64,000 nt of DNA, taken from assembly GCA_030613245.1 (NCBI GenBank), contig JAUWMI010000001.1, positions 186,001-250,000 on the forward strand, in the 5' to 3' direction. Within the stretch, counting starts at the first letter, position 1, and each line of letters opens with the position of its first letter. The notes beneath the pieces are model-generated. The model was not told the origin of the DNA. It ran no database searches and saw only the letters and a list, made by a program, of their open reading frames with translations. Shown here piece after piece: positions 1 through 64,000 of the stretch. The translations under genes and the position numbers were made by a program. The stretch is from Candidatus Sumerlaeota bacterium. GTDB taxonomy: Bacteria; Sumerlaeota; Sumerlaeia; MWCT01; JAUWMI01.

Positions 1-768
1 AGCCAGAAAATCCCTATTGTGGCTTTTGCAATCAAAGGGGTAACGCCGCCAGCCCTTGAGCAGTATGCGGAGAAGACGTTCTGGCTGGAACTCGGACAAT
101 TTGATACCATGGTTGGGCTGTTTCATGAGCATCAGCTAAGCCATGTAGTTATGGCTGGTAGAGTGCCGCACGCGGCCCTGTTCCAGAATATCCAGTTCGA
201 TGAGCGCAGCAAACGCATTCTCATGGCACTGCAGGATAAGAAGGCGAATTCGATTCTTGGTGTTATTGCGGCCGAGCTGGAACGCGAAAAGATACAGGTT
301 CTCGATTCCTCGCTGTTCCTTAAACCATGCATGCCTGCAGCTGGGTTATTGACCCCCGAGCGCCAGCTAACGCCAGATGAGGAGAAGGACGTCCAGTTTG
401 GCTTTCCCATTGCTCGCGACGTTGCCCGTCTGGACATAGGCCAGACAATCATTGTTAAGGATCAGATCGTGGTGGCTGTGGAGGGAATCGAAGGGACGGA
501 CAAGGCCATAGAACGGGGTGGGGAATTAGGTGGACTGGGAACAGTGGTGATTAAGGTGAGCAAGCCGCAACAGGATTTTCGATTTGATATTCCGACTGTA
601 GGCCTGCGTACCATTAAATACATGGAGAAAGCCGGAGCCTCTGCGCTAGCGGTCAGCGCAGGGGAGACGCTCTTTTTTGACCGTGATGAGTCGCTGGCGC
701 TTGCCAAGCGCGCCAATATTGCCATTGTGGCCATCGAAGCCCCTTCTGCGCAGCCTCCCTCGCAATAG
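1..768 (+). CDS. lpxI: UDP-2,3-diacylglucosamine pyrophosphatase LpxI (5' partial)
   Basis: LpxI (DUF1009 family) hydrolyses UDP-2,3-diacylglucosamine to lipid X in lipid A biosynthesis, replacing LpxH in many bacteria. The reading frame is open from base 1 (residues SQKIPIVAFAIKG), so the true start lies before the window; the in-frame GTG at 19 is internal. The N-terminal part has the family pattern AIKG...LGQFDTMVGLF...VVMAGRV. The C-terminal half carries the conserved GIEGTDKAIERGG-xLGGxGTVVIKVSKPxQDFRFDxPTVG block expected for the catalytic domain. The protein ends with a short Pro/Ser tail. Identification is firm; it shows that the organism makes lipid A. Operon partners would be upstream, outside the window. 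Confidence 0.93.
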   Translation, partial: SQKIPIVAFAIKGVTPPALEQYAEKTFWLELGQFDTMVGLFHEHQLSHVVMAGRVPHAALFQNIQFDERSKRILMALQDKKANSILGVIAAELEREKIQVLDSSLFLKPCMPAAGLLTPERQLTPDEEKDVQFGFPIARDVARLDIGQTIIVKDQIVVAVEGIEGTDKAIERGGELGGLGTVVIKVSKPQQDFRFDIPTVGLRTIKYMEKAGASALAVSAGETLFFDRDESLALAKRANIAIVAIEAPSAQPPSQ

Positions 769-838
769 AGACTTCTTTCTCAATTCTTTATCCACCCACT
801 GTCGTCAATTTAGCTGCCCTTCCTCCAAAATCAAGGGA

Positions 839-918
839 TTAATCGCCGATCAGTTGAACAATCACCGTGCGGTCGCGGGGGCAGTTGTCAAAGTCAACCA
901 GAATCCACCAAGACAAAT
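839..918 (-). pseudogene. YjbQ C-terminal remnant
   Basis: On the minus strand this reads WWILVDFDNCPRDRTVIVQLIGD followed by a stop (TAA at 839-841). It matches the last residues of the intact YjbQ gene at 3478-3897 (VILLDFDNRPRDRTVIVQLIGE) almost residue for residue, and the DNA is also clearly similar. No matching sequence continues further 5', where the metzincin gene ends at 955. It is a decayed second copy of yjbQ. Confidence 0.75.
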
Positions 919-954
919 CTTTGTGAATGATCATCAGCAACCCTACACAGTTGA

Positions 955-3327
955 TCAGTAATAAATCATCCAACAGGAGGCAGCTGTGGAGCCAGATGTA
1001 TTGATAAACGCGCCGATATCCCGCCGGCTGCCGTCCGTATTACCAGTCAACGGGTCACCCTCTCCGGCGCCACGTGAACCTGGCTGCAAGCCGAAGTCAA
1101 AGGGATGAGTGAGCATGAATGAAACAGGTTGAGATGTTTCACCAGGAAACCGCAGAGTGGTATAATTGTCCGTACCATTGAAATTCGTGAGATATCCATG
1201 GCTGTTGTTCCAGCCTGATCGGCCTTTTATCCGCAATCCTTGTATGTTGGATATCTCAATTCCGGTGGTGCCCGTTCCGCTTCTGTTCACCACCATGTTG
1301 TTCCTCAACTCGAACCGGTAATCAGGGTTGTCCACAATGCTCTGTGCATCAGCACGATTGGGGTAGTTAGCGAGATAGATGCCGGATTGACAGTCAATCA
1401 CACTGTTCTGCATGATGCGAACGTTCAGGTCCAGGTTTGCCAGGTGCAGAGCGTTGTAGCTAAGGTTGTAGAACAGACAATTGGTGATGGCGAAATTGTA
1501 CGTATTGAAAGTACCGGTTTTATAAATCCCCGCACGTGCATTTGCAAACGTGAGGTTGGAAATGCACGTCATCTGGAACTGAGTATTGCTGAAATTTGCG
1601 TTGGTTGCGTCATTTACCATCATGATATTGAGCGCACTGTTGTCCTGCCCATCCAGTATGACGTTTCCCACACTCTCACCCACCAGGTTGATGTTGGGTT
1701 TCGGGAGAATGGAGGTAGAAATGGGATAGGTACCGTTCATGACAAACACAGTACCAGACCCTGCAGCATGTAACGTGTCGATCGCGTTCTGGATGGAATC
1801 ATAGGCGTTATTATAACTGCCCAGCTCCGCAAAAAGATCGCGTGGCGCATCATGCGGTCGCACAAATACCGTGTTGTTGTTCACATAGGAATCCTTCTTC
1901 ATTTTAAATGTACCGAGGGAGTCATGATACGTGTTACCGGCAAGGTCGGTGACCATAGCGTTGAAAAAGTTCGGACCGGGCTGCATTGCTGTACTAAAAT
2001 AGGACGAATAACAGGGAGCCCGGGAAAACACAATCCGACACGGTTCTGTCCTTCCGGTATCGGAGAAGACCAGCCCATCCCACAGGTCAATACCCGTGAA
2101 CAAATAAGCCGCATCGAGTCCGCTTCCAGCAGGTTCCTCTATGGCGCGCATTGACAGAAGGTCAGGCGGCGACTCTGGCCAGACGTATCCATAGGGAGGG
2201 TATCCGAATGCACAGAAAGGATCGGTTTTATCCGTATTTGTGGAAGAGGAATAATAGGGACTGTGCGCAAGATAATGCGAGTAGATTTCACCCAACGCAG
2301 GGATGTTAAGGTGCACCACGGTTCCGGGCGGGTCATAGGGATACGCCTGATCATTAAAACCGTACATCTCACTTACTGTGTGCCCGAAAAGGTAATAGCC
2401 ACCGCCCATAAGATCACTGTTGGCGGGGAGCTGGTTCAGCCCTCCGTGTCCGACACCAAACATATGCTGCATTTCATGAGCAAGCACTCCATGGTAAGTG
2501 CTCGTACCTTTGCCAAGTGTATCCGATGGCAGTCCGACAAAACTCCACGTTTCGGGTGTTCCCGAGTATGGATTTGGAACCACAATCTGTTGGGTGGTAG
2601 AACTGAGCGAATTTTCCAGGGCAAGTTTTCGGGTCACAGGATCTCCGGTGTCCGGAGGGAAGAAAGCCAGTATACCGGCCGTAATCATTGCCACGCCTCC
2701 CCATCCGTTTGAATTCGAATATACTGATTGACCAAGCCCTATATACCCACGAAAACCCGGAAGGGAATTGTCCCATACCGCAACGTCGGGAACAAGAAGA
2801 TAACATGTGGTCCGGGTCTTTTCCGGCAGCTTGCTGTATGAAAGGACGTCTTCAACCGCACGGCCGTACAGGACTGCTCCATTAAGTCCTGCTGCGTCAC
2901 CCCAGTAGCCTGCCGAACCCTCGGTCACCCTGGTACCGTGCACGATAAGGATCCTGATCGGTCCCGTACCGTTGTTTTCTCGCTCAAAATTCATCCGACA
3001 GCCTGGCGGATATGGAATAGTGAATATGTCGTTAATTTGCCAGTCGGTGAAGTCGTTGATTGTCTCGAGTGCCGTTCGAATTCGTGCTGTTGCGTCGTCG
3101 ACCTTGGCAAAGTACTCTGGGCAGTTCGGATAATGAGTATAGTCCAGCAACCGATCTGTAGGAATGAGATAAATGAGACGGACAAGATACTCCGGATTGT
3201 TCGGAATCGGTGTTGGCAAAGGAATTTCAGAAAAAACATTGTTGCCAACACTCAGTAAAAGACAACACAGCACCACAATACGGGTGACCGAATGGAAATG
3301 AGAATGATGCTTTTTCAGGATGAACAT
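955..3327 (-). CDS. Secreted metzincin-like zinc protease with C-terminal parallel beta-helix
   Basis: Probably an exported zinc metalloprotease joined to a right-handed beta-helix. The start is set by a strong GAGGAGG just upstream of the ATG at 3327, giving MFILKKHH and a signal peptide with hydrophobic core VVLCCLLLSV; a farther ATG at 3351 lacks such a site. Around residue 284 is HEMQHMFGVGH, the full metzincin zinc motif HExxHxxGxxH, followed about 13 residues later by SDLMGG, a plausible Met-turn. From about residue 510 the pattern DSIQNAIDTLHAAGSGTVFVMNGTY, then Asn-rich repeats ending in RRDIGAF, is typical of pectate-lyase-like beta-helix repeats. The chain ends in Ser/Thr-rich sequence and CWMIYY. 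No precise family or substrate is recognisable; the beta-helix may bind polysaccharide. It sits between an intact and a decayed yjbQ. Confidence 0.85.
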   Translation of the reverse strand: MFILKKHHSHFHSVTRIVVLCCLLLSVGNNVFSEIPLPTPIPNNPEYLVRLIYLIPTDRLLDYTHYPNCPEYFAKVDDATARIRTALETINDFTDWQINDIFTIPYPPGCRMNFERENNGTGPIRILIVHGTRVTEGSAGYWGDAAGLNGAVLYGRAVEDVLSYSKLPEKTRTTCYLLVPDVAVWDNSLPGFRGYIGLGQSVYSNSNGWGGVAMITAGILAFFPPDTGDPVTRKLALENSLSSTTQQIVVPNPYSGTPETWSFVGLPSDTLGKGTSTYHGVLAHEMQHMFGVGHGGLNQLPANSDLMGGGYYLFGHTVSEMYGFNDQAYPYDPPGTVVHLNIPALGEIYSHYLAHSPYYSSSTNTDKTDPFCAFGYPPYGYVWPESPPDLLSMRAIEEPAGSGLDAAYLFTGIDLWDGLVFSDTGRTEPCRIVFSRAPCYSSYFSTAMQPGPNFFNAMVTDLAGNTYHDSLGTFKMKKDSYVNNNTVFVRPHDAPRDLFAELGSYNNAYDSIQNAIDTLHAAGSGTVFVMNGTYPISTSILPKPNINLVGESVGNVILDGQDNSALNIMMVNDATNANFSNTQFQMTCISNLTFANARAGIYKTGTFNTYNFAITNCLFYNLSYNALHLANLDLNVRIMQNSVIDCQSGIYLANYPNRADAQSIVDNPDYRFELRNNMVVNRSGTGTTGIEISNIQGLRIKGRSGWNNSHGYLTNFNGTDNYTTLRFPGETSQPVSFMLTHPFDFGLQPGSRGAGEGDPLTGNTDGSRRDIGAFINTSGSTAASCWMIYY

Positions 3328-3477
3328 ACATTCCTCCTCGTTTTTCGCCATTAGAATGGCGAAGCTTTACCTGCCACCACGACCAGCCTTAAATTTTAGT
3401 AAATTTTAGGGGCAGACTACCAAACTCACCACGATGGCCAGCTCTCTGTTCATCTACAGTTGTTGAAACACGAATGC

Positions 3478-3897
3478 TCACTCACCAATGAGTTGCACAA
3501 TCACTGTGCGGTCGCGGGGGCGATTATCAAAGTCAAGCAGGATCACCTGCTGCCACGTGCCCAGGGTCAAGCGCGCCTTCGTAAATGGAATGGTCAATGA
3601 GGGGCCAATCAGCGCTGAGCGCAGGTGCGACGCGCCATTGCCATCTTGCCAGGTTTCATTATGAAGATACGGCGCATTCATGGGTGCAATCTTCTCGAGC
3701 ATCTCAGGAAGATCCTGCTGCAAGCCTGGCTCATACTCGATGGTGGTCACGCCGCCCGTTGACCCAGGGATAAAAACGGTCATCTGCCCCTCGGTCATCT
3801 TAGCGGTCTTTACCAGCTTTTCTAACCTGCCGGTCAAATCAACCATGTCAGTGAATCCCTTTGTTGAAAGCGAGATTGTTTCGGTTTTGATTTTCAT
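3478..3897 (-). CDS. yjbQ: YjbQ/UPF0047 family protein
   Basis: A 139-residue member of the YjbQ (UPF0047, secondary thiamine-phosphate synthase) family, a small trimeric cytoplasmic fold with weak thiamine phosphate synthase activity reported for some members and an unclear main role. The ATG at 3897 is preferred because AGAGGTG precedes it at good spacing; an upstream ATG at 3933 has none. Visible family motifs are VFIPGSTGGVTTIEYEPG, NAPYLHNETWQDGNGASHLRSALIGPS, LTLGTWQQVILLDFDNRPRDR and the C-terminal VQLIGE. Full length. A decayed copy of its 3' end lies on the far side of the metzincin gene. Confidence 0.93.
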   Translation of the reverse strand: MKIKTETISLSTKGFTDMVDLTGRLEKLVKTAKMTEGQMTVFIPGSTGGVTTIEYEPGLQQDLPEMLEKIAPMNAPYLHNETWQDGNGASHLRSALIGPSLTIPFTKARLTLGTWQQVILLDFDNRPRDRTVIVQLIGE

Positions 3898-3953
3898 ATC
3901 ACACCTCTGAGAAAATAATTTCGGATTTTGCATGGAAAAAATACTATGCTAAT

Positions 3954-4009
3954 GCGAGGGGAATCCGCCGCGGCGGATTACCCCTCGCGCTCCCCTCCTA
4001 AACCTTTAG
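3954..4009. repeat. Dispersed hairpin repeat, copy 1
   Basis: Constant outer arms GCGAGGGG / CCCCTCGC enclose an inner palindrome built on CCGCCGCGGCGG and are followed by the constant tail GCTCCCCTCCTAAACCTTTAG. Two further copies lie at 38934-39015 and 43451-43534. It lies in the 343-base stretch between yjbQ and the fumarase beta gene (3898-4240), where I see no gene. Confidence 0.8.
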
Positions 4010-4240
4010 TTATGGGCGAATGAAATCGCCTCCCCAGTTGATCACCATTTGGTGATTCATTCAAGAGCCGTTCAAGTGTTCCCGTAGTATCACATGCGGC
4101 TCGGTCAGCATCCTTAAGAATCTATTTGCCTTCATCCAACTGCAAAATTGGGGATTATTCGCGAAGATAAAGCGATGATTTGAGCAAAGCCTTGACAAAC
4201 GGGCACCCGATAGCAGCGAGTGCACATCCTGGCGGATAGC

Positions 4241-4810
4241 TTAAAAATAATCTGATTTAAGAGCATATTTGGAGCGAGCGGATTCGTACAGGTCGCCGCC
4301 ATGGATGTCGTTGATTACAATAGCGGGGAATTTCTCGACCTCGAGTTTTCGGATAGCTTCCGGCCCGAGCTCCTCGTAGGCAATGACTTCAGCCGACTTG
4401 ATTCTTTTTGATAGTAGTGCAGCAGCACCCCCAGTGGCAGCCAGATACACGGCTTTGTGCTTTACCATTGCGTCTTTGACGCTCTGGGATCTCGGCCCCT
4501 TCCCAATCATTCCTTTAAGACCCTTTTCCAGCAGCCGGGGAGAATAGGCATCCATACGATATGAAGTCGTGGGCCCAGCGGCACCAATGATCTGACCGGG
4601 TCGCGCTGGTGTCGGGCCAACAAAGTAGATGATCTGCCCTTGGAGGGGGAATGGGAGATCCTGGCCAGCGTCTAAGGCTTTCACCAGACGCGCATGAGCT
4701 GCATCGCGCGCGGTATATATAGTGCCTGTAATTAAGACGCGATCGCCGGCTCGAAGTTTTGCAATGACTTCATCGGTCAATGGAAGTGTCAGAATTTTGG
4801 GTTCTATCAT
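4241..4810 (-). CDS. Class I fumarate hydratase, beta subunit
   Basis: The beta (C-terminal domain) subunit of the iron-sulfur fumarase, which interconverts fumarate and malate in the TCA cycle. Length 189 residues, normal for the split form. Visible features are LRAGDRVLITGTIYTARDAAHARL, YFVGPTPARPGQIIGAAGPTTSYRMD, MIGKGPRS and YLAATGGAAALLSKRI, all characteristic. A GGAGAG lies before the ATG. The alpha subunit is upstream at 5052-5891; the two are separated by 241 bases of repeats, which is unusual for a heteromeric enzyme. L-tartrate dehydratase (TtdB) is homologous, but nearby malate and isocitrate dehydrogenases favour fumarase. Confidence 0.92.
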   Translation of the reverse strand: MIEPKILTLPLTDEVIAKLRAGDRVLITGTIYTARDAAHARLVKALDAGQDLPFPLQGQIIYFVGPTPARPGQIIGAAGPTTSYRMDAYSPRLLEKGLKGMIGKGPRSQSVKDAMVKHKAVYLAATGGAAALLSKRIKSAEVIAYEELGPEAIRKLEVEKFPAIVINDIHGGDLYESARSKYALKSDYF

Positions 4811-4893
4811 GGGTTTCTCTCCAGCATTTTTGTCTTTGTGATCCTGGGAAAAAAGGCTCGCATCCTATTGGTTTTCTGTTGGATTGCACAGGC

Positions 4894-4968
4894 AAGGATG
4901 CCTGTGCCACCGGCTTTTAAAGATGCCTATGCTACCTGCTATTAAGGATGCCTGTGCCACCAGCTTTC
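4894..4968. repeat. Three 25-bp tandem repeats between fumarase genes
   Basis: Three back-to-back 25-base units, starting at 4894, 4919 and 4944, follow the consensus AAGGATGCCTGTGCCACC plus GCTTT. The first unit also forms a hairpin with the preceding GCACAGGCA. Spacing is too tight and there are no unique spacers, so this is not CRISPR. Confidence 0.75.
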
Positions 4969-5020
4969 ATTTTAATGGTCTTGGATTCCTTATTCATGTT
5001 ACAGGATACCATCACAGTGG

Positions 5021-5040
5021 CACGGGCATCCCTGCCCGTG
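5021..5040. repeat. CACGGGCA hairpin
   Basis: CACGGGCA-TCCC-TGCCCGTG forms a perfect 8-bp stem with a 4-base loop, 12 bases downstream of the fumarase alpha stop. Related G/C-rich 'GGCACGGGC' sequence occurs at about 38206 and 43672. There is no T-run, so it may stabilise or end the alpha transcript only weakly. Confidence 0.6.
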
Positions 5041-5051
5041 ATTTCGCATGC

Positions 5052-5891
5052 TTACAGGATAGTCTCCTTATGACGGTGTGCATGGCAATCAATATTTACC
5101 GCTACTGGCAGGCTGGCAATGTGACACGGATGCCTGATCACCTTAACGCTGAGGCAGAAGTTGCGCCCACCAAGGCCCTGAGCGCCATGCCCGGTTTTGT
5201 TGATTTCTGTTAAGAGGTCTTGCTCCAGCTGGGCGAGCACCGGTTCTTCATTTTCTTGCTCCAGAGGTTTCAGAAGCGCCTTCTTGGCAAGAATAGCGGC
5301 TGTTTCAAAAGTCCCGCCGATGCCTACGCCAACTACAATCGGCGGACAGGGATTACCCCCTGCTTCCAGACACCGCTGGATCACGAACCGTTTAATCCCT
5401 TCGATGCCGTCAGAGGGCTTGAGCATGGTGACCCGGCTCATGTTTTCACTTCCCCCACCTTTAGCGTCGAAGACAATTTTTATCTTATCGCCCTCGACAA
5501 GATCGAGGTGAATAATCGCTGGTGTATTGTCGCCGGTGTTCTTGCGGGTGAAGGGGTCACAAATGGAATTGCGCAGGTATCCCTCCTTATATCCCTGTCG
5601 TACCCCTTCATTGATGGCATCTGTGAGCAAGCCATCTTCGATGCGAACGCCCTGGCCCAGCTCAATAAAAAACACCGCAAAGCCGGTATCTTGGCAATAT
5701 GGGATCATCTCTGTCTTTGCGATCTCGGCATTCTCAATCAGCTCGCCAAAGATCGCCTTGCTGATCGGAGATTCTTCAGACTCCTGCGCCTTCTTGAAAG
5801 CAGTCATCATCTCCTGATTCAGAAAATAGGCAGCCTCGATGCAGAGTTTCTTGACTGCCTCGGTTATTTCGGATGCCTTTATCGTTCGCAT
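5052..5891 (-). CDS. Class I fumarate hydratase, alpha subunit
   Basis: The N-terminal [4Fe-4S] subunit of class I fumarase, 279 residues, full length. Three cysteines in the expected contexts (IPYCQDTG, NSICDPF, GNPCPPIVVGVGIGG) should ligate the cluster. The Gly-rich AKGGGSENMS and the C-terminal PVAVNIDCHAHRHKE are also family signatures. Start fixed by AGAGGAG nine bases before the ATG at 5891. It is transcribed toward the beta gene, and both subunits are needed for activity. TtdA (tartrate dehydratase) is the alternative, less likely given mdh and icd in the same window. Confidence 0.93.
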   Translation of the reverse strand: MRTIKASEITEAVKKLCIEAAYFLNQEMMTAFKKAQESEESPISKAIFGELIENAEIAKTEMIPYCQDTGFAVFFIELGQGVRIEDGLLTDAINEGVRQGYKEGYLRNSICDPFTRKNTGDNTPAIIHLDLVEGDKIKIVFDAKGGGSENMSRVTMLKPSDGIEGIKRFVIQRCLEAGGNPCPPIVVGVGIGGTFETAAILAKKALLKPLEQENEEPVLAQLEQDLLTEINKTGHGAQGLGGRNFCLSVKVIRHPCHIASLPVAVNIDCHAHRHKETIL

Positions 5892-6443
5892 AGTTTTGAT
5901 CTCCTCTGGTTTCCGTCATGCCTGCACAGCGACGCCGTTACCCGACTGCAGCACAGCCGCCTGATGTGCTCCCTTTGTCTTCTCGCTCGTGTGAACGCAG
6001 TTCTTTGAGCGCAGGCCAAGCAAAGCATAATCTTCCTCTTGACTACATTGTTCAAAGTGGCTCGGTCAAGGCAATTTTTTGAGGACTTCCTTGGAAGCCA
6101 GAATTTGTCGATCCGTCGGGCCAGGTGGCCCCCAGACAGAGCAATCATTGTTTCGCAGCCGTGCGCCTGAGGTAATTCTTTTTCGCCGACAAACGAGATG
6201 GTTCTTGACAGCGCTCCGCCAGATAACGTATCAACAATTGGGGGTAATTCGGGACACCAAGCGAATTCGCGCCTGATAAAATCCCATAGTTGATAGACCC
6301 GCAGAGGGCCAGGGTACGGATTGTTTGTCGACTTTCCTCGAGAAATTGGAAGGTCTTTGGAGTCGTGTCTTGCGTTTTGCGTTCCCCGCACGTTCAGCCA
6401 AACAATCTAAGCGAAAGACAAAATAAGGAAAGGAGAGCTCAGG
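5892..6443. other. Gene-free stretch
   Basis: 552 bases between the divergently oriented fumarase alpha gene and the first exported-protein gene. Open frames here have protein-unlike composition and no usable ribosome binding site. Promoters for both sides are expected here, but I could not identify convincing boxes. Confidence 0.5.
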
Positions 6444-7421
6444 ATGAGAACGCAAAGACTGATAATTTATACTATTGTGGTTATATGCATCATAGTTTCA
6501 AAAATTCATACTCATGCCAACTCTGTGTATAAGACAGCTGGTAGTGATACACTTGTTGGTTCGATATCGGGCAGAGTCATACCATCTGATGTTCCTTGTG
6601 TGATTTGCGCAGAAGAGCGAGGGGGAGAATATGGGGGAGTTGCGTACGCAAAACCTGATGGCTCTTTCAAGATAAGTAGACTAACACCTGGGACTTACGA
6701 CCTTGTCCTAGTACCGGATTTTAATGTGCTCCATACCCCATATTATGTTAACGCTCCTGAATCAGCCGGTCTTAAATATACTGTATTCGCAGGTCAATAT
6801 ATTCCAGAAGAATACAAAGGTAACTCATTATCAAATGATGATAGGAATCTTTTAGAAAATATCATCCAGCGAGATATTCCAGAGGCTTTTGCTAGCGCTT
6901 ATACCAATAAGTCTACAAGAATTGCTGATTTTTCTCATTCGATCTCACCAGTTTTCAAAGAGGAATTAACCTCTGCTTCACTGGGCGGGACACTACCCAA
7001 CGTAAAAAGAGGGTTTGACAAAGGAATGGAAATATCCAGACATACACAGGATAGAACTATTTGGCTACTTATAGGCAATGAGAGAAAGGCCGCAGCTATA
7101 TGCCATGTGAAAGAGGAAATCACTATGCCCTTCTATTTTATAGGCCGGAAAGAAGAAAATAGAATAGAGAGGATTAATGCGGAAAAAACGGATGATTACG
7201 CTTATTTTGACCTTTGTCTTCTAGAAAAATTCAATGAGCAATGGAAATTAACTTTACGACAGGCAGTGAGAGATCGAGTCTTTACCTTCCCGAGTGTATG
7301 CAACGCAGTTAAGAATCTTCAGATCAAATTCTGCATTGAAGGCCAGCTTGTAGGAGTGGTAGTAAGCGAGAACGAGAATACGGATATCGGAATAGTCACG
7401 TTAGAGGAATGGAAGAAATAA
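6444..7421 (+). CDS. Exported protein with carboxypeptidase-regulatory-like domain
   Basis: A 325-residue protein with an N-terminal export signal (hydrophobic LIIYTIVVICIIVS). Residues about 38-90 (GSISGRVI...PDGSFKISRLTPGTYDLVLVP) match the Ig-like carboxypeptidase regulatory/CnaB-like fold often found in surface proteins. The remaining two thirds are not recognised; they contain a Lys/Glu-rich stretch and no catalytic motif that I can name. AAGGAGAG precedes the ATG. The gene is A+T-richer than the housekeeping genes to its right, hinting at an accessory origin. It opens a plus-strand block of five exported proteins. Confidence 0.8.
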   Translation: MRTQRLIIYTIVVICIIVSKIHTHANSVYKTAGSDTLVGSISGRVIPSDVPCVICAEERGGEYGGVAYAKPDGSFKISRLTPGTYDLVLVPDFNVLHTPYYVNAPESAGLKYTVFAGQYIPEEYKGNSLSNDDRNLLENIIQRDIPEAFASAYTNKSTRIADFSHSISPVFKEELTSASLGGTLPNVKRGFDKGMEISRHTQDRTIWLLIGNERKAAAICHVKEEITMPFYFIGRKEENRIERINAEKTDDYAYFDLCLLEKFNEQWKLTLRQAVRDRVFTFPSVCNAVKNLQIKFCIEGQLVGVVVSENENTDIGIVTLEEWKK

Positions 7422-7626
7422 AGAAGAGTACCAAGGGCCTAGCCTTCTTGAAATATTAAATCTTTATCCTGTTTTGATTGGGGCTTTATTTCTTGCTCTG
7501 GTGACGGCCATTTGCGGACCTATCCAGCATCACAGAACGCGCCGGCGCAATGAAAATCTATCGAGTGGGAATTCGGGCGAATTCCACGGAGTTTGACTTC
7601 AATGATGGAAGGAAGGAGAAAGGCAG

Positions 7627-8538
7627 ATGATTCACAATTATTATACTAGGGCAGTATATCTAATGGTCTTTATATTCGCCATCTCCATTACTGCAAATTC
7701 TCAGGAAAGTGCGAACAGCTACCTGCAAAAGCGAAAGGAATTTCTCCAAAGTAAATCACGGGAAGAACTTTATAATATCTATAAGGCAGTTGGTGGTAGC
7801 CGGATTGCAGCCATGGAGGAATGTGCAAGGGCCTATAGAGAAGCAAAGATGAACAAGGAAACGATGGAGGTTTACAATGAGATTTTAGGTGATCCCAAGC
7901 TCACGGAATCCTACAGGCAAGTCGTTCGCGCAGAACTGGCCTCTTTCTATCACGAGCTAAAGGATTATCAAAAGGCACTTGCTCTGTGCGACGAAATTAT
8001 AAAGAATCCTGCACCCTCTGAATATTCAAAGTTCAAGGCTTTCTCGAGAAAAGTACGTTGTCTAAGAGAATTGAAAAAGTACAAAGAGGCTATTGACACC
8101 ATTGCTCAGTGGAATGAGATGATTAAGAAGAGCAAGTATCCTGAAAAGATCTATAGCTTGGGTACACCGATGTCCGGGGGCCTGGAGTTCAGGGCAAAAG
8201 AGCAACTGGCATTCATTTACCAAGAGCAAGGGAAATATGCAGAGGCGATTAAAGCGCGAAAGGAAATATTAGATTGGATTGCAAACATAGATTGGGAAGG
8301 AAAGCAGATAGAACCTATGACGAGGAAATATTATGAAACTAACAGCAATACGGCTTATCCTATGGTGATGGGCGATTGCTATAAAGAGATGGGCGAATAC
8401 AGTCTTGCTCTAGCGGAATATGAAAAGGCGCTCGAAAATATGAAGAAAGAAAAAATTACTGGCCCTAAGGGATTTAGAGAGAAGAAAATAAAGGAGCTCG
8501 AAGGATTAATTTCTGTGTGTAAACAAAATATACAGTAA
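7627..8538 (+). CDS. Exported TPR-repeat protein (first of three)
   Basis: 303 residues with a signal peptide (YLMVFIFAISITANSQ). Several tetratricopeptide units are visible, for example AELASFYHELKDYQKALALCDEII, LRELKKYKEAIDTIAQWNEMI, AFIYQEQGKYAEAIKARKEI and GDCYKEMGEYSLALAEYEKAL. TPR proteins act as protein-binding scaffolds; no partner can be named. GGAAGGAAGGAG precedes the ATG. It resembles the next gene (9023-10279) in composition and repeat layout, and the two could be diverged paralogues. Confidence 0.85.
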   Translation: MIHNYYTRAVYLMVFIFAISITANSQESANSYLQKRKEFLQSKSREELYNIYKAVGGSRIAAMEECARAYREAKMNKETMEVYNEILGDPKLTESYRQVVRAELASFYHELKDYQKALALCDEIIKNPAPSEYSKFKAFSRKVRCLRELKKYKEAIDTIAQWNEMIKKSKYPEKIYSLGTPMSGGLEFRAKEQLAFIYQEQGKYAEAIKARKEILDWIANIDWEGKQIEPMTRKYYETNSNTAYPMVMGDCYKEMGEYSLALAEYEKALENMKKEKITGPKGFREKKIKELEGLISVCKQNIQ

Positions 8539-8716
8539 ACAATATTAATTGAATTGCCCAAGCAAGCTGAGAAGGATGGTATTGTCCATGATGTATGTGG
8601 CAAGGATAGCCTTAGTTCTTCTTCTGGTCTTTGCGTCCTCATTGCTGGATGTTGTTATTATCTGATCTGTGATATATCAGGTGGTTGTGCATGCTGTTTA
8701 TATTGTTGGTGTTTGG

Positions 8717-8853
8717 ATTTTGGGGACGGACTACGAAATTCACATCTGCAGTGCCCCTGAATAAAGAACTAGGAGACTGGCGGGACTGGTTACTGGCGGA
8801 AGACAAAATCAAACAGACATGATTCGCCAGCAGAATCGCATCGGAAGGCCATG
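8717..8853 (+). pseudogene. RAYT (REP-associated tyrosine transposase) tail relic, family 1 copy A
   Basis: A 137-base block repeated at 11451-11587 at equal length. It begins ATTTTGGGGACGGACTACGA, a typical border of RAYT elements. It then reads VPLNKELGDWRDWLLAEDKIKQT, a stop/frameshift, and MIRQQNRIGRP. The W-x-x-WL ... IRxxNxxGRP pattern is that of the C-terminal part of Y1 (IS200-like) REP-associated transposases. It fills much of the 484-base gap before the next TPR gene. Confidence 0.7.
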
Positions 8854-9022
8854 AGGATCAATTGCGTTTGTGCACAGACTGGAAAACATGATGAAGCGAA
8901 CGTTGAGGCCAGGAAAACAGATTGCAAAACCGAAGAGTAAAAAGGATAGAAAAAGAGTTTCGTAGTATATCCTCCAACTTCCGCTTCGATAAATGGCGTT
9001 ACAGAGAAAGGAACATACGATA

Positions 9023-10279
9023 ATGAGAATTCAGGCAAATTGGCTTATAGTGATGATTTTGACGCTTTTCTTGTGTTCATGGAATGGAAATGCTGCAGGT
9101 GTAAGTCCTGAAGAATTAGAGTATGAAGAACGCATTCTTATAAACATGCTGGATAAGGGAAACAAGCGTGGATATGAGGCTTATCAGACTCCGTTCTTAC
9201 TATACCATATGGCCCAGTTGTTTTTCGGCGCTGGGAAATACGATATCGCCTTGGCTGAAGCTGAGAAGATCGAAGACCGGTTCTCTACTGACACTAAAAC
9301 AATGACCGACGTATTTCGATTAAGAACAAAAGATCTACTCCGTCAAGGAAAAGTCCAGGAGGCCCTGTCCTTGCTGGAAACCTATAAAGATGACCCACGG
9401 AAAAAGCCCTACGGGACAAAAGGTCGGCTTTACTTGGGCTTATGCAAAATCGCATTTGAGAATCTAAGGATGTATTATCTCTCCAAGGAGGAATACGCAA
9501 AGGCGCTTGAAGCGCACCGAAAACAAATGCAAGCCTATGAAATAGAAGCGAGTGAGGTTAATCCTTCCTTAAAGGAAAGGCCTCTATGGATACTAAGTGT
9601 TAGCAAGAAGAAAGACTTGGGAGATATCTATAGCTGGGCTGGCCGGTATAAGGAAGCCGCTGAATGCTATCAACAAGTACTGAATTATATGAATACGCAT
9701 AAGACACCCCCCAACTTGCCTATACCCAAATATAACAGGTTCCGCGAAACCTTGCCGCAGCTAATTGACGAGTGTACAACTCAAGCGGAGAGCGATGAAC
9801 TGTTTTTCAAAAGAAACGTTGATTATAAGTATGAACTGGCTGTCAAATTGAGAAAATATCACTACTTCCAGGCGATCGACGAGTTGCATAAGAGCATCCT
9901 GGAAGCGCTGAAAGATTCCAATCGGCTGGCGAGATTGCCTGTAACCAAGCAAGAGCACTACAGAGAAATTAGAAGCGAAATACTCTCCATTGGCAACATG
10001 GTTGTTCGGGCAAACGTAGATGGCATGATCAACAACGCTGAGTTTAATGAGTTCTTTTTTGGGAAGAAGGAGAAAACCCTGCAATATTATCAAAAGGCCA
10101 AGGCCTACCTGGGTAGTCATTCCCTTCCAGAATTTCTAAGTGAAGAAAGCAGGAATAAGTATGAAAACCTTCACACCAAATGGCTGCCTCAGAAAATTGA
10201 AGCACTTAAAACTGCAATCGAGACTGGCGAGAGTTCTTCCGTGCCTAAAGAAAGCCATAGTCATGGTGAAGAACAATAG
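9023..10279 (+). CDS. Exported TPR-repeat protein (second of three)
   Basis: 418 residues from the ATG at 9023, which has AGAAAGGA upstream and gives a proper signal peptide (MRIQANWLIVMILTLFLCSWNGNAAG). TPR-like helices include LYHMAQLFFGAGKYDIALAEAEKI, RLRTKDLLRQGKVQEALSLLETY and LGDIYSWAGRYKEAAECYQQVLNY. The C-terminal half is helical and charged without a recognisable enzyme motif and ends in Ser/His-rich sequence. It follows a transposase relic. Function unknown, probably a periplasmic scaffold like its neighbours. Confidence 0.83.
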   Translation: MRIQANWLIVMILTLFLCSWNGNAAGVSPEELEYEERILINMLDKGNKRGYEAYQTPFLLYHMAQLFFGAGKYDIALAEAEKIEDRFSTDTKTMTDVFRLRTKDLLRQGKVQEALSLLETYKDDPRKKPYGTKGRLYLGLCKIAFENLRMYYLSKEEYAKALEAHRKQMQAYEIEASEVNPSLKERPLWILSVSKKKDLGDIYSWAGRYKEAAECYQQVLNYMNTHKTPPNLPIPKYNRFRETLPQLIDECTTQAESDELFFKRNVDYKYELAVKLRKYHYFQAIDELHKSILEALKDSNRLARLPVTKQEHYREIRSEILSIGNMVVRANVDGMINNAEFNEFFFGKKEKTLQYYQKAKAYLGSHSLPEFLSEESRNKYENLHTKWLPQKIEALKTAIETGESSSVPKESHSHGEEQ

Positions 10280-10566
10280 GAACATCACAAATAGGGGGAG
10301 AGATTACGGGGCGGATTTGTGGACAGCAAGCTAGTTTTCGGTTTACAAAATCCAAGATTTGCAGAGCCTGCAATTCACTATGGCACGAATGAGCTGCAGT
10401 CGTTTCTCAAGTGCTTGGAAACCCTTTTGAGTCGAGACTTACGTCATTGCAAGGTCCGCCGAAAACTTGGGGGAATGAGGAATTGAAGTTGCTGTCCCGG
10501 GATTTTTCAGGTTGCCCGGCTAGTGGCTGCTAATAAATAATATTCTAGAAAAAGGGGGTTATAAAA

Positions 10567-11373
10567 ATGAAGAGAAGAATAACTGAATTTATTGTCTTAT
10601 TTTTATCTTGTATATTCATAAATATAGCATCGGCGCAGGCGTTAAAATATGACTATATAGACTCATTTTTTATGCAGAAGATGACGGAAGAAGGCAAAGA
10701 TAAGAAGTTTGCAAATTTAGTAAATGAAGCGCGTCTCTATAGTTTGAATGAGGACACTCTGAAAAAGGCCTTAGAATTATATGAACAAATAATAAATGAT
10801 TATCCTGAATACTTTATAACCATAACAGTGCAGCATTCTCTATTCGGCCTCTGTAATAGACTATACATGCTAACTGATGATAATCTTTTTAGAGAAAAGG
10901 CTATATCAACCGCGCATAAGGGAATTGATAGCATCACAAGAATTCTATCAAGTGGAGTAGAATCAGAGTTTTTGGAGTGGCTAAAAAACGAATTTATTGT
11001 TACATTATTGCGCTATGAAAAAGCAATTCCTCAATCCCAGATAGGAGAAGCGAAAGATTTCTATTTGCTAAGCCTATCAGATAGAATAACCAGTGGTTTA
11101 TTAAGTCACAGTTATCTAAGACTTGCTCAAGTATATATTTACGAAAGAGATATTTCACAAGCGATGGTATATGTAAATAAAGGTCTTGAGCTAGCTGATA
11201 GATTGGAAAACAAAAGGGAAAAAGCATCCTTTCTGTTCATGGGAACAATTGCTATGAAAGTTTCAGGAAACAAAGAGAAGGCAGACGAATTTTACCAACG
11301 TCTAATAGAAATTAGCCCGGATAGGAAACAGCTTATTGATAAAAGGCTATCTACTAGTGCCCTTTTAAAATAG
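10567..11373 (+). CDS. Exported TPR-like protein (third of three)
   Basis: 268 residues with signal peptide (EFIVLFLSCIFINIASAQA). Helical repeat pattern visible in LNEDTLKKALELYEQIINDYPEY, SYLRLAQVYIYERDISQAMVYVNKGLELADRL and GNKEKADEFYQRLIEISPD. Strongly A+T-rich relative to the genes around it, which suggests separate acquisition or relaxed constraint. AAAGGGGG lies upstream of the ATG. The 287 bases before it (10280-10566) show no gene. Confidence 0.8.
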   Translation: MKRRITEFIVLFLSCIFINIASAQALKYDYIDSFFMQKMTEEGKDKKFANLVNEARLYSLNEDTLKKALELYEQIINDYPEYFITITVQHSLFGLCNRLYMLTDDNLFREKAISTAHKGIDSITRILSSGVESEFLEWLKNEFIVTLLRYEKAIPQSQIGEAKDFYLLSLSDRITSGLLSHSYLRLAQVYIYERDISQAMVYVNKGLELADRLENKREKASFLFMGTIAMKVSGNKEKADEFYQRLIEISPDRKQLIDKRLSTSALLK

Positions 11374-11450
11374 ACGATAGCATTTAGCAGTATGGTTATT
11401 CCCCTAAGCCCTGCTTTAAGGCATTGAAGAGTGGGTTATAGCCTAAAGTG

Positions 11451-11587
11451 ATTTTGGGGACGCACTACGAAATTCACATCTGCAGTGCCCCTGAACGAAG
11501 AGATAGGAAACTGGTGGCACAGGTCACTGGAGGAAGACAAAATCAAACAGACATGATTCGCCAGCATAATCGCATCGGAAGGCCATG
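11451..11587 (+). pseudogene. RAYT tail relic, family 1 copy B
   Basis: Second copy of the 137-base block at 8717-8853. It reads VPLNEEIGNWWHRSLEEDKIKQT, then the same stop/frameshift, then MIRQHNRIGRPCLER. The shared disabling change shows that the element spread or duplicated after it was already broken. It lies upstream of the pseudopilin-like gene. Confidence 0.7.
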
Positions 11588-11659
11588 CCTTGAAAGGAGT
11601 TAATTTGCCAAAAATTTCTTTGGTGTTGCGATAGAACGATTCATTCAAAGGAGGGCGCT

Positions 11660-12682
11660 ATGAAGAAGGTCATTATTGCAATTGTGACGGTTGGAGTTTT
11701 AGCCGCAGGACATTTTATTTATCGGGAATTCTTTGCACACCAACGCGCGTACTATCCTATTCTGTCAGAATCCCAAGCAACTGAATTAACGGGCACTTCG
11801 TCAACTGAAACACCATCGAAGAGTAACCAGTATTCTGAATGGGTGGGAGAGTGGGTGCCCGAAAACGGATTAGAACTTCGTGAGCCCTACTATTTACATG
11901 TTGAATTGGATTCATCTGGGGTTCCCACGTACGAAGTACGGTTTTTGACGGGTTACTACTACCAAAAAGGCATTACAACCTTTAGGAAGTTGATGGACAT
12001 GCTCGATCTTGTTCCGCCGGAACGTGATTATGCCATAGAACATATTCCTGGGGAGCTAATCTTTGAAATAGTTCTCACGTACAACCCAGAGACTGACAAG
12101 ATGGAATGGACTGGTGCCAAATATGGGAACAGACAAGTAATTAGTGAGAAAAAAGTGGTTCTCATCAGAAGGGAACAGAGTGAATTGGCAGCAGACAGTA
12201 TTCCATTTAAGGTGAAACGAGTCAAAACCGATATGCGGTCTATGGCCACAGGGCTTGAAGCTTACTTTGTTGACTGCTCTTTATACCCGGCTTGGGTGCT
12301 TGGTAGTCATCCACTTGCCTTTAACAAAGCGCCTGCGACCCGAGATATGCCGTCCTTCCGTTTGGGAGTGAAAATGAAAGATCAAAATGGTAGGCAGACA
12401 GTAGTCCCTCATACTATAACGACCCCTATAGCCTATATGATCAGGTACTTGGAAGACCCCTTTCTGGTCTCTCCAACAGATCCTCAACCTACATTCTCTT
12501 ACTATCATGACCTCAATGGCTGGATTCTGGTCAGCCCCGGTCCGGACGGAGACTACGATATTAATCCAGAGCAGGACTACCGATGGGTCTTCCGACCACC
12601 ATATGGTCCTCTAGTAATCAAGGCATACGACCCTACCAACGGTCTCATGAGCAATGGTGATATCTTCCGCGTGAAACAATGA
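11660..12682 (+). CDS. Membrane-anchored protein with type II pseudopilin-like C-terminal domain
   Basis: 340 residues with an N-terminal anchor (VIIAIVTVGVLAAGHFIYREFF). The middle is unknown. From about residue 190, RVKTDMRSMATGLEAYFVDCSLYPAW, then TTPIAYMIRYLEDPF, YHDLNGWILVSPGPDGDYDI and YDPTNGLMSNGDIFR reproduce the globular part of GspG-like pseudopilins of several candidate phyla. The usual prepilin N-terminus (G/FTLIE with Glu5) is absent, so it is a pseudopilin domain on a different anchor. AAGGAGGG precedes the ATG. No other type II secretion gene lies nearby. Confidence 0.82.
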   Translation: MKKVIIAIVTVGVLAAGHFIYREFFAHQRAYYPILSESQATELTGTSSTETPSKSNQYSEWVGEWVPENGLELREPYYLHVELDSSGVPTYEVRFLTGYYYQKGITTFRKLMDMLDLVPPERDYAIEHIPGELIFEIVLTYNPETDKMEWTGAKYGNRQVISEKKVVLIRREQSELAADSIPFKVKRVKTDMRSMATGLEAYFVDCSLYPAWVLGSHPLAFNKAPATRDMPSFRLGVKMKDQNGRQTVVPHTITTPIAYMIRYLEDPFLVSPTDPQPTFSYYHDLNGWILVSPGPDGDYDINPEQDYRWVFRPPYGPLVIKAYDPTNGLMSNGDIFRVKQ

Positions 12683-12934
12683 AGCCCACAATGTTAAGGA
12701 GAAGATCTAGCCGCGTATTGAGAAGTATAAAAAGAAGCTCTGCTCAGCCATAAACGCTAAACCAGATTGAGCGTATCCGACAGTTTCCGTAGCAGTCGCA
12801 TTTAGGCGATAAAAGGTGCGCTGATCTGACCTGCCACAAAGAAAAGAACTGCATACTCGAATATCCTCTCTCGTATTTCTTTCTGTCAATTCGTCAGGCA
12901 GGTCGGCAATTTCCCCGCAGAAACAGGATGTATC

Positions 12935-15808
12935 TCATTTCCCTTGGGGTGTAAGAGCAACGGGCAGGGTGCCTGAAGGTTGAAATGTGCCGAAGAGGGC
13001 GTCGGCCACTGCGTCCTGCACTGCTGCGGCATTTCCATAGGCGCAGAGATACGTTTCGAATTGCGGCACATCGTTGATGACGTACGGGCTGGCAAAGGAA
13101 ATGAGAATTGCAGGTTTACCAACGGCAAGGATTTCCTGGAGGAATTGTATTTGTTCGGGATTCAGGTTGACGTTTCCGCGTCCAATGATCAGGCGAGGGT
13201 AAGCGGCAATAACGACAACGTCGCTCTGTTTTGCCATTTCGATTGCGCGTGATCGCTGGTCTTTTTCGACTTTGTCGCCCATGAAAAGCCACTCGGAGTT
13301 TGGCGTGTGCTTCTTTACTTCATCGCCAAAAGAATACAGATCACGCCAGATCATTAGTCGTCCCACCTGATTGGCCAGTCCAATAACAGCCACGCGTTGG
13401 TTGCGCTTGAGCGGGATCAGGCGCTCCGTGTCTTTCACCAGGGTGACGCACTGCTTGGCGATATCCTTGGCTGCTTCGTAATTGGCCTTATTGCCAACGT
13501 TCTTCGCGATGGCGTTGAGATCTACCACGCGATTCTGGTGCAGGCCAACTTGGGTTTTGGCGCGAAGGAGGCGAGCCACAGACGCATCCAGGCGCTCGTG
13601 CGTGATTCGACCATCACGGACCGCCTTGAGGATTGCCTTATAAGCGCTTCCGATGTCAGCAGGCATAAGGATTATGTCGCATCCGGCTTCGATTGCCCGG
13701 ATGATTGACTCTTCGTAAGGTAGTTCTTTCATAATACCACCCATGCTCATAGCGTCGGTAAAGAGCAGGCCTTTGAAATTCCACTCGTCGCGAAGCAGTC
13801 CGGTCATGATTTTTGGCGAGACAGTGGCAGGCAAAGGCTTACGGTCGAACGCTGGTGCCCAGAGATGTGCCGTCATGATCGCGGCCACATTGGCTTTTTC
13901 AATTGCCTGTCGAAAGGGGTAGAGTTCAATCTTCTCAAGCTCCTTGCGTGAACCAGTAATCTTGGCAAGCGACGAATGAGAATCAACATTTGTATTTCCA
14001 TGGCCGGGAAAGTGTTTAGCAGTACACAGCAAGCCATGTTTCTGTGCGCCACGAACGAATGCCATCCCCAGTTCAGCCACCTGCTTGGGGTTTTCGCCAA
14101 AGGAGCGGATATTGATAATTGGATTTTGCGGGTTGTTATTCACGTCCAGAACCGGGGAGAATGTGCAATGGACGCCGATGGCGCGTGCCTCAATAGCCGT
14201 AATTTGTCCCGCCAGATAGGCATCTTCTGGTCTGCCGGATCCGCCGAGAGCCATATTGCCCGGCAGGTCGGTGGCATTATCAACATAGTTGCCGACGCCA
14301 CGTTCATAGTCTGCGCTGATCAAGAGCGGGTATTTTGCGGCCTGCTGGAAGATGTTCAGGTCGCGAGCAATGTCGTGGGCCTTGCCAAGGAAGACAGCCA
14401 GGCCACCCAGATGGAGCTCTTTAATTTGCTTCAGAGCCAGAGGAGCAATGCCGCGGTATGCAGGGCACAGCAGCTGGCCAACCTTCTCCTCGAGTGTCAT
14501 TGCGGCCAGCGTTTTCTGTACCCATTCTTTATCTGCCGGGAGCAGGGTTGTGGGACCAGGTTTTTCTTTGGCTTCTGCACGCTGCGACGCCTCGAGCACT
14601 TTCTGATAGAAGCGTCTGCGGATATAGTTCGTCTCCGCATTCTCGCGCTTGGGGTGTACGGCGTTAGTCAGGAGAATAGCAAAGATCTTCGAGCGCGGAT
14701 TGACCCATATGCACGTGCCGGTGAATCCGGTATGGCCAAATGAGCCTTCGCCGAGTCCTCCAGTGCCGCCCATTCTTTTTGTGCCGAGGCGCCAGCCCAG
14801 CCCTTGAGAAGTACTAATAGAATCATCCACCTGCGGGGTTGAAAATTGCTCAATTGTCTCGGGTTTGAGAATCCGCACGCCGCCATACTCACCACCATTC
14901 ACGAGCATCTGGCAGAAAATAGCCAGATCGTGTGTAGTTGAGAATAGCCCGGCATGGCCTGCAACACGACCCATAGCATGGGCATTTTCATCGTGCACCT
15001 CACCCTTCATCAGGCGATCGAGCCAGGGCACGATCTCCGTAGCTGCGCAGCGGGATTTCAGCGTATCCGGAGGATTAAACATTGTATCGGTCATTTTGAG
15101 CGGTGCGAAAATGTGCTTGCGGGTGAAGCTGTTCAGGTCTGTTCCCGACACTTTTTCAACCAAGAGTCCAAGGGTGATAAAGCCAAGATCGCTGTAGGTG
15201 CGTTTAGTGCCGGTAGGGGCGCTGAGCTCAGTGTCGCAGATAGCCTTATAAAAGGCTTCGCGGCCCTGATGTTCGCTATACAGTCGTTTCCACCCTGGAA
15301 GTCCAGAGGTGTGGGTTAGAAGTTGCTTAACGGTAATCGTTTCCTTTCCATGGGCGCCGAATTCCGGCAGATACTTGGCCACCGGGTCGTCGAGCTTAAT
15401 GTGGCCCTGTTCAACAAGGATCATCACCGCAGTGGTAGTGGCAACCATTTTCGTGAGGGACGCAAGGTCGAAGATAGTCGAAGGAGTCATTTTCTGTTTC
15501 GTTGGCGTGATCTGCGCATATCCAAATGCGCGGATCGGCAGCGCAACACCATCTTTAACAATAATACATACGGCTCCGGGTGCTTTTCCTAATTTCAGCG
15601 CATTCTGGATCTCTTCGTAGGCAAGGGTGATCGTATCGGAACTGAGACGTGCTTGTTCCGGAGTACCATCCCGTATTATGGTGTTAGTGGACTGTGTTCG
15701 CGTTTGCATTGGAATCGTCTCACCTCCGGCCAGAGAGTTAAAAGCGATCAGACACGTAATACTCAGCAAGAAAGAGAAACAACGACAAAACTGTGCTTCA
15801 CACCGCAT
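12935..15808 (-). CDS. Exported serine hydrolase (beta-lactamase family) fused to GH3 beta-N-acetylglucosaminidase
   Basis: A 957-residue two-enzyme fusion. The start is the ATG at 15808, preceded by GGAGGAGG; it gives a signal peptide (FSFLLSITCLIAFNSLAGG) and leaves 43 bases after galE. Residues 65-400 are a class C beta-lactamase-like serine hydrolase: nucleophile Ser117 in SLTK, Tyr205 in YSD, and HTG at 359-361. Residues 430-760 are a NagZ-like GH3 domain: KHFPGHGNTNVDSH at 598-611, and LLFTDAMSMGG with candidate nucleophile Asp685. A GH3 C-terminal domain completes the chain. Expected role: trimming peptidoglycan amino sugars and peptides or esters in the periplasm. It ends the long minus-strand run. 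Confidence 0.92.
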   Translation of the reverse strand: MRCEAQFCRCFSFLLSITCLIAFNSLAGGETIPMQTRTQSTNTIIRDGTPEQARLSSDTITLAYEEIQNALKLGKAPGAVCIIVKDGVALPIRAFGYAQITPTKQKMTPSTIFDLASLTKMVATTTAVMILVEQGHIKLDDPVAKYLPEFGAHGKETITVKQLLTHTSGLPGWKRLYSEHQGREAFYKAICDTELSAPTGTKRTYSDLGFITLGLLVEKVSGTDLNSFTRKHIFAPLKMTDTMFNPPDTLKSRCAATEIVPWLDRLMKGEVHDENAHAMGRVAGHAGLFSTTHDLAIFCQMLVNGGEYGGVRILKPETIEQFSTPQVDDSISTSQGLGWRLGTKRMGGTGGLGEGSFGHTGFTGTCIWVNPRSKIFAILLTNAVHPKRENAETNYIRRRFYQKVLEASQRAEAKEKPGPTTLLPADKEWVQKTLAAMTLEEKVGQLLCPAYRGIAPLALKQIKELHLGGLAVFLGKAHDIARDLNIFQQAAKYPLLISADYERGVGNYVDNATDLPGNMALGGSGRPEDAYLAGQITAIEARAIGVHCTFSPVLDVNNNPQNPIINIRSFGENPKQVAELGMAFVRGAQKHGLLCTAKHFPGHGNTNVDSHSSLAKITGSRKELEKIELYPFRQAIEKANVAAIMTAHLWAPAFDRKPLPATVSPKIMTGLLRDEWNFKGLLFTDAMSMGGIMKELPYEESIIRAIEAGCDIILMPADIGSAYKAILKAVRDGRITHERLDASVARLLRAKTQVGLHQNRVVDLNAIAKNVGNKANYEAAKDIAKQCVTLVKDTERLIPLKRNQRVAVIGLANQVGRLMIWRDLYSFGDEVKKHTPNSEWLFMGDKVEKDQRSRAIEMAKQSDVVVIAAYPRLIIGRGNVNLNPEQIQFLQEILAVGKPAILISFASPYVINDVPQFETYLCAYGNAAAVQDAVADALFGTFQPSGTLPVALTPQGK

Positions 15809-15851
15809 GATATCCTCCTCCAAGTAGATTGTTGTGCTTCTTCTGTTGCTA

Positions 15852-16832
15852 TTATTTATAACCCCTGGGATGTGCGAGCAACCACTTCCAGGCATTTTCG
15901 ATGATTTCAGGGAGCGCAGGAAAGCCAGGCTTCCAGCCCAGCTCCTCGGAAATTCGTTTGGCAGAGGCAACGAGTACGGCTGGGTCACCCGGGCGCCGCG
16001 AGCTAATGGTTGTCGAAATTTTCTTGCCTGTAACCTGCTCAGCTATGCGAATAACCTCAAGGACTGAGAATCCGTTGCCATTGCCGAGGTTGTAGGTGCT
16101 GCTCTGCTTGGTTCGTTCGAGACGGTCGAGGGCCAGCAGGTGAGCATCAGCAAGGTCGCGAACGTGGATGTAGTCGCGAATGCAGCTGCCATCGGCAGTA
16201 GGGTAGTCGTCGCCAAAGACCTTGATGCACGGCTGTTGGCCTGCGGCCACTTGCAAGACCAGAGGAATCAGATGAGTCTCAGGATGGTGATCTTCCCCCA
16301 GTCGATCTGTAGCACCGCTGGCGTTAAAGTAGCGCAGCGAAACGTACTTGAGCCCGTATGCGCAGTCGCAGTCTTCCAGGAATTGCTCAAAGATCAGTTT
16401 AGTTCGGCCGTACGGATTAGTAGGACGGGTTGGATGGGTCTCCAGGATAGGCACGCTTTCGGGCTCACCGTAAACGGCAGCAGATGAAGAAAAAATTATC
16501 TGCTGAACATCACATTCCAGCATGCTCTCAACCAGCGTCATGCTGTTTTTTACATTATTGTTATAGTAATCCAACGGCTTCTCCATTGACTCGCCAACGA
16601 GGCTCAGCGCTGAAAAGTGCATCACTGCGCTACAGTCATACTCACGCAGGATTTGCATGACCAGATTCTTATCAGCCATATCGCCGTGGACAAACTGTGC
16701 TTCAGGAACGACCGCACGGCGATGGCCACGCGACAGGTTGTCGAGTACCACAACCGTTTTGCCAGCGGCGATGAGCTGCTCCACTGTAACACTGCCGATA
16801 TAGCCTGCGCCACCGACGACGAGAATCGTCAC
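15852..16832 (-). CDS. galE: UDP-glucose 4-epimerase
   Basis: Short-chain dehydrogenase-type NAD enzyme interconverting UDP-glucose and UDP-galactose (or the N-acetyl forms). The NAD-binding GGAGYIGS is at residues 7-14, the catalytic Ser lies in FSSSAAVYG, and the Tyr141-x-x-x-Lys145 pair is in NPYGRTK. 326 residues, full length. It starts with GTG at 16832 behind AGGAGGAG. It sits downstream of glycosyltransferase genes, so it probably supplies a sugar nucleotide for envelope glycans. Confidence 0.95.
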   Translation of the reverse strand: MTILVVGGAGYIGSVTVEQLIAAGKTVVVLDNLSRGHRRAVVPEAQFVHGDMADKNLVMQILREYDCSAVMHFSALSLVGESMEKPLDYYNNNVKNSMTLVESMLECDVQQIIFSSSAAVYGEPESVPILETHPTRPTNPYGRTKLIFEQFLEDCDCAYGLKYVSLRYFNASGATDRLGEDHHPETHLIPLVLQVAAGQQPCIKVFGDDYPTADGSCIRDYIHVRDLADAHLLALDRLERTKQSSTYNLGNGNGFSVLEVIRIAEQVTGKKISTTISSRRPGDPAVLVASAKRISEELGWKPGFPALPEIIENAWKWLLAHPRGYK

Positions 16833-16891
16833 CTGCTCTCCTCCTGGTTCATAGAATCGCTAGCGGGGTGTTCCGCCACCACAGAACATTT

Positions 16892-17572
16892 TTATTGAAA
16901 GAATCGATATTTAATCAACGTATAGAGCGACACAAACCCATCTTTCCAGTATACTTTTTTCCCTTCGTACCGGCCGCGCGGGATGTAAGTAATGGGAATC
17001 TCCTGAATGCGCAGTCCTTTCTTGATCAGCTTGACTGTGAGTTCAACCGTAAAAGCAAAGTCATTGTTCCTGATGTCCAGGTCCGCAATAGCATCACGCT
17101 TAAAGACCTGATAGCACGTTTCGACGTCGGTAAGGCGCGTGCCGTAGAGCAGATTTACCATCCAGTTGATCACTTTATTACCCCAGTATTGTAAGAACCC
17201 CATGTTGGGTTTACCCTGGAGGAAGCGAGAGCCAAATACGACAGTTGCGTTGCCAGCTTCAATCGGCGCAATCAGATTAGGGTAGTCATTAGGATCGAGT
17301 TCAAGATCCGCATCCTGGAATATTACAATGTCGCCTGTAGCAATTTTGAGTCCCTGTTTTAGTGCATTTCCGCGCCCCATGCGTTGCGCTTGAAAGATCA
17401 TGCGAATGTCAGGACGGGTTTCCTGCTTGCGGAGAAGCTCTTTTGTGCCGTCGTAGGAATTGCCGTCAACAACAATGATCTCTTTTTCGATAGCGACAGC
17501 GCGGACTTTCTCAAGCAGGAGTTCGATGGTGCGTTTCTCATTATAGACTGGCACAATAACGGACAGCTTCAT
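16892..17572 (-). CDS. DPM1-like family 2 glycosyltransferase
   Basis: 227 residues from ATG 17572, whose ATGA overlaps the stop of the aminotransferase upstream, so the two are translationally coupled. GT-A features: MKLSVIVPVYNEKRTIELLLEKV, IIVVDGNSYDGT, RGNALKQGLKIATGDIVIFQDADLELDP and the acceptor-side pattern DVETCYQVFKRDAI...IPITYIPRGRYEGKK. This is the dolichol/undecaprenyl-phosphate sugar transferase group. It lacks the C-terminal transmembrane helices of ArnC/GtrB, so it is a soluble, peripheral form. Likely product: a polyprenyl-phosphate sugar used by the nearby GT39/DUF2723 membrane enzymes. Confidence 0.9.
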   Translation of the reverse strand: MKLSVIVPVYNEKRTIELLLEKVRAVAIEKEIIVVDGNSYDGTKELLRKQETRPDIRMIFQAQRMGRGNALKQGLKIATGDIVIFQDADLELDPNDYPNLIAPIEAGNATVVFGSRFLQGKPNMGFLQYWGNKVINWMVNLLYGTRLTDVETCYQVFKRDAIADLDIRNNDFAFTVELTVKLIKKGLRIQEIPITYIPRGRYEGKKVYWKDGFVSLYTLIKYRFFQ

Positions 17573-18768
17573 GATTGCTTGAGGGCCTCTGTGATCTCTC
17601 GCACGATCCACTCGATATCTTCTTCGTGCAGAAGCGGATGCAGTGGCAGAGTCAGCTGGCGCCGGCTGTAGTCTTCTGAGATTGGCAGAGATTGGGGTGG
17701 GCCAGGTAGCTGTGTCCGATAGTATGTAAACTGGTGGGCAAGGCGATAGTGGTGGCTCGTCTGGATGCCAGCCTGCTGGAGTCTCAGGCTTACCCGATTG
17801 CGCGTCAGTTCGTCAGAGAGAAGAATCGGCATGATATGATAGGCCGGCGTTCCGAAATCCGAGCCGGTAGTAAAAGGTATTTGCACTTCGTCTATGTTGC
17901 TCAGCAAACGCTGGTAAAGTAGGAATAAGGTTTTGCGCCGGGCATTGTTTTCGGCAAGCTTCTTTACCTGAACCAGTCCGATTGCAGAAGCGAGCTCTGA
18001 AGGGCGATAATTAAAGCCAAGCATTGTCATGTCATAGTCGGAAAATCCTTTTACCTGGCGCTCCCAGGTTCCCGAGGTTATGCCGTGTGAACGGAGCAGG
18101 CGTGCAGTCTGCGCGATGTCAGAGTTGTTGGTGACAAGCATTCCACCCTCGCCGGTTACGAGATTCTTGTTTGCGAAGAAGCTTAGAGCCCCTGCGGCAC
18201 CGATCGTGCCAAGCGCACGTCCATCAGGTGCGCGCGCGCCAGGGGCATGCGCCGCATCTTCAATAATAGTAATTTTTCTATCTGTGGCCTTGGAGCCTTT
18301 GGATACCCGAGGCGTAAGTGCCTCTTCAAGTGCGGCCATGCGACAGGGAAAGCCCGCGTAGTGAACCGGCATTATCGCAGCGGTCTTTTCGGACTTGTCC
18401 GCCAAGGTGGATACTTTACATCGTACATCTTCTGGGCTGATGGTGGGTTCCAGCAGATCAGTAATATCGCAGAAGATCGGTGTTGCCTGGCAGTAGAGAA
18501 TTGCATTGACTGTGGCGACAAACGTAAGGGCAGGCACAAGAACGTCGCAGCCCGGTTTAACTCCGGCAGCGAGGAGAGCCAGATGAAGCGCCGCTGTGCC
18601 GCTCGAGGTTGCTACGGCGTACTTGCAACCAAGCATTTCACAGATCGCATGCTCGAATTCCTCTGTCACCGGCCCCAGCGACAGCCATTTGGAGCGGATC
18701 ACTTTCGCTACGGCCTCCTGCTCTTGCTCGTCAAAGGCAATGTCAGACAATAAAATCTTCCACTTCAT
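17569..18768 (-). CDS. DegT/DnrJ/EryC1/StrS family sugar aminotransferase
   Basis: PLP enzyme that aminates keto-sugar nucleotides, as ArnB does. From ATG 18768 it has 399 residues; LLSDIAFDEQEQEAVAKVIRSKWLSLGP is the typical N-terminus. YAVATSSGTAALHLAL binds PLP phosphate, IIEDAAHAPGA carries the cofactor Asp171, and Lys201 in FFANKNLVTGEGG is the Schiff-base lysine. Farther upstream in-frame starts are less family-like. Its last codons overlap the GT2 gene. Together with that GT2 and the GT39 upstream it resembles an ArnB/ArnC/ArnT set, although arnA and arnD are not present. Confidence 0.92.
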   Translation of the reverse strand: MKWKILLSDIAFDEQEQEAVAKVIRSKWLSLGPVTEEFEHAICEMLGCKYAVATSSGTAALHLALLAAGVKPGCDVLVPALTFVATVNAILYCQATPIFCDITDLLEPTISPEDVRCKVSTLADKSEKTAAIMPVHYAGFPCRMAALEEALTPRVSKGSKATDRKITIIEDAAHAPGARAPDGRALGTIGAAGALSFFANKNLVTGEGGMLVTNNSDIAQTARLLRSHGITSGTWERQVKGFSDYDMTMLGFNYRPSELASAIGLVQVKKLAENNARRKTLFLLYQRLLSNIDEVQIPFTTGSDFGTPAYHIMPILLSDELTRNRVSLRLQQAGIQTSHHYRLAHQFTYYRTQLPGPPQSLPISEDYSRRQLTLPLHPLLHEEDIEWIVREITEALKQS

Positions 18769-18967
18769 CTGATGTCTCTTGGTAGGGTTGAAAATTTCCG
18801 ACCGGCACCTTACACCATAAAGCATTCAGCGGGATGCCATGCAAAAAATACGGCTGAGTATATGGAGCACCTGGTGCTTATGCAAGCAATAAATTGGCAT
18901 TGCGGGCGACCGCGGATTTGCGGAAAAGAAGCCTGGCTTGCCGAAAAAATGAGAGAAGGAAAATATA

Positions 18968-18995
18968 GTAGGGACAGATTATAATCTGTCCCTAC
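18968..18995. repeat. Perfect 28-bp palindrome (REP-like)
   Basis: Arms GTAGGGACAGATTA / TAATCTGTCCCTAC with no loop, 14 bases after the DUF2723 gene stop. A one-mismatch copy is at 43733-43760. It could act as a transcript 3' end in the 241-base gap before the aminotransferase gene. Confidence 0.8.
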
Positions 18996-19009
18996 AAAGA
19001 AGGTTCCGG

Positions 19010-20800
19010 CTACTTAGGCTCCGAATTCTTGGGGCCTGCGCCAAGCCGATAGAGTGCAGGTTGAGGCAGGAAACTTTCACGCGCCTCACGGTAGTCGGCA
19101 GAGGAGAGATAGACACCGACCAGCTGCGGGCTGTAGCGTTCCAAATAGGGATGCATGAAAAGGCTATATATCGGCACATCGGGCAGGTTGGGATCAATAA
19201 TCCATTCCGAGAGCCTGGAGAAAAACGCCAGGTCGGTCGTAGGCTGCTGCTCTTGAATGGTCAGGGAGATGCCATGGAGATCAGCGTCGCGAAAATATTC
19301 GCGGTACCATTCTGAGAAAATAAAATTGCTTCCCACGACGACGACGTCCTTCCGCTCATGTTCGACATGCTGCAAATACCAGAGAGGGTAGATGTCGTTG
19401 TCGCCCGCGGTGAGGATCAGTGCACCCGGGGCCAGTGCACTCAAAACAGAGCGTGCGTAGTCTTCGGGCAGCGTATACTGTGACTTGTCGGCTGACCGAA
19501 AATTGGAATAGATTGCAAGGATAGGTAGCAGAAAGTAGCAGAGATGGAGATAATTAATCTTGCGGTTCCAGATCTTCTTTTCCGCCAGGGATTGTAGAAA
19601 TACAGCCCCTGATAGCCCAAAAAGCATAAGGAGCGGAGCAGTTGCGGCAAAATAAGCTGAAATGTCGGGAATATTATATGTGAAGATAATCAGAAAGTGC
19701 GCTCCGATAACTAACCCGAACGTGAGATAAAGCAGGAGATGAACACTCAGCCCCCACAGGAATCCCACGCCAACGAGCCCGCTCATGATAATAAGCAGCC
19801 CGTATCTCAGCTTCCGCATATAGGCCTGCACGGTTATCCATTGGTCGATCATCCACTTTGCGTAACGGATTGTCTGATCTTCTACAAATTCCCGGTATGT
19901 TGACAGGGTGAAAGGTGTGCCTGGCTGTTCCTGGAGCAGGTGATATTTCTTAAATTCACCTCCATTGATGACCCAGAGGAAGTTCTTCAGATTTTTCGGA
20001 TTTCCCCAGTTTAGCGGTGGCATGGCTTTTGCACGAATGGGGAGATAGAGATAGGCGCTGGCGCCGAGTAGAAGCAGGAGGATCGGCACCGACATCATGC
20101 CGAGTGCCTGAGGAAGTCTTCTGTGCCGCTGCGCGGGAGTTGTTGTGCTTGATGCCGCTTGCGCCAGCCGCGAGCGCATAGCAATAATAAGTGCAACTAC
20201 TAGCACTGGAATTGTAGTTAAGATCAGGAGATGATTGGCCATGCCAAGGCCGAAGAGCAAGAAGAGCAAGTAGAGCAGCGAGGGTTTGCGCTCCAGCACG
20301 TAGCAGGTAAACACGAAAAGCAAGCTGATGAGAAACACAAAATTCAGCGCATAAGCCTCCATAGTGGTCGCTTGAAACCAGATGCCTTTTGTGAATGCCA
20401 ATCCAAGGGCTCCAGCGCTGGCAATGGTTGCCCGGTAGGTGGAGGAAGAAAAGCAGAATGCCGGAAAGATGGTGAATACTCTGATCAGGAGAAAATAGAA
20501 TAGCAGAACCCCCACGGCACAAAGCGCGGCGCACATGAGGTTCAGGCGATACGCAAACGTCCCAAGAGGGATGAGCGAGAAGACCTTGCCGAGCAGAACG
20601 AGCAAAGGATACCCGGTTGGGTGGGCACCGCCGAGGACTTTTGTTGTGGCGCAAAATTCGATTCCGTCGCCCCAGTATATTGTAGGAGCCAGAGTACGCC
20701 AGTACAGGAGAAATGCGATCAGAAAAACTGCCAGGGGCAGGTATATATTCTGAATGAGGTGTTCGGACCGCGTTTCTGTATTTGCGTTCAACGTGTGCAT
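19010..20800 (-). CDS. DUF2723 / TMEM260-like multi-TM glycosyltransferase
   Basis: About 596 residues with roughly ten membrane segments in the N-terminal two thirds and a soluble C-terminal part. APTIYWGDGIEFCATTKVLGGAHPTGYPLLVLLGKVFSLIPLG is the DUF2723 signature; the Asp-x-x-Glu resembles the catalytic pair of GT-C enzymes, and human TMEM260 is a protein O-mannosyltransferase. LILTAGDNDIYPLWYLQHVEH is the conserved C-terminal element. I prefer ATG 20800 (MHTLNANTETRSEHLIQ) because earlier in-frame codons run into the preceding repeat and gene; no strong ribosome site distinguishes it. Likely transfers a sugar from a polyprenyl carrier in the periplasm. Confidence 0.85.
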   Translation of the reverse strand: MHTLNANTETRSEHLIQNIYLPLAVFLIAFLLYWRTLAPTIYWGDGIEFCATTKVLGGAHPTGYPLLVLLGKVFSLIPLGTFAYRLNLMCAALCAVGVLLFYFLLIRVFTIFPAFCFSSSTYRATIASAGALGLAFTKGIWFQATTMEAYALNFVFLISLLFVFTCYVLERKPSLLYLLFLLFGLGMANHLLILTTIPVLVVALIIAMRSRLAQAASSTTTPAQRHRRLPQALGMMSVPILLLLLGASAYLYLPIRAKAMPPLNWGNPKNLKNFLWVINGGEFKKYHLLQEQPGTPFTLSTYREFVEDQTIRYAKWMIDQWITVQAYMRKLRYGLLIIMSGLVGVGFLWGLSVHLLLYLTFGLVIGAHFLIIFTYNIPDISAYFAATAPLLMLFGLSGAVFLQSLAEKKIWNRKINYLHLCYFLLPILAIYSNFRSADKSQYTLPEDYARSVLSALAPGALILTAGDNDIYPLWYLQHVEHERKDVVVVGSNFIFSEWYREYFRDADLHGISLTIQEQQPTTDLAFFSRLSEWIIDPNLPDVPIYSLFMHPYLERYSPQLVGVYLSSADYREARESFLPQPALYRLGAGPKNSEPK

Positions 20801-20841
20801 GTCTGCTGCGATGAGCCCACCTTCTCTATTACAATACTTTT

Positions 20842-20869
20842 GTAGGGGCGTTAAACTTAACGCCCCTAC
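20842..20869. repeat. GTAGGGGC palindrome overlapping a stop codon
   Basis: Arms GTAGGGGCGTTAA / TTAACGCCCCTAC around a 2-base centre. On the minus strand its second to fourth bases are the TAG stop (20866-20868) of the GT39 gene. Relatives are at 38292-38318 and 44920-44947. Confidence 0.85.
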
Positions 20870-22410
20870 CTTGCTTGTGGTGTGCGCTCTCCAATCTGAT
20901 AAATCACTGTATAGAATCGTTGTTTCTGATAGCGAAAGAACCATGCTAAGGGATTCTGATGAGAGACCGGTTCTTCCATGACATCAGGCAACAGAGGGAC
21001 AATGGAGGTGTAGCAGCGTTTTAGCTCGGTAAGGTGATAATGTTTATGCAAATACCGCAGGACGTGCTGAAAAACCTCCATGCCGCCGTATGCGCTATGC
21101 AGACAGAGGATCGAGCCTGACGGGAGTTCTCGATCCAGCACAAGTTGTCTGGTAATGCCGACATAGCGGATTGGTTTGCCTGAGTAGAAGGCCAGTTTGT
21201 TGCCGGTAATATTGGTTTTGTACATTTCGTTTGAATAAATTGGCGCAGACCCAGGAGCTGTTTGGAGGAATTCTCCCGCCACTTTAATATCACCGAATAC
21301 CCCGCGCTGCAAGACCATCACGCCAAACGCGAACACAAGGCTGTAAGCCAGGATCACGAGAAGGATTGCAGCGAAAGCCTTCGGTGCGTGCTCCAATTTT
21401 TCATGAATCGCAGCCAGCCCGCCACCAGCAAAGATCAGCAATAACGGCAAGAGGGGCAAAAGATAACGCGACTGAAAAGAGGAGAAAACTGTCTGGATCA
21501 TAAGAACTGCGAGGCCGACATATACGAGCAGACAAAGAACCAGCTTGGTCTCGACTTTCTTGTAATCGGAGCAAAGCAGCCCGACCACAATGCATATAAA
21601 CACCGGGTAGGTTATGAAGTATGGCAGAAAGATGACAAAGCTCTCGAACGTATTTAGGTAGTTCAGCAGCGTTGCCGAGATGCTCATCCCCATGCGCCCT
21701 TCGATCTGGCTAATGTGTCCGAAGCCACGCAGAGCAATCCAAACAATGACGAGTGCCCAGAGGCCGTAGGTGATCGAGGAAAACAGGGGAAAACGCCGAT
21801 AGCGTCTGATGGCCAGGATGGTGCACGCCAGATTTAAGGGAAGCAGAATGACACCCTGGTATCGAGTGAGCGTTGCCAGTACCGTGAAAATGCAAGAGAG
21901 TCCCATGAAGACATCAATGTCCCGAAATTTTCGCTGCTCAGCAAATAACGACATGTCAACTTGCGCAAGCTGCACAGCAGCAAGGAAAAGAAAATAAAGG
22001 CTGCAGATGAAGAACAGGGTGAACAGGGGATCGGTCATCACCCGCACGCTCCACCGCAATGCAATCGGCGCCACTGAGTAAAGCAGACAGCTGTAGAATG
22101 CCCAGCGTTTCCCACCAATGCGATTGCTAAAGGAAAAAAGCGGTATGAGAAGAGCCGTGCTCGCCAGGCAGGAGACCACTTTTCCACTAACAAGGAGCGA
22201 GCCTAGAAGTTTGCTCAAGAGCAGCGCGCAGAGAGTGTAGAGCGGTGGCCACAGGGTATTCGGAGTCTCAAACATCGTCAGCTGCAGGATACCATCAGTA
22301 TACTCCGCAGCATTGATGTTTAGAAACACGAGGCGCAGTAGAAAATTAAAGATCAGAAAGCCGAGGAGGAGTCTTCTCGTTGAAATGGTTTGAATATCTA
22401 GGATTGCCAA
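20866..22410 (-). CDS. GT39/ArnT-like membrane glycosyltransferase
   Basis: 514 residues with about eleven transmembrane helices. FLLRLVFLNINAAEYTDGILQLTMFETPNTLWPPLYTLCALLLSKLLG resembles the first periplasmic loop of GT-C enzymes of the PMT/ArnT group, with an acidic pair near the membrane. The C-terminal soluble segment (YSNEMYKTNITGNKLAFYSGKPIRYVG) is also usual for the group. It starts with TTG at 22410 behind GAGGAA. Substrate unknown; it would use a polyprenyl-phosphate sugar such as the product of the DPM1-like enzyme downstream. Its stop codon is provided by a palindromic repeat. Confidence 0.82.
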   Translation of the reverse strand: MAILDIQTISTRRLLLGFLIFNFLLRLVFLNINAAEYTDGILQLTMFETPNTLWPPLYTLCALLLSKLLGSLLVSGKVVSCLASTALLIPLFSFSNRIGGKRWAFYSCLLYSVAPIALRWSVRVMTDPLFTLFFICSLYFLFLAAVQLAQVDMSLFAEQRKFRDIDVFMGLSCIFTVLATLTRYQGVILLPLNLACTILAIRRYRRFPLFSSITYGLWALVIVWIALRGFGHISQIEGRMGMSISATLLNYLNTFESFVIFLPYFITYPVFICIVVGLLCSDYKKVETKLVLCLLVYVGLAVLMIQTVFSSFQSRYLLPLLPLLLIFAGGGLAAIHEKLEHAPKAFAAILLVILAYSLVFAFGVMVLQRGVFGDIKVAGEFLQTAPGSAPIYSNEMYKTNITGNKLAFYSGKPIRYVGITRQLVLDRELPSGSILCLHSAYGGMEVFQHVLRYLHKHYHLTELKRCYTSIVPLLPDVMEEPVSHQNPLAWFFRYQKQRFYTVIYQIGERTPQAR

Positions 22411-22499
22411 AGCAGATTCCTCAACGAATCATGAACGGATGATTTATCTGCCATGCAACGGGCAGGAATGCAGCGGAACGGAATGCCGGTGCGCCAGGG

Positions 22500-23369
22500 C
22501 TAAGGATTGAATTCCTGGCGGAACTGACGTACACTGTTCAGGAGCCGAGTGAGAGACTCGACATCGTTATTCGTGATCAGCTGCTTAATCTCTTCAAGAT
22601 TGTCAATAATCCTGTCCAGGTAGATACAGAGGTTTTTTTGATTGTCAAATGCAATATCGCTCCACATGCCGGGGTGGCCTTCAGCGATGCGGGAAGTCCC
22701 GAGAAATCCGTTTCCGACAAGTGATTTAAGCAGATTCACATCGTCGGCGCTTTCATGGACGGTTTTCGTGAGAGCAACAGCGGTGAAGTGCGGGAGATGA
22801 CTCAAGGCAGCCACCAGTTGATCGTGACGCTCCGGGCGAACAATCATAGTCCGTGATCCAAGAGCCTGCCAGAATTCAGTGAGGCGGCGCACTGCCTCAA
22901 CCGGTGTCGAAGAGATAACGGTAATGTAGCAGACCGCATCGCAATAGAGGTCGGCATGCGAGTGTTCGACGCCACTTTTCTCTGAGCCGGCCATGGGATG
23001 GGAACCAATAAACACGGTTTGCTTATCAAAGTAGCGCTGCATATGGTCCACGATTGACGCCTTTGTACTGCCCACGTCTGTAACCAGGGCGCCTGGGCTT
23101 GCAGCTCTTGCTACTGGTTCCAGGAAATCAATGATGCTCTTAACAGGGAGTGCCAGGATGATCAAATCTGCATCGCGGCAGCCCTCCTCAAGGTTCGTGG
23201 TGACGGCGTCCACGGCACCCATGCGCATGGCTAACTCCAGCCTCTCAGGATTGCGACCGATGCCGATCACTTTCGAGGCGATCCCGCGACTTTTCACTGC
23301 AAGGCCGATTGAGCCTCCAAGAAGCCCCACACCGATGATAGCAATTCGTTGAAACAGCATGTCGCTCAT
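22500..23369 (-). CDS. tyrA: Prephenate dehydrogenase
   Basis: Oxidatively decarboxylates prephenate to 4-hydroxyphenylpyruvate for tyrosine. The NAD(P)-binding GVGLLGGSIG is at residues 13-22; VTDVGSTKASIVDHMQRYF, FIGSHPMAGSEKSGVEHSHADLY (catalytic His) and ALSHLPHFTAVAL are family hallmarks. 289 residues, no ACT domain, so probably not feedback-controlled through one. Six bases separate it from aroF upstream. Confidence 0.95.
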   Translation of the reverse strand: MSDMLFQRIAIIGVGLLGGSIGLAVKSRGIASKVIGIGRNPERLELAMRMGAVDAVTTNLEEGCRDADLIILALPVKSIIDFLEPVARAASPGALVTDVGSTKASIVDHMQRYFDKQTVFIGSHPMAGSEKSGVEHSHADLYCDAVCYITVISSTPVEAVRRLTEFWQALGSRTMIVRPERHDQLVAALSHLPHFTAVALTKTVHESADDVNLLKSLVGNGFLGTSRIAEGHPGMWSDIAFDNQKNLCIYLDRIIDNLEEIKQLITNNDVESLTRLLNSVRQFRQEFNP

Positions 23370-23375
23370 TCTCTC

Positions 23376-24389
23376 TTACATCTCCCTGTTAATCGCCTGA
23401 GCAATAGGCCGCAGCGTATTCATGAAAGCTTCGAACTTTTCAAGGCGAAGCGACTGTACGCCGTCTGACAGTGCTTTTTCCGGTTCATTGTGAACCTCGA
23501 CTAACAACCCATCTGCACCAATGGCTACTGCGGCGCGCGATAGTGGTTCGACCCATTTCCAGCTTCCAGCGGCATGGCTGGGATCCACGAATACCGGCAG
23601 ATGTGATTCTGCTTTCAATACCGCCACAGCCGAGACATCCAGAGTACTGCGGGTTGCGGTCTCAAAAGTGCGAATGCCGCGCTCGCACAGAATGACCTGG
23701 CTATTGCCTTGCGCCATAATGTATTCCGCCGACATCAGGAGTTCTTTGATTGTGGTCGACAAGCCACGCTTGAGCATCACCGGCTTGTCAGTTTTCCCAA
23801 CCTCTTTTAGTAGAGTAAAGTTCTGGACGTTCCGTGCGCCAATCTGAAGGATATCGGCGTATTGCGACACGAGTTCCACCTGACGCGGATCCATAACTTC
23901 TGTCACCACGGGCAGCCCGGTTTCATCACGCGCCTGTGCCAGCATCTTGAGCCCTTCCTCTTCGAGCCCCTGGAAGTCATAGGGAGAAGTACGCGGTTTA
24001 AACGCGCCACCACGGAGCAACGTTGCTCCAGCCTCTTTTACAGCGCGTGCAATTGTGAAAAGTGATTGTCCTGGCTCAACCGAGCATGGCCCCGCAGTGA
24101 TCACTATCTTTCTGGCACCGATTGTCACGTTCCTGACGGTAATGAGGGTATCCTCGCGCTTCAACTCGCGGCTAGCCAACTTATACGGCTTGAGGATCGG
24201 CATGACCGACTCGACACCCGGAAACGCCTCCAAGGGAAGGGTTCGCAGCACCGTCTCGTCCCCAATTGCGCCCACAATCGTTCGTTCTACGCCTCTGGAG
24301 ACGTGAGCCCGCAGGCCGACCTCTTCAATCTTATCGATGATGTGTTGAAGGTCCTTCTCAGTTGCCTCTCGCCGTAAAACAATAATCAT
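23376..24389 (-). CDS. aroF: 3-deoxy-7-phosphoheptulonate synthase (AroF/AroAIbeta type)
   Basis: First enzyme of the shikimate pathway, joining PEP and erythrose 4-phosphate. 337 residues: an N-terminal ferredoxin-like regulatory domain (residues 1-70) as in the Thermotoga enzyme, then the TIM barrel with [71 protein letters not shown] and [16 protein letters not shown] precedes the ATG. The N-terminal domain makes feedback by Tyr or Phe likely. It sits in a pheA-hisC-aroF-tyrA run. Confidence 0.96.
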
Positions 24390-24455
24390 TTCGTATAGCC
24401 TCCCTTAAACGAGCAACTCCTCGTACTCGAAAAAATTAGCATCCTCTGCGCGGTT

Positions 24456-25601
24456 TCAGCTCTGGATATTCTTTGTTGCCGTCCCGCGCAGCTTTCCCAG
24501 CATTCTCTCAAATGCTTGCAAGAACGCCCGATTCTCTTCGGGCGTGCCAATCGTAACCCGGAGGTGGGTTGGCATTCCAAAGCCCGCCATGGGGCGAACA
24601 ATAATTCCCTGACTGAGTAGATGCTGCGATGCTTGCAGCGAGTCGAGTCTGGTGTCAATCAGAAGAAAATTAGTCGAGGAAGGAACGAAGCCAATATTCA
24701 GCCGCGTGAGCTCCTGCTCCAGGTATGTTTTTTGCTCGGCATTCATGCGTACAGTTCGCTGTACGTGTTCCTCATCTTCCAGTGCTGCAAGCGCCGCGAC
24801 CTGTGCCAGCCGGTTTACGTTAAAAGGCGGCCTTACGCGATTAATGTCATGAATGATCTGCGGATGCGCAATGCCATAGCCGACGCGCAGGCCCGCCAAT
24901 CCGTGGACTTTCGAGAACGTGCGCAGAATAAGCACGTTTGGATGTGTTTTGAGATACGTGAGAGCATCTGGGTAGTCCGGATGGTCAACATATTCGCGAT
25001 AGGCTTCATCAATGATAATGAGAATGCGCGGCGGAACAGCATCGAGCAGTCTCTCCACAGCTTTGCTGGCGACCATGGTTCCGACCGGATTGTTCGGATT
25101 GGAAAAGAATATCGCTCTGGTCTCTGGTCCCACAGCCTGCGCCATGCCATCGAGGTCGTGACGAAACTCTTTCATTGGAACGTGGATACATTGCGCCGCC
25201 ATCACCTGTGCCGCCATCTCATAGCGAATAAATGCTTTGTCGGAGACTATGATTTGATCCTGCGGGCCAAGATACGTGAGGGCAATGAAGAGCACCAGTT
25301 CGTCAGAGCCATTTCCGATAATCAGATGCTCCAGCGGGATATTGAATTTCTTGCTCAAGGCAGTGCACAGTAGATATCCATTCGCATCAGGATAGCGATT
25401 GCTCTCCGTGAGGGCCTGACGCACAGCATCTATGGCTTTAGGAGATGGGCCAAGGGGATTTTCGTTTGACGCCATCTTGATGACCGTTTCCAGGCCATAC
25501 TTGCGTTGAACCTCCTCGATGGGTTTTCCCGCAGGGTAGGGTTGCAGGGCCTGAAGCGCTTGCCTACATGGTATTGGAAAATCGTAATGCTGAGTTGCCA
25601 T
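24456..25601 (-). CDS. hisC: Histidinol-phosphate/aromatic aminotransferase (HisC family)
   Basis: Fold-type I PLP aminotransferase of 381 residues. The start at ATG 25601 (MATQHYDFPI) is chosen because AAGG precedes it and longer frames have untypical sequence overlapping pheA. Motifs: MASNENPLGPSPKAIDAV, NGSDELVLFIALTYL, FFSNPNNPVGT, IDEAYREYVDH and RTFSKVHGLAGLRVGYG with the PLP lysine. Because it is enclosed by pheA, aroF and tyrA and no other his gene is near, it more likely transaminates aromatic keto acids than histidinol phosphate; HisC enzymes can do both. Confidence 0.93.
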   Translation of the reverse strand: MATQHYDFPIPCRQALQALQPYPAGKPIEEVQRKYGLETVIKMASNENPLGPSPKAIDAVRQALTESNRYPDANGYLLCTALSKKFNIPLEHLIIGNGSDELVLFIALTYLGPQDQIIVSDKAFIRYEMAAQVMAAQCIHVPMKEFRHDLDGMAQAVGPETRAIFFSNPNNPVGTMVASKAVERLLDAVPPRILIIIDEAYREYVDHPDYPDALTYLKTHPNVLILRTFSKVHGLAGLRVGYGIAHPQIIHDINRVRPPFNVNRLAQVAALAALEDEEHVQRTVRMNAEQKTYLEQELTRLNIGFVPSSTNFLLIDTRLDSLQASQHLLSQGIIVRPMAGFGMPTHLRVTIGTPEENRAFLQAFERMLGKLRGTATKNIQS

Positions 25602-25686
25602 TTTTGCCTTGCACCTTTGCTGTCTAATGGCTGCTTTTGAACGTACCATTCGGCACGCAGCACGCTTCCGGTGGCCTGGGCAATTT

Positions 25687-26763
25687 CTAGCCGCGTACCT
25701 TAACATCGCACGGATAGGAACCGAGAATTTTGATAAAGAGACAGTGGTTTTCCAGCTCCCCAACTGCGTCGCTGACCGATGGATCTTGGATGTGGCCCAT
25801 GAGATCAACGAAGAAGACGTACTCCCAGGCCTTACGTCTTGTTGGCCGCGATTCGATTTTCGTCAGGTTGATCTTGCGTTTGGCAAAGGGCTTGAGCAGG
25901 GAAAATAGCGCGCCGGGGCGATCTTTGATAGAGAACATGAGCGACGTCTTGTCGTTACCCGTTGGCTGGGATGACTGCTTCCCGATCACGAGAAAACGCG
26001 TGCGGTTATCTTTGACGTCCTCAATTGCACGAGCCACGATTTTTAACTTGTAAACCTTAGCAGCCAATTCACTGGCAATCGCTGCTCCACCCTTGGTTTT
26101 TAACGCCAGCTGAACACCCTCAACCGTAGTTCCCACCTCTTTCAACGTCGCATTGGGAAGATTTTCCTTCAGCCAGATTTGACACTGCGCGAACGGCTGC
26201 GGACTGGAGAAGACCTTGCTGATCTGCTCCAGCCGATGTCGGGAGAGCAAATTCTGGTGGATCGCCATTACCACCTCGGACGTAATGCGCAGATCGTATT
26301 CCAGGAACATGTCGAGCGTATGGTGGACAATGCCTCCAGTGGAGTTTTCAATCGGCACCACGCCGTAGTTAATCCACTCTCTGTCAACCGCCAGAAAGAT
26401 GTCGCGAATCGTCTTGTAAGAGACAAAGTTGACTGAGGATCCGAATTCCGAAATGGCTGCCAGCTGCGTGAATGTTGCCCGTGGTCCAAAATAGCCCACC
26501 CGTAGCGGCTGCTCCATTGCCAGGCATGCGGACATAATTTCTGTAAAAACGTTAGCCAGGCCGGCTTTTGGGAAACGGCCCTGGCTCATTTTGAGTACCT
26601 TGTTGACAATCGTTTTCTGGCGCGCGGCATCAAAGAACTCGAGCTGGCGTTTGGATTTCTTTTCGCCGATCTGGCGAGCCAGCTGTGCCCGGCGGTCCAG
26701 GAGACGGACGATTTGCCCGTCAATTTGATCAATTTTGCGTCGGAAATCTTGCAGTGTTGCCAT
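25687..26763 (-). CDS. pheA: Chorismate mutase / prephenate dehydratase (P-protein)
   Basis: Bifunctional phenylalanine-branch enzyme. Chorismate mutase (AroQ helices, LQDFRRKIDQIDGQIVRLLDRRAQLARQIGEKK) at residues 1-85, prephenate dehydratase at 88-270 (VGYFGPRATFTQLA, VPIENSTGGIVHHTLD, NRTRFLVIG with catalytic Thr), and an ACT domain (MFSIKDRPGALFSLLKPFAKRKINLTKIESRP) that should bind Phe for feedback inhibition. The second of two close ATG codons (26763) has GGAG at good spacing; the other is 26769. First gene of the aromatic run after rluB. Confidence 0.96.
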   Translation of the reverse strand: MATLQDFRRKIDQIDGQIVRLLDRRAQLARQIGEKKSKRQLEFFDAARQKTIVNKVLKMSQGRFPKAGLANVFTEIMSACLAMEQPLRVGYFGPRATFTQLAAISEFGSSVNFVSYKTIRDIFLAVDREWINYGVVPIENSTGGIVHHTLDMFLEYDLRITSEVVMAIHQNLLSRHRLEQISKVFSSPQPFAQCQIWLKENLPNATLKEVGTTVEGVQLALKTKGGAAIASELAAKVYKLKIVARAIEDVKDNRTRFLVIGKQSSQPTGNDKTSLMFSIKDRPGALFSLLKPFAKRKINLTKIESRPTRRKAWEYVFFVDLMGHIQDPSVSDAVGELENHCLFIKILGSYPCDVKVRG

Positions 26764-26864
26764 AAACATGCTCCAGGATAATATTGGCAGCGTGGCTCAG
26801 AGTTTCCCTGCTCTTAACCACCCTTACGTCTCTTTTACTCTGTGATCCCCACTCGTAAAGGCTC

Positions 26865-27590
26865 TCAGCGCAACTGGACCAGACGTCGCAATGATTCGAC
26901 TTCTTGTGACCTGAGCTCGCGGTGCTGGCCCGCAGGCAAGCGGCCAAGCAGAACCGACCCGATGCGGATGCGTTTCAGCTTACACACTGGCAAATCTACA
27001 GCGGCAAACATACGCCGAATCTGCCTCTTTCTTCCTTCACGGATGATAACTGCCAGCATCGTGGTTTGGCGCTGACTTCTCAAGATTCGAACGACTGCCG
27101 GTGCGGCTGGTCCGTCTTCCAGCTGCACTCCACGGCGCAGCCGCTGGAGCGCCCTGGTGTCTGGCGTGCCCTTTACCGTCACATGATACTCTTTTTCGAT
27201 TGCAAACCTGGGATGCATCAGGCGATACGCCAGCTCGCCATCGTTTGTGAGAAAGAGCAGGCCCTCGCTGTTCATATCCAGTCGGCCAACGGGAAAGAGG
27301 CGTTCGGAAATTGCACGAATCAAATGTTTAACTGTTGGCCGCCCGTGTGTATCACGCAGGCTAACAATGTAGCCTTTCGGTTTGTTAAGGGCAAGATACA
27401 GATGCCGCGGTTGAGGAGTGATCACTCGTTCGCGCACTGCAACGGTGTCACTATCTGGCTCGATGAGTGTGCCAACCGCTGTGACAATTTGGCCGTTGAC
27501 TGTGACCTCTCCCTTGCGAATCAGTATTTCGCTCGCGCGACGTGATGCAATTCCACAGGCCGCCATAAACTTATGCAGCCGTTGCCTCAC
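26865..27590 (-). CDS. rluB: 23S rRNA pseudouridine synthase, RluB/RsuA family
   Basis: Modifies a uridine in rRNA (2605 in E. coli 23S for RluB). S4 RNA-binding domain at residues 1-60 (RLHKFMAACGIASRRASEILIRKGEVTVNG), then the synthase domain with LYLALNKPKGYIVS, the catalytic Asp in GRLDMNSEGLLFLTNDGELAYRLMHP, and VIIREGRKRQIRRMF. It starts with GTG whose GTGA overlaps the scpB stop, so translation is coupled. The scpA-scpB-rluB order is common across bacteria, which supports the RluB assignment over RsuA. Confidence 0.94.
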   Translation of the reverse strand: MRQRLHKFMAACGIASRRASEILIRKGEVTVNGQIVTAVGTLIEPDSDTVAVRERVITPQPRHLYLALNKPKGYIVSLRDTHGRPTVKHLIRAISERLFPVGRLDMNSEGLLFLTNDGELAYRLMHPRFAIEKEYHVTVKGTPDTRALQRLRRGVQLEDGPAAPAVVRILRSQRQTTMLAVIIREGRKRQIRRMFAAVDLPVCKLKRIRIGSVLLGRLPAGQHRELRSQEVESLRRLVQLR

Positions 27591-28294
27591 TTTATCTTAA
27601 ACATCTCCTTGAGTTCCTGGATGGACGGCAGGTCAGACAGGCACTTCAGCCCGAAGGTCTTCAGGAAGAGATTTGTGGTGCCATAGAGCATGGGGTAGCC
27701 CACTACGTCTTTCTTGCCCACCACTTCAACCAGGCCAAGTTCGACCAGATTGCGGATGATGCCGCTCGAGTCAACGCCGCGGATCACTTCGATCTCCGCA
27801 CGAATGATCGGCTGCTTGTATGCAATGATGGCAAGCGTTTCCATTGCTGCTGGCGTCAGAGGGTTTCGCGTACGGTGATGATGAAGCCGCAAGATCCATG
27901 GCGCGAACACTGGCCGCGTGGCTAACTGGTAGCCTCCCGCCACTTCGACAATCTGCAGCCCGCTCTGGCGCGCCTCGTATTCGCGCTGGAGTTCCTGTAC
28001 CAGTCCGCGCAGTGTCTTACTGTCCATGTTGTTCAACAGCTTGCTCAACTTGGGGAAAGGCAGAGCGTCGTTCGTGGTGAAAAGGGCGCATTCCAGAATC
28101 GCCTTGGCCTCTGCCGGCGTGCGTACAATTAGCTCCGCCTCGGTCTCCTTAGCCTCAGTGGAGATATTGGTTTCATCCGCGATTTCTTCCTCGGGCTGTT
28201 CGCCAGCGGCCTCGCTTCCTTCCACTTTGAGATCAGCCTCTGCCTGGAGCTGTTTCTCCGCCGGATCTCCGTTGTGCTTCTTTTCATCGGACAT
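27587..28294 (-). CDS. scpB: Segregation and condensation protein B
   Basis: Winged-helix partner of the SMC-ScpA condensin. 235 residues: an acidic N-terminal extension of about 60 residues rich in Glu/Ala (absent in short ScpB proteins), then AILECALFTTNDALPFPKLSKLL, RLHHHRTRNPLTPAAMETLAIIAYKQPIIRAEIEVIRGVDSSGIIRNLVELGLVEVVGKKDVVGYPMLYGTT, which is diagnostic. Overlaps scpA by 11 bases and rluB by 4. Confidence 0.95.
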   Translation of the reverse strand: MSDEKKHNGDPAEKQLQAEADLKVEGSEAAGEQPEEEIADETNISTEAKETEAELIVRTPAEAKAILECALFTTNDALPFPKLSKLLNNMDSKTLRGLVQELQREYEARQSGLQIVEVAGGYQLATRPVFAPWILRLHHHRTRNPLTPAAMETLAIIAYKQPIIRAEIEVIRGVDSSGIIRNLVELGLVEVVGKKDVVGYPMLYGTTNLFLKTFGLKCLSDLPSIQELKEMFKIK

Positions 28295-29024
28295 AGTCGA
28301 GTTGTTTCTCCCACGAGTAGAGCAGGATGTCCTTAAATGGTCCGGATTGTTTCACGCGAATCTGTCTGCGCTTACACAATTCCAGCACAGCCAGGAACGT
28401 CACGATAGTTTCGTTACGCGTGAGGCATTTCTTGAAAACGTCCAGCAAATTCAACATGTCGGCCTTTTCCACCAGGGATGAGAGATACTGCATCTTGTTC
28501 TCGACGGTGAAGTGTTCTTCGAGCACCTGATGATAGTCGTGTGCTTCAGTGTAGCGGAGCACGTGCGAGAATGCATCAAAGAGCAGATGAAGGTCTTCAC
28601 GCAGCGGCTCTTCGCGTTCGGGCTCAGGTAGAATCGGCTCGATATTGTGGCGATAGAAAATCTGCGCCTGGTTTTCCTCACGCTGGCGCAGCGAGCGGGC
28701 CATCTCTTTGAATTTGCGATATTCGACGAGCTGGCGAATTAGCTCCTTGGCACTGAGAATCTCATTGATCTCTTCTTCGTCCTCCATGAGATCACCTGAG
28801 GGAAGCAGATGGCGCGACTTAATATTTATCAGCGTAGCGGCCATGACCAGGAATTCGCCAGCCACCTCGAGATCGAGTGCCTGCATGATGTGAATGTATT
28901 CCATGTACTGGTGCGTAATCTTGGCAATTGGGATATCATAGATATCCATTTCATTCACTTTAATCAGGTGGAGCAGCAGGTCGAACGGCCCTTGAAAGAC
29001 CTTCAGCTTGATGCGGAAGCTCAT
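28284..29024 (-). CDS. scpA: Segregation and condensation protein A
   Basis: Kleisin subunit that bridges the SMC dimer in chromosome condensation. 246 residues with FQGPFDLLLHLIKVNEMDIYDIPIAKITHQYMEYI at the N-terminus, the acidic middle LVMAATLINIKSRHLLP, and a C-terminal winged helix (VTFLAVLELCKRRQIRVKQSGPFKDILLY). Its ATGA overlaps the trpS stop. No smc gene in the window. Confidence 0.96.
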   Translation of the reverse strand: MSFRIKLKVFQGPFDLLLHLIKVNEMDIYDIPIAKITHQYMEYIHIMQALDLEVAGEFLVMAATLINIKSRHLLPSGDLMEDEEEINEILSAKELIRQLVEYRKFKEMARSLRQREENQAQIFYRHNIEPILPEPEREEPLREDLHLLFDAFSHVLRYTEAHDYHQVLEEHFTVENKMQYLSSLVEKADMLNLLDVFKKCLTRNETIVTFLAVLELCKRRQIRVKQSGPFKDILLYSWEKQLDYVR

Positions 29025-30088
29025 GAGCGGTTCCTTTGTTTCGGATTCACGCCAGCCGACTTCTTGGCTGCTGGCCCCAGAGATTCAATCAGAGTATCAA
29101 TGTTGTTGAGCAAGTGCAGTGCAGCCCGCACGTCGCGCATTGTCTCCTCTGCGACTTCCCGTGCGTGCGCATTCCCCTTCTCAATCACCTCTCTGACATA
29201 TTCAGGATTGACTTGCAGCTCTTGGCGCTTGCGCCGGAAGGGATCAAGCAGGTGGTTGATGGCACTCGCCAGATTCTGTTTGCAATCCGTGCAGCCGATT
29301 TCGGCATTGCGACATTGACGCTCGATTGTTGGCACCTGATCGGCATTAAACACCCGGTGGTATGAGAAGACGCTGCATACCTCGGGGTGGCCTTTGTCAG
29401 TGCGCCGGACACGTGCGGGATCTGTCACCATCTTGTTGACCTTTTTCCGCACTGTCTCGGCATCGTCACTCAGGTAAATGCAGTTGTTATAGCTTTTGCT
29501 CATTTTGCGGCCATCGGTGCCCGGGAGCTTTGGAACGCGGCTGAGCAGGGTCTGAGGTTCAGGGAAAAGCTTGCCATAGATGTGATTAATTCGCCTGACG
29601 ACCTCACGTGTAAACTCCAGATGCGGCACCTGGTCTTCGCCAACCGGCACAGCGTCTGCGCGATAGATCACAATGTCCGCTGCTTGCAGCACGGGATAGC
29701 CGAGAAAACCGTAGGTCGAAAGATCTCGGTTCGCAATCTCCATAATCTGCTCTTTGTAAGTCGGGCAGCGCTCGAGCCAGGGGAGGGGAGTGAACATACC
29801 CAGCATAAGCGCAAGCTCGGCGTGCTGTTTGACCTGCGACTGGATGAAGATGGTGCTCCGCTCTGGGTCGAGACCCACGGATAGCCAGTCGAGAAGCATT
29901 TCGCGAATGTTTCCCTCGATTTCACTGGTATCTATGTATTCTGAAGTCAGGGCGTGCCAATCGGCGATCATGAAGAAACACTCGTATTCGTCCTGCAAAT
30001 TTACCCAGTTTTGCAGTGCCCCGACATAGTTGCCCAGATGCAGCAATCCGCTGGGGCGATTCCCACTCAAAATGCGCTTTCTTGCCAT
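29021..30088 (-). CDS. trpS: Tryptophanyl-tRNA synthetase
   Basis: Class I aminoacyl-tRNA synthetase charging tRNA-Trp. HIGH-type motif PSGLLHLGNYVGAL at residues 12-25, and GRKMSKSYNN carries the KMSKS loop. FIQSQVKQHAELALMLG and GEDQVPHLEFTREVVRRIN are typical. It contains C-x-x-C (IGCTDCKQNL), seen in some TrpRS. 355 residues, full length. AGGAG precedes the ATG. It forms the head of the scp operon, 11 bases after the M50 protease gene. Confidence 0.97.
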   Translation of the reverse strand: MARKRILSGNRPSGLLHLGNYVGALQNWVNLQDEYECFFMIADWHALTSEYIDTSEIEGNIREMLLDWLSVGLDPERSTIFIQSQVKQHAELALMLGMFTPLPWLERCPTYKEQIMEIANRDLSTYGFLGYPVLQAADIVIYRADAVPVGEDQVPHLEFTREVVRRINHIYGKLFPEPQTLLSRVPKLPGTDGRKMSKSYNNCIYLSDDAETVRKKVNKMVTDPARVRRTDKGHPEVCSVFSYHRVFNADQVPTIERQCRNAEIGCTDCKQNLASAINHLLDPFRRKRQELQVNPEYVREVIEKGNAHAREVAEETMRDVRAALHLLNNIDTLIESLGPAAKKSAGVNPKQRNRS

Positions 30089-30099
30089 TCCTAGTACTC

Positions 30100-30753
30100 C
30101 TACCCGAATACGATGAGCCTTATTATGAACAGGTAGATGTTCCCAACAATGCCGCCAAAGAAGAGATCTCCAAATGGTGTCATAAAAAGCAATACTATCA
30201 GAATAAGAAATCCATACTGTTCTAAAAAAGCAAAGGATTGCAAGGCACTCGAACTGCGTTTTGCCACATAATGAAATAAAACGTGCGAGCCATCGAGCGG
30301 AGGAATGGGAATCAAATTAAAACAACCGAGCAGAATGTTTATAAATATGAAATTCACCAGAATTTGCAGGAGCACAGTTGGCGTCGCGAGATTTACAAGC
30401 AGCAGGAATTTCAACACAATACCTGCGGCTATGACCAAAGCAAAATTGGCTCCGGGCCCGGCTAGACTGACCACGACATCCCATTCAGGCTTGCGATATT
30501 TCAGCGGGTTTACGGGCACTGGCTTTGCCCATCCAATGAGAAACGGAGCCTTCATTATAAGCAACACTAAAGGTACAATCACCGTACCGACTGGATCAAT
30601 ATGAACCAGGGGATTAAGGCTGAGGCGACCCTGATACGTAGCGGTCATATCACCCCCTAGTTTTGCAAAAAGGGCGTGTGCATATTCATGGCAAACAACT
30701 GCAAATAGTAATCCAGGGAGCATCAGCAGCGGATCGATCTGAAGAAAACCCAC
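30100..30753 (-). CDS. Site-2 protease-like membrane metalloprotease (M50)
   Basis: 217 residues with five or six membrane helices. Zinc site His22-Glu-x-x-His26 in VVCHEYAHAL in the first helix, and the third ligand Asp in FNLIPIPPLDGSHVLFH. Belongs to the short M50 subgroup (YwhC/FwdE-like site-2 proteases without PDZ domain) that often precedes trpS and scpA. GTG start behind GAGGAG. Substrate unknown. Confidence 0.93.
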   Translation of the reverse strand: MGFLQIDPLLMLPGLLFAVVCHEYAHALFAKLGGDMTATYQGRLSLNPLVHIDPVGTVIVPLVLLIMKAPFLIGWAKPVPVNPLKYRKPEWDVVVSLAGPGANFALVIAAGIVLKFLLLVNLATPTVLLQILVNFIFINILLGCFNLIPIPPLDGSHVLFHYVAKRSSSALQSFAFLEQYGFLILIVLLFMTPFGDLFFGGIVGNIYLFIIRLIVFG

Positions 30754-30993
30754 GGTCTCCTCACACTCGACTTAGTTTAGAGAATTCCTACTCACTCCGT
30801 GTCGGTCGAAATTAGGGTTCTTCTAACAACCGCCCTATGGTATGTCAATGGTTTTCAATGATTCTTCGCTTGCGCGGGAGGTCTGGCCTCGCATTCCATA
30901 CTATGATAGTCAGGCCCGGGGATTGCGTGAAATCTGTCCAAAACAACACGGCATTTTTCCGGGGCCAATGTGTATATTTATGATACGGAGGGT

Positions 30994-31974
30994 TTATTTT
31001 ATTTCTGCGGAGTGTTTGAAGTAGATCGAGAAGCATTTGCGCCAGGCTGGTGGAAGGTGGTGGTAGTGGAATCCAAACCAGAGACCAAGCCACTGGGCGA
31101 GACGCGCCCACGGCGACCGCAAAATCCAGCGAAGACTTGCTCGCATTTTGTTTCGCTGTATCCAGATAAACTTCCAGTCCAGGAGCATGGACGCCAGCCA
31201 CAGATACGTAAAGGATCGGTCTTTTTTTAATCGCAGTATGCGGCTGAAGAACGTTCCGTTGTCAAAGTAGATGCGGAAGGTGTCAGCAAACGAGGCGTAG
31301 AACTCGTGCGAGTGTATCACGACAGCCGCGCGATTGACGCATAGTTTTTTCTCATTCTCCAGAATCTTCTTTCCCCACTCGCGGTCTTCACCGAATGGAA
31401 TTTCAGCAAATGGAAACTTGTCGAAGACTCGCCTGGGGATAGCACATCCTACGGTATGGAACGAGATCAAGTCGAGTTTGCCTCGCAATAGAAGATTGTC
31501 GAAGGATTGGCCGGGCGAAAGCGATTTGATAATCCATGGCGATGGAGGTTGCTTTTGCGGAAATCCAAGCATATCGCGCTGGATCAGCGGGTTGCACCCT
31601 AGTCGAGGAATTAGGTAGCTACAGACGCCGGCGATGTCGGGGTCGCGGTGCAATGGCTCGCACAGCACATCCAGCCAGTCTGTATCACGTGGGATAGCAT
31701 CTTGGTTCAGAAAGACGAAGATCGCGCCGTTGGCCACTTGGGCCCCGAGGTTTCGCGTGCGGCCATGTTGAAATTCCTCCGGCGCGATATGAACCAGCCG
31801 CACCGCAAATTTCTTGAGAATATCAAGCGTACCGTCCGTTGATCCTGAATCCAGTACGATTACTTCCTTCTCCATGGAGCACTTCTGCTTGCGCAGAGCA
31901 GTGAGCGTTTCCTCAATCCAGGGAGCCGCATTTTTTACGGGAATAATTACTGAAATAAGGTTTGATTTATTCAT
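30994..31974 (-). CDS. Family 2 glycosyltransferase, rhamnosyltransferase-like
   Basis: 326 residues. GT-A fold pattern: ISVIIPVKNAAPWIEETLTALRKQKC, VIVLDSGSTDGTLDILKKF, TRNLGAQVANGAIFVFLNQDAIPRDTDWL (Q-D-A in place of the DxD metal motif, as in rhamnosyltransferases of this group), and FPFAEIPFGEDREWGKKIL with a probable catalytic acid. The C-terminus is basic and aromatic and probably associates with the membrane. It precedes a flippase gene, so it should build an envelope polysaccharide or repeat unit. Confidence 0.9.
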   Translation of the reverse strand: MNKSNLISVIIPVKNAAPWIEETLTALRKQKCSMEKEVIVLDSGSTDGTLDILKKFAVRLVHIAPEEFQHGRTRNLGAQVANGAIFVFLNQDAIPRDTDWLDVLCEPLHRDPDIAGVCSYLIPRLGCNPLIQRDMLGFPQKQPPSPWIIKSLSPGQSFDNLLLRGKLDLISFHTVGCAIPRRVFDKFPFAEIPFGEDREWGKKILENEKKLCVNRAAVVIHSHEFYASFADTFRIYFDNGTFFSRILRLKKDRSFTYLWLASMLLDWKFIWIQRNKMRASLRWILRSPWARLAQWLGLWFGFHYHHLPPAWRKCFSIYFKHSAEIK

Positions 31975-32042
31975 GACCGCGCTGCTTTGCTAGGGTGCAA
32001 CTTCTCAGGCAACTTGCTCGCGAAAATATGTGGAGATTCCCG

Positions 32043-33482
32043 TTATTTGGACACACTGTTACGCAATTGAAATCGTTGCAGCAGCTTTTTCCAGTCCTCT
32101 CGAATCCCTCCGGTGAGATAAATAAGCGTCACATACACGCCAGCGGATATGAGTACCTGGACAAGAAAAGGTGCGGCTCTCAATCCATACGCCACAGCAC
32201 CCATGAGTGCAACAATGAGTGTTGGTTTGAAACATATTTTCAACAGGGGCAGTCCGGTGAAATGCCGCGAGATATAGATGTAAAGCGCTACCAGGAGCAG
32301 AAACTCTATGCTAACGGTGGCAATGCAGGCGCCCACAAAGCTAAAGCGTTTGATCAAGACCGCACTTACTACAATAAACACCAGGCATGCAGCCAGCTCA
32401 ATCATGACACGCTGCCGCTGCCGGTTGATTGAGGTGAGAACGATGCTGACCCCGTAGTAGAGGAGCTTGATGCTCACGTAGGGCGCAAGCAGGCAGAGGG
32501 CCAGAATCGAAGGCTCATACTCGGGCGTGTGCAAGATGTGGATGATTTTGTCTGCAGTAATGATGATGCCTACAACCACGGGTATGCTGACGATATAGGC
32601 GTACTGAAAAATTTTCCGGTAGATATTTTTTGCTTCGTCAATCGCCTCAATATAGACCCGCGACAACGTAGGAAATACCGCCTGCGAGATCATTACGCCA
32701 AAGGTGGCAAAGCCGAGAATCTTGTCGTATGCCGCGCCAAAGAGACCGACTGCCTTGTCGTCCTGGATCATGGAAAGTAGCACGATATTGATGCGGCTAT
32801 AGATTGTTCCCACAAAGATTCCCAGTGCAAAAGGAAGCGCATGTCGAAGAGTCTGAAATGCAAATCCTCTGTCGAAATGAAGCGACAACTTGACTATGGA
32901 CCTGTTGATCATCCACGTATAGTAGATCAGCTTGAGCACAACGCCTGCGAGAAGCACGAGCAATAGCGGTATGATGGAGAATCCCCGAAGCAAAACCATG
33001 GTGCCGAACACAAAGGTCACGATGCGCTCCATTATGTCGCCAATCGCCGGGTGATTCATATCTTCCCATGCAAAAAAGATGGAGCGCATAATGAGGGCAA
33101 CTGACATGACGATTAGAATGCACAGCGTTATGGCGAGCACAGCATTCGCCTGTGAGCTCTTTCCGAGCAGCGGCAGGGTTATTCCTACAACGACCACAGT
33201 GATGAGGATGAGCACGCCTTTGATGATCAAACAGTTTTCTAAATATTTTTTAACGAGCGTGCGATTGCGTGCCACCTCGCGCACTAGCAGGTCGCTCACG
33301 CCAAAATCGGTGAGTCCCGAGAAAAGCGAGATATAGGCAAATCCAAAAGTGAACAGTCCATAGAGGTCCGCACCCAGCCGGTTAGCTACAATGGCGAGAA
33401 AGAAGATCGTAATGATTTTGGTGATGAGGTTTGCGACACCTAGCGTAAGAGAGTTCTTAAATACTGTATAAATAGAGCTCAT
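32043..33482 (-). CDS. Polysaccharide flippase (Wzx/MATE-like, RfbX family)
   Basis: 479 residues with about fourteen transmembrane segments, starting SIYTVFKNSLTLGVANLITKIITIFFLAIVANRLGADLYGLFTFGFAYISLFSGLTDFGVSDLLVREVARN, the classical Wzx/oligosaccharide flippase opening. Should move lipid-linked glycans across the inner membrane. It lies 68 bases upstream of the rhamnosyltransferase-like gene and is probably in the same transcript. Confidence 0.93.
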   Translation of the reverse strand: MSSIYTVFKNSLTLGVANLITKIITIFFLAIVANRLGADLYGLFTFGFAYISLFSGLTDFGVSDLLVREVARNRTLVKKYLENCLIIKGVLILITVVVVGITLPLLGKSSQANAVLAITLCILIVMSVALIMRSIFFAWEDMNHPAIGDIMERIVTFVFGTMVLLRGFSIIPLLLVLLAGVVLKLIYYTWMINRSIVKLSLHFDRGFAFQTLRHALPFALGIFVGTIYSRINIVLLSMIQDDKAVGLFGAAYDKILGFATFGVMISQAVFPTLSRVYIEAIDEAKNIYRKIFQYAYIVSIPVVVGIIITADKIIHILHTPEYEPSILALCLLAPYVSIKLLYYGVSIVLTSINRQRQRVMIELAACLVFIVVSAVLIKRFSFVGACIATVSIEFLLLVALYIYISRHFTGLPLLKICFKPTLIVALMGAVAYGLRAAPFLVQVLISAGVYVTLIYLTGGIREDWKKLLQRFQLRNSVSK

Positions 33483-33596
33483 CCACTCAGGCCTCGAACT
33501 AGAGTGCGTTCACCTGCGAAGCAACGTGGCTGCCGGAAGCCTTTGACAGCCGAAGCGGGCAAGGGCATGGATCTCTGATTGCGCCACCTTACTGCC

Positions 33597-33917
33597 CTAT
33601 ACGTGATTCTGCTTGGAGGGGTCATCATGGCTCAAGTCATCCGGCGGTTTATTTGTCTGCGAACTGGGTGGGCGAGGGCCTGGCTGATTTTTTATCGCCC
33701 TCTTCAGTTTACGAATTTCGTTAAGAAGCAGAAGGACAATAATAAAAAAGAGAATATTGGTGCAGAAGAGCAGAAAGCTCTCTCGCAAAATTGATGGATG
33801 AAGAAGACCTGTATAAAAGAAGATTTGGTCCATGCTACTGAAACCACGCTGCAAGAGTGTGGAAAAATTTTCGCTGAGCTCAGAGACGGCACCAGCAAAG
33901 TTATTATGGAAAAGCAC
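33597..33917 (-). CDS. Small single-pass membrane protein, unknown
   Basis: 106 residues with one clear membrane helix (ESFLLFCTNILFFIIVLLLLNEIRKLKRAIK) followed by a Pro/Ser/Asp-rich tail; it looks protein-like throughout. The only start upstream of a stop is GTG at 33917, without a clear ribosome site; a later ATG is at 33833. The promoter proposed at 33903-33930 would begin transcription downstream of the GTG, which would favour the shorter form. Function unknown; it precedes the flippase by about 110 bases. Confidence 0.45.
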   Translation of the reverse strand: MLFHNNFAGAVSELSENFSTLLQRGFSSMDQIFFYTGLLHPSILRESFLLFCTNILFFIIVLLLLNEIRKLKRAIKNQPGPRPPSSQTNKPPDDLSHDDPSKQNHV

Positions 33918-33930
33918 GAATGATTGTCAA
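33903..33930 (-). promoter_or_regulatory. Possible sigma-70 promoter
   Basis: On the minus strand: a perfect -35 TTGACA (33925-33930), a 16-base spacer, and CATAAT (5 of 6 matches to TATAAT, 33903-33908). It could drive the small membrane protein and the flippase/GT2 pair. Confidence 0.4.
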
Positions 33931-33978
33931 TTTAAAGAATGGCTCTTTATCAAATGAGTGAGTATTTCAGGGGAGAGA

Positions 33979-34020
33979 TGATCCCCCTCACCTTGATCCT
34001 CTCCCCCCAGGGGAGAGGAA
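33979..34020. repeat. CT-rich intergenic repeat
   Basis: CCCCCTCACCTTGATCCTCTCC followed by CCCCAGGGGAGAGGA forms a partial hairpin. The same family is present at 50068-50310. It is a widespread bacterial intergenic repeat type. Confidence 0.6.
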
Positions 34021-34105
34021 ATGACCTTCAGCAAAACTTGGGGAAATTCGGGGGGAAATCGGCGACAGCAACCGAATTTAGGCAGTTTGAAGGAAATAAG
34101 AAATA

Positions 34106-34124
34106 GGGACAGCCTCTCTGTCCC
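34106..34124 (-). terminator. Possible mdh terminator
   Basis: GGGACAG-loop-CTGTCCC, 7-bp stem, about 40 bases after the mdh stop on the minus strand, followed by a U-rich but interrupted TATTTCTTATTT. Weak. Confidence 0.35.
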
Positions 34125-34164
34125 CATTTCCACATTTCAATACAATGGGTGCTGATGCACCGAC

Positions 34165-35115
<951 letters not shown>

Positions 35116-35227
35116 TTAAATTGTCGTACACCCTGGTTTGAATTTTACTTTGCGTAATGCGAGTTTCCTAGTTTTGTACAGAGCTGCGCCGAGAGGTACT
35201 CTCTTTGCGATGCTCCATAGTAGTCTT

Positions 35228-36487
35228 TCACGCCAGTGCCTTCATGTTTTCGATTATTTTGCTTGCGAATTCAGAGGTCTTGACCTTTGTCGCGCCCTCC
35301 ATCTGTCGCGCCAGATCGTACGTCACGAATTTTTGCTTAATGGTTTCGCTCAGGGCCCGAATAATGAGGTCAGCCGCTTCTTGCCATCCCAGGTATTCCA
35401 GCATCATCACACCGGAGAGTGTGAGCGATCCCGGGTTTACCTTGTCCTGATTTGCATATTTAGGTGCAGTGCCGTGAGTAGCTTCAAACAGCGCAATGTA
35501 GTCGCCAATGTTAGCGCCTGGTGCCAGGCCGAGTCCGCCTACCTGCGCAGCACATGCGTCGGAGATATAGTCGCCATTGAGATTGGGCGTAGCAATGATC
35601 GAGTATTCGTCCGGGCGCAGAAGTACTTGCTGGAACATGCTATCGGCAATGCGATCTTTGATGAGGATTTTGCCTTCGGGTAGTTTCCCATTGAATTTGC
35701 TGTAGACTTCCTCTTCTGTAATCGTAATATCACTAAATTCCTCTTTAGCAATCTGATAACCCCAGTCGCGGAATGCTCCTTCGGTAAACTTCATAATATT
35801 TCCTTTGTGCATGAGCGTGACCGAGGTGCACTTATGATCGCGCGCATATTGGATGGCTTTGCGAACCAAACGCTTCGTCCCTTCGATACTGATGGGTTTA
35901 ATGCCGATACCGGAATTCTCCCGAATTTTCGCTCCCATTTGCTCGATCAGAAACTTGCGAACTTTTTCAACTTCCGGGGTCCCCTGTCGGTACTCAATAC
36001 CAGCATAGACATCCTCAGTGTTTTCGCGGAAGACCACAACGTTGAGCTTTTCGGGATGTTTCACCGGACTTGGGACACCCTCGAAATAACGCACGGGCCG
36101 GACGCAGGCGTAAAGCTCAAGGATCTGGCGAAATGATACGTTAAGACTGCGAAATCCTCCGCCTATTGGAGTGGTGAGCGGGCCCTTGATGGCTACGATG
36201 TAGTGTTCGATGGCTTTCAGGGTATCCTTGGGAAGCCATTCGTCGTAGCGCTCTTTTGCTGCATCGCCTGCATAGATATCGAGCCAGCTGATAGCACGCT
36301 TTCCACTGTAGGCTATCTCTACGGCAGCGTCCCAGATTCGCTTGCTGGCTTTCGAGATGTCAGGACCAATGCCGTCGCCTTCAATGCGTGAAATGATTGG
36401 CTTGTCCGGAATAGCGAGTTTTCCGTCTTTGATTTCAATTTTGTCACCTGCAGGGGGTGTAAGCTTGTCAAACTTGATCATCGCCAT
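35228..36487 (-). CDS. icd: Isocitrate dehydrogenase, NADP type
   Basis: Converts isocitrate to 2-oxoglutarate in the TCA cycle. 419 residues, E. coli-type. [51 protein letters not shown] (Ser of RSLNV is the substrate-binding and regulatory phosphorylation site in E. coli), [14 protein letters not shown], and [39 protein letters not shown]. Two close ATG codons (36487, 36481) share a GGAGG; the second has the better spacing. 130 bases upstream of mdh, probably co-transcribed. Confidence 0.96.
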
Positions 36488-36932
36488 TTGCCTCCATTAT
36501 TGCATAATGTTATTGCTTTTAACTCTTTAGGGAAGAATAGAAACCTTGCAGCGTGAGAAAGCCCAATGACCATGCCATTCTTCAGTTTGATAAATTAATC
36601 ACAAAGATCATGCATGTCAATATATTAATACGACGGTGGGGAGAAATTTTTGCAAACGAATGGCTTGCTGTCAATGGAAGAGAGAGAGGGGATTTGCCCA
36701 AAAGTCCGAGCGAGAAAAGCGAAGTTCGAGTCTGGGACATCAGGTGCAAGTGGAGATCGCTCAGGATAGATGTTGACAAATTTGGCATATTTGGTTACAG
36801 AATACGATTCGCTTTTGCGTTAAATGGGCGGATTGATGAAAAGAATTCTCACTCCTGAGCAGACCGGGCAGGCTGAAAAGCTGTATTACGTGTTGTTGCT
36901 CAGGAGATAATTGTGGTAAGAGAGCGTATCAT
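36488..36932. other. Gene-free stretch between divergent icd and CARF gene
   Basis: 445 bases, A+T-rich in its left part. TTGACA at about 36773 is followed at 17 bases only by TACAGA, a weak -10. I see no gene; a 101-codon open frame here lacks a ribosome site and protein-like composition. Confidence 0.5.
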
Positions 36933-38171
36933 ATGAAGCGTGCCCTGATTCTCACTGTTGGGACACCAGCGGACAGCAAGAATGACATCGTTGAGGCACT
37001 TGTGGCCGACATTAAGGCTTACAAGCCGGACTTTGTCTGTCTATTTGCGACGAAGATGAGCCATAGAAATGCAGAGAAAATCGTTCAGCGAATGGAGCTC
37101 CAGCAGGAGAGCTACGAAATTGTGCGCCTTGAAAGTCCTCATGACCTGGACGAGATCTTCCGTAAAGTGAATGCTGCCATTCGACGTCTCACCGCTAAAG
37201 GTTATTCAGCGAGCAACATTTCCATCAACTACACAAGCGGGACCAAGGTGATGAGTAGTGGGGCGGTGCTGTCGGCGGTGTTCAACGAGTGCGAGCGATT
37301 GCGCTACATCTTTGCAGGCGCGAGGAATCAGGCCAATAAGGAGTATATCCTCACCTCACCGCGTGCGATATTTGCCTTCAAAGATATGATGCTGGCCAAG
37401 ACGCTGATACGGGAGATGCGCTTTATGTCGGCACGCGACGTTTTGTCCGGCATTGATCGCTCGCTTCTTACTCACGTTGAACTCAGCCTGATGAACAACC
37501 TCGATCATCTGGCCGCAGCCTACCAGCAGTGGGATAATTTTCATCACCGCGATTTCCTTGATCTGTATGGCCAGGTTCAGTTTGGCGATGCAGAGCTAGA
37601 GGTTTTCAGACTGCGTGATTCCCAGCGTGCCTTGCTCGAACAGGTTGCAACCAGCATCACCAGTGAAGAGTTTGTCCCAGCGCTTTTTGCTGATATTTTT
37701 AATAATGCGATTCGCCGTACCATCGAAGTCCGCTATGATGATGCAATTGCGCGGCTGTACCGCGTAACCGAGATGTTGGCGCAATGGGTGCTCGCGACCC
37801 GCTATGGCATTTCGACGGATAATGTGGATACGCGCAAGGTGCCTCCGAAGCACCGGCCTAATTTTGAAGCGCTCCGGAGCGTGGAGGACGGACTGGTAAA
37901 GATTGGACTGCGCAAGGGCTACGAGCTGCTCGCCGCTCTGGGTGCGCCGCTGGGAGCCGCGTTTGTTGTGGATAAGGAAATGCGGGAGCTACTCGAGGAG
38001 CGCGGCAGGTCAATTCTCGCCCACGGAATACAACCAGGAACTGCGCTTACCTGCCAGCATTTTATGAAATGGACCGCCTCAATGATGTTACGCGAGATTG
38101 ACGATTTCCTCTCACTTGCCAATTCCCTCCAATTCCCCTGGCTGCGCGAAAAGCAGCAGCAGTTTGTTTAA
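36933..38171 (+). CDS. Orphan CARF-domain protein with HEPN-like motif (Cas02710/Csm6-like)
   Basis: 412 residues. The N-terminal 140 match a CARF (Rossmann-like ring-nucleotide sensor): RALILTVGTPADSKNDIVEAL, DFVCLFATKMSH, and ISINYTSGTKVMSSGAVLSAVF, where GTK is the ligand-loop pattern of the family. The C-terminal part includes YDDAIARLYRVTEMLAQW and EERGRSILAHGIQP, with Arg359-x4-His364 (or Arg357-x6-His364), the RX4-6H catalytic motif of HEPN ribonucleases. This is the arrangement of Cas02710 (TIGR02710)/Csm6-type effectors, which degrade RNA after binding cyclic oligoadenylate. No CRISPR array, cas gene or cyclase is in the window, so it is either an orphan effector or answers to a signal made elsewhere. 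Family call is from motifs; nuclease activity is inferred. Confidence 0.85.
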   Translation: MKRALILTVGTPADSKNDIVEALVADIKAYKPDFVCLFATKMSHRNAEKIVQRMELQQESYEIVRLESPHDLDEIFRKVNAAIRRLTAKGYSASNISINYTSGTKVMSSGAVLSAVFNECERLRYIFAGARNQANKEYILTSPRAIFAFKDMMLAKTLIREMRFMSARDVLSGIDRSLLTHVELSLMNNLDHLAAAYQQWDNFHHRDFLDLYGQVQFGDAELEVFRLRDSQRALLEQVATSITSEEFVPALFADIFNNAIRRTIEVRYDDAIARLYRVTEMLAQWVLATRYGISTDNVDTRKVPPKHRPNFEALRSVEDGLVKIGLRKGYELLAALGAPLGAAFVVDKEMRELLEERGRSILAHGIQPGTALTCQHFMKWTASMMLREIDDFLSLANSLQFPWLREKQQQFV

Positions 38172-38291
38172 TTCTCTCCGACAGCTCAAAGTGCGCGTCT
38201 TTTTGAAGGTGGCACGGGCGCATCACGCCACAGGCGCATTTTCAACCTGTCCGTGTAGATTCATCCGCCTAAGTGGATGCCACGCATAGTT

Positions 38292-38318
38292 GTAGGGGCG
38301 TTTAATTAAACGCCCTAC
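38292..38318. repeat. GTAGGGGC palindrome, imperfect
   Basis: Arms GTAGGGGCGTTTAA / TTAAACGCC-CTAC with one base missing in the right arm. Same family as 20842-20869 and 44920-44947, about 120 bases after the CARF gene. Confidence 0.7.
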
Positions 38319-38332
38319 ATGCTAATGCAAGC

Positions 38333-38636
38333 TAATCACCACAAAGACACGAAGAACACAAAGAAATGCTGCAGAATTGGGAAAGATTATGAACTGTTTC
38401 CCTTCTCCTTATAGGATTTACCTGGTATTGACCGCATTTTTTATGTTTTTCATCCTGTTAATCTTGTTAATCCTGTCTAATAATTTTTGTGCTTCTTTTT
38501 AAATTTTTTTTGGACAAGATTTACATGATTTACAAGATTCTTTACGTTTTTTCATCCTGTCTAATAGTTTCTGTCTTTTTTTTGTCAAGAAATCTTCGTG
38601 GCCTTCGTGCCTTCGTGGTAAAATACTAATCCAAGT
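38333..38636. repeat. 304-bp MITE-like unit, copy 1
   Basis: First of two head-to-tail units. The left end CACCACAAAGACACGAAG is an imperfect inverted copy of the right end (reverse complement ACCACGAAGGCACGAAG). Inside, ATCTTGTTAATCCTGTC and GACAAGATTTACATGATT form a second inverted pair. There is no open reading frame; the sequence is A+T-rich. Confidence 0.85.
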
Positions 38637-38940
38637 TAATCACCACAAAGACACAAAGCACACGAAGAAATGTTACAGAATTGGGAAAGATTATGAACTG
38701 TTTTCCTTCTCTCCTTGTAGGATTTACCGGGGATTGGGGCGATTCTTTAGACTTTTTTATCCTGTTAATCTTGTTAATCCTGTCTAATAATTTTTGTGCT
38801 TCTTTTTAATTTTTTTTGGACATGATTTACATGATTTACAAGATTCTTTACGTTTTTTTATCCTGTCTAATAGTTTCTGTCTTTTTTTTGTCAAGAAATC
38901 TTCGTGGTCTTCGTGACCTTCGTGGTAAAAATTTAAACCC
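38637..38940. repeat. 304-bp MITE-like unit, copy 2
   Basis: Direct repeat of 38333-38636 at a period of 304 bases, roughly 90% alike by eye, with substitutions and small indels. Together with flanking repeats it fills the 1140-base gene-free stretch 38172-39311. Confidence 0.85.
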
Positions 38941-39015
38941 AGTTAATGCATTTGGTGTTGCGACGGGAATCCGCCGCGGCGGATCACCCCTCGCGCTCCC
39001 CTCCTAAACCTTTAG
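38934..39015. repeat. Dispersed hairpin repeat, copy 2
   Basis: TAAACCCAGTTAATGCATTT, then GGTGTTGCGACGGG, the inner palindrome on CCGCCGCGGCGG, then CACCCCTCGCGCTCCCC to CCTTTAG. Shares both ends with 43451-43534 and the right part with 3954-4009; the inner hairpin differs between copies. Confidence 0.8.
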
Positions 39016-39288
39016 TTAGCGTTTGCGTTTCCTGAAAAAGCTTGACTTTTTCGACGATATTAAGTAGTAACGGCTATGGTAGTGTAAATGAAGTTACTGG
39101 ATGTTTAAAAAGTCTTTGTGCACGTCATTCTGACTCCGCCGTGGGGGAAAGGGGTGAAAGCGAAGGGTGAAGAGGGAAGGACGAAGTGAGAAGGCTCTGA
39201 AGTATTGCGCATCTGGTTCTACTTCACTCTTCTGTCTTCACCCTTCACTCTTCTAAAGCGGGTTTATCTGGAAACCATATAAACAGAA

Positions 39289-39295
39289 GTTAGGC
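39289..39295 (+). other. Possible integron core site (GTTRRRY)
   Basis: GTTAGGC, 16 bases before the start of the following gene, in the position an attC right-hand core would take ahead of a cassette gene. On its own a 7-mer is weak; its weight comes from the same heptamer before the GIY-YIG gene. Confidence 0.35.
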
Positions 39296-39311
39296 GTGAA
39301 AGAGAAGAAGG

Positions 39312-40034
39312 ATGGGACAGAAATTCTACCAGAAAGCATCGGTTCAGGTTGCCATAGTCGCCGGAGTTTTCGCACTTATTATTGCTGCGGGCAAGATCTG
39401 GTTCAGTCTCTCTGACGTGAAGAAAGAGAATCTCGAACTCTCGCAGGCGAACCAAGGCCTGCGTGATGAGCTTGTCACGGCGAAGTCTGAGGTCCAGCGT
39501 CTTGAGACACTTCTCACGCCCTTCCGCACAATCGCGCTGGAGCGCTACACTGGTTCAGAAAGAGAAGCACTACGCCAGCTTGCAGACCAAATCGGCATCC
39601 TGCAGGATGCCGACAAACAGAAATCGGAAAAGATTACTCAGTTGGAAGCTGAACTGAATAAGACCAAATCTCTGGCAGAGCCATGCAAGCTTGCCTTGCA
39701 CTCCAGGGCAATCAAGAAGGAGGAGAATGGATATCGAGTCACGCTCGTCTTCAAACCCACGAAGAACGAACGCCTTGGGCTCCTCGGCTTTGCCGCGACG
39801 CTACTAGGCAATAGTTCTGAACGAATACTCGATTTCTGGCCAGCATCCAAAGGGTCACCGTTCATCAGTGGTAAGGACTCAAAGAAGATTGGAGATGATG
39901 GCAAGTCAGCCACGCTGACCTATAGCCTTGTCGGCTTTGGTTATCCGTCTGTAGACCTCGTTGTGTCCGGGCCCACCGCCGTCCAAATCGAAGGCAACAA
40001 CGGGCTAGAGACATTCAAAGTGGAGATCAAATAG
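39312..40034 (+). CDS. Membrane-anchored coiled-coil protein, unknown
   Basis: 240 residues: one N-terminal membrane helix (VAIVAGVFALIIAAGKIWFSL), a coiled coil at residues about 37-120 (VKKENLELSQANQGLRDELVTAKSEVQRLETLL and QKSEKITQLEAELNKTKSL), then a beta-rich C-terminal domain (YRVTLVFKPTKNERLGLLGFAATLLGNSSERILDFWPA...FKVEIK). Not recognised. AGAAGG precedes the ATG and GTTAGGC stands 16 bases before it. Its 3' side is directly abutted by a transposase relic. It may be an old integron cassette. Confidence 0.8.
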   Translation: MGQKFYQKASVQVAIVAGVFALIIAAGKIWFSLSDVKKENLELSQANQGLRDELVTAKSEVQRLETLLTPFRTIALERYTGSEREALRQLADQIGILQDADKQKSEKITQLEAELNKTKSLAEPCKLALHSRAIKKEENGYRVTLVFKPTKNERLGLLGFAATLLGNSSERILDFWPASKGSPFISGKDSKKIGDDGKSATLTYSLVGFGYPSVDLVVSGPTAVQIEGNNGLETFKVEIK

Positions 40035-40069
40035 GGGATAATACGGGGGGATAATAGGGGGACAGGTTA

Positions 40070-40243
40070 ATGATAGAGGGTCTGGAGGAAGCACACGAGA
40101 AAGAAATCAGGAGAAACACGTAGACGGGGCGTCGGACGACCGGCGCGTCCGACAGGCACGACCGATTTCATAAAAAATTAGAAACACTCCTCGGCCGTCA
40201 TCTGAAACGTAAGAAACCGCGACGAAAAAATGGAAATACATAA
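40070..40243 (+). pseudogene. RAYT transposase tail relic, family 2 copy 1
   Basis: Reads MIEGLEEAHEKEIRRNT, a stop, then disrupted sequence, then KKLETLLGRHLKRKKPRRKNGNT and TAA. The order EIRRNTxTxRPTG...DFxKKLETLxGRxLKxKKxxRK is that of the C-terminus of REP-associated tyrosine transposases. Flanked by GGGGACAG-type and CCCGTCCCC ends. Other copies: 40777-40937, 42683-42830. Confidence 0.8.
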
Positions 40244-40273
40244 CCCGTCCCCATTTTGCCACATATAAAAAAT

Positions 40274-40284
40274 GTTAGGCAGAC
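40274..40284 (+). other. Integron cassette 5' border (core site GTTAGGC)
   Basis: GTTAGGCAGAC, whose first seven bases fit the GTTRRRY core of attC sites. It is the exact reverse complement of GTCTGCCTAAC at 40692-40702 on the other side of the GIY-YIG gene. Such extended complementarity between cassette start and the left end of its attC is expected of integron cassettes. Confidence 0.6.
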
Positions 40285-40303
40285 CAGAAAGGAGATTGTT
40301 GTT

Positions 40304-40687
40304 ATGAGTGAAATAGAAGATCTGTTAAATGGCTTTAAAGAATCACTAAAAAACATAAAAGCTTTTGAGTGGCATGAATTCACAATAAAAGAATTAAATG
40401 AACAGAAAGAGTGGGAGGAATGGAGCAGCAAAATAGGAGTGTATATATTTAAAGAAAAAGAAAAAATTGTATATGTCGGCCGTGCTTTGAATACTCTTGG
40501 TTCTAGAGTGTATAGCCAGATTAATTCTTTTGGGGATCCGGAATGGAATAGGGTTATTAAGAATAATGAAAATACAGTTAAGGTTATTTGTATGGAAAAT
40601 GATATGAGGCATATAGCTTCAGCATTAGAAGTTTATCTGATTGAAAAAATAGATCCAAGACCAGAATTTAATAAAAGAATACAATAA
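40304..40687 (+). CDS. Single-domain GIY-YIG nuclease in an integron-like cassette
   Basis: 127 residues. GIY-YIG core: Gly45-Val-Tyr in KIGVYIFKEKEKIVYVGRALNTLGSRVYSQI, with the YIG equivalent Tyr57-Val-Gly, Arg60, and a metal-binding Glu in the helix SALEVYLIEKIDPRPEFNKR. This superfamily cuts DNA; single-domain members are often found in mobile or defence settings, and the specific target is unknown. Start at ATG 40304 has AAAGGAG. Strikingly A+T-rich compared with its surroundings, so probably acquired. It is bounded by GTTAGGCAGAC and GTCTGCCTAAC. Confidence 0.87.
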   Translation: MSEIEDLLNGFKESLKNIKAFEWHEFTIKELNEQKEWEEWSSKIGVYIFKEKEKIVYVGRALNTLGSRVYSQINSFGDPEWNRVIKNNENTVKVICMENDMRHIASALEVYLIEKIDPRPEFNKRIQ

Positions 40688-40691
40688 AAAA

Positions 40692-40740
40692 GTCTGCCTA
40701 ACTAGTCAATGCACCGGACCACAGTTCGCTGCGGGGCAGC
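40692..40740 (+). other. Left half of an attC recombination site (truncated)
   Basis: GTCTGCCTAAC, then TAGTCAATGCACCGGACC and a G/C-rich segment, begins 4 bases after the GIY-YIG stop. GCCTAAC is the R'' core of attC; the following AATGCACCGGAC resembles the L''/stem region of many environmental attC sites. The matching right half (ending GTTRRRY) is missing: a RAYT relic starts at about 40745. The nearest candidate right core is GTCAGGC just beyond the relic at about 40963. Confidence 0.55.
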
Positions 40741-40776
40741 TCAGGTAATACGGGCGGTAATACGGGGACAGGTTAA

Positions 40777-40937
40777 GTAATAGAGGGGCTGGAGGAAGCA
40801 CACGAGGAAGAAATCAGGAGAAACACGTACACGCGGCGTCCGACCGGCACGACCGATTTCAGAAAAAAAAATTAGAAACACTCCCCGGCCGTTGTCTGAA
40901 ACGTAAGAAACCGCGACGAAAAAATGGAAATACATAA
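40777..40937 (+). pseudogene. RAYT transposase tail relic, family 2 copy 2
   Basis: The best-preserved copy: an uninterrupted frame VIEGLEEAHEEEIRRNTYTRRPTGTTDFRKKKLETLPGRCLKRKKPRRKNGNT then TAA. It has no start and no catalytic HUH/Tyr part, so it is only the 3' end of a transposase gene. Begins within the remains of the attC after the GIY-YIG gene. Confidence 0.82.
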
Positions 40938-41084
40938 TCCGTCCCCATATTAGTCTCAATTGTCAGGCAGCCTCTCTGTCTCTAATTATTCCTGGAGAAA
41001 CATATTATAAGTAGAGAGGAGGTAAAAAGCAAGACAGCGCTTTTATCTTAAAAAATCAAACACAATAAAGGAGGCGACAGCGAA

Positions 41085-42578
41085 ATGAGACTAATACTTT
41101 CTGCACGTACACTTATAATTGGAATTGTAGTATTCGGGATTGCTTCATGTGCATTGGCGTTTCCCACATTTACGGATCAGACTTCTGCCGCGGGCATAAG
41201 CGTTCTCGCGAGTGGACAAGGAGTTGCCTGGGGCGACTATGATAATGACGGTGACGAAGACCTTGTTATTGGGCGAAACGCTAGCTCCCCGGTTCTTTAT
41301 AAGAACAATGGTAACGGAACCTTCACCGAGGTCAGTGTTAGCGCCATCAGCGGTGCGCAAAGCGGCAACTGCGTTGTCTGGGGTGACGTAGATAACGACG
41401 GCGACCTTGATCTGTTTGTCGGTGCATACGGCCAATCGGGGCAGAATTACCTGTTCCGCAACGATGGTAGCGATAATTTCACTGACATTTCTGTAAGCTC
41501 GGGCATTACCGCTTCTGACGAAAGTTTCACGGCGGCATTCGCAGATTATGATGGAGATGGTGACCTCGACCTGTACGCTGGCGGCTATGCATTTGACAAC
41601 GTACTGCTGATTAATAACGGAAGTGGCGTATTTACGGCGCTCAGTCCTTTTGCCGGACAAGGTGCTGGCGAAGCTCGCGGCTGCGTGTGGTTCGACTATG
41701 ATAGTGATGGAGATCTGGACCTCTATCTTTCGGTCCAGGGTAGCGATTGCATGATGCTTCGCAACGACGCTGGCACACTCGTAGATGCAACAGGGGGCGC
41801 TCCGCTAAACAACTCGGGTGGAAATGGGAGAGCGGCTTGTGTGGCTGACTTTGACAACGATGGTGATTCCGACCTTTACATTGCCAATGCTTCTGCCACA
41901 AACAAGTTGCTTCGAAATGACGGCGGTTCTTTTACCGATCTAACGCCGCATACGCTTGCCGTGTCTATGAACACAATCGGATTGGCTCTGGCTGACTTCA
42001 ATCACGATGGGAATGTTGATGTTTATCTGCATAACGGCGGCCAGGCGGATAAAATGTATCAGAATGATGGGAGCTGGAATTTTAGTGATGTTACCGTTGC
42101 ACCACTGGATGACGCTGGGACGGGCCGCGGCTCGGCTGTTGCTGATTATGACAACGACGGTGACGTGGACCTTGTGATCAACAACAATGACTCAACCGGT
42201 GCAACACTCTTGCGCAACGAACAGAACGATACAAAGTGGTTAAAAGTTAAAGCCGTGGGCGCTAATGGCAAGAATCTCTTCGGCATAGGTTGCATTGTTA
42301 AGGTTTACGTTGCTGGCACGAGCACGCTTGTTGGTATGCGTCAGATCGGCGCAAACGTGAGCTATGACTCGATGGATTCTCTGATTGCGCACTTTGGTCT
42401 TCCCTCCGCCAGTCAGAAATACGATGTTAAGGCCACATTTCCGAGTGGGGCTTTGAGGGAATTGGCTAACGTTGATCCCGGTCAGATGGTAACCGTTGAC
42501 GAGAGCGGAGCGGCGATTCCAACCCCAACACCTCCACCGGCGCTTGTTGGCAGCGCACAATGGTGCTTGTATGAATAA
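41085..42578 (+). CDS. Secreted FG-GAP/VCBS repeat protein with ASPIC/UnbV domain
   Basis: 497 residues: signal peptide (TLIIGIVVFGIASCALA), then about seven FG-GAP/VCBS repeats each carrying a Ca-binding-loop-like motif such as DYDNDGDEDLVIG, DVDNDGDLDLFVG, DYDGDGDLDLYAG and DFNHDGNVDVYL. This predicts a seven-bladed beta-propeller. Residues about 380-470 (KWLKVKAVGANGKNLFGIGCIVKVYVAG...DSLIAHFGLP...VKATFPSG) form an ASPIC/UnbV domain (CRTAC1-like). A Pro/Thr linker PTPTPPP and a short tail ending WCLYE follow. Role probably adhesion or substrate binding at the surface. AAAGGAGG precedes the ATG. Confidence 0.92.
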   Translation: MRLILSARTLIIGIVVFGIASCALAFPTFTDQTSAAGISVLASGQGVAWGDYDNDGDEDLVIGRNASSPVLYKNNGNGTFTEVSVSAISGAQSGNCVVWGDVDNDGDLDLFVGAYGQSGQNYLFRNDGSDNFTDISVSSGITASDESFTAAFADYDGDGDLDLYAGGYAFDNVLLINNGSGVFTALSPFAGQGAGEARGCVWFDYDSDGDLDLYLSVQGSDCMMLRNDAGTLVDATGGAPLNNSGGNGRAACVADFDNDGDSDLYIANASATNKLLRNDGGSFTDLTPHTLAVSMNTIGLALADFNHDGNVDVYLHNGGQADKMYQNDGSWNFSDVTVAPLDDAGTGRGSAVADYDNDGDVDLVINNNDSTGATLLRNEQNDTKWLKVKAVGANGKNLFGIGCIVKVYVAGTSTLVGMRQIGANVSYDSMDSLIAHFGLPSASQKYDVKATFPSGALRELANVDPGQMVTVDESGAAIPTPTPPPALVGSAQWCLYE

Positions 42579-42682
42579 ACCATAGTAGGTTCGGCATTGA
42601 TAAGGGACAGACAACGGATTTGCGATTGGTTAATACTGGGACGTAATACGGGTAATACGGCGGTAATGCGGGGACAGGTTAA

Positions 42683-42830
42683 GTAATAGAGGGGCTGGAG
42701 GAAGAAATTAGGGGAAAACACATTCACGCGGCGTCCGACCGGCAGGACCGATTTCATAAAAAAATTAGAAACACTCCTGGGCCGTCGTCTGAAACGTCAG
42801 AAACCGGGACGAAAAAATGGAAATACATAA
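42683..42830 (+). pseudogene. RAYT transposase tail relic, family 2 copy 3
   Basis: VIEGLEEEIRGKH, a frameshift, then TFTRRPTGRTDFIKKLETLLGRRLKRQKPGRKNGNT and TAA. It lacks three codons present in copies 1 and 2 but keeps better residues elsewhere (TLLGRRL), so the copies diverged independently. It fills the 406-base gap after the FG-GAP gene. Confidence 0.8.
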
Positions 42831-42984
42831 CCCGCCCCCATTTTGACCCCTAGACGGCAACCGTATTTTCTGAGAGGTATGAGAGAACGGGGAATCGTCG
42901 AGACTCCACCAAGGCCAGTCCAAACTGCAAGAGAAATGAAATTGAGGTTGCCGTCACCGCATTTGAGTCAAAGTAGGTGGAGCA

Positions 42985-43392
42985 ATGTGTAACAAACCTG
43001 GACACGAGTTACATTCTCAATCCCCTGGTAGACGCACGAAAGCAAGCCTCATCCTGTTCCTTGTTGCCGTGGCCATTTTGCTTGCAGATATAGTCGGTAC
43101 CATTTTTCTCTCGGGTGGGTCCGACGTTATCGATAGTCGCCTTCATGACCAGCTTGCAGTACTTGCCTGTCTCTCTGTGCCATTCATACTTATCCTTTTG
43201 GCGATTGGGTCTGTCTTAGGGACGTTGGAATGGCGCGCTGCCCGCAAGGCGTCAGGACGCCCGAGCCGAATGACAGTCGTAGCTGCGAGTTTGAATCTGG
43301 CCTCACTTCTTATTGGGACTCTTCTAATCCTGGTATTTATTCTTTTTCTTATCGGGCCGTATACCGACTTGCCAAACTGGCCGGGCGGGTGA
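42985..43392 (+). CDS. Small multi-pass membrane protein, unknown
   Basis: 135 residues with three strongly hydrophobic helices: LILFLVAVAILLADIVGTIFL, LAVLACLSVPFILILLAIGSVLG and LNLASLLIGTLLILVFILFLIG. The loop between the second and third helix is basic (EWRAARKASGRPSR). No family recognised. GGTGGAG precedes the ATG. Stands alone between repeats. Confidence 0.75.
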   Translation: MCNKPGHELHSQSPGRRTKASLILFLVAVAILLADIVGTIFLSGGSDVIDSRLHDQLAVLACLSVPFILILLAIGSVLGTLEWRAARKASGRPSRMTVVAASLNLASLLIGTLLILVFILFLIGPYTDLPNWPGG

Positions 43393-43450
43393 GCCGAGAG
43401 GGGACACTCGGCGCCGGATCATTCTTTTCTTTATTTACTCATTTGCAAAA

Positions 43451-43534
43451 TAAACCCAGTTAATGCATTTGGTGTTGCGAGGGGGCCCCTTTGGAAAAAG
43501 GGTCACCCCTCGCGCTCCCCTCCTAAACCTTTAG
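43451..43534. repeat. Dispersed hairpin repeat, copy 3
   Basis: Same left and right ends as 38934-39015, but the inner hairpin is CCCCTTTGG/AAAAAGGG instead of the CCGCCGCGGCGG palindrome. The exchange of an entire inner stem between constant ends is notable. Confidence 0.8.
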
Positions 43535-43732
43535 ATACGGGCAATTTCATCCGCCTTCGTAAGGCTTCGTAAGGCTTCGGCGAATGAAATTGCCAATTGC
43601 CCCTGGTTCGCCCCTACACAATGATTCTGCGGCCGTGTCACATGTGTATCCTGCCCATTTAGTCAACACGGGCGAGACGCCCGTGCCACAGTCTTGTTTT
43701 TCCCCCTCTATGTGCCTCCATGTTGTCGCATT

Positions 43733-43760
43733 GTAGGGACAGATTATAATCTGTCCGTAC
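43733..43760. repeat. 28-bp palindrome, one mismatch
   Basis: GTAGGGACAGATTA / TAATCTGTCCGTAC, the second copy of the palindrome at 18968-18995. It lies 46 bases downstream of the TPR gene stop on the minus strand, again just past a gene end. Confidence 0.75.
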
Positions 43761-43806
43761 GAAAGATACGTGGGGTAGTCATCATACTGCCGTGTTGGAT
43801 GTTGTG

Positions 43807-44877
43807 TCATTGAACGGGTGACTTTGGTGATGTTATGGCGGGCAGGGTCGTTGATGTTGGTGCTTCTGATTGACCCAGGAACGGCGTTGTGAGATCTGCT
43901 ATTCGCACGCGGCCGAGCGAAGCCTCGGGTGAATCAGGGAATAGACGGGTCAATTCCGCATATGTCTTCTCTGCCTTCTCCCAGCGATTTAATTCTTCCT
44001 GGCATAGGCCGAGGTTGAGATAGATCTTCGGCAGAAATGTATAATTCGGAAATTTGGCGACGATCATCTGGAAATACTCGCTAGCCTTTTCAACATATCC
44101 GAGATGGGCGTAACATTCACCGATGAGATCAATTGTCGCGGGATCATGCTCGAACTTGGGGAAGTTTCTCTGAAGCATGGCTAGTTGCCGAAGTGCTTCC
44201 ACATAGTTGCCCACTCGCATGAGACATATGATTATGCGCAGCTGCGCCTTGTCGGCAACCTGCCCTTTAGGTTGACTCAGCAGGTACTGCTCGAACGCAT
44301 GGCGCGCCTGCTCGTACTGTTCGAGAAAGAAATGTAGCTCGCCGAGCTTGTAAAAGCCAGTCTGTGCCCATGGACTGTCGGGGTAAGAACTTCCAAGGCG
44401 TTGGAGCGCTTGAATTGCCTCCTCGACCTGCGTTTCAAGAAGGGCAATTTGATAGAGAGCTTGCGCGGTGTGCGGCGATTGGGGATAGCGCGTAGCGAAC
44501 TGCTGAAGGGCCGCCTTGGCTTCGCGCGCTCTGCCGCGTTGAATAAGATCAAGCGCTTCCTCAAATTCGAGCCGTATCTGTTCCTCGGTGATCGGGGCGG
44601 CAGGCGTAGCCTCCTCTATTTGCGCAGGGGGAGTCTCCTTTTCTTCCGCAGGAAGCGGGCGTGTTGTAAAAATGTCGCTGAATGTAAGAGACAAGGAAGG
44701 CTCAGGGGTGCTCGATGAGTCGGCCTGGGATATTACCTTCTCCTGAGCTGCTCCGTGGGGTTGAGCCTGGAGCTGTTGTGTTCCAATTCCAGGCAAAGCT
44801 GCCAGTATCGCTGCGGTTAATAATATGGATACATGAAATGCCATACGTGTTCGGTGAATGATATGCCAGTGGCGCAT
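43807..44877 (-). CDS. Periplasmic TPR protein (CpoB/BamD-like repeats)
   Basis: 356 residues with a signal peptide (VSILLTAAILAALPGIGTQQLQAQ) and a Pro/Glu-rich spacer. TPR units follow from about residue 95: ALDLIQRGRAREAKAALQQFATRYPQSPHTAQALYQIALL, LGSSYPDSPWAQTGFYKLGELHFFLEQYEQARHAFEQYLLSQP, and ECYAHLGYVEKASEYFQMIVAKFPNYTFLPKIYLNLGLCQEELNRWEKAEKTYAELTRLFPDSPEA. The [YF]P-x-S pattern at repeat ends is that of YbgF/CpoB and BamD proteins. A second ATG at 44844 is possible. Adjacent to the amidase gene, which suggests a cell-wall role. Confidence 0.85.
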   Translation of the reverse strand: MRHWHIIHRTRMAFHVSILLTAAILAALPGIGTQQLQAQPHGAAQEKVISQADSSSTPEPSLSLTFSDIFTTRPLPAEEKETPPAQIEEATPAAPITEEQIRLEFEEALDLIQRGRAREAKAALQQFATRYPQSPHTAQALYQIALLETQVEEAIQALQRLGSSYPDSPWAQTGFYKLGELHFFLEQYEQARHAFEQYLLSQPKGQVADKAQLRIIICLMRVGNYVEALRQLAMLQRNFPKFEHDPATIDLIGECYAHLGYVEKASEYFQMIVAKFPNYTFLPKIYLNLGLCQEELNRWEKAEKTYAELTRLFPDSPEASLGRVRIADLTTPFLGQSEAPTSTTLPAITSPKSPVQ

Positions 44878-44919
44878 AGTCGGGAAAGCATCCTTCTGTA
44901 TTAAAAGGCGAAAGATTTT

Positions 44920-44947
44920 GTAGGGGCACGCCGCGGCGGGCCCCTAC
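44920..44947. repeat. GTAGGGGC palindrome overlapping a stop codon
   Basis: Outer arms GTAGGGG / CCCCTAC enclose an inner GCCGCGGC. On the minus strand bases 44944-44946 are the TAG stop of the amidase gene, the same arrangement as at 20842-20869. Confidence 0.8.
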
Positions 44948-46836
44948 ATGCTTTGTTTGTTCAGATAAGTTACCAGGCCATCATAGATTGCCCGAACGCA
45001 AGCACGGTGAAATTCCTCGTCCATGAGCATCATTTCATCAGGGGGATAGGACATGAAGAGTCCCTCAACAAGAACTGCGGGCATTTGATGCGCATGCCGA
45101 ATCACGGCAAAGTCGAGCTCCACATTGCCAAAGGGATGAAGTGGTGGGTTCATGGCGAGGAGCTTATCGTAAATATCGCGCGACAGTTCGATGGACTGAG
45201 GATGATAGTAGTACATGCTGGTACCTTTGGGGCGAAGTGGGTTTGTAGATGATCCGATCGAGTTGTTGTGCATGCTTATCAGGAGATCAGCGCGAGCAGC
45301 TACAGCGATTTTAACTCTGTCATAGAGATCAACGTCATGGTCATCCGTGCGCGTGAGAATCACCTGGGCGCCGTTGGTCTCGAGCAATTCTTTCAGATAA
45401 TAGGAGAGATATAAATTGACGTCCTTTTCGTAGAGTCCAGTCGAGCCGAGTGCTCCCAGCGCCTCGCCGCCATGCCCTGGATCAATAGCAATGGTCAATC
45501 CTTTGACCGGCGAGGCAGGTGCGGCTGCCAGACGCGGGCGATTCTTAATGAATAGATACAGCGTATTCCTTACATAGTGCACCGTGTAGCCCCACTGGCG
45601 TGGATTTTTCAGGAAAATCTTCAGACGATATACCCCGTCTTCCGGCTGTTCCCACTGGAGCTGGTTGATTACTTGATCGTCATGGCGGTTGGTGACCCAC
45701 CAGGTATTGGAATTGGCACCGTAGATGGTGAGTTCAAGCAGGGGAGGCGTAAGGGTTTGCCTGACGCAAAACGGCAAGCGCTCCGAGAGACCGATTGAGA
45801 TTGTAGTGCCTTCGTCTCCCGTAGTTGTGCCGACTGAATTGATGGTGCTGTGCGGAGGGAGCGTACCTTCAGGCAAAGGAGACACATCGCTTTTGGGGAC
45901 CCACGCGAATAGATGCTTTGCCAGCTGCACTTTAATCCGATTGCCAACCAGACCAACTGCGGACAGACGTACCCCTTCGGGCACATTGCCCAGTCTGGCC
46001 CTACCTTTTGGGGTAGTATAAAGAGGTGTAAATGCTTCTTCCACCTGGACAACGGATGGTTGCCCCCGCCGTTCCACGGTGAACTTTCCCTTGGCCTCCT
46101 GGCTTATGGTTTCGGCTTTGCGTTTTGGATCTTTATCGGACAGGAAGATTACGATTGTGGCGTCTCGAAACCGGTCAAGTGGTTGGACAATGTAGCTTCC
46201 TTCATAGATGCCGCCGATATTGTTTGTCTCAGACGACGGTTTTTCGGGCATCGGATGCTTGATTTTTCGCCTGCCAATGCGGAAGTGGACTTCTTGTCCT
46301 GCACTACCCTTGCATCGCACCGCGAGTATATCTCCTGGACGCAGCACCAGATTCTCTTGCGGTTCAAGAGGAACTTCCGGATCGAAATTTAAGGGATAAG
46401 AGGAAAGGGTTTTGGGGCTTGGTTTGCGAATGACTGTGACATGAGCCGCTGTTGACCCGGTGTCTGATGAGGCGGTAAAAGTGAAGGAATTTTCTCCTTC
46501 TTTCAGGGGCAGGAGCCCTGCAAATGCGCCGGAAGGGAAAACACGCACCGGTTTTTCGTTGATGCGGACTGTGGCCTCGGGATCGGTCACTCCGGCATAG
46601 CGAATTCGCTCGGCCTGTATCTTAGTTTTGTTCTTGGGGTAGATTAGCAGGAAGTTTGGGCCTTCCCAGTTTCTGGTGAGCTTCGCCTTTTCAAACAGGC
46701 GGCTCGTTAACGGTTGTGCAAGAGGATCATCCGATACGGTTTCGTTGGCGGCAGCCGATGCCAGAGGAGCTACGGCAAGTAACAACAGGGTGCTGATAAA
46801 TAGTACAACGCGAGCGCATAGCTTGTACGTGTCCAT
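44944..46836 (-). CDS. N-acetylmuramoyl-L-alanine amidase (Amidase_3)
   Basis: 630 residues, exported (signal VVLFISTLLLLAVAPLASAAA). The C-terminal ~190 residues are the zinc amidase: LTIAIDPGHGG (His ligand), LYEKDVNLYLSYYLKELLE (Glu ligand), ILTRTDDHDVDLYDRVKIA, LLISMHNNSIG (His ligand) and PAVLVEGLFMS (catalytic Glu). It should cut the MurNAc-L-Ala bond at division or in wall turnover. The N-terminal part has a bacterial Ig-like segment (VTDPEATVRINEKPVRVFPSGAFAGLLPLKEGENSFTFTASS), an SH3-like stretch and an AMIN-like region. Longer than AmiC by these additions. Confidence 0.93.
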   Translation of the reverse strand: MDTYKLCARVVLFISTLLLLAVAPLASAAANETVSDDPLAQPLTSRLFEKAKLTRNWEGPNFLLIYPKNKTKIQAERIRYAGVTDPEATVRINEKPVRVFPSGAFAGLLPLKEGENSFTFTASSDTGSTAAHVTVIRKPSPKTLSSYPLNFDPEVPLEPQENLVLRPGDILAVRCKGSAGQEVHFRIGRRKIKHPMPEKPSSETNNIGGIYEGSYIVQPLDRFRDATIVIFLSDKDPKRKAETISQEAKGKFTVERRGQPSVVQVEEAFTPLYTTPKGRARLGNVPEGVRLSAVGLVGNRIKVQLAKHLFAWVPKSDVSPLPEGTLPPHSTINSVGTTTGDEGTTISIGLSERLPFCVRQTLTPPLLELTIYGANSNTWWVTNRHDDQVINQLQWEQPEDGVYRLKIFLKNPRQWGYTVHYVRNTLYLFIKNRPRLAAAPASPVKGLTIAIDPGHGGEALGALGSTGLYEKDVNLYLSYYLKELLETNGAQVILTRTDDHDVDLYDRVKIAVAARADLLISMHNNSIGSSTNPLRPKGTSMYYYHPQSIELSRDIYDKLLAMNPPLHPFGNVELDFAVIRHAHQMPAVLVEGLFMSYPPDEMMLMDEEFHRACVRAIYDGLVTYLNKQSM

Positions 46837-46914
46837 GTGTGCTTATCCCTTCTATCTGCATAGTGACGCAAGACAACCTTGAGGAATCAGACTCTCAACT
46901 GTGTTCCAGCACAA

Positions 46915-46943
46915 TAAAAAAAGGTGAATCTGAATTCACCTTT
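46915..46943 (-). terminator. Rho-independent terminator of ftsH
   Basis: On the minus strand a 10-bp stem AAAGGTGAAT / ATTCACCTTT with a 4-base loop is followed by an unbroken run of T residues, about 43 bases after the ftsH stop. The clearest intrinsic terminator in the window. Confidence 0.85.
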
Positions 46944-46985
46944 TGTTTACAGGCGTGGTGTTTTTCTCCAGGTGGTTGTGATGCA

Positions 46986-48926
46986 CTATGGGGTAATTTC
47001 TTTCGGCCGATCAATAGGAATATCGCCCACCTTTGGAGGTATGACTTTTGGCGATGGTTCGGGTTCTTTGGTCTTTTCTTCTTCCGTCGCGGGAGCAGGC
47101 GCTTTAAAGACAGGCGGGAGCTCCTTTCCTTCAATGAGGAGATCCAGCTCGTGACCGTCTAAGGTCTCACGTTCCATCAATATATGTGCGATCTTTTCTA
47201 GCAGCTCCTTGTTATCGTTGAGAATTTTCAGAGCCGTTTGATGAGCCTCATCAATAAAAGCTTTGACCTCTTCGTCAATCTGAGTGGCAGTGGCTTCGCT
47301 GAAATTGCGCTCGCGCGTCATCTCTTTACCCAGGAAGACCTGCCCCGAGGGTTCCCCAAAGGTACGCGGGCCAAGCTTCTCACTCATCCCGAATTCGCAA
47401 ATCATTTTATGGGCCAGATTCGTTGCCTTTTGCAAGTCGTTCCCCGCGCCGGTTGTGAATTCTCCCGACGTAATCTCTTCGGCTGCGCGTCCACCAAGAA
47501 GATAGATCATATAGGTTTTCAATTGGCGTCTGGTCTGGGTGTGGCGTTCCTCGCCAGGCAGGATGCTGGTAGCGCCCAGGGCGCGGCCGCGGGGAATAAT
47601 GGTGACTTTATGCACTGGATCTGCCTCGGGCATGAATTTAGCACAAAGCGCGTGGCCAAGCTCGTGATAGGCTGTGGTTATCTTCTCCCTTTCGCTGAGA
47701 ACCAGACTACGCCGCTCTGGACCCATCACGACGCGGTCTTTTGCCTCTTCCAGGTCGTTTTGCTCAACGTGTTGCTTATTCAGCCTTGCTGCCAGTAGAG
47801 CCGCCTCATTTACCAAATTCTCCAGATCGGCACCTGAAAAACCCGGTGTCGACCGCGCAATGGTCTCCAAGTTGGCATCTTTCGATAGCTTGATGTTCCT
47901 TGTGTGCACCAGGAGGATCTGTTCTCGCCCTTTCACATCCGGGAAATCTACGGTGATCTGGCGATCGAACCGGCCAGGACGCAGAAGCGCGGGATCTAGC
48001 ACGTCAGGCCTGTTGGTCGCAGCAATCAGGATTACACCCTCATTTGGATTGAAGCCGTCCATTTCCACTAGCAGTTGGTTCAACGTCTGCTCGCGCTCGT
48101 CGTGCCCTCCGCCAATGCCAGCAAACCGGTGGCGGCCAACTGCATCGATTTCGTCAATGAAGATTAGACAGGGCTTTGCTTTTTTCCCCTGTTCGAATAA
48201 ATCACGAACCCGCGATGCGCCTACGCCGACAAACATCTCCACGAAATGCGAGCCACTTTCCGAGAAAAACGGGACATTAGCCTCGCCAGCCACGGCCCGC
48301 GCCAGCAATGTTTTGCCCGTTCCGGGTGGTCCATATAGCAGCACACCTTTGGGAATCTTGCCTCCCAGGCGCGAAAACTTCTTCGGGTCTTTCAAGAATT
48401 CCACTATTTCCTGCAGTTCTTCCTTTGCCTCGTCTACACCTGCTACATCCTCAAATGTCACTTTGACCTGGCCTTCGTTGATTATCTTCGCGCGTGACCG
48501 GCCGAATGACATTGCCTTGCTACCACCACTTTGAAGCTGGCGTACAAGCAGAAACCAGAGTCCTATGAATAAAACCACGGGAAGCAGGAAGGAGAAGAGC
48601 ATTTGTTGAAAGAGTGTGGACTGTGGTTTCGGGCTGTAATCCACATTACTTTCCACCATCCAGTTGAGAATCACCTCACTCTGTCCCTCCAGATAATCAG
48701 ACACAAAACGCTGCTGCTGGTTATTCTCGTCCCAGTAGGTGCCCTCGATGCGTCCCCCTTTGTCCACCACCTTTTCTATTTTGTTGGCTTTAGCCAGCTG
48801 ATGAACAGTGACAATGTTGATCTGCTGTGGAGTTTCCTTCTCCCTAAGATGCACATAGATGAGAGCAATCGCGAGGAAAGCGACGATCCAGAACGTTGCT
48901 GATTTAAGTCCAGCCATATGGAGCAT
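46986..48926 (-). CDS. ftsH: ATP-dependent zinc metalloprotease FtsH
   Basis: Membrane-bound AAA+ protease for quality control. Two membrane helices (residues 11-26 and 109-128) around a periplasmic domain, Walker A GPPGTGKT at 199-206, Walker B FIDEID at 256-261, [21 protein letters not shown], and zinc site His421-Glu-Leu-Gly-His425 with a third ligand Asp in [15 protein letters not shown]. The C-terminal tail is Pro/Glu/Lys-rich. 646 residues, full length; an ATG three codons in is an alternative start. Ends at a strong terminator. Confidence 0.97.
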
Positions 48927-49102
48927 AGCTCTTTTCTTAATGATGGGGTATTATAAAGCCCACCCTACATGGTCTGCGCAGGATACCTTACGCTTGTAGC
49001 TCGCACCATTTCCCGATGCGAAAGGGAAATTCTGTGTGCCTGTACCTTTCACCCTATTATCTAGTTTATAGTATAGGTCGGGCGGAGGGAGAGTCAAGTG
49101 TT

Positions 49103-49840
49103 TTAGCTCTTCTTAGCAAGGCCTATTAGCGACACCCCGAACGGGAAGTTCAAGTGTTTCAATAGCCACGCCTCGAGGACAAGAATGCGAATCAGCAGGC
49201 TGTTGAGGAGGCGAGGCAATGGAATCAGGTGCGTTTTGGGCCTTTCGTTGCTCCGCAAGAGCCTTTGCAATTTGCGAAAGACGACGATGGGGAGATACGT
49301 TACGGTGATTGCATAGGTAAGTTTCAGTGGAGCAAAATGACTGTCCTGGAACAGGGCGGCAAAGGTCTTCTTGGAATAGCGCCGAAAATGGTGTAAGGCT
49401 TCGTCGTGCTCACTCCATAAATACTGATGCGCGGGAACGGACAGACAGATGTAGCCACCCGGCTTGCAGATTCGATAGAACTCCTTCATCAGGCGCTTGT
49501 CATCGTTAATGTGTTCGAGCAGATCAAGAGCCAGGATCAGATCGCAGCTAGCGTCCGCAATCGGCAGCTGATCTGTGTCTGCTTGAATCAGGGAGCTCAA
49601 CCCACGCTCTTTGCAGTAGCGCAATGCTTTGGCCGAAAGATCCAGCCCAACAGGCTTACTATAGGAGTTGAGCATTTCGAGAATGAGGCCGGTACCACAC
49701 CCTGCATCCAGACACACGCCTTCTGTCTTGAGCAAAGGCGTGAATTTCGTAAGGAGGGAGAAAATAATGGCCTTGCGCCCCTGAAACCACCAGTAGGAAT
49801 TCTCCAGATGATACATCTTTTCATATTCTTCAATGTTCAT
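49103..49840 (-). CDS. Class I SAM-dependent methyltransferase
   Basis: 245 residues from ATG 49840 (MNIEEYEKMYHLENSYWWFQGRK, a typical opening of this glycan-associated group); a longer form starting at 49876 is possible. SAM-binding motif I VCLDAGCGTGLILEML, motif II acidic GLDLSAKALRYCKERG, post-I IQADTDQLPIADASCDLILALDLLEHINDD, and PGGYICLSVPAHQYLWSEHDEALHHFRRY. C-terminal basic/hydrophobic segment. Substrate unknown; commonly near polysaccharide genes. Confidence 0.88.
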   Translation of the reverse strand: MNIEEYEKMYHLENSYWWFQGRKAIIFSLLTKFTPLLKTEGVCLDAGCGTGLILEMLNSYSKPVGLDLSAKALRYCKERGLSSLIQADTDQLPIADASCDLILALDLLEHINDDKRLMKEFYRICKPGGYICLSVPAHQYLWSEHDEALHHFRRYSKKTFAALFQDSHFAPLKLTYAITVTYLPIVVFRKLQRLLRSNERPKTHLIPLPRLLNSLLIRILVLEAWLLKHLNFPFGVSLIGLAKKS

Positions 49841-50560
49841 GAGCCAAACCGTAGTCAGATGGATATCTGCCTGCATCCCAAAGTGCCGGCCTGTGATGTG
49901 TGGCCAGATCCTCAGGGAAAGTGGTAATGCCCTCCATTCATTAGGTCCTTCGCGTCTGTCATCTGTGTCCTTTGGGCCGCGGGACTAAAATCCAACAGTA
50001 GTATATGGTTGATTTTTCAATTTTGGGCCTTTGTGAAATGAGTTACCGTTTTCAGAGAAAAGATAATCCCCCTCACCTTGAGCCTCTCCCCCCAGGGAAG
50101 AGGAAAAACACAAATGAGGTTAAGTTTTCTCTCAAGACCCGTCGCTCTCCCCAGTGAGGAGAGGAAAAACACTGAGCAGACTGCTGTTCATTTTCGCGCA
50201 GCTAAATCATGACAGACAAAATCACTGACATTCGTCAGGAGATTATATTCCACCAGACGGATAACCCTACTTCCCTCTCCCCTGGGGGGAGAGGGATAGG
50301 GTGAGGGGGCTACAAGAACAGATTGTTATGAACGCAATCCTCTCTGCAAAAGCCTAAGAAACCTGTTTTCCCTATGTGATTCGATCGCTATTTTGCTAAC
50401 CTATCCAACAAAGAGCCTTAGGGAGAAACCTGATTCCGGAAGTAATCAGGCTTAATGAGCAATGCATTGACAGGCTTATCGGGCTTTCGTATATAAAAAG
50501 TGTGTGCTGAATGTTTCAATCATCTGAGCTGGTCAGAATTAAGAGGGACGAGATCGCCTG
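49841..50560. other. Gene-free stretch with CT-rich repeats
   Basis: 720 bases between divergent genes. Holds repeat units CCCCCTCACCTTGAGCCTCTCC at about 50068 and the inverted form CTCCCCTGGGGGGAGAGGG at about 50277, plus a partial unit near 50150 (CTCTCCCCAGTGAGGAGAGG). No convincing open frame. Confidence 0.6.
50068..50310. repeat. Inverted CT-rich repeat cluster
   Basis: Two opposed copies and one partial copy of the CCCTCACC...CTCTCCCC(C)AGGGGAGAGG intergenic family also seen at 33979-34020. The opposed pair could fold into a long-range stem. Confidence 0.6.
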
Positions 50561-51412
50561 ATGGATATTCTGTTTCTGGGTACCGGTGCAGCAGAGGGTT
50601 TTCCAAATCCGTTTTGCGAGTGCCCGAGCTGTAGGGCAGCGCGACGCGAAAAGGGTTCAGCCCTGCGAGGCAACAGCGCCCTGCTGATTAATGGCGATCT
50701 GCTGATTGACGTGGGGCCGAGCGTCCTGGCCAATGCTACCCGCTTCGGCGTTTCTCTGGCCGCGGTACACACCGTATTGTTGACCCACCCGCATCCGGAT
50801 CATCTCTATGCGCCAAGCTTCAGGGCGCGGCGCTACGTAGCTAAGACCCGTCTGCCTTTGTTGCACATTTATGGCGCTGCCCCAACCATGCGGAAGCTTA
50901 CAGGCGGTCTGAAGGCACTTCAACACCGAAGAACGACTCTACAACAGATTGCCCATCTTTATCGACTCCGCTTTCATACCGTGCGTCCGTTCCAGAGCTG
51001 GCGCCGCCGGCAGTATCGTATCACCACGTTTTTGGCCAACCACCAGAACGATCGCTTTGTGCCATTGCTCTTCGGCATTGCCGAGCGTCATACTCATCTA
51101 CTTTATGCTTGCGACACCATGCTTTTACCAGAGGAAACCTGGAAGGCGCTGCGTCGCCATCGGTTTGACGCAATCATACTGGACGAAGCTACCGGATTTC
51201 AGGATCAGCAGGTGAATATTGATCATTTGAACATGGAAAATTTTCTTGCTCATCATCGGCGCTTTACCACGGAAAGAATCCTGAAGCCCGGCGGATTGTT
51301 CTTTGCAAATCACCTTGCACATTTTGGGAATCCCGCGCATAGGGAATTGACGCGATATCTCCGACGTCACAATATTCGTGTCGCGTATGACGGGTTGCGC
51401 GTACGACTCTAA
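50561..51412 (+). CDS. MBL-fold metallohydrolase (PhnP-like)
   Basis: 283 residues. MDILFLGTGAAEGFPNPFCECPSC gives the metallo-beta-lactamase first strand and a C-x-C-x-x-C zinc element (Cys19, 21, 24) as in PhnP. The metal site His76-x-His78-x-Asp80-His81 is in LLTHPHPDHL; later ligands are likely in LLYACDTML, NIDHLNMENF and FFANHLAHFG. PhnP is a cyclic phosphodiesterase in phosphonate use, but no phn gene is near, so the substrate is open. Overlaps nothing; the following GT2 starts 20 bases later, probably in the same transcript. Confidence 0.88.
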   Translation: MDILFLGTGAAEGFPNPFCECPSCRAARREKGSALRGNSALLINGDLLIDVGPSVLANATRFGVSLAAVHTVLLTHPHPDHLYAPSFRARRYVAKTRLPLLHIYGAAPTMRKLTGGLKALQHRRTTLQQIAHLYRLRFHTVRPFQSWRRRQYRITTFLANHQNDRFVPLLFGIAERHTHLLYACDTMLLPEETWKALRRHRFDAIILDEATGFQDQQVNIDHLNMENFLAHHRRFTTERILKPGGLFFANHLAHFGNPAHRELTRYLRRHNIRVAYDGLRVRL

Positions 51413-51431
51413 AAATAAAGTGTAGTTGCTT

Positions 51432-52262
51432 ATGAATCGAATCAGTGTGATCATTCCGACGTACAATCGTGCTGATGGGGTTGTGGCAGCGCTCGGATCG
51501 GTACTGGCGCAGACGCAACCCCCAGACGAGGTGATTATCGTAGACGATGGCTCCAATGACAATACGTCCGAGCGTCTCGCACCCTACCGTGAACGTATTC
51601 ATTACGTGTTCCAGCCGAATCGAGGCCCTGCAAGCGCCCGCAACAGGGGCGTCCAGCATGCCTCAGGTGAGCTGGTCGCCTTCCTCGATTCTGACGATCT
51701 CTGGCTTCCGAAGAAACTCGAACGTCAGCTCGCTGCCTTCGCCAATGACCCTGCTCTTCGCATCTGCCATACGAATGAAATCTGGATTCGCAACGGCGTG
51801 CGTGTCAACCCGATGAAGAAACATCAGAAATATGGAGGGCATATCTTTGAAAAGGTCTTACCACTCTGTATCGTGAGTCCGTCCTCGATAATGATGACAC
51901 GCCAACTCCTGAACGAAATGGGTGGGTTTGACGGGTCGCTGCCAGCGTGCGAAGACTACGACTTATGGCTGCGGGTGCTGTGCCGCTATCCTATTGCTTA
52001 CATCGAAGAGCCACTTGTCATAAAACACGGCGGCCATGCTGATCAGCTCTCCCGTACTATCAAAGGATTGGATCAATACCGAATTCGTGCATTGGAAAAG
52101 CTGCTGGCGAGCGGAATCCTTACACCTGAACAGTACCGGCTAGCGCTGGATGAGCTCACGCGAAAGTGCAAGATTTATGGAGCCGGTTGCGTGAAGCATG
52201 GCAAGCCTGAGGAGGGTAATTACTATCTGCGTCTGCCCTCAAAATATGCGACGGTGGCGTGA
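51432..52262 (+). CDS. Family 2 glycosyltransferase
   Basis: 276 residues. GT-A motifs: RISVIIPTYNRADGVVAALGSVLAQTQPPDEVIIVDDGSNDNT, GPASARNRGVQHASGELVAFLDSDDLWLPKKLERQL (DxD-type DSDD), HTNEIWIRNGVRVNP, and FDGSLPACEDYDLWLRVLCRYPIAYIEEPLV with the catalytic-acid ED. Soluble. It begins at ATG 51432 (an ATG two codons earlier exists). Likely acts on an envelope glycan. Confidence 0.92.
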   Translation: MNRISVIIPTYNRADGVVAALGSVLAQTQPPDEVIIVDDGSNDNTSERLAPYRERIHYVFQPNRGPASARNRGVQHASGELVAFLDSDDLWLPKKLERQLAAFANDPALRICHTNEIWIRNGVRVNPMKKHQKYGGHIFEKVLPLCIVSPSSIMMTRQLLNEMGGFDGSLPACEDYDLWLRVLCRYPIAYIEEPLVIKHGGHADQLSRTIKGLDQYRIRALEKLLASGILTPEQYRLALDELTRKCKIYGAGCVKHGKPEEGNYYLRLPSKYATVA

Positions 52263-52356
52263 TAATTCGGAATAACGCCGGGCGGGGGATGCCTTACGCA
52301 CGCCCTAGCCGCGCAGACGCAGCCGATTTCCAGAATTAAACAAGGAGACAACTGTC

Positions 52357-52773
52357 ATGAGCCAAACGATTCGTTTCGGAGTGTCACTTGAAGAGTCATT
52401 GCTCCGACAATTTGATCGCTTTATTGTGGAACACCGGTATCCTAGCCGCTCTGAAGCCATTCGCGATCTGATTCGCGAGAGGCTGGTCTCGCGTGAGTGG
52501 GCCGTCGGCAAAGAGATCGTGGGCACCGTCACTGTCGTGTATAATCATCATGTGCCAGGGCTGAATGCGCGTCTCACCGATCTGCAACACCACTTTTGCG
52601 GCTCGATCATCTCAACGCTCCATGTGCATCTGGATCGCGACAACTGTCTGGAGGTGCTGGTCGTGCGTGGCAAGAGCAGGGAGGTGCGCATGCTGGCCGA
52701 GCGCTTGCAAAGCGTGCGCGGCGTGAAGCACTCAACCTTTACCATGACCACGACCGGCCGAGCACTGCGCTGA
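52357..52773 (+). CDS. nikR: Nickel-responsive regulator NikR
   Basis: Ribbon-helix-helix repressor with an ACT-like metal domain. RHH at residues 1-47 (IRFGVSLEESLLRQFDRFIVEHRYPSRSEAIRDLIRERL). The high-affinity nickel ligands are conserved as His78, His89, His91 and Cys97 (LQHHFCGSIISTLHVHLDRDNCLEV), matching E. coli His76/87/89/Cys95 with an offset of two. 138 residues, full length. It precedes the nickel transporter genes and should repress them when nickel is sufficient. Confidence 0.96.
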   Translation: MSQTIRFGVSLEESLLRQFDRFIVEHRYPSRSEAIRDLIRERLVSREWAVGKEIVGTVTVVYNHHVPGLNARLTDLQHHFCGSIISTLHVHLDRDNCLEVLVVRGKSREVRMLAERLQSVRGVKHSTFTMTTTGRALR

Positions 52774-52825
52774 GAATAATTTCTATTGACAAATTGGCTG
52801 AGAAGGCTTTTTTTATTAGTATTGC

Positions 52826-52852
52826 GTGTTACTTTTCATCAATAGATGTTAC
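52826..52852 (+). promoter_or_regulatory. Candidate NikR operator
   Basis: GTGTTAC, 13 bases, ATGTTAC lies between nikR and nikMN. GTGTTAC is the half-site described for NikR in Desulfovibrio-type bacteria, with 13-base spacing, but there the second half is inverted (GTAACAC); here it is in direct orientation. ATTAGTA/TACTAAT (52815-52821, 52850-52856) form an inverted pair around it. A TTGACA stands at 52786 without a good -10. Tentative. Confidence 0.4.
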
Positions 52853-52977
52853 TAATTTTGGAAAAATTTTTCTTCTCCCTCTTGCTCACTGCTCAACATA
52901 AGCGCAGCTTGTAGCGCAAAACGCGGCAGCAGAGATTTCGGGCTTTGATGCCGAGGAGAGAGAATCAGAGGCTACCA

Positions 52978-53931
52978 ATGCACATTCCTGATGGATTCTT
53001 GGATACGAAGACGTGGATGATCTGCCTGGGTGCTGCAGGTATCGGGTTGGCTGTCGTGGTTCATCAGACAAATCGGCAAGTGCGAGAGCGCATTGTTCCA
53101 CTCGCAGCTACTGTAGGCGCATTTGTTTTTGTCGCGCAAATGATTAATTTCCCCGTGGGTGGGGGAACCTCAGGGCATTTATTGGGGGGCACGCTGATGG
53201 CGCTGCTTTTTGGGCCGTGGCTGGCGGCGCTTGTCATGACGGTAGTGCTGCTGGTTCAATGTTTGATTTTTCAGGACGGAGGGCTGCTGGCCTTAGGCGC
53301 AAACTGCTTTAACATGGCATTTGTAGGCGTGTTCAGCGGATATTTTGCCTATCAGCTGCTCTGGCGACTTCTCCCGCGGAGGCTTCGAGTCGCGCTCAGT
53401 GCCTTTCTCGCTGCATGGTTCTCAGTTGTGCTCAGCGCCGCTGTCTGCTCCATGGAACTCGCGTTTTCTGGCATCGTACCTCTTAAGCAAAGTCTGATTG
53501 TCATGACGTCGGTACACACGCTGATCGGTGTAGGCGAGGGACTCATTACAGCAGCCATCTTAGCAGCTCTTTATCGTCAGAAGCATGCGGTGGTTCCTGC
53601 AACCGAGCGAGCTCCGGTCACGCGCTGGGAATACCTCTTTGGCTTTGGACTGCTCTGTGTGATCGGCCTGTTTCTTGCCCCATTTGCTTCTCCGCTGCCA
53701 GATGGACTTGAAAAGACCGCCAGCCAGTTGAATTTCCTTTCCAATGAACAGACCATTGCCCCTTCGGTAATTCCAGGTTATGAATTCCCGGGTGTCCACT
53801 CGAGTTTTCTTGCCGTGCTCCTCGCTGGGCTGGTGGGACTCTTTCTCGTGCTGGCATTCACCTATGGTCTGCTCCGGCTGACTCAGCGCAGGTCGGCAGC
53901 GCATGAAGGACGCAAAACCGATGCACCATGA
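52978..53931 (+). CDS. nikM: Nickel ECF transporter substrate component NikMN (CbiM/CbiN fusion)
   Basis: 318 residues with about eight membrane helices. The start at ATG 52978 gives MHIPDGFLD, the conserved N-terminus whose Met1-His2 backbone binds the metal; longer forms would bury it. AGAGG precedes it. INFPVGGGTSGHLLGGTLMALLFGPW and GANCFNMAFVG are CbiM/NikM signatures. The C-terminal third holds APFASPLPDGLEKTA, the CbiN/NikN-type extracellular motif, so M and N parts are fused as in many NikMN. NikR upstream points to nickel, not cobalt. Confidence 0.94.
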   Translation: MHIPDGFLDTKTWMICLGAAGIGLAVVVHQTNRQVRERIVPLAATVGAFVFVAQMINFPVGGGTSGHLLGGTLMALLFGPWLAALVMTVVLLVQCLIFQDGGLLALGANCFNMAFVGVFSGYFAYQLLWRLLPRRLRVALSAFLAAWFSVVLSAAVCSMELAFSGIVPLKQSLIVMTSVHTLIGVGEGLITAAILAALYRQKHAVVPATERAPVTRWEYLFGFGLLCVIGLFLAPFASPLPDGLEKTASQLNFLSNEQTIAPSVIPGYEFPGVHSSFLAVLLAGLVGLFLVLAFTYGLLRLTQRRSAAHEGRKTDAP

Positions 53932-54700
53932 CTTTCTCGACAAATATAGCGATCTCGACACCCCGCTTCATCGCCTTGATGCACGGATTAAAATGTTGAG
54001 CGCAGTGGCGCTACTCGTGGCCGTTGTAGTGACGCCTCCCCGGCAGCCGGCAGAATTTATCCTCTTTGCGCTGCTCCTCGCACTCCTCACTCTGATCTCT
54101 CGCGTACCTGTGTTGCACATCATTAAGAAGTCACTCATTCTTTCCCCTTTCATTCTTCTGGTTGCAATTTTTCTTCCGTTCATGAAAGGGGGAACCACGC
54201 TCTGGGAAGGCCATTTCGTCGTTCCTCTGCGCATAAGCCAGGAAGGCATCTATATTTTTCTCAATGTCGTGTGTAAGGCATATCTTGCGCTGGCCACAAT
54301 GATCTTGCTGTCAGCTACAACACCATTTATTCAGATTTTACATGCCATGCAAGCGTTTCGCGTTCCCCGGCTGGTGATCATGATCCTTTCCTTTATGTAC
54401 CGCTACATCTTCCTCTTGATTGACGAGGCCGAACGGATGCTGACCGCGCATGAGGCGCGCCGGTTTGGCCTACGGAGGCGGCGCAAGCTGACGTCGTTCG
54501 GCCAGCTGGTGGGCGTGCTCTTTTTGCGCACGTATGAGCGTGGCGAACGCGTCTACCAGGCAATGACATCGCGCGGATTTGACGGAACCGTACGCGTGAT
54601 GGAGCGTCCGCGCCTGACTACTACGGACGGCCTTCTCGCGGCTTTGTTTATCACACTGCTGGCAATTATCAAGGTGCTTGGAGCTCTCCTCTATGTTTGA
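53921..54700 (+). CDS. nikQ: ECF transporter transmembrane component NikQ/CbiQ
   Basis: T-component that couples ATP hydrolysis to the substrate unit. 259 residues from ATG 53921, which has AAGGA upstream and overlaps nikMN by 11 bases. Membrane helices in the N-terminal half and the coupling-helix region LSATTPFIQILHAMQAFRVPRLVIMILSFMYRYIFLLIDEAERMLTAHEARRFG and GERVYQAMTSRGFDG, which carry the two Ala-Arg-Arg/Ser-Arg-Gly motifs contacting the ATPase. Confidence 0.94.
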   Translation: MHHDFLDKYSDLDTPLHRLDARIKMLSAVALLVAVVVTPPRQPAEFILFALLLALLTLISRVPVLHIIKKSLILSPFILLVAIFLPFMKGGTTLWEGHFVVPLRISQEGIYIFLNVVCKAYLALATMILLSATTPFIQILHAMQAFRVPRLVIMILSFMYRYIFLLIDEAERMLTAHEARRFGLRRRRKLTSFGQLVGVLFLRTYERGERVYQAMTSRGFDGTVRVMERPRLTTTDGLLAALFITLLAIIKVLGALLYV

Positions 54701-55472
54701 TGCGACCAACGAACCCTCCACAGTGCGCATGGCACTTGAAGTCCAGAATCTCTCCTACACGTATCCCGACGGCACGCGTGCACTTGATGGCGTATCATTC
54801 CGGGTGCAGGAAGGCGAAAAGGTAGCCCTGGTTGGGCCAAATGGGGCTGGAAAATCAACGCTCCTGCTGCAGCTCAATGGTATTAAGCGCGGTGACGGCA
54901 TGGTGAAAGTATTTAGCGTTGAGGTGTCTCAAGCTACGCTCAAGCTCATCCGCCAGCAAGTGGGCCTGGTGTTTCAAGACCCTCAGGATCAGCTCTTCTG
55001 TCCAACCATATTTGAAGACGTTGCCTTTGGCCCACTCAATCTCGGACTCGATGCCCAGGAAATTCATAAGCGAGTGCACCAGGCGCTGTCTGAGGTTGAA
55101 ATGCAGGACTACGAGCGCCATTCGTCGTTTCATTTGAGCTCAGGCGAACAGAAGCGCATCGCTATTGCCACCATCCTCTCTGTCCAGCCGGAGATCCTGG
55201 TGATTGATGAGCCGTCGAGCAATCTGGACCCGAAACACCGCCGTCAGCTGATTACATTCCTTCAGCAAAGTCGCAAAACTCTGGTGTTGGCGTCCCACGA
55301 CCTGGATCTGGTACTCGAGGTGTGCACGCGCTGCATCATCCTGAATCGTGGACGTATTGTCGCCGAGGGTATCCCTGCCGTGATCCTTCGAGACCGAGCC
55401 CTGCTTGAGGAAAACGGTCTTGAGTTACCTCTCTCATTCCAGCGCATTATCCCTGCGAGTGAACCAGAATAG
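54693..55472 (+). CDS. nikO: ECF transporter ATP-binding protein NikO/CbiO
   Basis: 259 residues from ATG 54693, which overlaps the last bases of nikQ (GGAG nine bases upstream). Walker A GPNGAGKST at 48-56, Q-loop VFQDPQDQLF, ABC signature LSSGEQKR at 148-155, Walker B ILVIDEP at 168-174 and H-loop LASHDLDLV. A single ATPase gene suggests a homodimer. Completes the nikR-nikMN-nikQ-nikO module; nickel would serve enzymes such as hydrogenase, urease or CODH that are not in the window. Confidence 0.95.
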   Translation: MFDATNEPSTVRMALEVQNLSYTYPDGTRALDGVSFRVQEGEKVALVGPNGAGKSTLLLQLNGIKRGDGMVKVFSVEVSQATLKLIRQQVGLVFQDPQDQLFCPTIFEDVAFGPLNLGLDAQEIHKRVHQALSEVEMQDYERHSSFHLSSGEQKRIAIATILSVQPEILVIDEPSSNLDPKHRRQLITFLQQSRKTLVLASHDLDLVLEVCTRCIILNRGRIVAEGIPAVILRDRALLEENGLELPLSFQRIIPASEPE

Positions 55473-55641
55473 ATTCCAGCACTGCATTGGGCTTCCCGGG
55501 TGCCACCCTGGAAGAAGCAGCTGATTTGGCGGGACACAACGCTTCGGAACGCTGGCATTCGCAAAAAGGCGCCATTCGCCTTGCTGTTACGGGAAAAACT
55601 TGTTGACAGCCATGCAAAAAGTTAAAACTATTCAAATGAAC

Positions 55642-55796
55642 TTAAGAGCCGAGTTATAGTGCCTTAGAGACACTATCAAAATGCAATTCTAACGCTCCTA
55701 AGGCGCATAAACCACTACGACACAACGTACACGACGGGAGGCGCATTGGCGTCGTGCCGTCGTGGTTTGATAGTTCTTTTTGTCAGGTGCTCTTAA
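55642..55796. repeat. Three-level nested inverted repeat (155 nt)
   Basis: Outer pair TTAAGAGC (55642) / GCTCTTAA (55789), middle pair ACTATCAAA (55672) / TTTGATAGT (55766), inner pair AAACCACTACGACAC / GTCGTGCCGTCGTGGTTT, all nested in order. No open frame. Occupies the 354-base gap before the GH94 gene and looks like a MITE or structured untranslated region. Confidence 0.75.
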
Positions 55797-55826
55797 TACT
55801 TTCTATCACCTCGGACCCAATCTGCA

Positions 55827-58274
55827 ATGCATGATCACTCTCAGGCATCTTCGTCTCAAGTCTCCTCGCAGTGGCTCACAAATAAATACGGGTACTTCGA
55901 TACCCGGGCGCATGAGTTCGTTATCACACGCCCTGATACCCCTGCGCCCTGGATCAACTATATCACCAACGGGAAATATACGGGCCTCATTTCAAATACA
56001 GCCGGCGGTTACAGTTTTTACCTTTCGCCACGAGATGGCCGCATCACCCGATGGCGCTACAACAGCCTACCCCCTGATCGCCCAGGCCGCTATCTCTATA
56101 TCCGGGACAACGCGGATGGCCGGTATTGGTCACCCACCTGGCAGCCTACGTTTACGCCTCTGACTTCCTACGTCTGTCGCCATGGGCTCCACTACACCAT
56201 CATCGAGTCAAGCTATCGTGACATTCGCTCGCGACTGACCTACTTTATCCCAGACGATGATCTGGAAATCTGGAAGGTCGAGCTGGTCAATACCGGAAAT
56301 ACCACGAAAGAGCTGAGCCTGTATGCTTACGTTGAGCTGTGCCTGGGCCATGCACTTGTTGATCTGATCAATCAGCCGAATGACCAGCATTTCAATACGG
56401 TACGCTTTCTCGCGGACGATGAGATACTGCTGGCAACTAAGCGGTACTGGGTGACGTTCGATCGCGCCACCGTTCGGCAGTCCAATCAGGCCTGGAACAG
56501 GTGGGCATTTATGGCCTCCGGGTTGCCCGTGGACGGGTTTGACGGGTCAAGAGCCCAGTTCATCGGCCGGTGGCGTTCAGAACAGAACCCCCGGGCCATT
56601 GAGCTTGGGACCATCTACAACAGTGCAATTACAGCCGGAGATGCCGTGGCTGCCATAAAAATCCCGGTTGTCTTGAAGCCCGGCGAGGAGCTGATATTTC
56701 CGATTCTCCTCGGCGTAGTAGGTTGCGAGCACCCGGAACGTGACGCCCGAAATCTTGTCGGGAAATATCGTCGGCTGGACACCGTTGAGGCTGCGTTTAC
56801 GCGGCTGAAAGAAGAAATGGATGACTACCTCAGTGCCGTCCAGGTAAGCGTCCCCGATCCGGAAATGCAGCTAATGCTGAATTGCTGGAACCAGTACCAG
56901 GCCAAAGTCGCGTTCCAGTGTTCGCGCAATGCTTCCTACCACCACGGCGGCCTGCTGTTTGGCCGCGGATTTCGCGACTCCTGCCAGGATAGCCTCGGCC
57001 CACTGCTCACACGCCCTGCCTGGGTGCGTGACCGGATTTTTGAGATGGCGCAGCAACAATTCAAGAGTGGTGAGACCTTCCACTGCTACTATCCGACAAG
57101 CGGAGGCGGAGAGCAAACCGGCCATTCAGACACTGCGCTATGGCTTCCATTTGTTGCATGCATGTATGTGAAGGAGACAGGCGACTTTGAGATTCTCAAG
57201 CGCCTGGTGCCTTACGTGGATGGCGGCAACGCATCACTCATGAAACACTTGCTCGGTGCACTCCACTATAGCCTGACGCGGCTCAGCCCCCGTAAACTTC
57301 TCCTGTTCGGGCCCGGCGATTGGAATGACACTCTGGATTATTTGGGCCGAGAAGGAAAGGGCGAGACGGTCTGGGGTTCAATGTTTCTCTGTTACGTCCT
57401 GAGAGAAATGATCGAGCTCCTCGGCCAATGCAAGCATCCACAAACGACACACTATCAGCATCGGTACGACCAGATTAAGAGTGCAATCAACCGCTATTGC
57501 TGGGATGGGCGCTGGTACATTCGCGGTACGAATGATGCGGGCGCAAGAATCGGCTCGGTCAAGTGCAAGGAAGGCAAGATCTTTCTTAACACCCAGAGCT
57601 GGGCCATCATGAGCGCGGTGGCTGAAGGAAATCGTGTTGCGCAATGCCTCGACTCTGTTGCGCAGCATCTCTCCACGTCCAAAGGCCCGAAGATTCTTCA
57701 CCCACCCTATGCAACTATCAATCCGCAAATTGGACTAGTAACCCGGTGCGTCCCGGGCAAGAAGGAGAACGGCGCGGTGTTCAATCATGCGGCTGCCTGG
57801 GCCATGCTGGCTGACCTCATGGCTGGTAGAGCCGAACAGGCCTATGAGATTTACCGCCAGATGCTGCCCATGAATCCGGAGATTGATATTGATCGCTATG
57901 AGGTCGAGCCCTACGTCTACGCTGAATATGTCACTAGCCCCGATCATCCGACATACGGGCAGGCGAGCCATTCGTGGCTTACCGGATCAAGTGTCTGGAT
58001 GCTGCGGATTGCTCTTGATTACCTTTTAGGCGTGCGTCCGGCTTACGATGGCCTGGTGGTTGACCCTTGCATTCCCCGCAATTGGGATGGCTACACTGTA
58101 AAACGCACGTTTCGCGGCGCAAGCTATGAGATCTCCGTGAGCAATCCGCATCATGTGAACCGCGGGGTACAAAGTTTAGCGTGTAATGGGCAGATTCTGG
58201 AAAAGCCGATGATTCCTATCATGGCTGATGGGAAGATCCATAAGGTCAATGCCATTCTGGGGCCTCTAAGCTGA
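55827..58274 (+). CDS. Glycoside hydrolase family 94 phosphorylase
   Basis: 815 residues, full length for GH94 (cellobiose, chitobiose or related disaccharide phosphorylases): cuts a beta-linked disaccharide with phosphate to sugar 1-phosphate. N-terminal NKYGYFDTRAHEFVITRPDTPAPWINYITNGKYTGLISNTAGGYSFYLSPRDGRITRWR, middle FGRGFRDSCQDSLG, and catalytic region HSDTALWLPF ... GPGDWNDTLDYLGREGKGETVWGSMF with general acid Asp in GDWND (Asp498 or Asp501). C-terminal SHSWLTGSSVWMLRIALDYLLGVRPAYDGLVVDPCIPRNWDGY. No signal peptide, so cytoplasmic. The substrate cannot be read from motifs alone. No strong ribosome site at the ATG. Confidence 0.93.
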   Translation: MHDHSQASSSQVSSQWLTNKYGYFDTRAHEFVITRPDTPAPWINYITNGKYTGLISNTAGGYSFYLSPRDGRITRWRYNSLPPDRPGRYLYIRDNADGRYWSPTWQPTFTPLTSYVCRHGLHYTIIESSYRDIRSRLTYFIPDDDLEIWKVELVNTGNTTKELSLYAYVELCLGHALVDLINQPNDQHFNTVRFLADDEILLATKRYWVTFDRATVRQSNQAWNRWAFMASGLPVDGFDGSRAQFIGRWRSEQNPRAIELGTIYNSAITAGDAVAAIKIPVVLKPGEELIFPILLGVVGCEHPERDARNLVGKYRRLDTVEAAFTRLKEEMDDYLSAVQVSVPDPEMQLMLNCWNQYQAKVAFQCSRNASYHHGGLLFGRGFRDSCQDSLGPLLTRPAWVRDRIFEMAQQQFKSGETFHCYYPTSGGGEQTGHSDTALWLPFVACMYVKETGDFEILKRLVPYVDGGNASLMKHLLGALHYSLTRLSPRKLLLFGPGDWNDTLDYLGREGKGETVWGSMFLCYVLREMIELLGQCKHPQTTHYQHRYDQIKSAINRYCWDGRWYIRGTNDAGARIGSVKCKEGKIFLNTQSWAIMSAVAEGNRVAQCLDSVAQHLSTSKGPKILHPPYATINPQIGLVTRCVPGKKENGAVFNHAAAWAMLADLMAGRAEQAYEIYRQMLPMNPEIDIDRYEVEPYVYAEYVTSPDHPTYGQASHSWLTGSSVWMLRIALDYLLGVRPAYDGLVVDPCIPRNWDGYTVKRTFRGASYEISVSNPHHVNRGVQSLACNGQILEKPMIPIMADGKIHKVNAILGPLS

Positions 58275-58544
58275 CGCCATCCTGCCAGGGGAGCTATCGG
58301 ACATGTCCGCCTGGGCGGATTCATTCATCTCCATTTTTCCAGGCTGTGGTGTTACGTTTATGGCGCGCCCCATTTGTCATTTCCGGGACAGAATAGGGGA
58401 GAGTCTATATTCTTGCTCCGGCGAGACGCACTGGTAGCGCTTATTTGGTTGATTTTTATTTTTCGCTCTGTATAAAGAATCATAGTAGTTTCAACGATTT
58501 ACTGAAGTCTCATGGCATTTCAGTTTCTGAAAGGTAGGCGCAGG

Positions 58545-58976
58545 ATGAACGTGGAGAGTCAGCAGGGCCGAGAACGGAGCCGCCGTGCTGTGAGTACGGC
58601 AGAAATCCTGATCCTTGTGGCTGTCGTCCTCTGTGTTTTGCTACTCTTTACCGGAAGCCTGTCCACCTTTCTCTCTATCCTCTACAGCCCATTTTTGTTC
58701 ATTATTCTGGTCGTGATCATTACAGAATATATTATCCTGAAGGGAGCAGATAGGTCGCGCATTTATCGCCTTGAGATTGACCACTTGCGTGATAAACGCA
58801 AAGAGGATATCGCCTTCAGCCGGGGAATCGAAACAGAGCTGCAACGGCTCGTCTCGGCCTTAAGCGAACTTGAGGCAACAGATGCCAAGCAGCGACGTGT
58901 TCCCTGGAAAAAAATTACCGAAGAGACACGCGAGAAACTCCAGGAACTGCTCCAGCGGATGAGAATGAAGACGTGA
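58545..58976 (+). CDS. Small membrane protein with coiled-coil tail, unknown
   Basis: 143 residues from ATG 58545, preceded by GAAAGGTAGG. Two adjacent membrane helices (EILILVAVVLCVLLLFTG and FLSILYSPFLFIILVVIITEYIIL), then a charged helical tail (YRLEIDHLRDKRKEDIAFSRGIETELQRLVSALSELEA ... EETREKLQELLQRMRMK) likely to form a coiled coil. Not recognised. Confidence 0.75.
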   Translation: MNVESQQGRERSRRAVSTAEILILVAVVLCVLLLFTGSLSTFLSILYSPFLFIILVVIITEYIILKGADRSRIYRLEIDHLRDKRKEDIAFSRGIETELQRLVSALSELEATDAKQRRVPWKKITEETREKLQELLQRMRMKT

Positions 58977-59110
58977 ACCTCACGCCACGGGCTGTGACTC
59001 CCCGCCCCGTCATTTTACCTGCAAATACCTCACTATGGGTTGGCAATCAGATTTATTGGTCGGGTACACGTTGAAAATTGGCAGGAAAATGAGAGTGGTG
59101 AGAAATGCGG

Positions 59111-60148
59111 CTATTCCAGGTGCTGATTCTTGGTCAGCTCTTCTTCAATCTTTCGAATGGTTTCCGAATCTATCAGCTCACCATATTTAAGCGAGCCCTT
59201 GAAGCGCTTCAGGTCAAGATGCATAAGAGACCATGTTTTGTGGGTATTGTGAGCAACAATTGCGCCCATATTGTTTGATCCCCAATACACTGCATCCCAC
59301 GTCTTATCTCCAGTGGTAATTGAGAGCACTCTGCCGCGCTGTAGCCCAGGCTCTCCAGCTCTCCCCACCTGGGAATTTACGCGTGACGTCTTGGTTATAG
59401 GCGGCACCTGCTCGGGTTTCTGTGGCGGTGCCTTCTGATTGGGAATCAGTTTCGCATGCTCGTAGCAGTCCAGATGATAGATCAGAGCGTCGCGTTCCCA
59501 GCGCATTCGTCTAATCATCTGCGTAAGCAAATCGTCCGGGACACTGCCGATCTGTTGCCACTGATATGCATAGAGACTCACGCCCTTTGGCTCCAGCGTT
59601 CCGTCGGCTTTGACCATGAGCAAAATGTCATATTCCTTGTCGGGAATCTCTTGTTCAAATATCCCTACGGACCCATCTTCGATCTTGACAATTGCGCCCG
59701 GCTGAATGGGAGATGCGGACGGCGCAGGATGAGATTCCACGGGCGGAGAGGAAGGTGCAGGTGAAGGTGCGATCTGTTCGGTATCTTCTGGCTTGACTGG
59801 AGGAGACTCTTTCGCGGTATCGGCTCGCTTGGGAGAGACCTGCGGCTCAAACTGGAAATCATGCAGCGACCCCAGGAGCTCTGATTCTACAGTATCTGTA
59901 CCACTGTCGGAGTTCACGTCAGACTTATGATCAGCACCACCGGTCTGCTTCATTGCCTTCGCAGGAGAGTTGATATATTGAGATTCGCCTTGTTTAGCAA
60001 TCCTCCGGCGTAAGTTCGAGAGGTACTCAGTCTCTTCCTGACTGGTCATAATACGACGAATGTGCGCTTCGCGATCCTCAGGAAGATCTTTGGGCGAATC
60101 GGCATGTATTCTGTTTTCTTTCCGCCGATTGTCTCGTGGTTTTACCAT
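59111..60148 (-). CDS. Uncharacterised protein with long disordered N-terminal half
   Basis: 345 residues. Residues 1-150 are charged and then Pro/Ser/Glu-rich (VKPEDTEQIAPSPAPSSPPVESHPAPSAS), probably disordered. The rest has two parts: VKIEDGSVGIFEQEIPDKEYDILLMVKADGTLEPKGVSLYAYQWQQIGSVPDDLLTQMIRRMRWERDALIYHLDCYEHAK, and GRVLSITTGDKTWDAVYWGSNNMGAIVAHNTHKTWSLMHLDLKRFKGSLKYGELID. No signal peptide or membrane helix; no family recognised. Confidence 0.75.
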   Translation of the reverse strand: MVKPRDNRRKENRIHADSPKDLPEDREAHIRRIMTSQEETEYLSNLRRRIAKQGESQYINSPAKAMKQTGGADHKSDVNSDSGTDTVESELLGSLHDFQFEPQVSPKRADTAKESPPVKPEDTEQIAPSPAPSSPPVESHPAPSASPIQPGAIVKIEDGSVGIFEQEIPDKEYDILLMVKADGTLEPKGVSLYAYQWQQIGSVPDDLLTQMIRRMRWERDALIYHLDCYEHAKLIPNQKAPPQKPEQVPPITKTSRVNSQVGRAGEPGLQRGRVLSITTGDKTWDAVYWGSNNMGAIVAHNTHKTWSLMHLDLKRFKGSLKYGELIDSETIRKIEEELTKNQHLE

Positions 60149-60913
60149 AATTTAAAGATTATCCGGTCGATCAAAGTGATGGGCCTTTATAATCCCCTGC
60201 CGGTAAAAAAATTCGCCTTTGGCTGTTGCTGCAATGCGCAAACTGCCTTCCTAAGCCGGAATAGAATGATTCCCTTTTTCCCGCTTTTTCCCTGTACGTT
60301 CACTATTAGCATTTGATACTTGCCGCACACCTTTTTGTCAAATGTTTTTCTCCCTGCTTAACTTTCTTAATCCATGTTTGTTTTTCTTATTGCACTTTCT
60401 TGGGACATGCTGATTGCTCCTGAATTCTAATGTCTTTATAAGACAACTCTGCTTGAAAGGAGAGAAAGGTGTACCAAATTGCGCATAATAGAACCCATCA
60501 CTGTACCATATAGTACTCAAATATAGGCCTCCTTCTCTCCTTTTTATTCTCGCGTGAAAGGCAGCGATTTCGTATCGAGCTTACCTTGCCCTGAGGTTTA
60601 GCACTTTCTATTTGGCACGGTCGTGAGGCGTTTCTATGATTTGTGGTGGCATGCTCTGGAGGGTTGAGATTGTGCCGGACAGAATGACACTATGAATATA
60701 CCGTTTTGCATATTAAATGTCCGCAATTCGCAGCAAACATCAATGGGGCAGACACACGGGTCTGCCCCTACGTCACGCACTAATTTAACCGCTGCTACAT
60801 GGAAGAGTCAGGTTTCGGGCAAAATTACTCCGTAGGGGCGAACCTATGTGTTCGCCCTTTCTCTTTTTTGATTTTCGGTCATTTATTTTGCAAAGAGCAG
60901 CGAAGGGACATGG
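60149..60913. other. Gene-free stretch with hairpins
   Basis: 765 bases. Visible structures: GGGGCAGA/TCTGCCCC at 60745-60768 and GGGCGAAC/GTTCGCCC at 60836-60857 (the latter starting GTAGGGGCG, linking it to the palindrome family). A long-range pair AAAGGAGAGAAAGG / CCTTCTCTCCTTTT lies at about 60457 and 60530. No open frame worth calling. Confidence 0.55.
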
Positions 60914-61870
60914 CTAGGGGATAGTGGTTGTGGGTTCTGGCTGAGCTGGTGGGGATGGAGGTTCAGTTGGCATCTTTTCATGAGGAAGATAAGGGGCAAG
61001 TGAATCCTGAAATTCCTGGATTTCTTTTTGACAATCGTCAATTCTTTTCTGAAGAAAGAGCAATTGCTTTTCAAGCCGCTCGAGGCGCTTTTGGAGTCGC
61101 AATGGCATTGCCCGTGGCGGAGGACCTGGCAGTGGGGCAAGGGGTTCAGGCAGTTCCGTTGGCGGCGATTCGACCAGCCGCTCAGGGTCTGCCTGCATCA
61201 TCGCAAGCAACTCCCTGGTCCGACTCAGGCGGGTCTGTTCACGCTGGAGTCGCAGGAGCTGCAGCCGATTGGCATCCGGAGCTTGCTTGAGCGCAGCAGT
61301 CTGCCGCTCAAGCTCCTCAGATCGTATGGTAATGGCATCTTCAATCTGCTTTCTGTTATTAATGAACCGGCGGATCAACCGGCGTTGTTCTTGCTGTTTT
61401 GCCATTGAATCTTCAATCGCTAGATGGAGGTCTGCTTCCGTCTGGTCAATCTCTTTTCGCAAGAAGAAGCGTCTGAGCGGCCGTCGCTCCTTCCCAACGC
61501 GCTTTTTCGCATCGAACAGACGATTCAGCAGCTGTTCCTTACGTTGTTCCAGCCTGTGGCGCTCTTGGGTGAGATTCAAGAAGACTCCCACCTGCTCCTG
61601 CCATTTCATCGGCTGCCTGGCTCTTGCCTCGGGTTGACCTCGGCGATGACCCCGGGGGCCTGCACGGTCTGACATGCCCTGCTGTGCCCTGACAGACGCC
61701 GATACACCGACAACGAAGATCACGGCGCAGACAAGGATGCACCCATGCGTTCTGAGTCCATGTGGCCGGATATTGCTCGACGCTCGCCTGGGCATCTTCT
61801 CCTGACCTTCCATTCGCAGGGACCTTTCGGATTCCATGCGCAATCTCTGTGACTTTTCTGACTCTCGCAT
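60914..61870 (-). CDS. Exported coiled-coil protein, unknown
   Basis: 318 residues. An N-terminal basic segment, then a membrane/signal segment at residues 44-60 (CILVCAVIFVVGVSASVRA). A long Glu/Arg/Gln-rich helix follows from about 95 to 225 (VGVFLNLTQERHRLEQRKEQLLNRLFDAKKR...LRLQREQTRLSRTRELLAMM), then a Pro-rich hinge, a second coil (RLQKRLERLEKQLLFLQKRIDDCQKEIQEFQDSL) and a Pro/Thr tail. AAAGGAG lies 11 bases before the ATG. It could be a structural or metal-resistance-like periplasmic protein; no family is recognisable. High Arg content is unusual. Confidence 0.72.
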   Translation of the reverse strand: MRESEKSQRLRMESERSLRMEGQEKMPRRASSNIRPHGLRTHGCILVCAVIFVVGVSASVRAQQGMSDRAGPRGHRRGQPEARARQPMKWQEQVGVFLNLTQERHRLEQRKEQLLNRLFDAKKRVGKERRPLRRFFLRKEIDQTEADLHLAIEDSMAKQQEQRRLIRRFINNRKQIEDAITIRSEELERQTAALKQAPDANRLQLLRLQREQTRLSRTRELLAMMQADPERLVESPPTELPEPLAPLPGPPPRAMPLRLQKRLERLEKQLLFLQKRIDDCQKEIQEFQDSLAPYLPHEKMPTEPPSPPAQPEPTTTIP

Positions 61871-62040
61871 CGTATTTCAATCTCCTTTTTACTCATAAGC
61901 CGTGAAGTGCGCTCAGCCCGTCTTTTCCTGTAGATACCACCCGAACCGATTCGTGCACTGCTGTGGCAGCGCACGGTTGACTTCTTCATCTTGTAAAAAC
62001 CATGTGCTGTGGGTGTCAGCAGAATAGGTACGTGAAACGA

Positions 62041-63405
62041 TTAAATTTTATCCAGATCTATCACATATTTTTGCAGCCGATATCCAAGGGTTCTGCGCGT
62101 AATGCCCAGGAGTTTGGCTGCTCGAGTATGGTTTTTGTTTGTTTTACGCAGGGCATTGATAATCCACCGTTTTTCAATGTCAGCCAGCGTCATCTGCTCG
62201 TGAATCGGTGTGGAGAGAGCCAACTCTTGCTTCGAATAGAAAGTGTGAAGCGCCAGCGGCAGGTCGCACGGCAGAATCTGCTGGCTTTCGCCCATCACCA
62301 CAGCGTGTTCCACCGCGTTTTCAAGTTCGCGGATATTACCCGGCCAATCATAGGCAAGAAATAGATCAATGGTCTCTGGAGCGTACGTAACCGTCTTTCC
62401 TGGTCTATGGAATTTCTTGGCGAAATGTTCAATGAGCGGCAAGATGTCTTCTTTGCGTTCTCGCAGAGGTGGAATGTAGATTGGCACCACGTTGAGCCGA
62501 TAGTAGAGATCCTGGCGAAAGGCACCCTGCTGAATGGCTTCTTCCAGATTCTTGTTTGTTGCCGTGATCAAGCGGACATCCACGGTAATAGGTACGGTAT
62601 CGCCAACGCGCTGGAACTTACCGTCCTGAAGTACGCGCAGCAGCTTTACCTGCACGGCCGGTGAGACCTCGCCAATTTCGTCGAGGAAAATAGTACCGCC
62701 ATCGGCAGACTGAAAAAGGCCTTTGCGGGTCTCAACCGCGCCGGTAAAAGCACCTTTCACATGGCCAAACATCTCACTTTCAAGCAGCGTTGTCGGAATC
62801 GCGCTGCAATTAACCGTAACGAGCGGCTTGTCCTTACGCGGGCTGGCTTGGTGAATCGCCTTAGCCAGGATTTCCTTGCCCGTCCCGCTTTCACCGCGCA
62901 GGAGTACCGATGCATCACTGGGTGCCACCTTGGCCACGCGCGCCAGCACTGCCTGCATCAGCTTGCTCTCGGCAATAATGTTGTCAAAGTGGAACTTGTC
63001 AACCAGTGCTTCGCGCAGCCGCACGTTCTCTTCCTGAAGCGTCTTGGTCTTCAGCACGCGCGCAAGCAGGATTTTCAACTCATCCAGAGGAAACGGTTTA
63101 ATCAGATAATCATAGGCGCCTTTTTTCATCGACTCGACCGCCGTCTGCGCTGTGGCATACGCCGTCATCATGATGAACTCAGCCTGTGGCTGAATTTGTT
63201 TGGCCCGCTCAAGCACCTCGATGCCATCCATCCCGGGCATCTTCAGATCGCACAAAATGATCTGCACAGGTTGCGACTGCAAAATTGTCAGCCCCTGTTC
63301 TGGCTTGCTCGTGGTCACGACCTCGTAGCCTTGTTTTGTGAGCACACGCTTCAGGATTCCAGCCATCTTTGGCTCATCATCAATAATCAGAATGGTGGCC
63401 GACAT
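62041..63405 (-). CDS. NtrC-family sigma-54-dependent response regulator
   Basis: 454 residues in three domains. Receiver (1-120) with phosphoacceptor Asp53 in ILCDLKMPGMDG and DYLIKPF. AAA+ sigma-54 activator (about 140-370) with LLRGESGTGKEILAKAIH (Walker A), GHVKGAFTGAVETRKG (GAFTGA, contacts sigma-54), GGTIFLDEIGEVSPAVQVKLLRVLQ (Walker B) and RLNVVPIYIPPLRERKEDI. C-terminal Fis-type helix-turn-helix (IEKRWIINALRKTNKNHTRAAKLLGITRRTLGYRLQKY). It lies 86 bases after the histidine kinase gene and is its likely partner. Target genes unknown; I found no convincing -24/-12 promoter in the window. Confidence 0.96.
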   Translation of the reverse strand: MSATILIIDDEPKMAGILKRVLTKQGYEVVTTSKPEQGLTILQSQPVQIILCDLKMPGMDGIEVLERAKQIQPQAEFIMMTAYATAQTAVESMKKGAYDYLIKPFPLDELKILLARVLKTKTLQEENVRLREALVDKFHFDNIIAESKLMQAVLARVAKVAPSDASVLLRGESGTGKEILAKAIHQASPRKDKPLVTVNCSAIPTTLLESEMFGHVKGAFTGAVETRKGLFQSADGGTIFLDEIGEVSPAVQVKLLRVLQDGKFQRVGDTVPITVDVRLITATNKNLEEAIQQGAFRQDLYYRLNVVPIYIPPLRERKEDILPLIEHFAKKFHRPGKTVTYAPETIDLFLAYDWPGNIRELENAVEHAVVMGESQQILPCDLPLALHTFYSKQELALSTPIHEQMTLADIEKRWIINALRKTNKNHTRAAKLLGITRRTLGYRLQKYVIDLDKI

Positions 63406-63491
63406 CGCTTCTCTTGCCTCCTATATTCCCAGGCCGAATAATGCAGATTGTAACTTCCATCAGCCGGTGCAGTGGATGCAAACCATGTTGG

Positions 63492-64000
63492 CTAACACGG
63501 CAACATTACCACCACGATTGTCCCTTTGTCGGGCTCGCTGCTAATCTCCATTTTCCCGCCGCAGCCTTCTACTATATTGCGGCTGATAAACAGCCCAAGA
63601 CCTGTGCCCGTTGGCTTGGTCGTAAAAAACGGATCGTAGATTGCTTTCAAATCGCGCGCCGGAATGCCGCAGCCGTCATCGCGGATCTCAATGGAAACTC
63701 GCCTGCGTTTGCGTTCCACCCGAATGGCAATTGTTCCACCTTGGGCAACCGCATCTTTTGCATTCAGCAGCAGATTGAGCAGAACCTGTCGAACACTCTT
63801 TTCGTCAATTTGCAGGAGCGGTAATGGCTCCTGATAGGTAGTTTGTACCGCAATCTGCTTCTTCTCCAGATCCTTTTTAAACAGCGTGATCACGGATTCA
63901 AACACCGACCTGATCTGAAAAGGTTGAACATCAGCAGGCACTGGTGGCTGCGAGAACGAGAGAAACTGTGTTATGAGCGTGTTGAGACGCTGGCATTCTC
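63492..64000 (-). CDS. Sensor histidine kinase, C-terminal part (5' partial)
   Basis: The frame is open to the end of the window: upstream of residue PADVQPF it reads ECQRLNTLITQFLSFSQPPV, the end of a dimerisation helix, so the gene continues beyond base 64000. The ATPase domain shows the N box (LLNLLLNAKDAVAQGG), G1 (IRDDGCGIP), F box (DPFFTTKP), and G2 (GTGLGLFISRNIVEGCGG). NtrB/AtoS-like transmitter pairing with the NtrC-type regulator downstream. Sensor domain not visible. Confidence 0.95.
   Translation of the reverse strand, partial: ECQRLNTLITQFLSFSQPPVPADVQPFQIRSVFESVITLFKKDLEKKQIAVQTTYQEPLPLLQIDEKSVRQVLLNLLLNAKDAVAQGGTIAIRVERKRRRVSIEIRDDGCGIPARDLKAIYDPFFTTKPTGTGLGLFISRNIVEGCGGKMEISSEPDKGTIVVVMLPC

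Follow-up and report, generated by a model that had tools for sequence, protein, structure and literature searches.

How does a small, A+T-rich nuclease gene come to stand by itself in a bacterial genome between ends of the kind that delimit integron gene cassettes? The question arises from a 64,000-nucleotide stretch of a Candidatus Sumerlaeota genome, analysed here in full and called the window, for which a sequence-only reading had reported exact reverse-complementary motifs around an A+T-rich GIY-YIG gene and had proposed an isolated or decaying integron cassette. The motifs are where that reading placed them, GTTAGGC at 40274-40280 and GCCTAAC, the R'' box of an attC site, at 40696-40702, and the complementarity extends over 11 of 11 positions. 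The gene and its boundaries are the following.

40274-40284, plus strand: 5' cassette boundary (GTTAGGCAGAC), which holds the simple site G^TTAGGC and continues its complementarity beyond it.
40304-40687, plus strand: predicted GIY-YIG nuclease gene, 127 codons and a stop, with an AGGAG ribosome-binding-like site upstream.
40692-40702, plus strand: R'' (GCCTAAC) of attC with its extension (GTCTGCCTAAC), the exact reverse complement of the 5' boundary.

A leader of 19 bases separates the 5' 11-mer GTTAGGCAGAC from the ATG at 40304, and four bases separate the TAA stop, which ends at 40687, from GTCTGCCTAAC. The exact 11-mer occurs in the window only at these two ends. When the 164 window ORFs of at least 80 aa were compared, this gene was the only one with an 11-bp exact inverted repeat near both ends, and likewise the only one with GTTRRRY on its 5' side and the complement on its 3' side, in the polarity of a cassette; such ends are well beyond chance. 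Its G+C content is 31% as against approximately 0.51-0.52 in the neighbouring genes, in line with the compositional contrast first noticed.

The 127-aa product was predicted at the outset to be a small GIY-YIG nuclease, and the profiles agree. Its match to the Pfam GIY-YIG family (PF01541) is weak (E 0.0057; 17.4 bits, under the gathering score of 22.6), yet the predicted assignment is supported by UvrC profiles (E 4e-6) and by the match of the modelled fold: sequence comparison with a UvrC domain structure gave E 5e-4, and a Foldseek search with the single-sequence structure model (pLDDT 72, pTM 0.68) returned UvrC GIY-YIG domains first (E 2.3e-4), followed by R.Eco29kI (5e-2) and R.Hpy188I. 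The sequence and its alignment to UvrC give as motif residues GVY (Y47), YVG (Y57), E109 and N123, with the arginine of the GIY-YIG set tentatively placed by that alignment at R68. The protein is apparently an intact GIY-YIG nuclease with candidate catalytic residues and, judging from motif and model, is likely to be active; that it cuts DNA we infer. It is probably a single-strand or structure-specific, or restriction-like, endonuclease, and this is the weakest step of our explanation. Defence or restriction is a tentative suggestion for its role, and a repair or recombination-like function would be a still less likely one. The only PADLOC match was a weak one to REase_II (Type II restriction enzyme; E 5.9e-4), and the cassette holds no methylase or other restriction partner.

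Plasmids, phages and viral contigs yielded no close relatives of the protein, only UvrC domains; exact peptide patterns found no close homologue in genome contigs; and the gene is absent from 39 other genomes of the phylum. Nor was a homologue found in any integron array among 80 integron loci, so that the case for descent as a cassette has to be made from the ends alone. There is no tRNA insertion site, and an Rfam scan of the whole window returned nothing.

On the 3' side these ends amount to more than an inverted repeat, as the flank of the gene is the first half of an attC site, with TAGTCAATGCACCGGACC at 40703-40720 directly after GTCTGCCTAAC.

40696-40720, plus strand: attC 5' half, R''-spacer-L'' (GCCTAAC TAGTC AATGCACCGGACC), 21.8 bits, the best score in the window.
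40721-40745, plus strand: what is left of the central hairpin of attC (ACAGTTCGCTGC...) up to the break; the L'-R' half is lost, and the covariance model has no match.

The score comes from sites of other genomes. A Gemmatirosa integron was reached with the C-terminal half of a true IntI from a relative of the same class (P0002, L002), and an IntI alignment led to the 80 integron loci, which represent many phyla. A strict attC finder insisted on perfect R boxes and so found nothing certain in the first loci. In its form based on the 80 loci, the structural finder identified 43 attC sites in the loci of other phyla and the Gemmatirosa plasmid integron, as against 2 in shuffled sequence. A 25-nt position matrix of the attC 5' half (R''-spacer-L'') was made from these 43 sites, none of which belongs to this genome. 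By this matrix 40696-40720 reaches 21.8 bits, where the median of the training sites is approximately 21 and real attC sites scored with their own locus left out mostly fall between 12 and 28 bits. The next best position in the window has 11.3 bits, the maximum on 164 kb of relatives is 16.8 bits, and in random 64-kb sequences the best score averages 13.8 ± 2.0 bits, with 20.2 as the highest among 60. An L'' box with attC-type spacing and the extrahelical base is thus present after the gene. Near-identical halves occur in real attC sites at two of the loci (L127, GCCTAACAAGGCGCTGCACCGGACGG; L098, GTCTAACCAATCACTGCACCCGACC), and the extended complementarity of the ends is also seen in the Gemmatirosa cassettes (L058).

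The second half of the site is lost. Past the gene, no L'-R' half scores more than about zero by the matrix, whether or not the downstream repeat (see below) is left out, and the fold of 40692-40745 is no better than that of shuffles. A covariance model was trained on 15 attC sites taken from other phyla. It gave no match, and thus no second attC, in the window; it finds attC sites in a relative (G002) at E 5e-8, and it misses the present site because only half of an attC is there. Since L' and R' are lacking, we file the element as a truncated remnant and not as a complete cassette. The attC breaks off approximately at its apical hairpin, where it adjoins a repeat of approximately 200 bp. Two direct copies of this repeat, which the sequence-only reading did not mention, flank the gene.

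40039-40254, plus strand: ~200-bp repeat, upstream copy; it ends 20 bp before the cassette.
40746-40949, plus strand: ~200-bp repeat, downstream copy, abutting the truncated attC.
42653-42841, plus strand: ~200-bp repeat, third copy, after an FG-GAP gene.

An R'-like string, GTCAGGCAGCC, lies at 40962-40972, 13 bp past the downstream copy and two mismatches from the boundary 11-mer (expected 0.003 times per 25 nt). It is possibly the lost R', though no L' box supports this. The repeat may have inserted into the attC loop and displaced L'-R' beyond it, but no L' box fits near GTCAGGCAGCC (-0.3 bits), and the fold does not return when the repeat is omitted.

Both a search for attC sites across the genome and one for intI and other cassettes turned up the kind of remnants that an integron origin would lead one to expect. 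The covariance model, silent in the window, matched on contigs C49 (E 9.4e-8), C19 (1.4e-5), C25 (1.5e-4) and C2 (0.0035), with weaker matches on C2, C49, C52, C37 and C19; the sites are at 5947-7027 and 9433-9501 on C49 (L184), at 5446-5757 on C19 (L185), and on C2 (L187) and C25 (L186). Contig C10 (L017, 1-6475) carries an intI pseudogene, interrupted by three stops and reduced to the N-terminal third (E 1.7e-18), whose identity to a Poribacteria IntI is at most 51%. Divergent to it is a 1205-codon kinase/ATPase/TPR gene, followed by an attC 5' half (21.4 bits) and an SDR gene that has complementary cassette-type ends of its own (GTTAGCATAC / GTGTGCTAAC). C49 retains approximately 24 C-terminal residues of an IntI. 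No IntI match above the curated cut-off was found in this genome, whose assembly is of a 96%-complete genome, or in 40 others, most of the same class. Positions 170000-262000 of contig C26 contain no intI match, no attI and no neighbouring cassette. Integrase-like matches on C84 and C52 were set aside as Xer-like or generic tyrosine recombinases under the IntI cut-off, as was an attC-like string on C20 that sits between ordinary genes. As only attC sites and intI fragments are left, the genome would once have had working integrons that are now remnants. A relative of the same order (G002, contig C5, L021) has a cassette array at approximately 15700-18700 with an IntI C-terminal fragment nearby; its cassettes, named from sequence, include two near-identical DUF488 genes, a glyoxalase, a pyridoxamine-oxidase-like gene and others.

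The attC matrix score, obtained with sites of other phyla, together with the attC sites and the two intI remnants elsewhere in the genome, supports an integron origin. The sequence-only reading had named a lack of attC-like structures, both at the gene and in the rest of the genome, as a ground for refuting it, and this outcome did not occur. We consider it very probable that the gene originated as an integron cassette and that it is now stranded, with half of its attC lost, the intI genes decayed and the excision route gone; the description "isolated or decaying" thus suits it, there being no attC on the left and no intact intI found. One could envision the following course, in which the order of events is our reconstruction. 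The gene would have entered the lineage as a cassette, a single promoterless ORF preceded by G^TTAGGC and followed by an attC, after an integron integrase had used the bottom strand of this attC, in its folded form, for recombination. The L'-R' half would have been lost later, approximately at the apical hairpin where the ~200-bp repeat now starts, and the arrival or recombination of this repeat may be what removed it. With the intI genes of the genome decayed as well, the gene would now be a fixed chromosomal passenger, presumably immobile, since the loss of L'-R' and the decay of intI together mean that normal excision of the cassette should have ceased to be possible.

Whether the cassette was ever part of an array at this place is a separate matter. 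A circular cassette could have been put at a secondary GTT site, its attC being truncated only afterwards, and such insertion is documented, for example for aadB in RSF1010 (PMC10127599). As such a placement would have it, what lies upstream of the 5' boundary does not resemble an attC L'-R' half (-1.7 bits by the matrix), and no attI, intI or second cassette lies nearby. However, a larger array that had eroded and received incoming repeats would give the same picture, and the first cassette beside an attI would likewise have no attC on its left. Erosion of an array and placement at a secondary site are both known processes, and the data are compatible with either; we regard an insertion of this kind as a serious possibility that falls short of being probable.

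The repeats themselves suggest another history, in which the gene is a unit of the ~200-bp-repeat arrays of this genome and moved with them, its integron-like ends being incidental or older. The repeat has sharp borders and 12-bp inverted ends (GGGGACAGGTTA / TAACCTGTCCCC). Its left-end pattern occurs in 26 copies in the genome (the copy at 40039, which has an indel there, is uncounted), and within the phylum it is specific to this genome, a single weak match being found in 39 relatives. Runs of 2 to 6 copies occur on seven contigs, each run in one orientation and with the preceding genes co-oriented. The repeat is found, besides the window, on C59, C88, C3, C56, C69 and C22 (L161-L165, L190), and as single copies on C40, C55, C19 and C97. 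The genes between repeats are mostly A+T-rich (PDDEXK_3, ARMT1-like, Imm11-like, FGE-sulfatase-like and many without a family), and duplicated modules start or stop exactly at the repeat. A gene that lies between two copies of an element present at least 26 times, clustered and co-oriented with the genes before it, could have travelled as one more such module. Against this, the integron-type ends and the attC half are specific and strong, and none of the genes in the other arrays examined has attC ends, so that within these arrays both marks come together at the GIY-YIG gene only. Movement with the repeats as the whole explanation is therefore improbable; it is compatible with an integron history, and the two compete mainly over the last move and not over the origin.

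The arrays resemble an integrase-free cassette array. That the repeat delimits a second cassette system of this kind, made of shuffled units of a gene and a 3' repeat, which took over the stranded cassette, is conceivable, although we hold it to be very doubtful; insertion at gene ends and homologous recombination explain the arrays too. Attempts to assign the repeat to a known element failed: it does not match the Y1 transposases of the genome as a remnant of them, a suspected link to RAYT-type transposases was not confirmed, and its translation matched no NCBIfam model. Finally, one other window ORF is also flanked by an inverted repeat, of 10 bp, but chance, or a place at the ends of an ordinary transposon, is hardly a credible account of the repeat around the GIY-YIG gene: no target-site duplication is visible, and chance explains neither the 25-nt attC half, which lies on the side where it should be, nor the attC and intI remnants elsewhere.

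As a stranded cassette, the gene resembles those of sedentary chromosomal integrons, whose cassettes end in attC sites (59-be), in its small ORF, the G^TTRRRY start, R''-L'' after the stop, extended complementarity and foreign composition; unlike them, it has lost L' and R' and has neither an array nor an adjacent intI or attI. CALIN and single-attC elements, as defined by IntegronFinder (PMC9024848), are likewise cassette material without an integrase, here in a genome with decayed intI, but the attC in the present case is only a half, and a tool of this type would probably not list it as an attC. A GIY-YIG nuclease gene has been described as a cassette, orf6 of the class 4-like integron of Aeromonas sp. 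3925 (PMC10609294), a likeness drawn from its description; orf6, in contrast, sits in the array of a functional integron. In predicted fold and motif the protein is like the UvrC N-terminal GIY-YIG domain, the best match, and R.Eco29kI and R.Hpy188I, whereas it differs from them as a stand-alone protein of 127 aa that has approximately 40 additional residues at its N-terminus and lacks the C-terminal part of UvrC as well as any recognised restriction partner.

Cassette genes can thus outlive their own integron as fixed chromosomal genes. When the pair of cassette ends is combined with a half-site matrix, half-sites come to light that an attC covariance search does not see, and stranded cassettes of this kind are probably undercounted. 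With the present gene the cassette pool, where small GIY-YIG nucleases are already on record, gains a further one.

Two other features of the window lie upstream of the gene. A CARF-HEPN protein (Csx1/Csm6-like; PADLOC E 5e-77) is encoded at 36933-38171, with no CRISPR array in the stretch checked near it (38.1-39.35 kb), and 38319-38947, in which there is no ORF, consists of two approximately 90% identical copies of an A+T-rich tandem unit of approximately 306 bp.

What the first reader, a model, noticed from the sequence alone, without database searches (positions are those of the whole stretch)
52357..55472. Complete nickel uptake module with a possible direct-repeat operator
Seen: nikR with all four metal ligands, then overlapping nikMN, nikQ and nikO. 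Between nikR and nikMN lies GTGTTAC-N13-ATGTTAC. Established: NikR half-sites GTGTTAC with 13-base spacing are known from Desulfovibrio-type bacteria, but inverted. A direct-repeat operator would require a different NikR arrangement on DNA.
Basis: partly seen in the sequence, partly recalled or inferred. Interest (0 to 1): 0.5.

Follow-up and report, generated by a model that had tools for sequence, protein, structure and literature searches.

The report
Nickel repressor site with same-way half-sites
A nickel-sensing repressor seems to control a nickel importer through two half-sites that point the same way instead of facing each other, and a survey of related genes suggests that this arrangement is about as common as the textbook mirror-image one, with the same spacing.

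Summary
Observation confirmed and extended. The window holds nikR (52357-52773) and overlapping nikMN, nikQ and nikO (52978-55472). GTGTTAC-N13-ATGTTAC lies at 52826-52852 between nikR and nikMN and is the only zero-mismatch direct pair in the genome.

It is not a one-off. Around nikR in 240 clustered representatives, pairs of this half-site (one mismatch allowed in total) stand 20 bp apart as 27 inverted, 30 direct and 8 everted pairs; other spacings average 0.10-0.19 per class. Three same-order genomes have direct pairs. Nine loci have an inverted site on one side of a single nikR and a direct one on the other.

A different NikR arrangement is not needed: one spacing for all orientations puts the recognition centre on the middle base of the half-site, so a two-fold symmetric DNA-binding dimer could read each half-site either way. 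The omega repressor, of the same fold, does so (PMC9499535).

I judge it a new variant of a known operator kind. Binding and repression are inferred, not shown. 137 of 240 loci have no such site.

The parts
52357..52773 (+). nikR, nickel-responsive ribbon-helix-helix repressor, 138 aa; DNA-reading strand R6-F-G8-V-S10 (Arg-Gly-Ser)
52826..52852 (+). candidate NikR operator: direct repeat GTGTTAC-N13-ATGTTAC
   Evidence: recurrence in relatives
52826..52832 (+). half-site 1, GTGTTAC (consensus)
52846..52852 (+). half-site 2, ATGTTAC (one base off the consensus)
52978..53931 (+). nikMN: CbiM-type substrate-capture protein fused to a PDGLE (NikN) domain; starts MHIPDG
53903..54700 (+). nikQ: CbiQ-type transmembrane component
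54693..55472 (+). nikO: ECF-type ATPase (ATG at 54693; a TTG at 54678 is also possible)

Best explanation
The pair at 52826-52852 is the NikR operator of nikMNQO. With nickel bound, one NikR tetramer spans 20 bp and sets one ribbon-helix-helix dimer on each half-site, which shuts off the importer when nickel is plentiful. Each dimer has its own two-fold axis, which falls on the middle base of the half-site GT-nnn-AC. The outer GT and AC read the same from both sides; only the three middle bases are asymmetric. Turning a half-site round therefore leaves the protein geometry unchanged, so direct, inverted and everted pairs at 20 bp are alternatives for the same kind of repressor. Shown here by sequence: the genes, the site, the spacing, and the recurrence of all orientations next to nikR. 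Inferred: binding, repression, the tetramer geometry and its indifference to half-site direction.
For: Pairs around nikR in 240 representatives, at most one mismatch in total, peak at 20 bp: FR 27, RF 8, FF 19, RR 11; at 21 bp 2, 3, 3, 0; other spacings 8-40 average 0.10-0.19. Perfect pairs at 20 bp: 15, 2, 7, 1. Weight-matrix scan of 220 bp on each side of nikR, score 16 or more: 45, 20, 21, 23 at 20 bp; other spacings average 0.25-0.46. Orientation-blind test: GTNNNAC stands 20 bp from 133 perfect half-sites 76 times (perfect pairs count twice), at most 4 times at any other distance from 10 to 35. 9 of the 21 loci with a site on both sides of nikR have one inverted and one direct. Arg-Gly-Ser NikRs account for 42 direct and 48 inverted sites. 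Inverted and direct upstream sites change at least 13 times on a NikR tree. No third in-phase half-site at 124 sites. Precedent: omega dimers bind direct or inverted heptads (PMC9499535, passages).
Against: No binding data. 137 of 240 representatives have no such site beside nikR. Among perfect pairs inverted ones lead (15 against 8 direct). Direct sites have a polarity bias (upstream FF 21, RR 6; downstream RR 18, FF 4), which simple indifference does not predict, and the window's site is of the rarer downstream FF kind. One of 60 shuffled heptamers (TTTCAGG) reached 8 direct pairs at 20-21 bp, mean 0.87. The tree has few columns and weak forks, and no shuffled-label comparison was made. No sigma-70 promoter consensus was found to show what the site would block.
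Confidence: 0.78

Rival explanations
1. NikR binds the direct repeat but in a different arrangement: for example one tetramer on each half-site, cooperating side by side, or a tetramer with one DNA-binding dimer turned round.
For: Direct sites have a polarity bias, as an oriented complex might. Cooperative binding by a Geobacter NikR is recalled, not seen here.
Against: Direct pairs keep the spacing of inverted ones, 20 bp, with few at 21, and no array of three or more strong half-sites was found at 124 sites (the control offsets also gave 0).
Confidence: 0.13
2. The window's pair is a decayed or chance remnant: only one half-site matters, or NikR binds elsewhere.
For: The second half-site has a mismatch, the same-family members of the window's genome are not held, and G001 of the same order has no such pair beside nikR.
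Against: Unique in the genome, 0 of 20,000 simulated stretches, conserved as a direct pair in three same-order genomes, though there before another operon.
Confidence: 0.07
3. The importer is controlled by something else in the 204-bp leader, such as a riboswitch, and the pair is unrelated.
For: The leader is long: 125 bases between the site and the nikMN ATG.
Against: No Rfam family at E up to 1 in 50000-57000. The half-site is the one predicted for NikR in delta-proteobacteria (PMC545781), and the pairs cluster at nikR: 58 of the 65 pairs at 20 bp lie within 200 bp of either end of nikR (my count on the list).
Confidence: 0.02

Closest known systems
Predicted NikR operator of delta-proteobacteria (Rodionov et al. 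2004, PMC545781; passages and Table 4 read)
   Same: Same half-site GTGTTAC, same N13/14 spacing, same place before nickel transporter genes; that paper also lists everted pairs in Desulfotalea psychrophila and before nikK of Desulfovibrio vulgaris
   Different: No direct repeat is listed there; here the half-sites point the same way
E. coli NikR operator GTATGA-N16-TCATAC (PMC7055735, passages)
   Same: Two half-sites bridged by one metal-loaded repressor
   Different: Other half-site sequence, strictly palindromic; E. coli NikR has an Arg-Thr-Thr strand (recalled)
Geobacter uraniireducens NikR (Benanti and Chivers 2010; recalled, paper not held)
   Same: Arg-Gly-Ser DNA-reading strand, as recalled
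   Different: As recalled it was shown on an inverted repeat
Omega/ParB repressor of plasmid pSM19035 (PMC9499535, passages)
   Same: Ribbon-helix-helix dimer holds one asymmetric 7-bp site; two dimers bind direct or inverted pairs
   Different: Consecutive heptads, separate dimers, no metal domain and no fixed 20-bp bridge

Membership tests
NikR nickel repressor | Ribbon-helix-helix domain plus NikR_C metal domain over curated cut-offs | tested here: met
NikR nickel repressor | Four nickel ligands (three His, one Cys) | tested here: met
   H78, H89, H91, C97 invariant over 29 sequences; ligand identity recalled
NikR nickel repressor | Nickel-dependent DNA binding as a tetramer | not testable with these tools
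   needs purified protein
NikMNQO nickel importer (ECF type) | M, N, Q and O components in one gene run | tested here: met
   Pfam CbiM, PDGLE, CbiQ and ABC_tran over cut-offs; NCBIfam equivalog cut-offs for M and O not reached
NikMNQO nickel importer (ECF type) | Transports nickel and not cobalt | tested here: inconclusive
   Next to nikR and no B12 riboswitch in 50000-57000; transport untested
GTGTTAC-type NikR operator | Half-site GTGTTAC or one mismatch | tested here: met
GTGTTAC-type NikR operator | N13 or N14 between half-sites | tested here: met
   N13
GTGTTAC-type NikR operator | Inverted orientation | tested here: not met
   Direct; but 49 of 124 sites in the survey are direct too and 23 everted, so the feature itself looks wrong as a definition
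Omega-type heptad operator | Runs of adjoining 7-bp repeats | tested here: not met
   13 bases between half-sites, no third in-phase half-site

The most novel reading that the evidence does not exclude
Operator symmetry is not a conserved property of Arg-Gly-Ser NikRs. Half-site direction evolves freely and is read by the same tetramer, and its non-random polarity (FF before nikR, RR before the next gene) means that direction is used to tune repression, for example by turning the more tightly held end of the operator towards or away from the promoter.
Probability: 0.22. Interest if true: 0.65.

Novelty: new variant of a known kind. Interest (0 to 1): 0.5.

Why it matters
Regulator sites of this kind are usually sought as palindromes. 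If direct and everted pairs work equally well, a palindrome search would miss 72 of the 124 sites found here beside nikR. The set also gives a clean test of how a repressor built from two symmetric DNA-binding dimers chooses its sites, which operators of one orientation cannot give.

Tried and rejected
A riboswitch in the leader: no Rfam match. A sigma-70 promoter or an intrinsic terminator between 52200 and 53050: 0 found, 0.7 and 0.8 expected by chance, so the scan says little. The direct pair as part of a larger array: no third in-phase half-site scoring 8 or more at any of 124 sites; control offsets also gave 0, so the threshold is strict. A wider regulon in this genome: with one mismatch allowed, inverted pairs at N13 (4 places) and direct pairs (14 places, one of them the window's) are not above the reversed-pattern controls (17 per strand; 9 and 12), so nothing is claimed beyond the nik site. 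Link to the DNA-reading strand: sites beside nikR in 92 of 202 Arg-Gly-Ser, 9 of 16 Arg-Ser-Ser, 2 of 7 Arg-Gly-Ala, 0 of 7 Arg-Thr-Ser and 0 of 4 Arg-Thr-Thr representatives, and 0 of 4 others; the groups other than Arg-Gly-Ser are small. Structure prediction was not run; it would not decide orientation.

Dropped before counts: 3 of 318 loci without a NikR frame (L133, L134, L188); the other 315, several of them the same place fetched twice, were clustered by shared 4-mers to 240 representatives. Many loci have only 1.5 kb of flank. Five region calls took 100 stretches; several nikR places listed were not fetched. The named set is the best 80 of 579 confirmed stretches, itself a capped list.

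Literature: that I saw no direct NikR pair in print rests on searches in an open-licence library; the main NikR-DNA papers are not held. One search gave two papers, both by title on thyroid hormone receptors; the 15 rows shown hold no NikR. The NikR motif table of PMC5317091 (Caldithrix) is in a supplement that could not be read.

Full report
What is there. The window (contig C26 of a 4.29-Mb unnamed bacterial draft genome) holds nikR at 52357-52773, then nikMN 52978-53931, nikQ 53903-54700 and nikO 54693-55472, all on the + strand with short overlaps between the transporter genes. Family searches support each: NikR (NF003381, 189.7 bits, cut-off 105), CbiM plus PDGLE (Pfam), CbiQ (TIGR02454, 164 bits, cut-off 111.8) and an ECF-type ATPase (Pfam ABC_tran; the best NCBIfam model is under its cut-off). 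Four residues that match the nickel ligands recalled for E. coli sit in columns invariant over 29 NikRs. The genome also has two proteins of the [NiFe]-hydrogenase large-subunit family, each with both CxxC motifs, so a use for nickel is likely.

The site. GTGTTAC at 52826-52832 and ATGTTAC at 52846-52852 point the same way with 13 bases between them. GTGTTAC alone is no commoner than chance in the window. The pair occurs once in the genome at zero mismatches and did not arise in 20,000 first-order Markov versions of the intergenic stretch.

The survey. I gathered 318 loci, most of them around nikR, from relatives, the window's phylum (40 genomes), the phyla of four other genomes (82, 245, 297 and 1 genomes), region calls and the best 80 loci of named genomes. 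A NikR frame was found in 315; clustering left 240 representatives. Around nikR (up to 3 kb each side), half-site pairs with at most one mismatch in total peak at one distance, 20 bp from start to start: 27 inverted (FR), 8 everted (RF), 19 FF and 11 RR; at 21 bp 2, 3, 3 and 0; other spacings from 8 to 40 average 0.10-0.19 per class, at most 2. Perfect pairs at 20 bp: 15, 2, 7 and 1. Sixty shuffled heptamers gave on average 0.87 direct pairs at 20-21 bp, at most 8. By my count on the list, 58 of the 65 pairs at 20 bp lie within 200 bp of one end of nikR; the other seven (L041, L086, L153, L205, L241, L247, L256) may be chance or belong to other genes.

A weight matrix in the 220 bp on each side of nikR, score 16 or more, gives 45, 20, 21 and 23 hits at 20 bp and 9, 3, 4 and 1 at 21 bp, with 0.25-0.46 on average elsewhere. 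Taking the best site per side, 103 of 240 loci have one: upstream 41 FR, 21 FF, 16 RF, 6 RR; downstream 18 RR, 11 FR, 7 RF, 4 FF; seven control pairs of spacings gave 1 to 8 sides each, against 124. That is 52 inverted, 49 direct and 23 everted sites. An orientation-blind test agrees: GTNNNAC stands 20 bp from 133 perfect half-sites 76 times (perfect pairs count from both ends), at most 4 times at any other distance from 10 to 35.

Same protein, both kinds. 21 loci have a site on each side of nikR; in 9 of them one is inverted and the other direct, for example L071 and L159. On a NikR tree of 103 rows the upstream site changes between inverted and direct at least 13 times (few columns, 42 of 100 inner branches open, no shuffled labels). 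In family f143 the first half-site is forward in 3 of 10 genomes (L166, L173, L177) and reversed in 7 (L167-L172 and L175), all within the 75 bp before nikR. Among named loci, direct sites occur in nine phyla. In the window's own order, G002, G003 and G004 have direct pairs, one of them perfect; G001 has none beside nikR.

How it works. NikR is a tetramer with one ribbon-helix-helix dimer for each half-site (recalled; the E. coli complex paper is not held); [quoted passage not shown] If the recognition centre were not the middle base of the heptamer, inverted and everted pairs would prefer different spacings; both prefer 20. So each dimer's axis should sit on the middle base of GT-nnn-AC, whose outer bases are already palindromic, and the dimer can read the middle in either direction without any change in the tetramer. 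Spacers are alike in all classes (0.83-0.86 A+T; flanks were not compared). The omega repressor binds direct and inverted heptads with one dimer per heptad (PMC9499535, passages).

What does not fit. Direct sites have a polarity bias (p about 0.006 upstream and 0.004 downstream, not corrected for relatedness), and the window's site (FF, downstream of nikR) is of the rarer kind. Inverted pairs lead among perfect pairs. More than half of the representatives, 137 of 240, have no such site beside nikR. In the same-order genomes the direct pair stands before a different, divergent operon, so conservation is of the site next to nikR, not of the target.

Known or new. The 2004 prediction for delta-proteobacteria lists inverted pairs and three everted sites for NikR besides, none direct (PMC545781, passages; three by my count of its Table 4 for Desulfotalea, plus one for Desulfovibrio vulgaris nikK). 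'Direct repeat' does not occur in a 2009 survey of nickel use (PMC2667541) or a 2019 review (PMC7055735). Within an open-licence library I found no report of direct-repeat NikR operators (searches in Tried and rejected). I file it as a new variant of a known kind. Interest 0.5: useful and testable, but with a clear precedent in the same protein fold.

Noticed in passing
L220:1979-5844, L221:1296-5232, L222:1935-5898 (minus strand, loci oriented with nikR on +): In three same-order genomes the direct-repeat site lies 14-17 bases before a divergent operon: a secreted protein of about 270 aa (weak DUF5689 match), a pilin-like protein, and a ZnuA-type binding protein, ABC ATPase and ABC-3 permease (families tested in L220 only). 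It may be a NikR-controlled nickel importer of ZnuABC type.
   Followed up: partly
sites, all representatives: Polarity bias of direct pairs relative to nikR: upstream FF 21 and RR 6, downstream RR 18 and FF 4. No explanation found.
   Followed up: partly
L019, L026, L028, L029, L031 (family f6 of the window's class): These NikRs begin RYTVS or RYTIT, an Arg-Thr strand instead of Arg-Gly-Ser; none of the 11 Arg-Thr representatives has a GTGTTAC pair beside nikR. They probably use another operator.
   Followed up: no
window 55656-55796: Nested inverted repeats between nikO and the next gene, among them a 19-nt pair at 55709-55727 and 55750-55768 and a perfect 9-nt pair at 55672-55680 and 55766-55774.
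   Followed up: no
G000:C82:37988-39256 and G000:C93:40917-42056: Two [NiFe]-hydrogenase large-subunit proteins of this genome, each with RICG.CP and DPC..CATH motifs, likely users of the nickel.
   Followed up: partly
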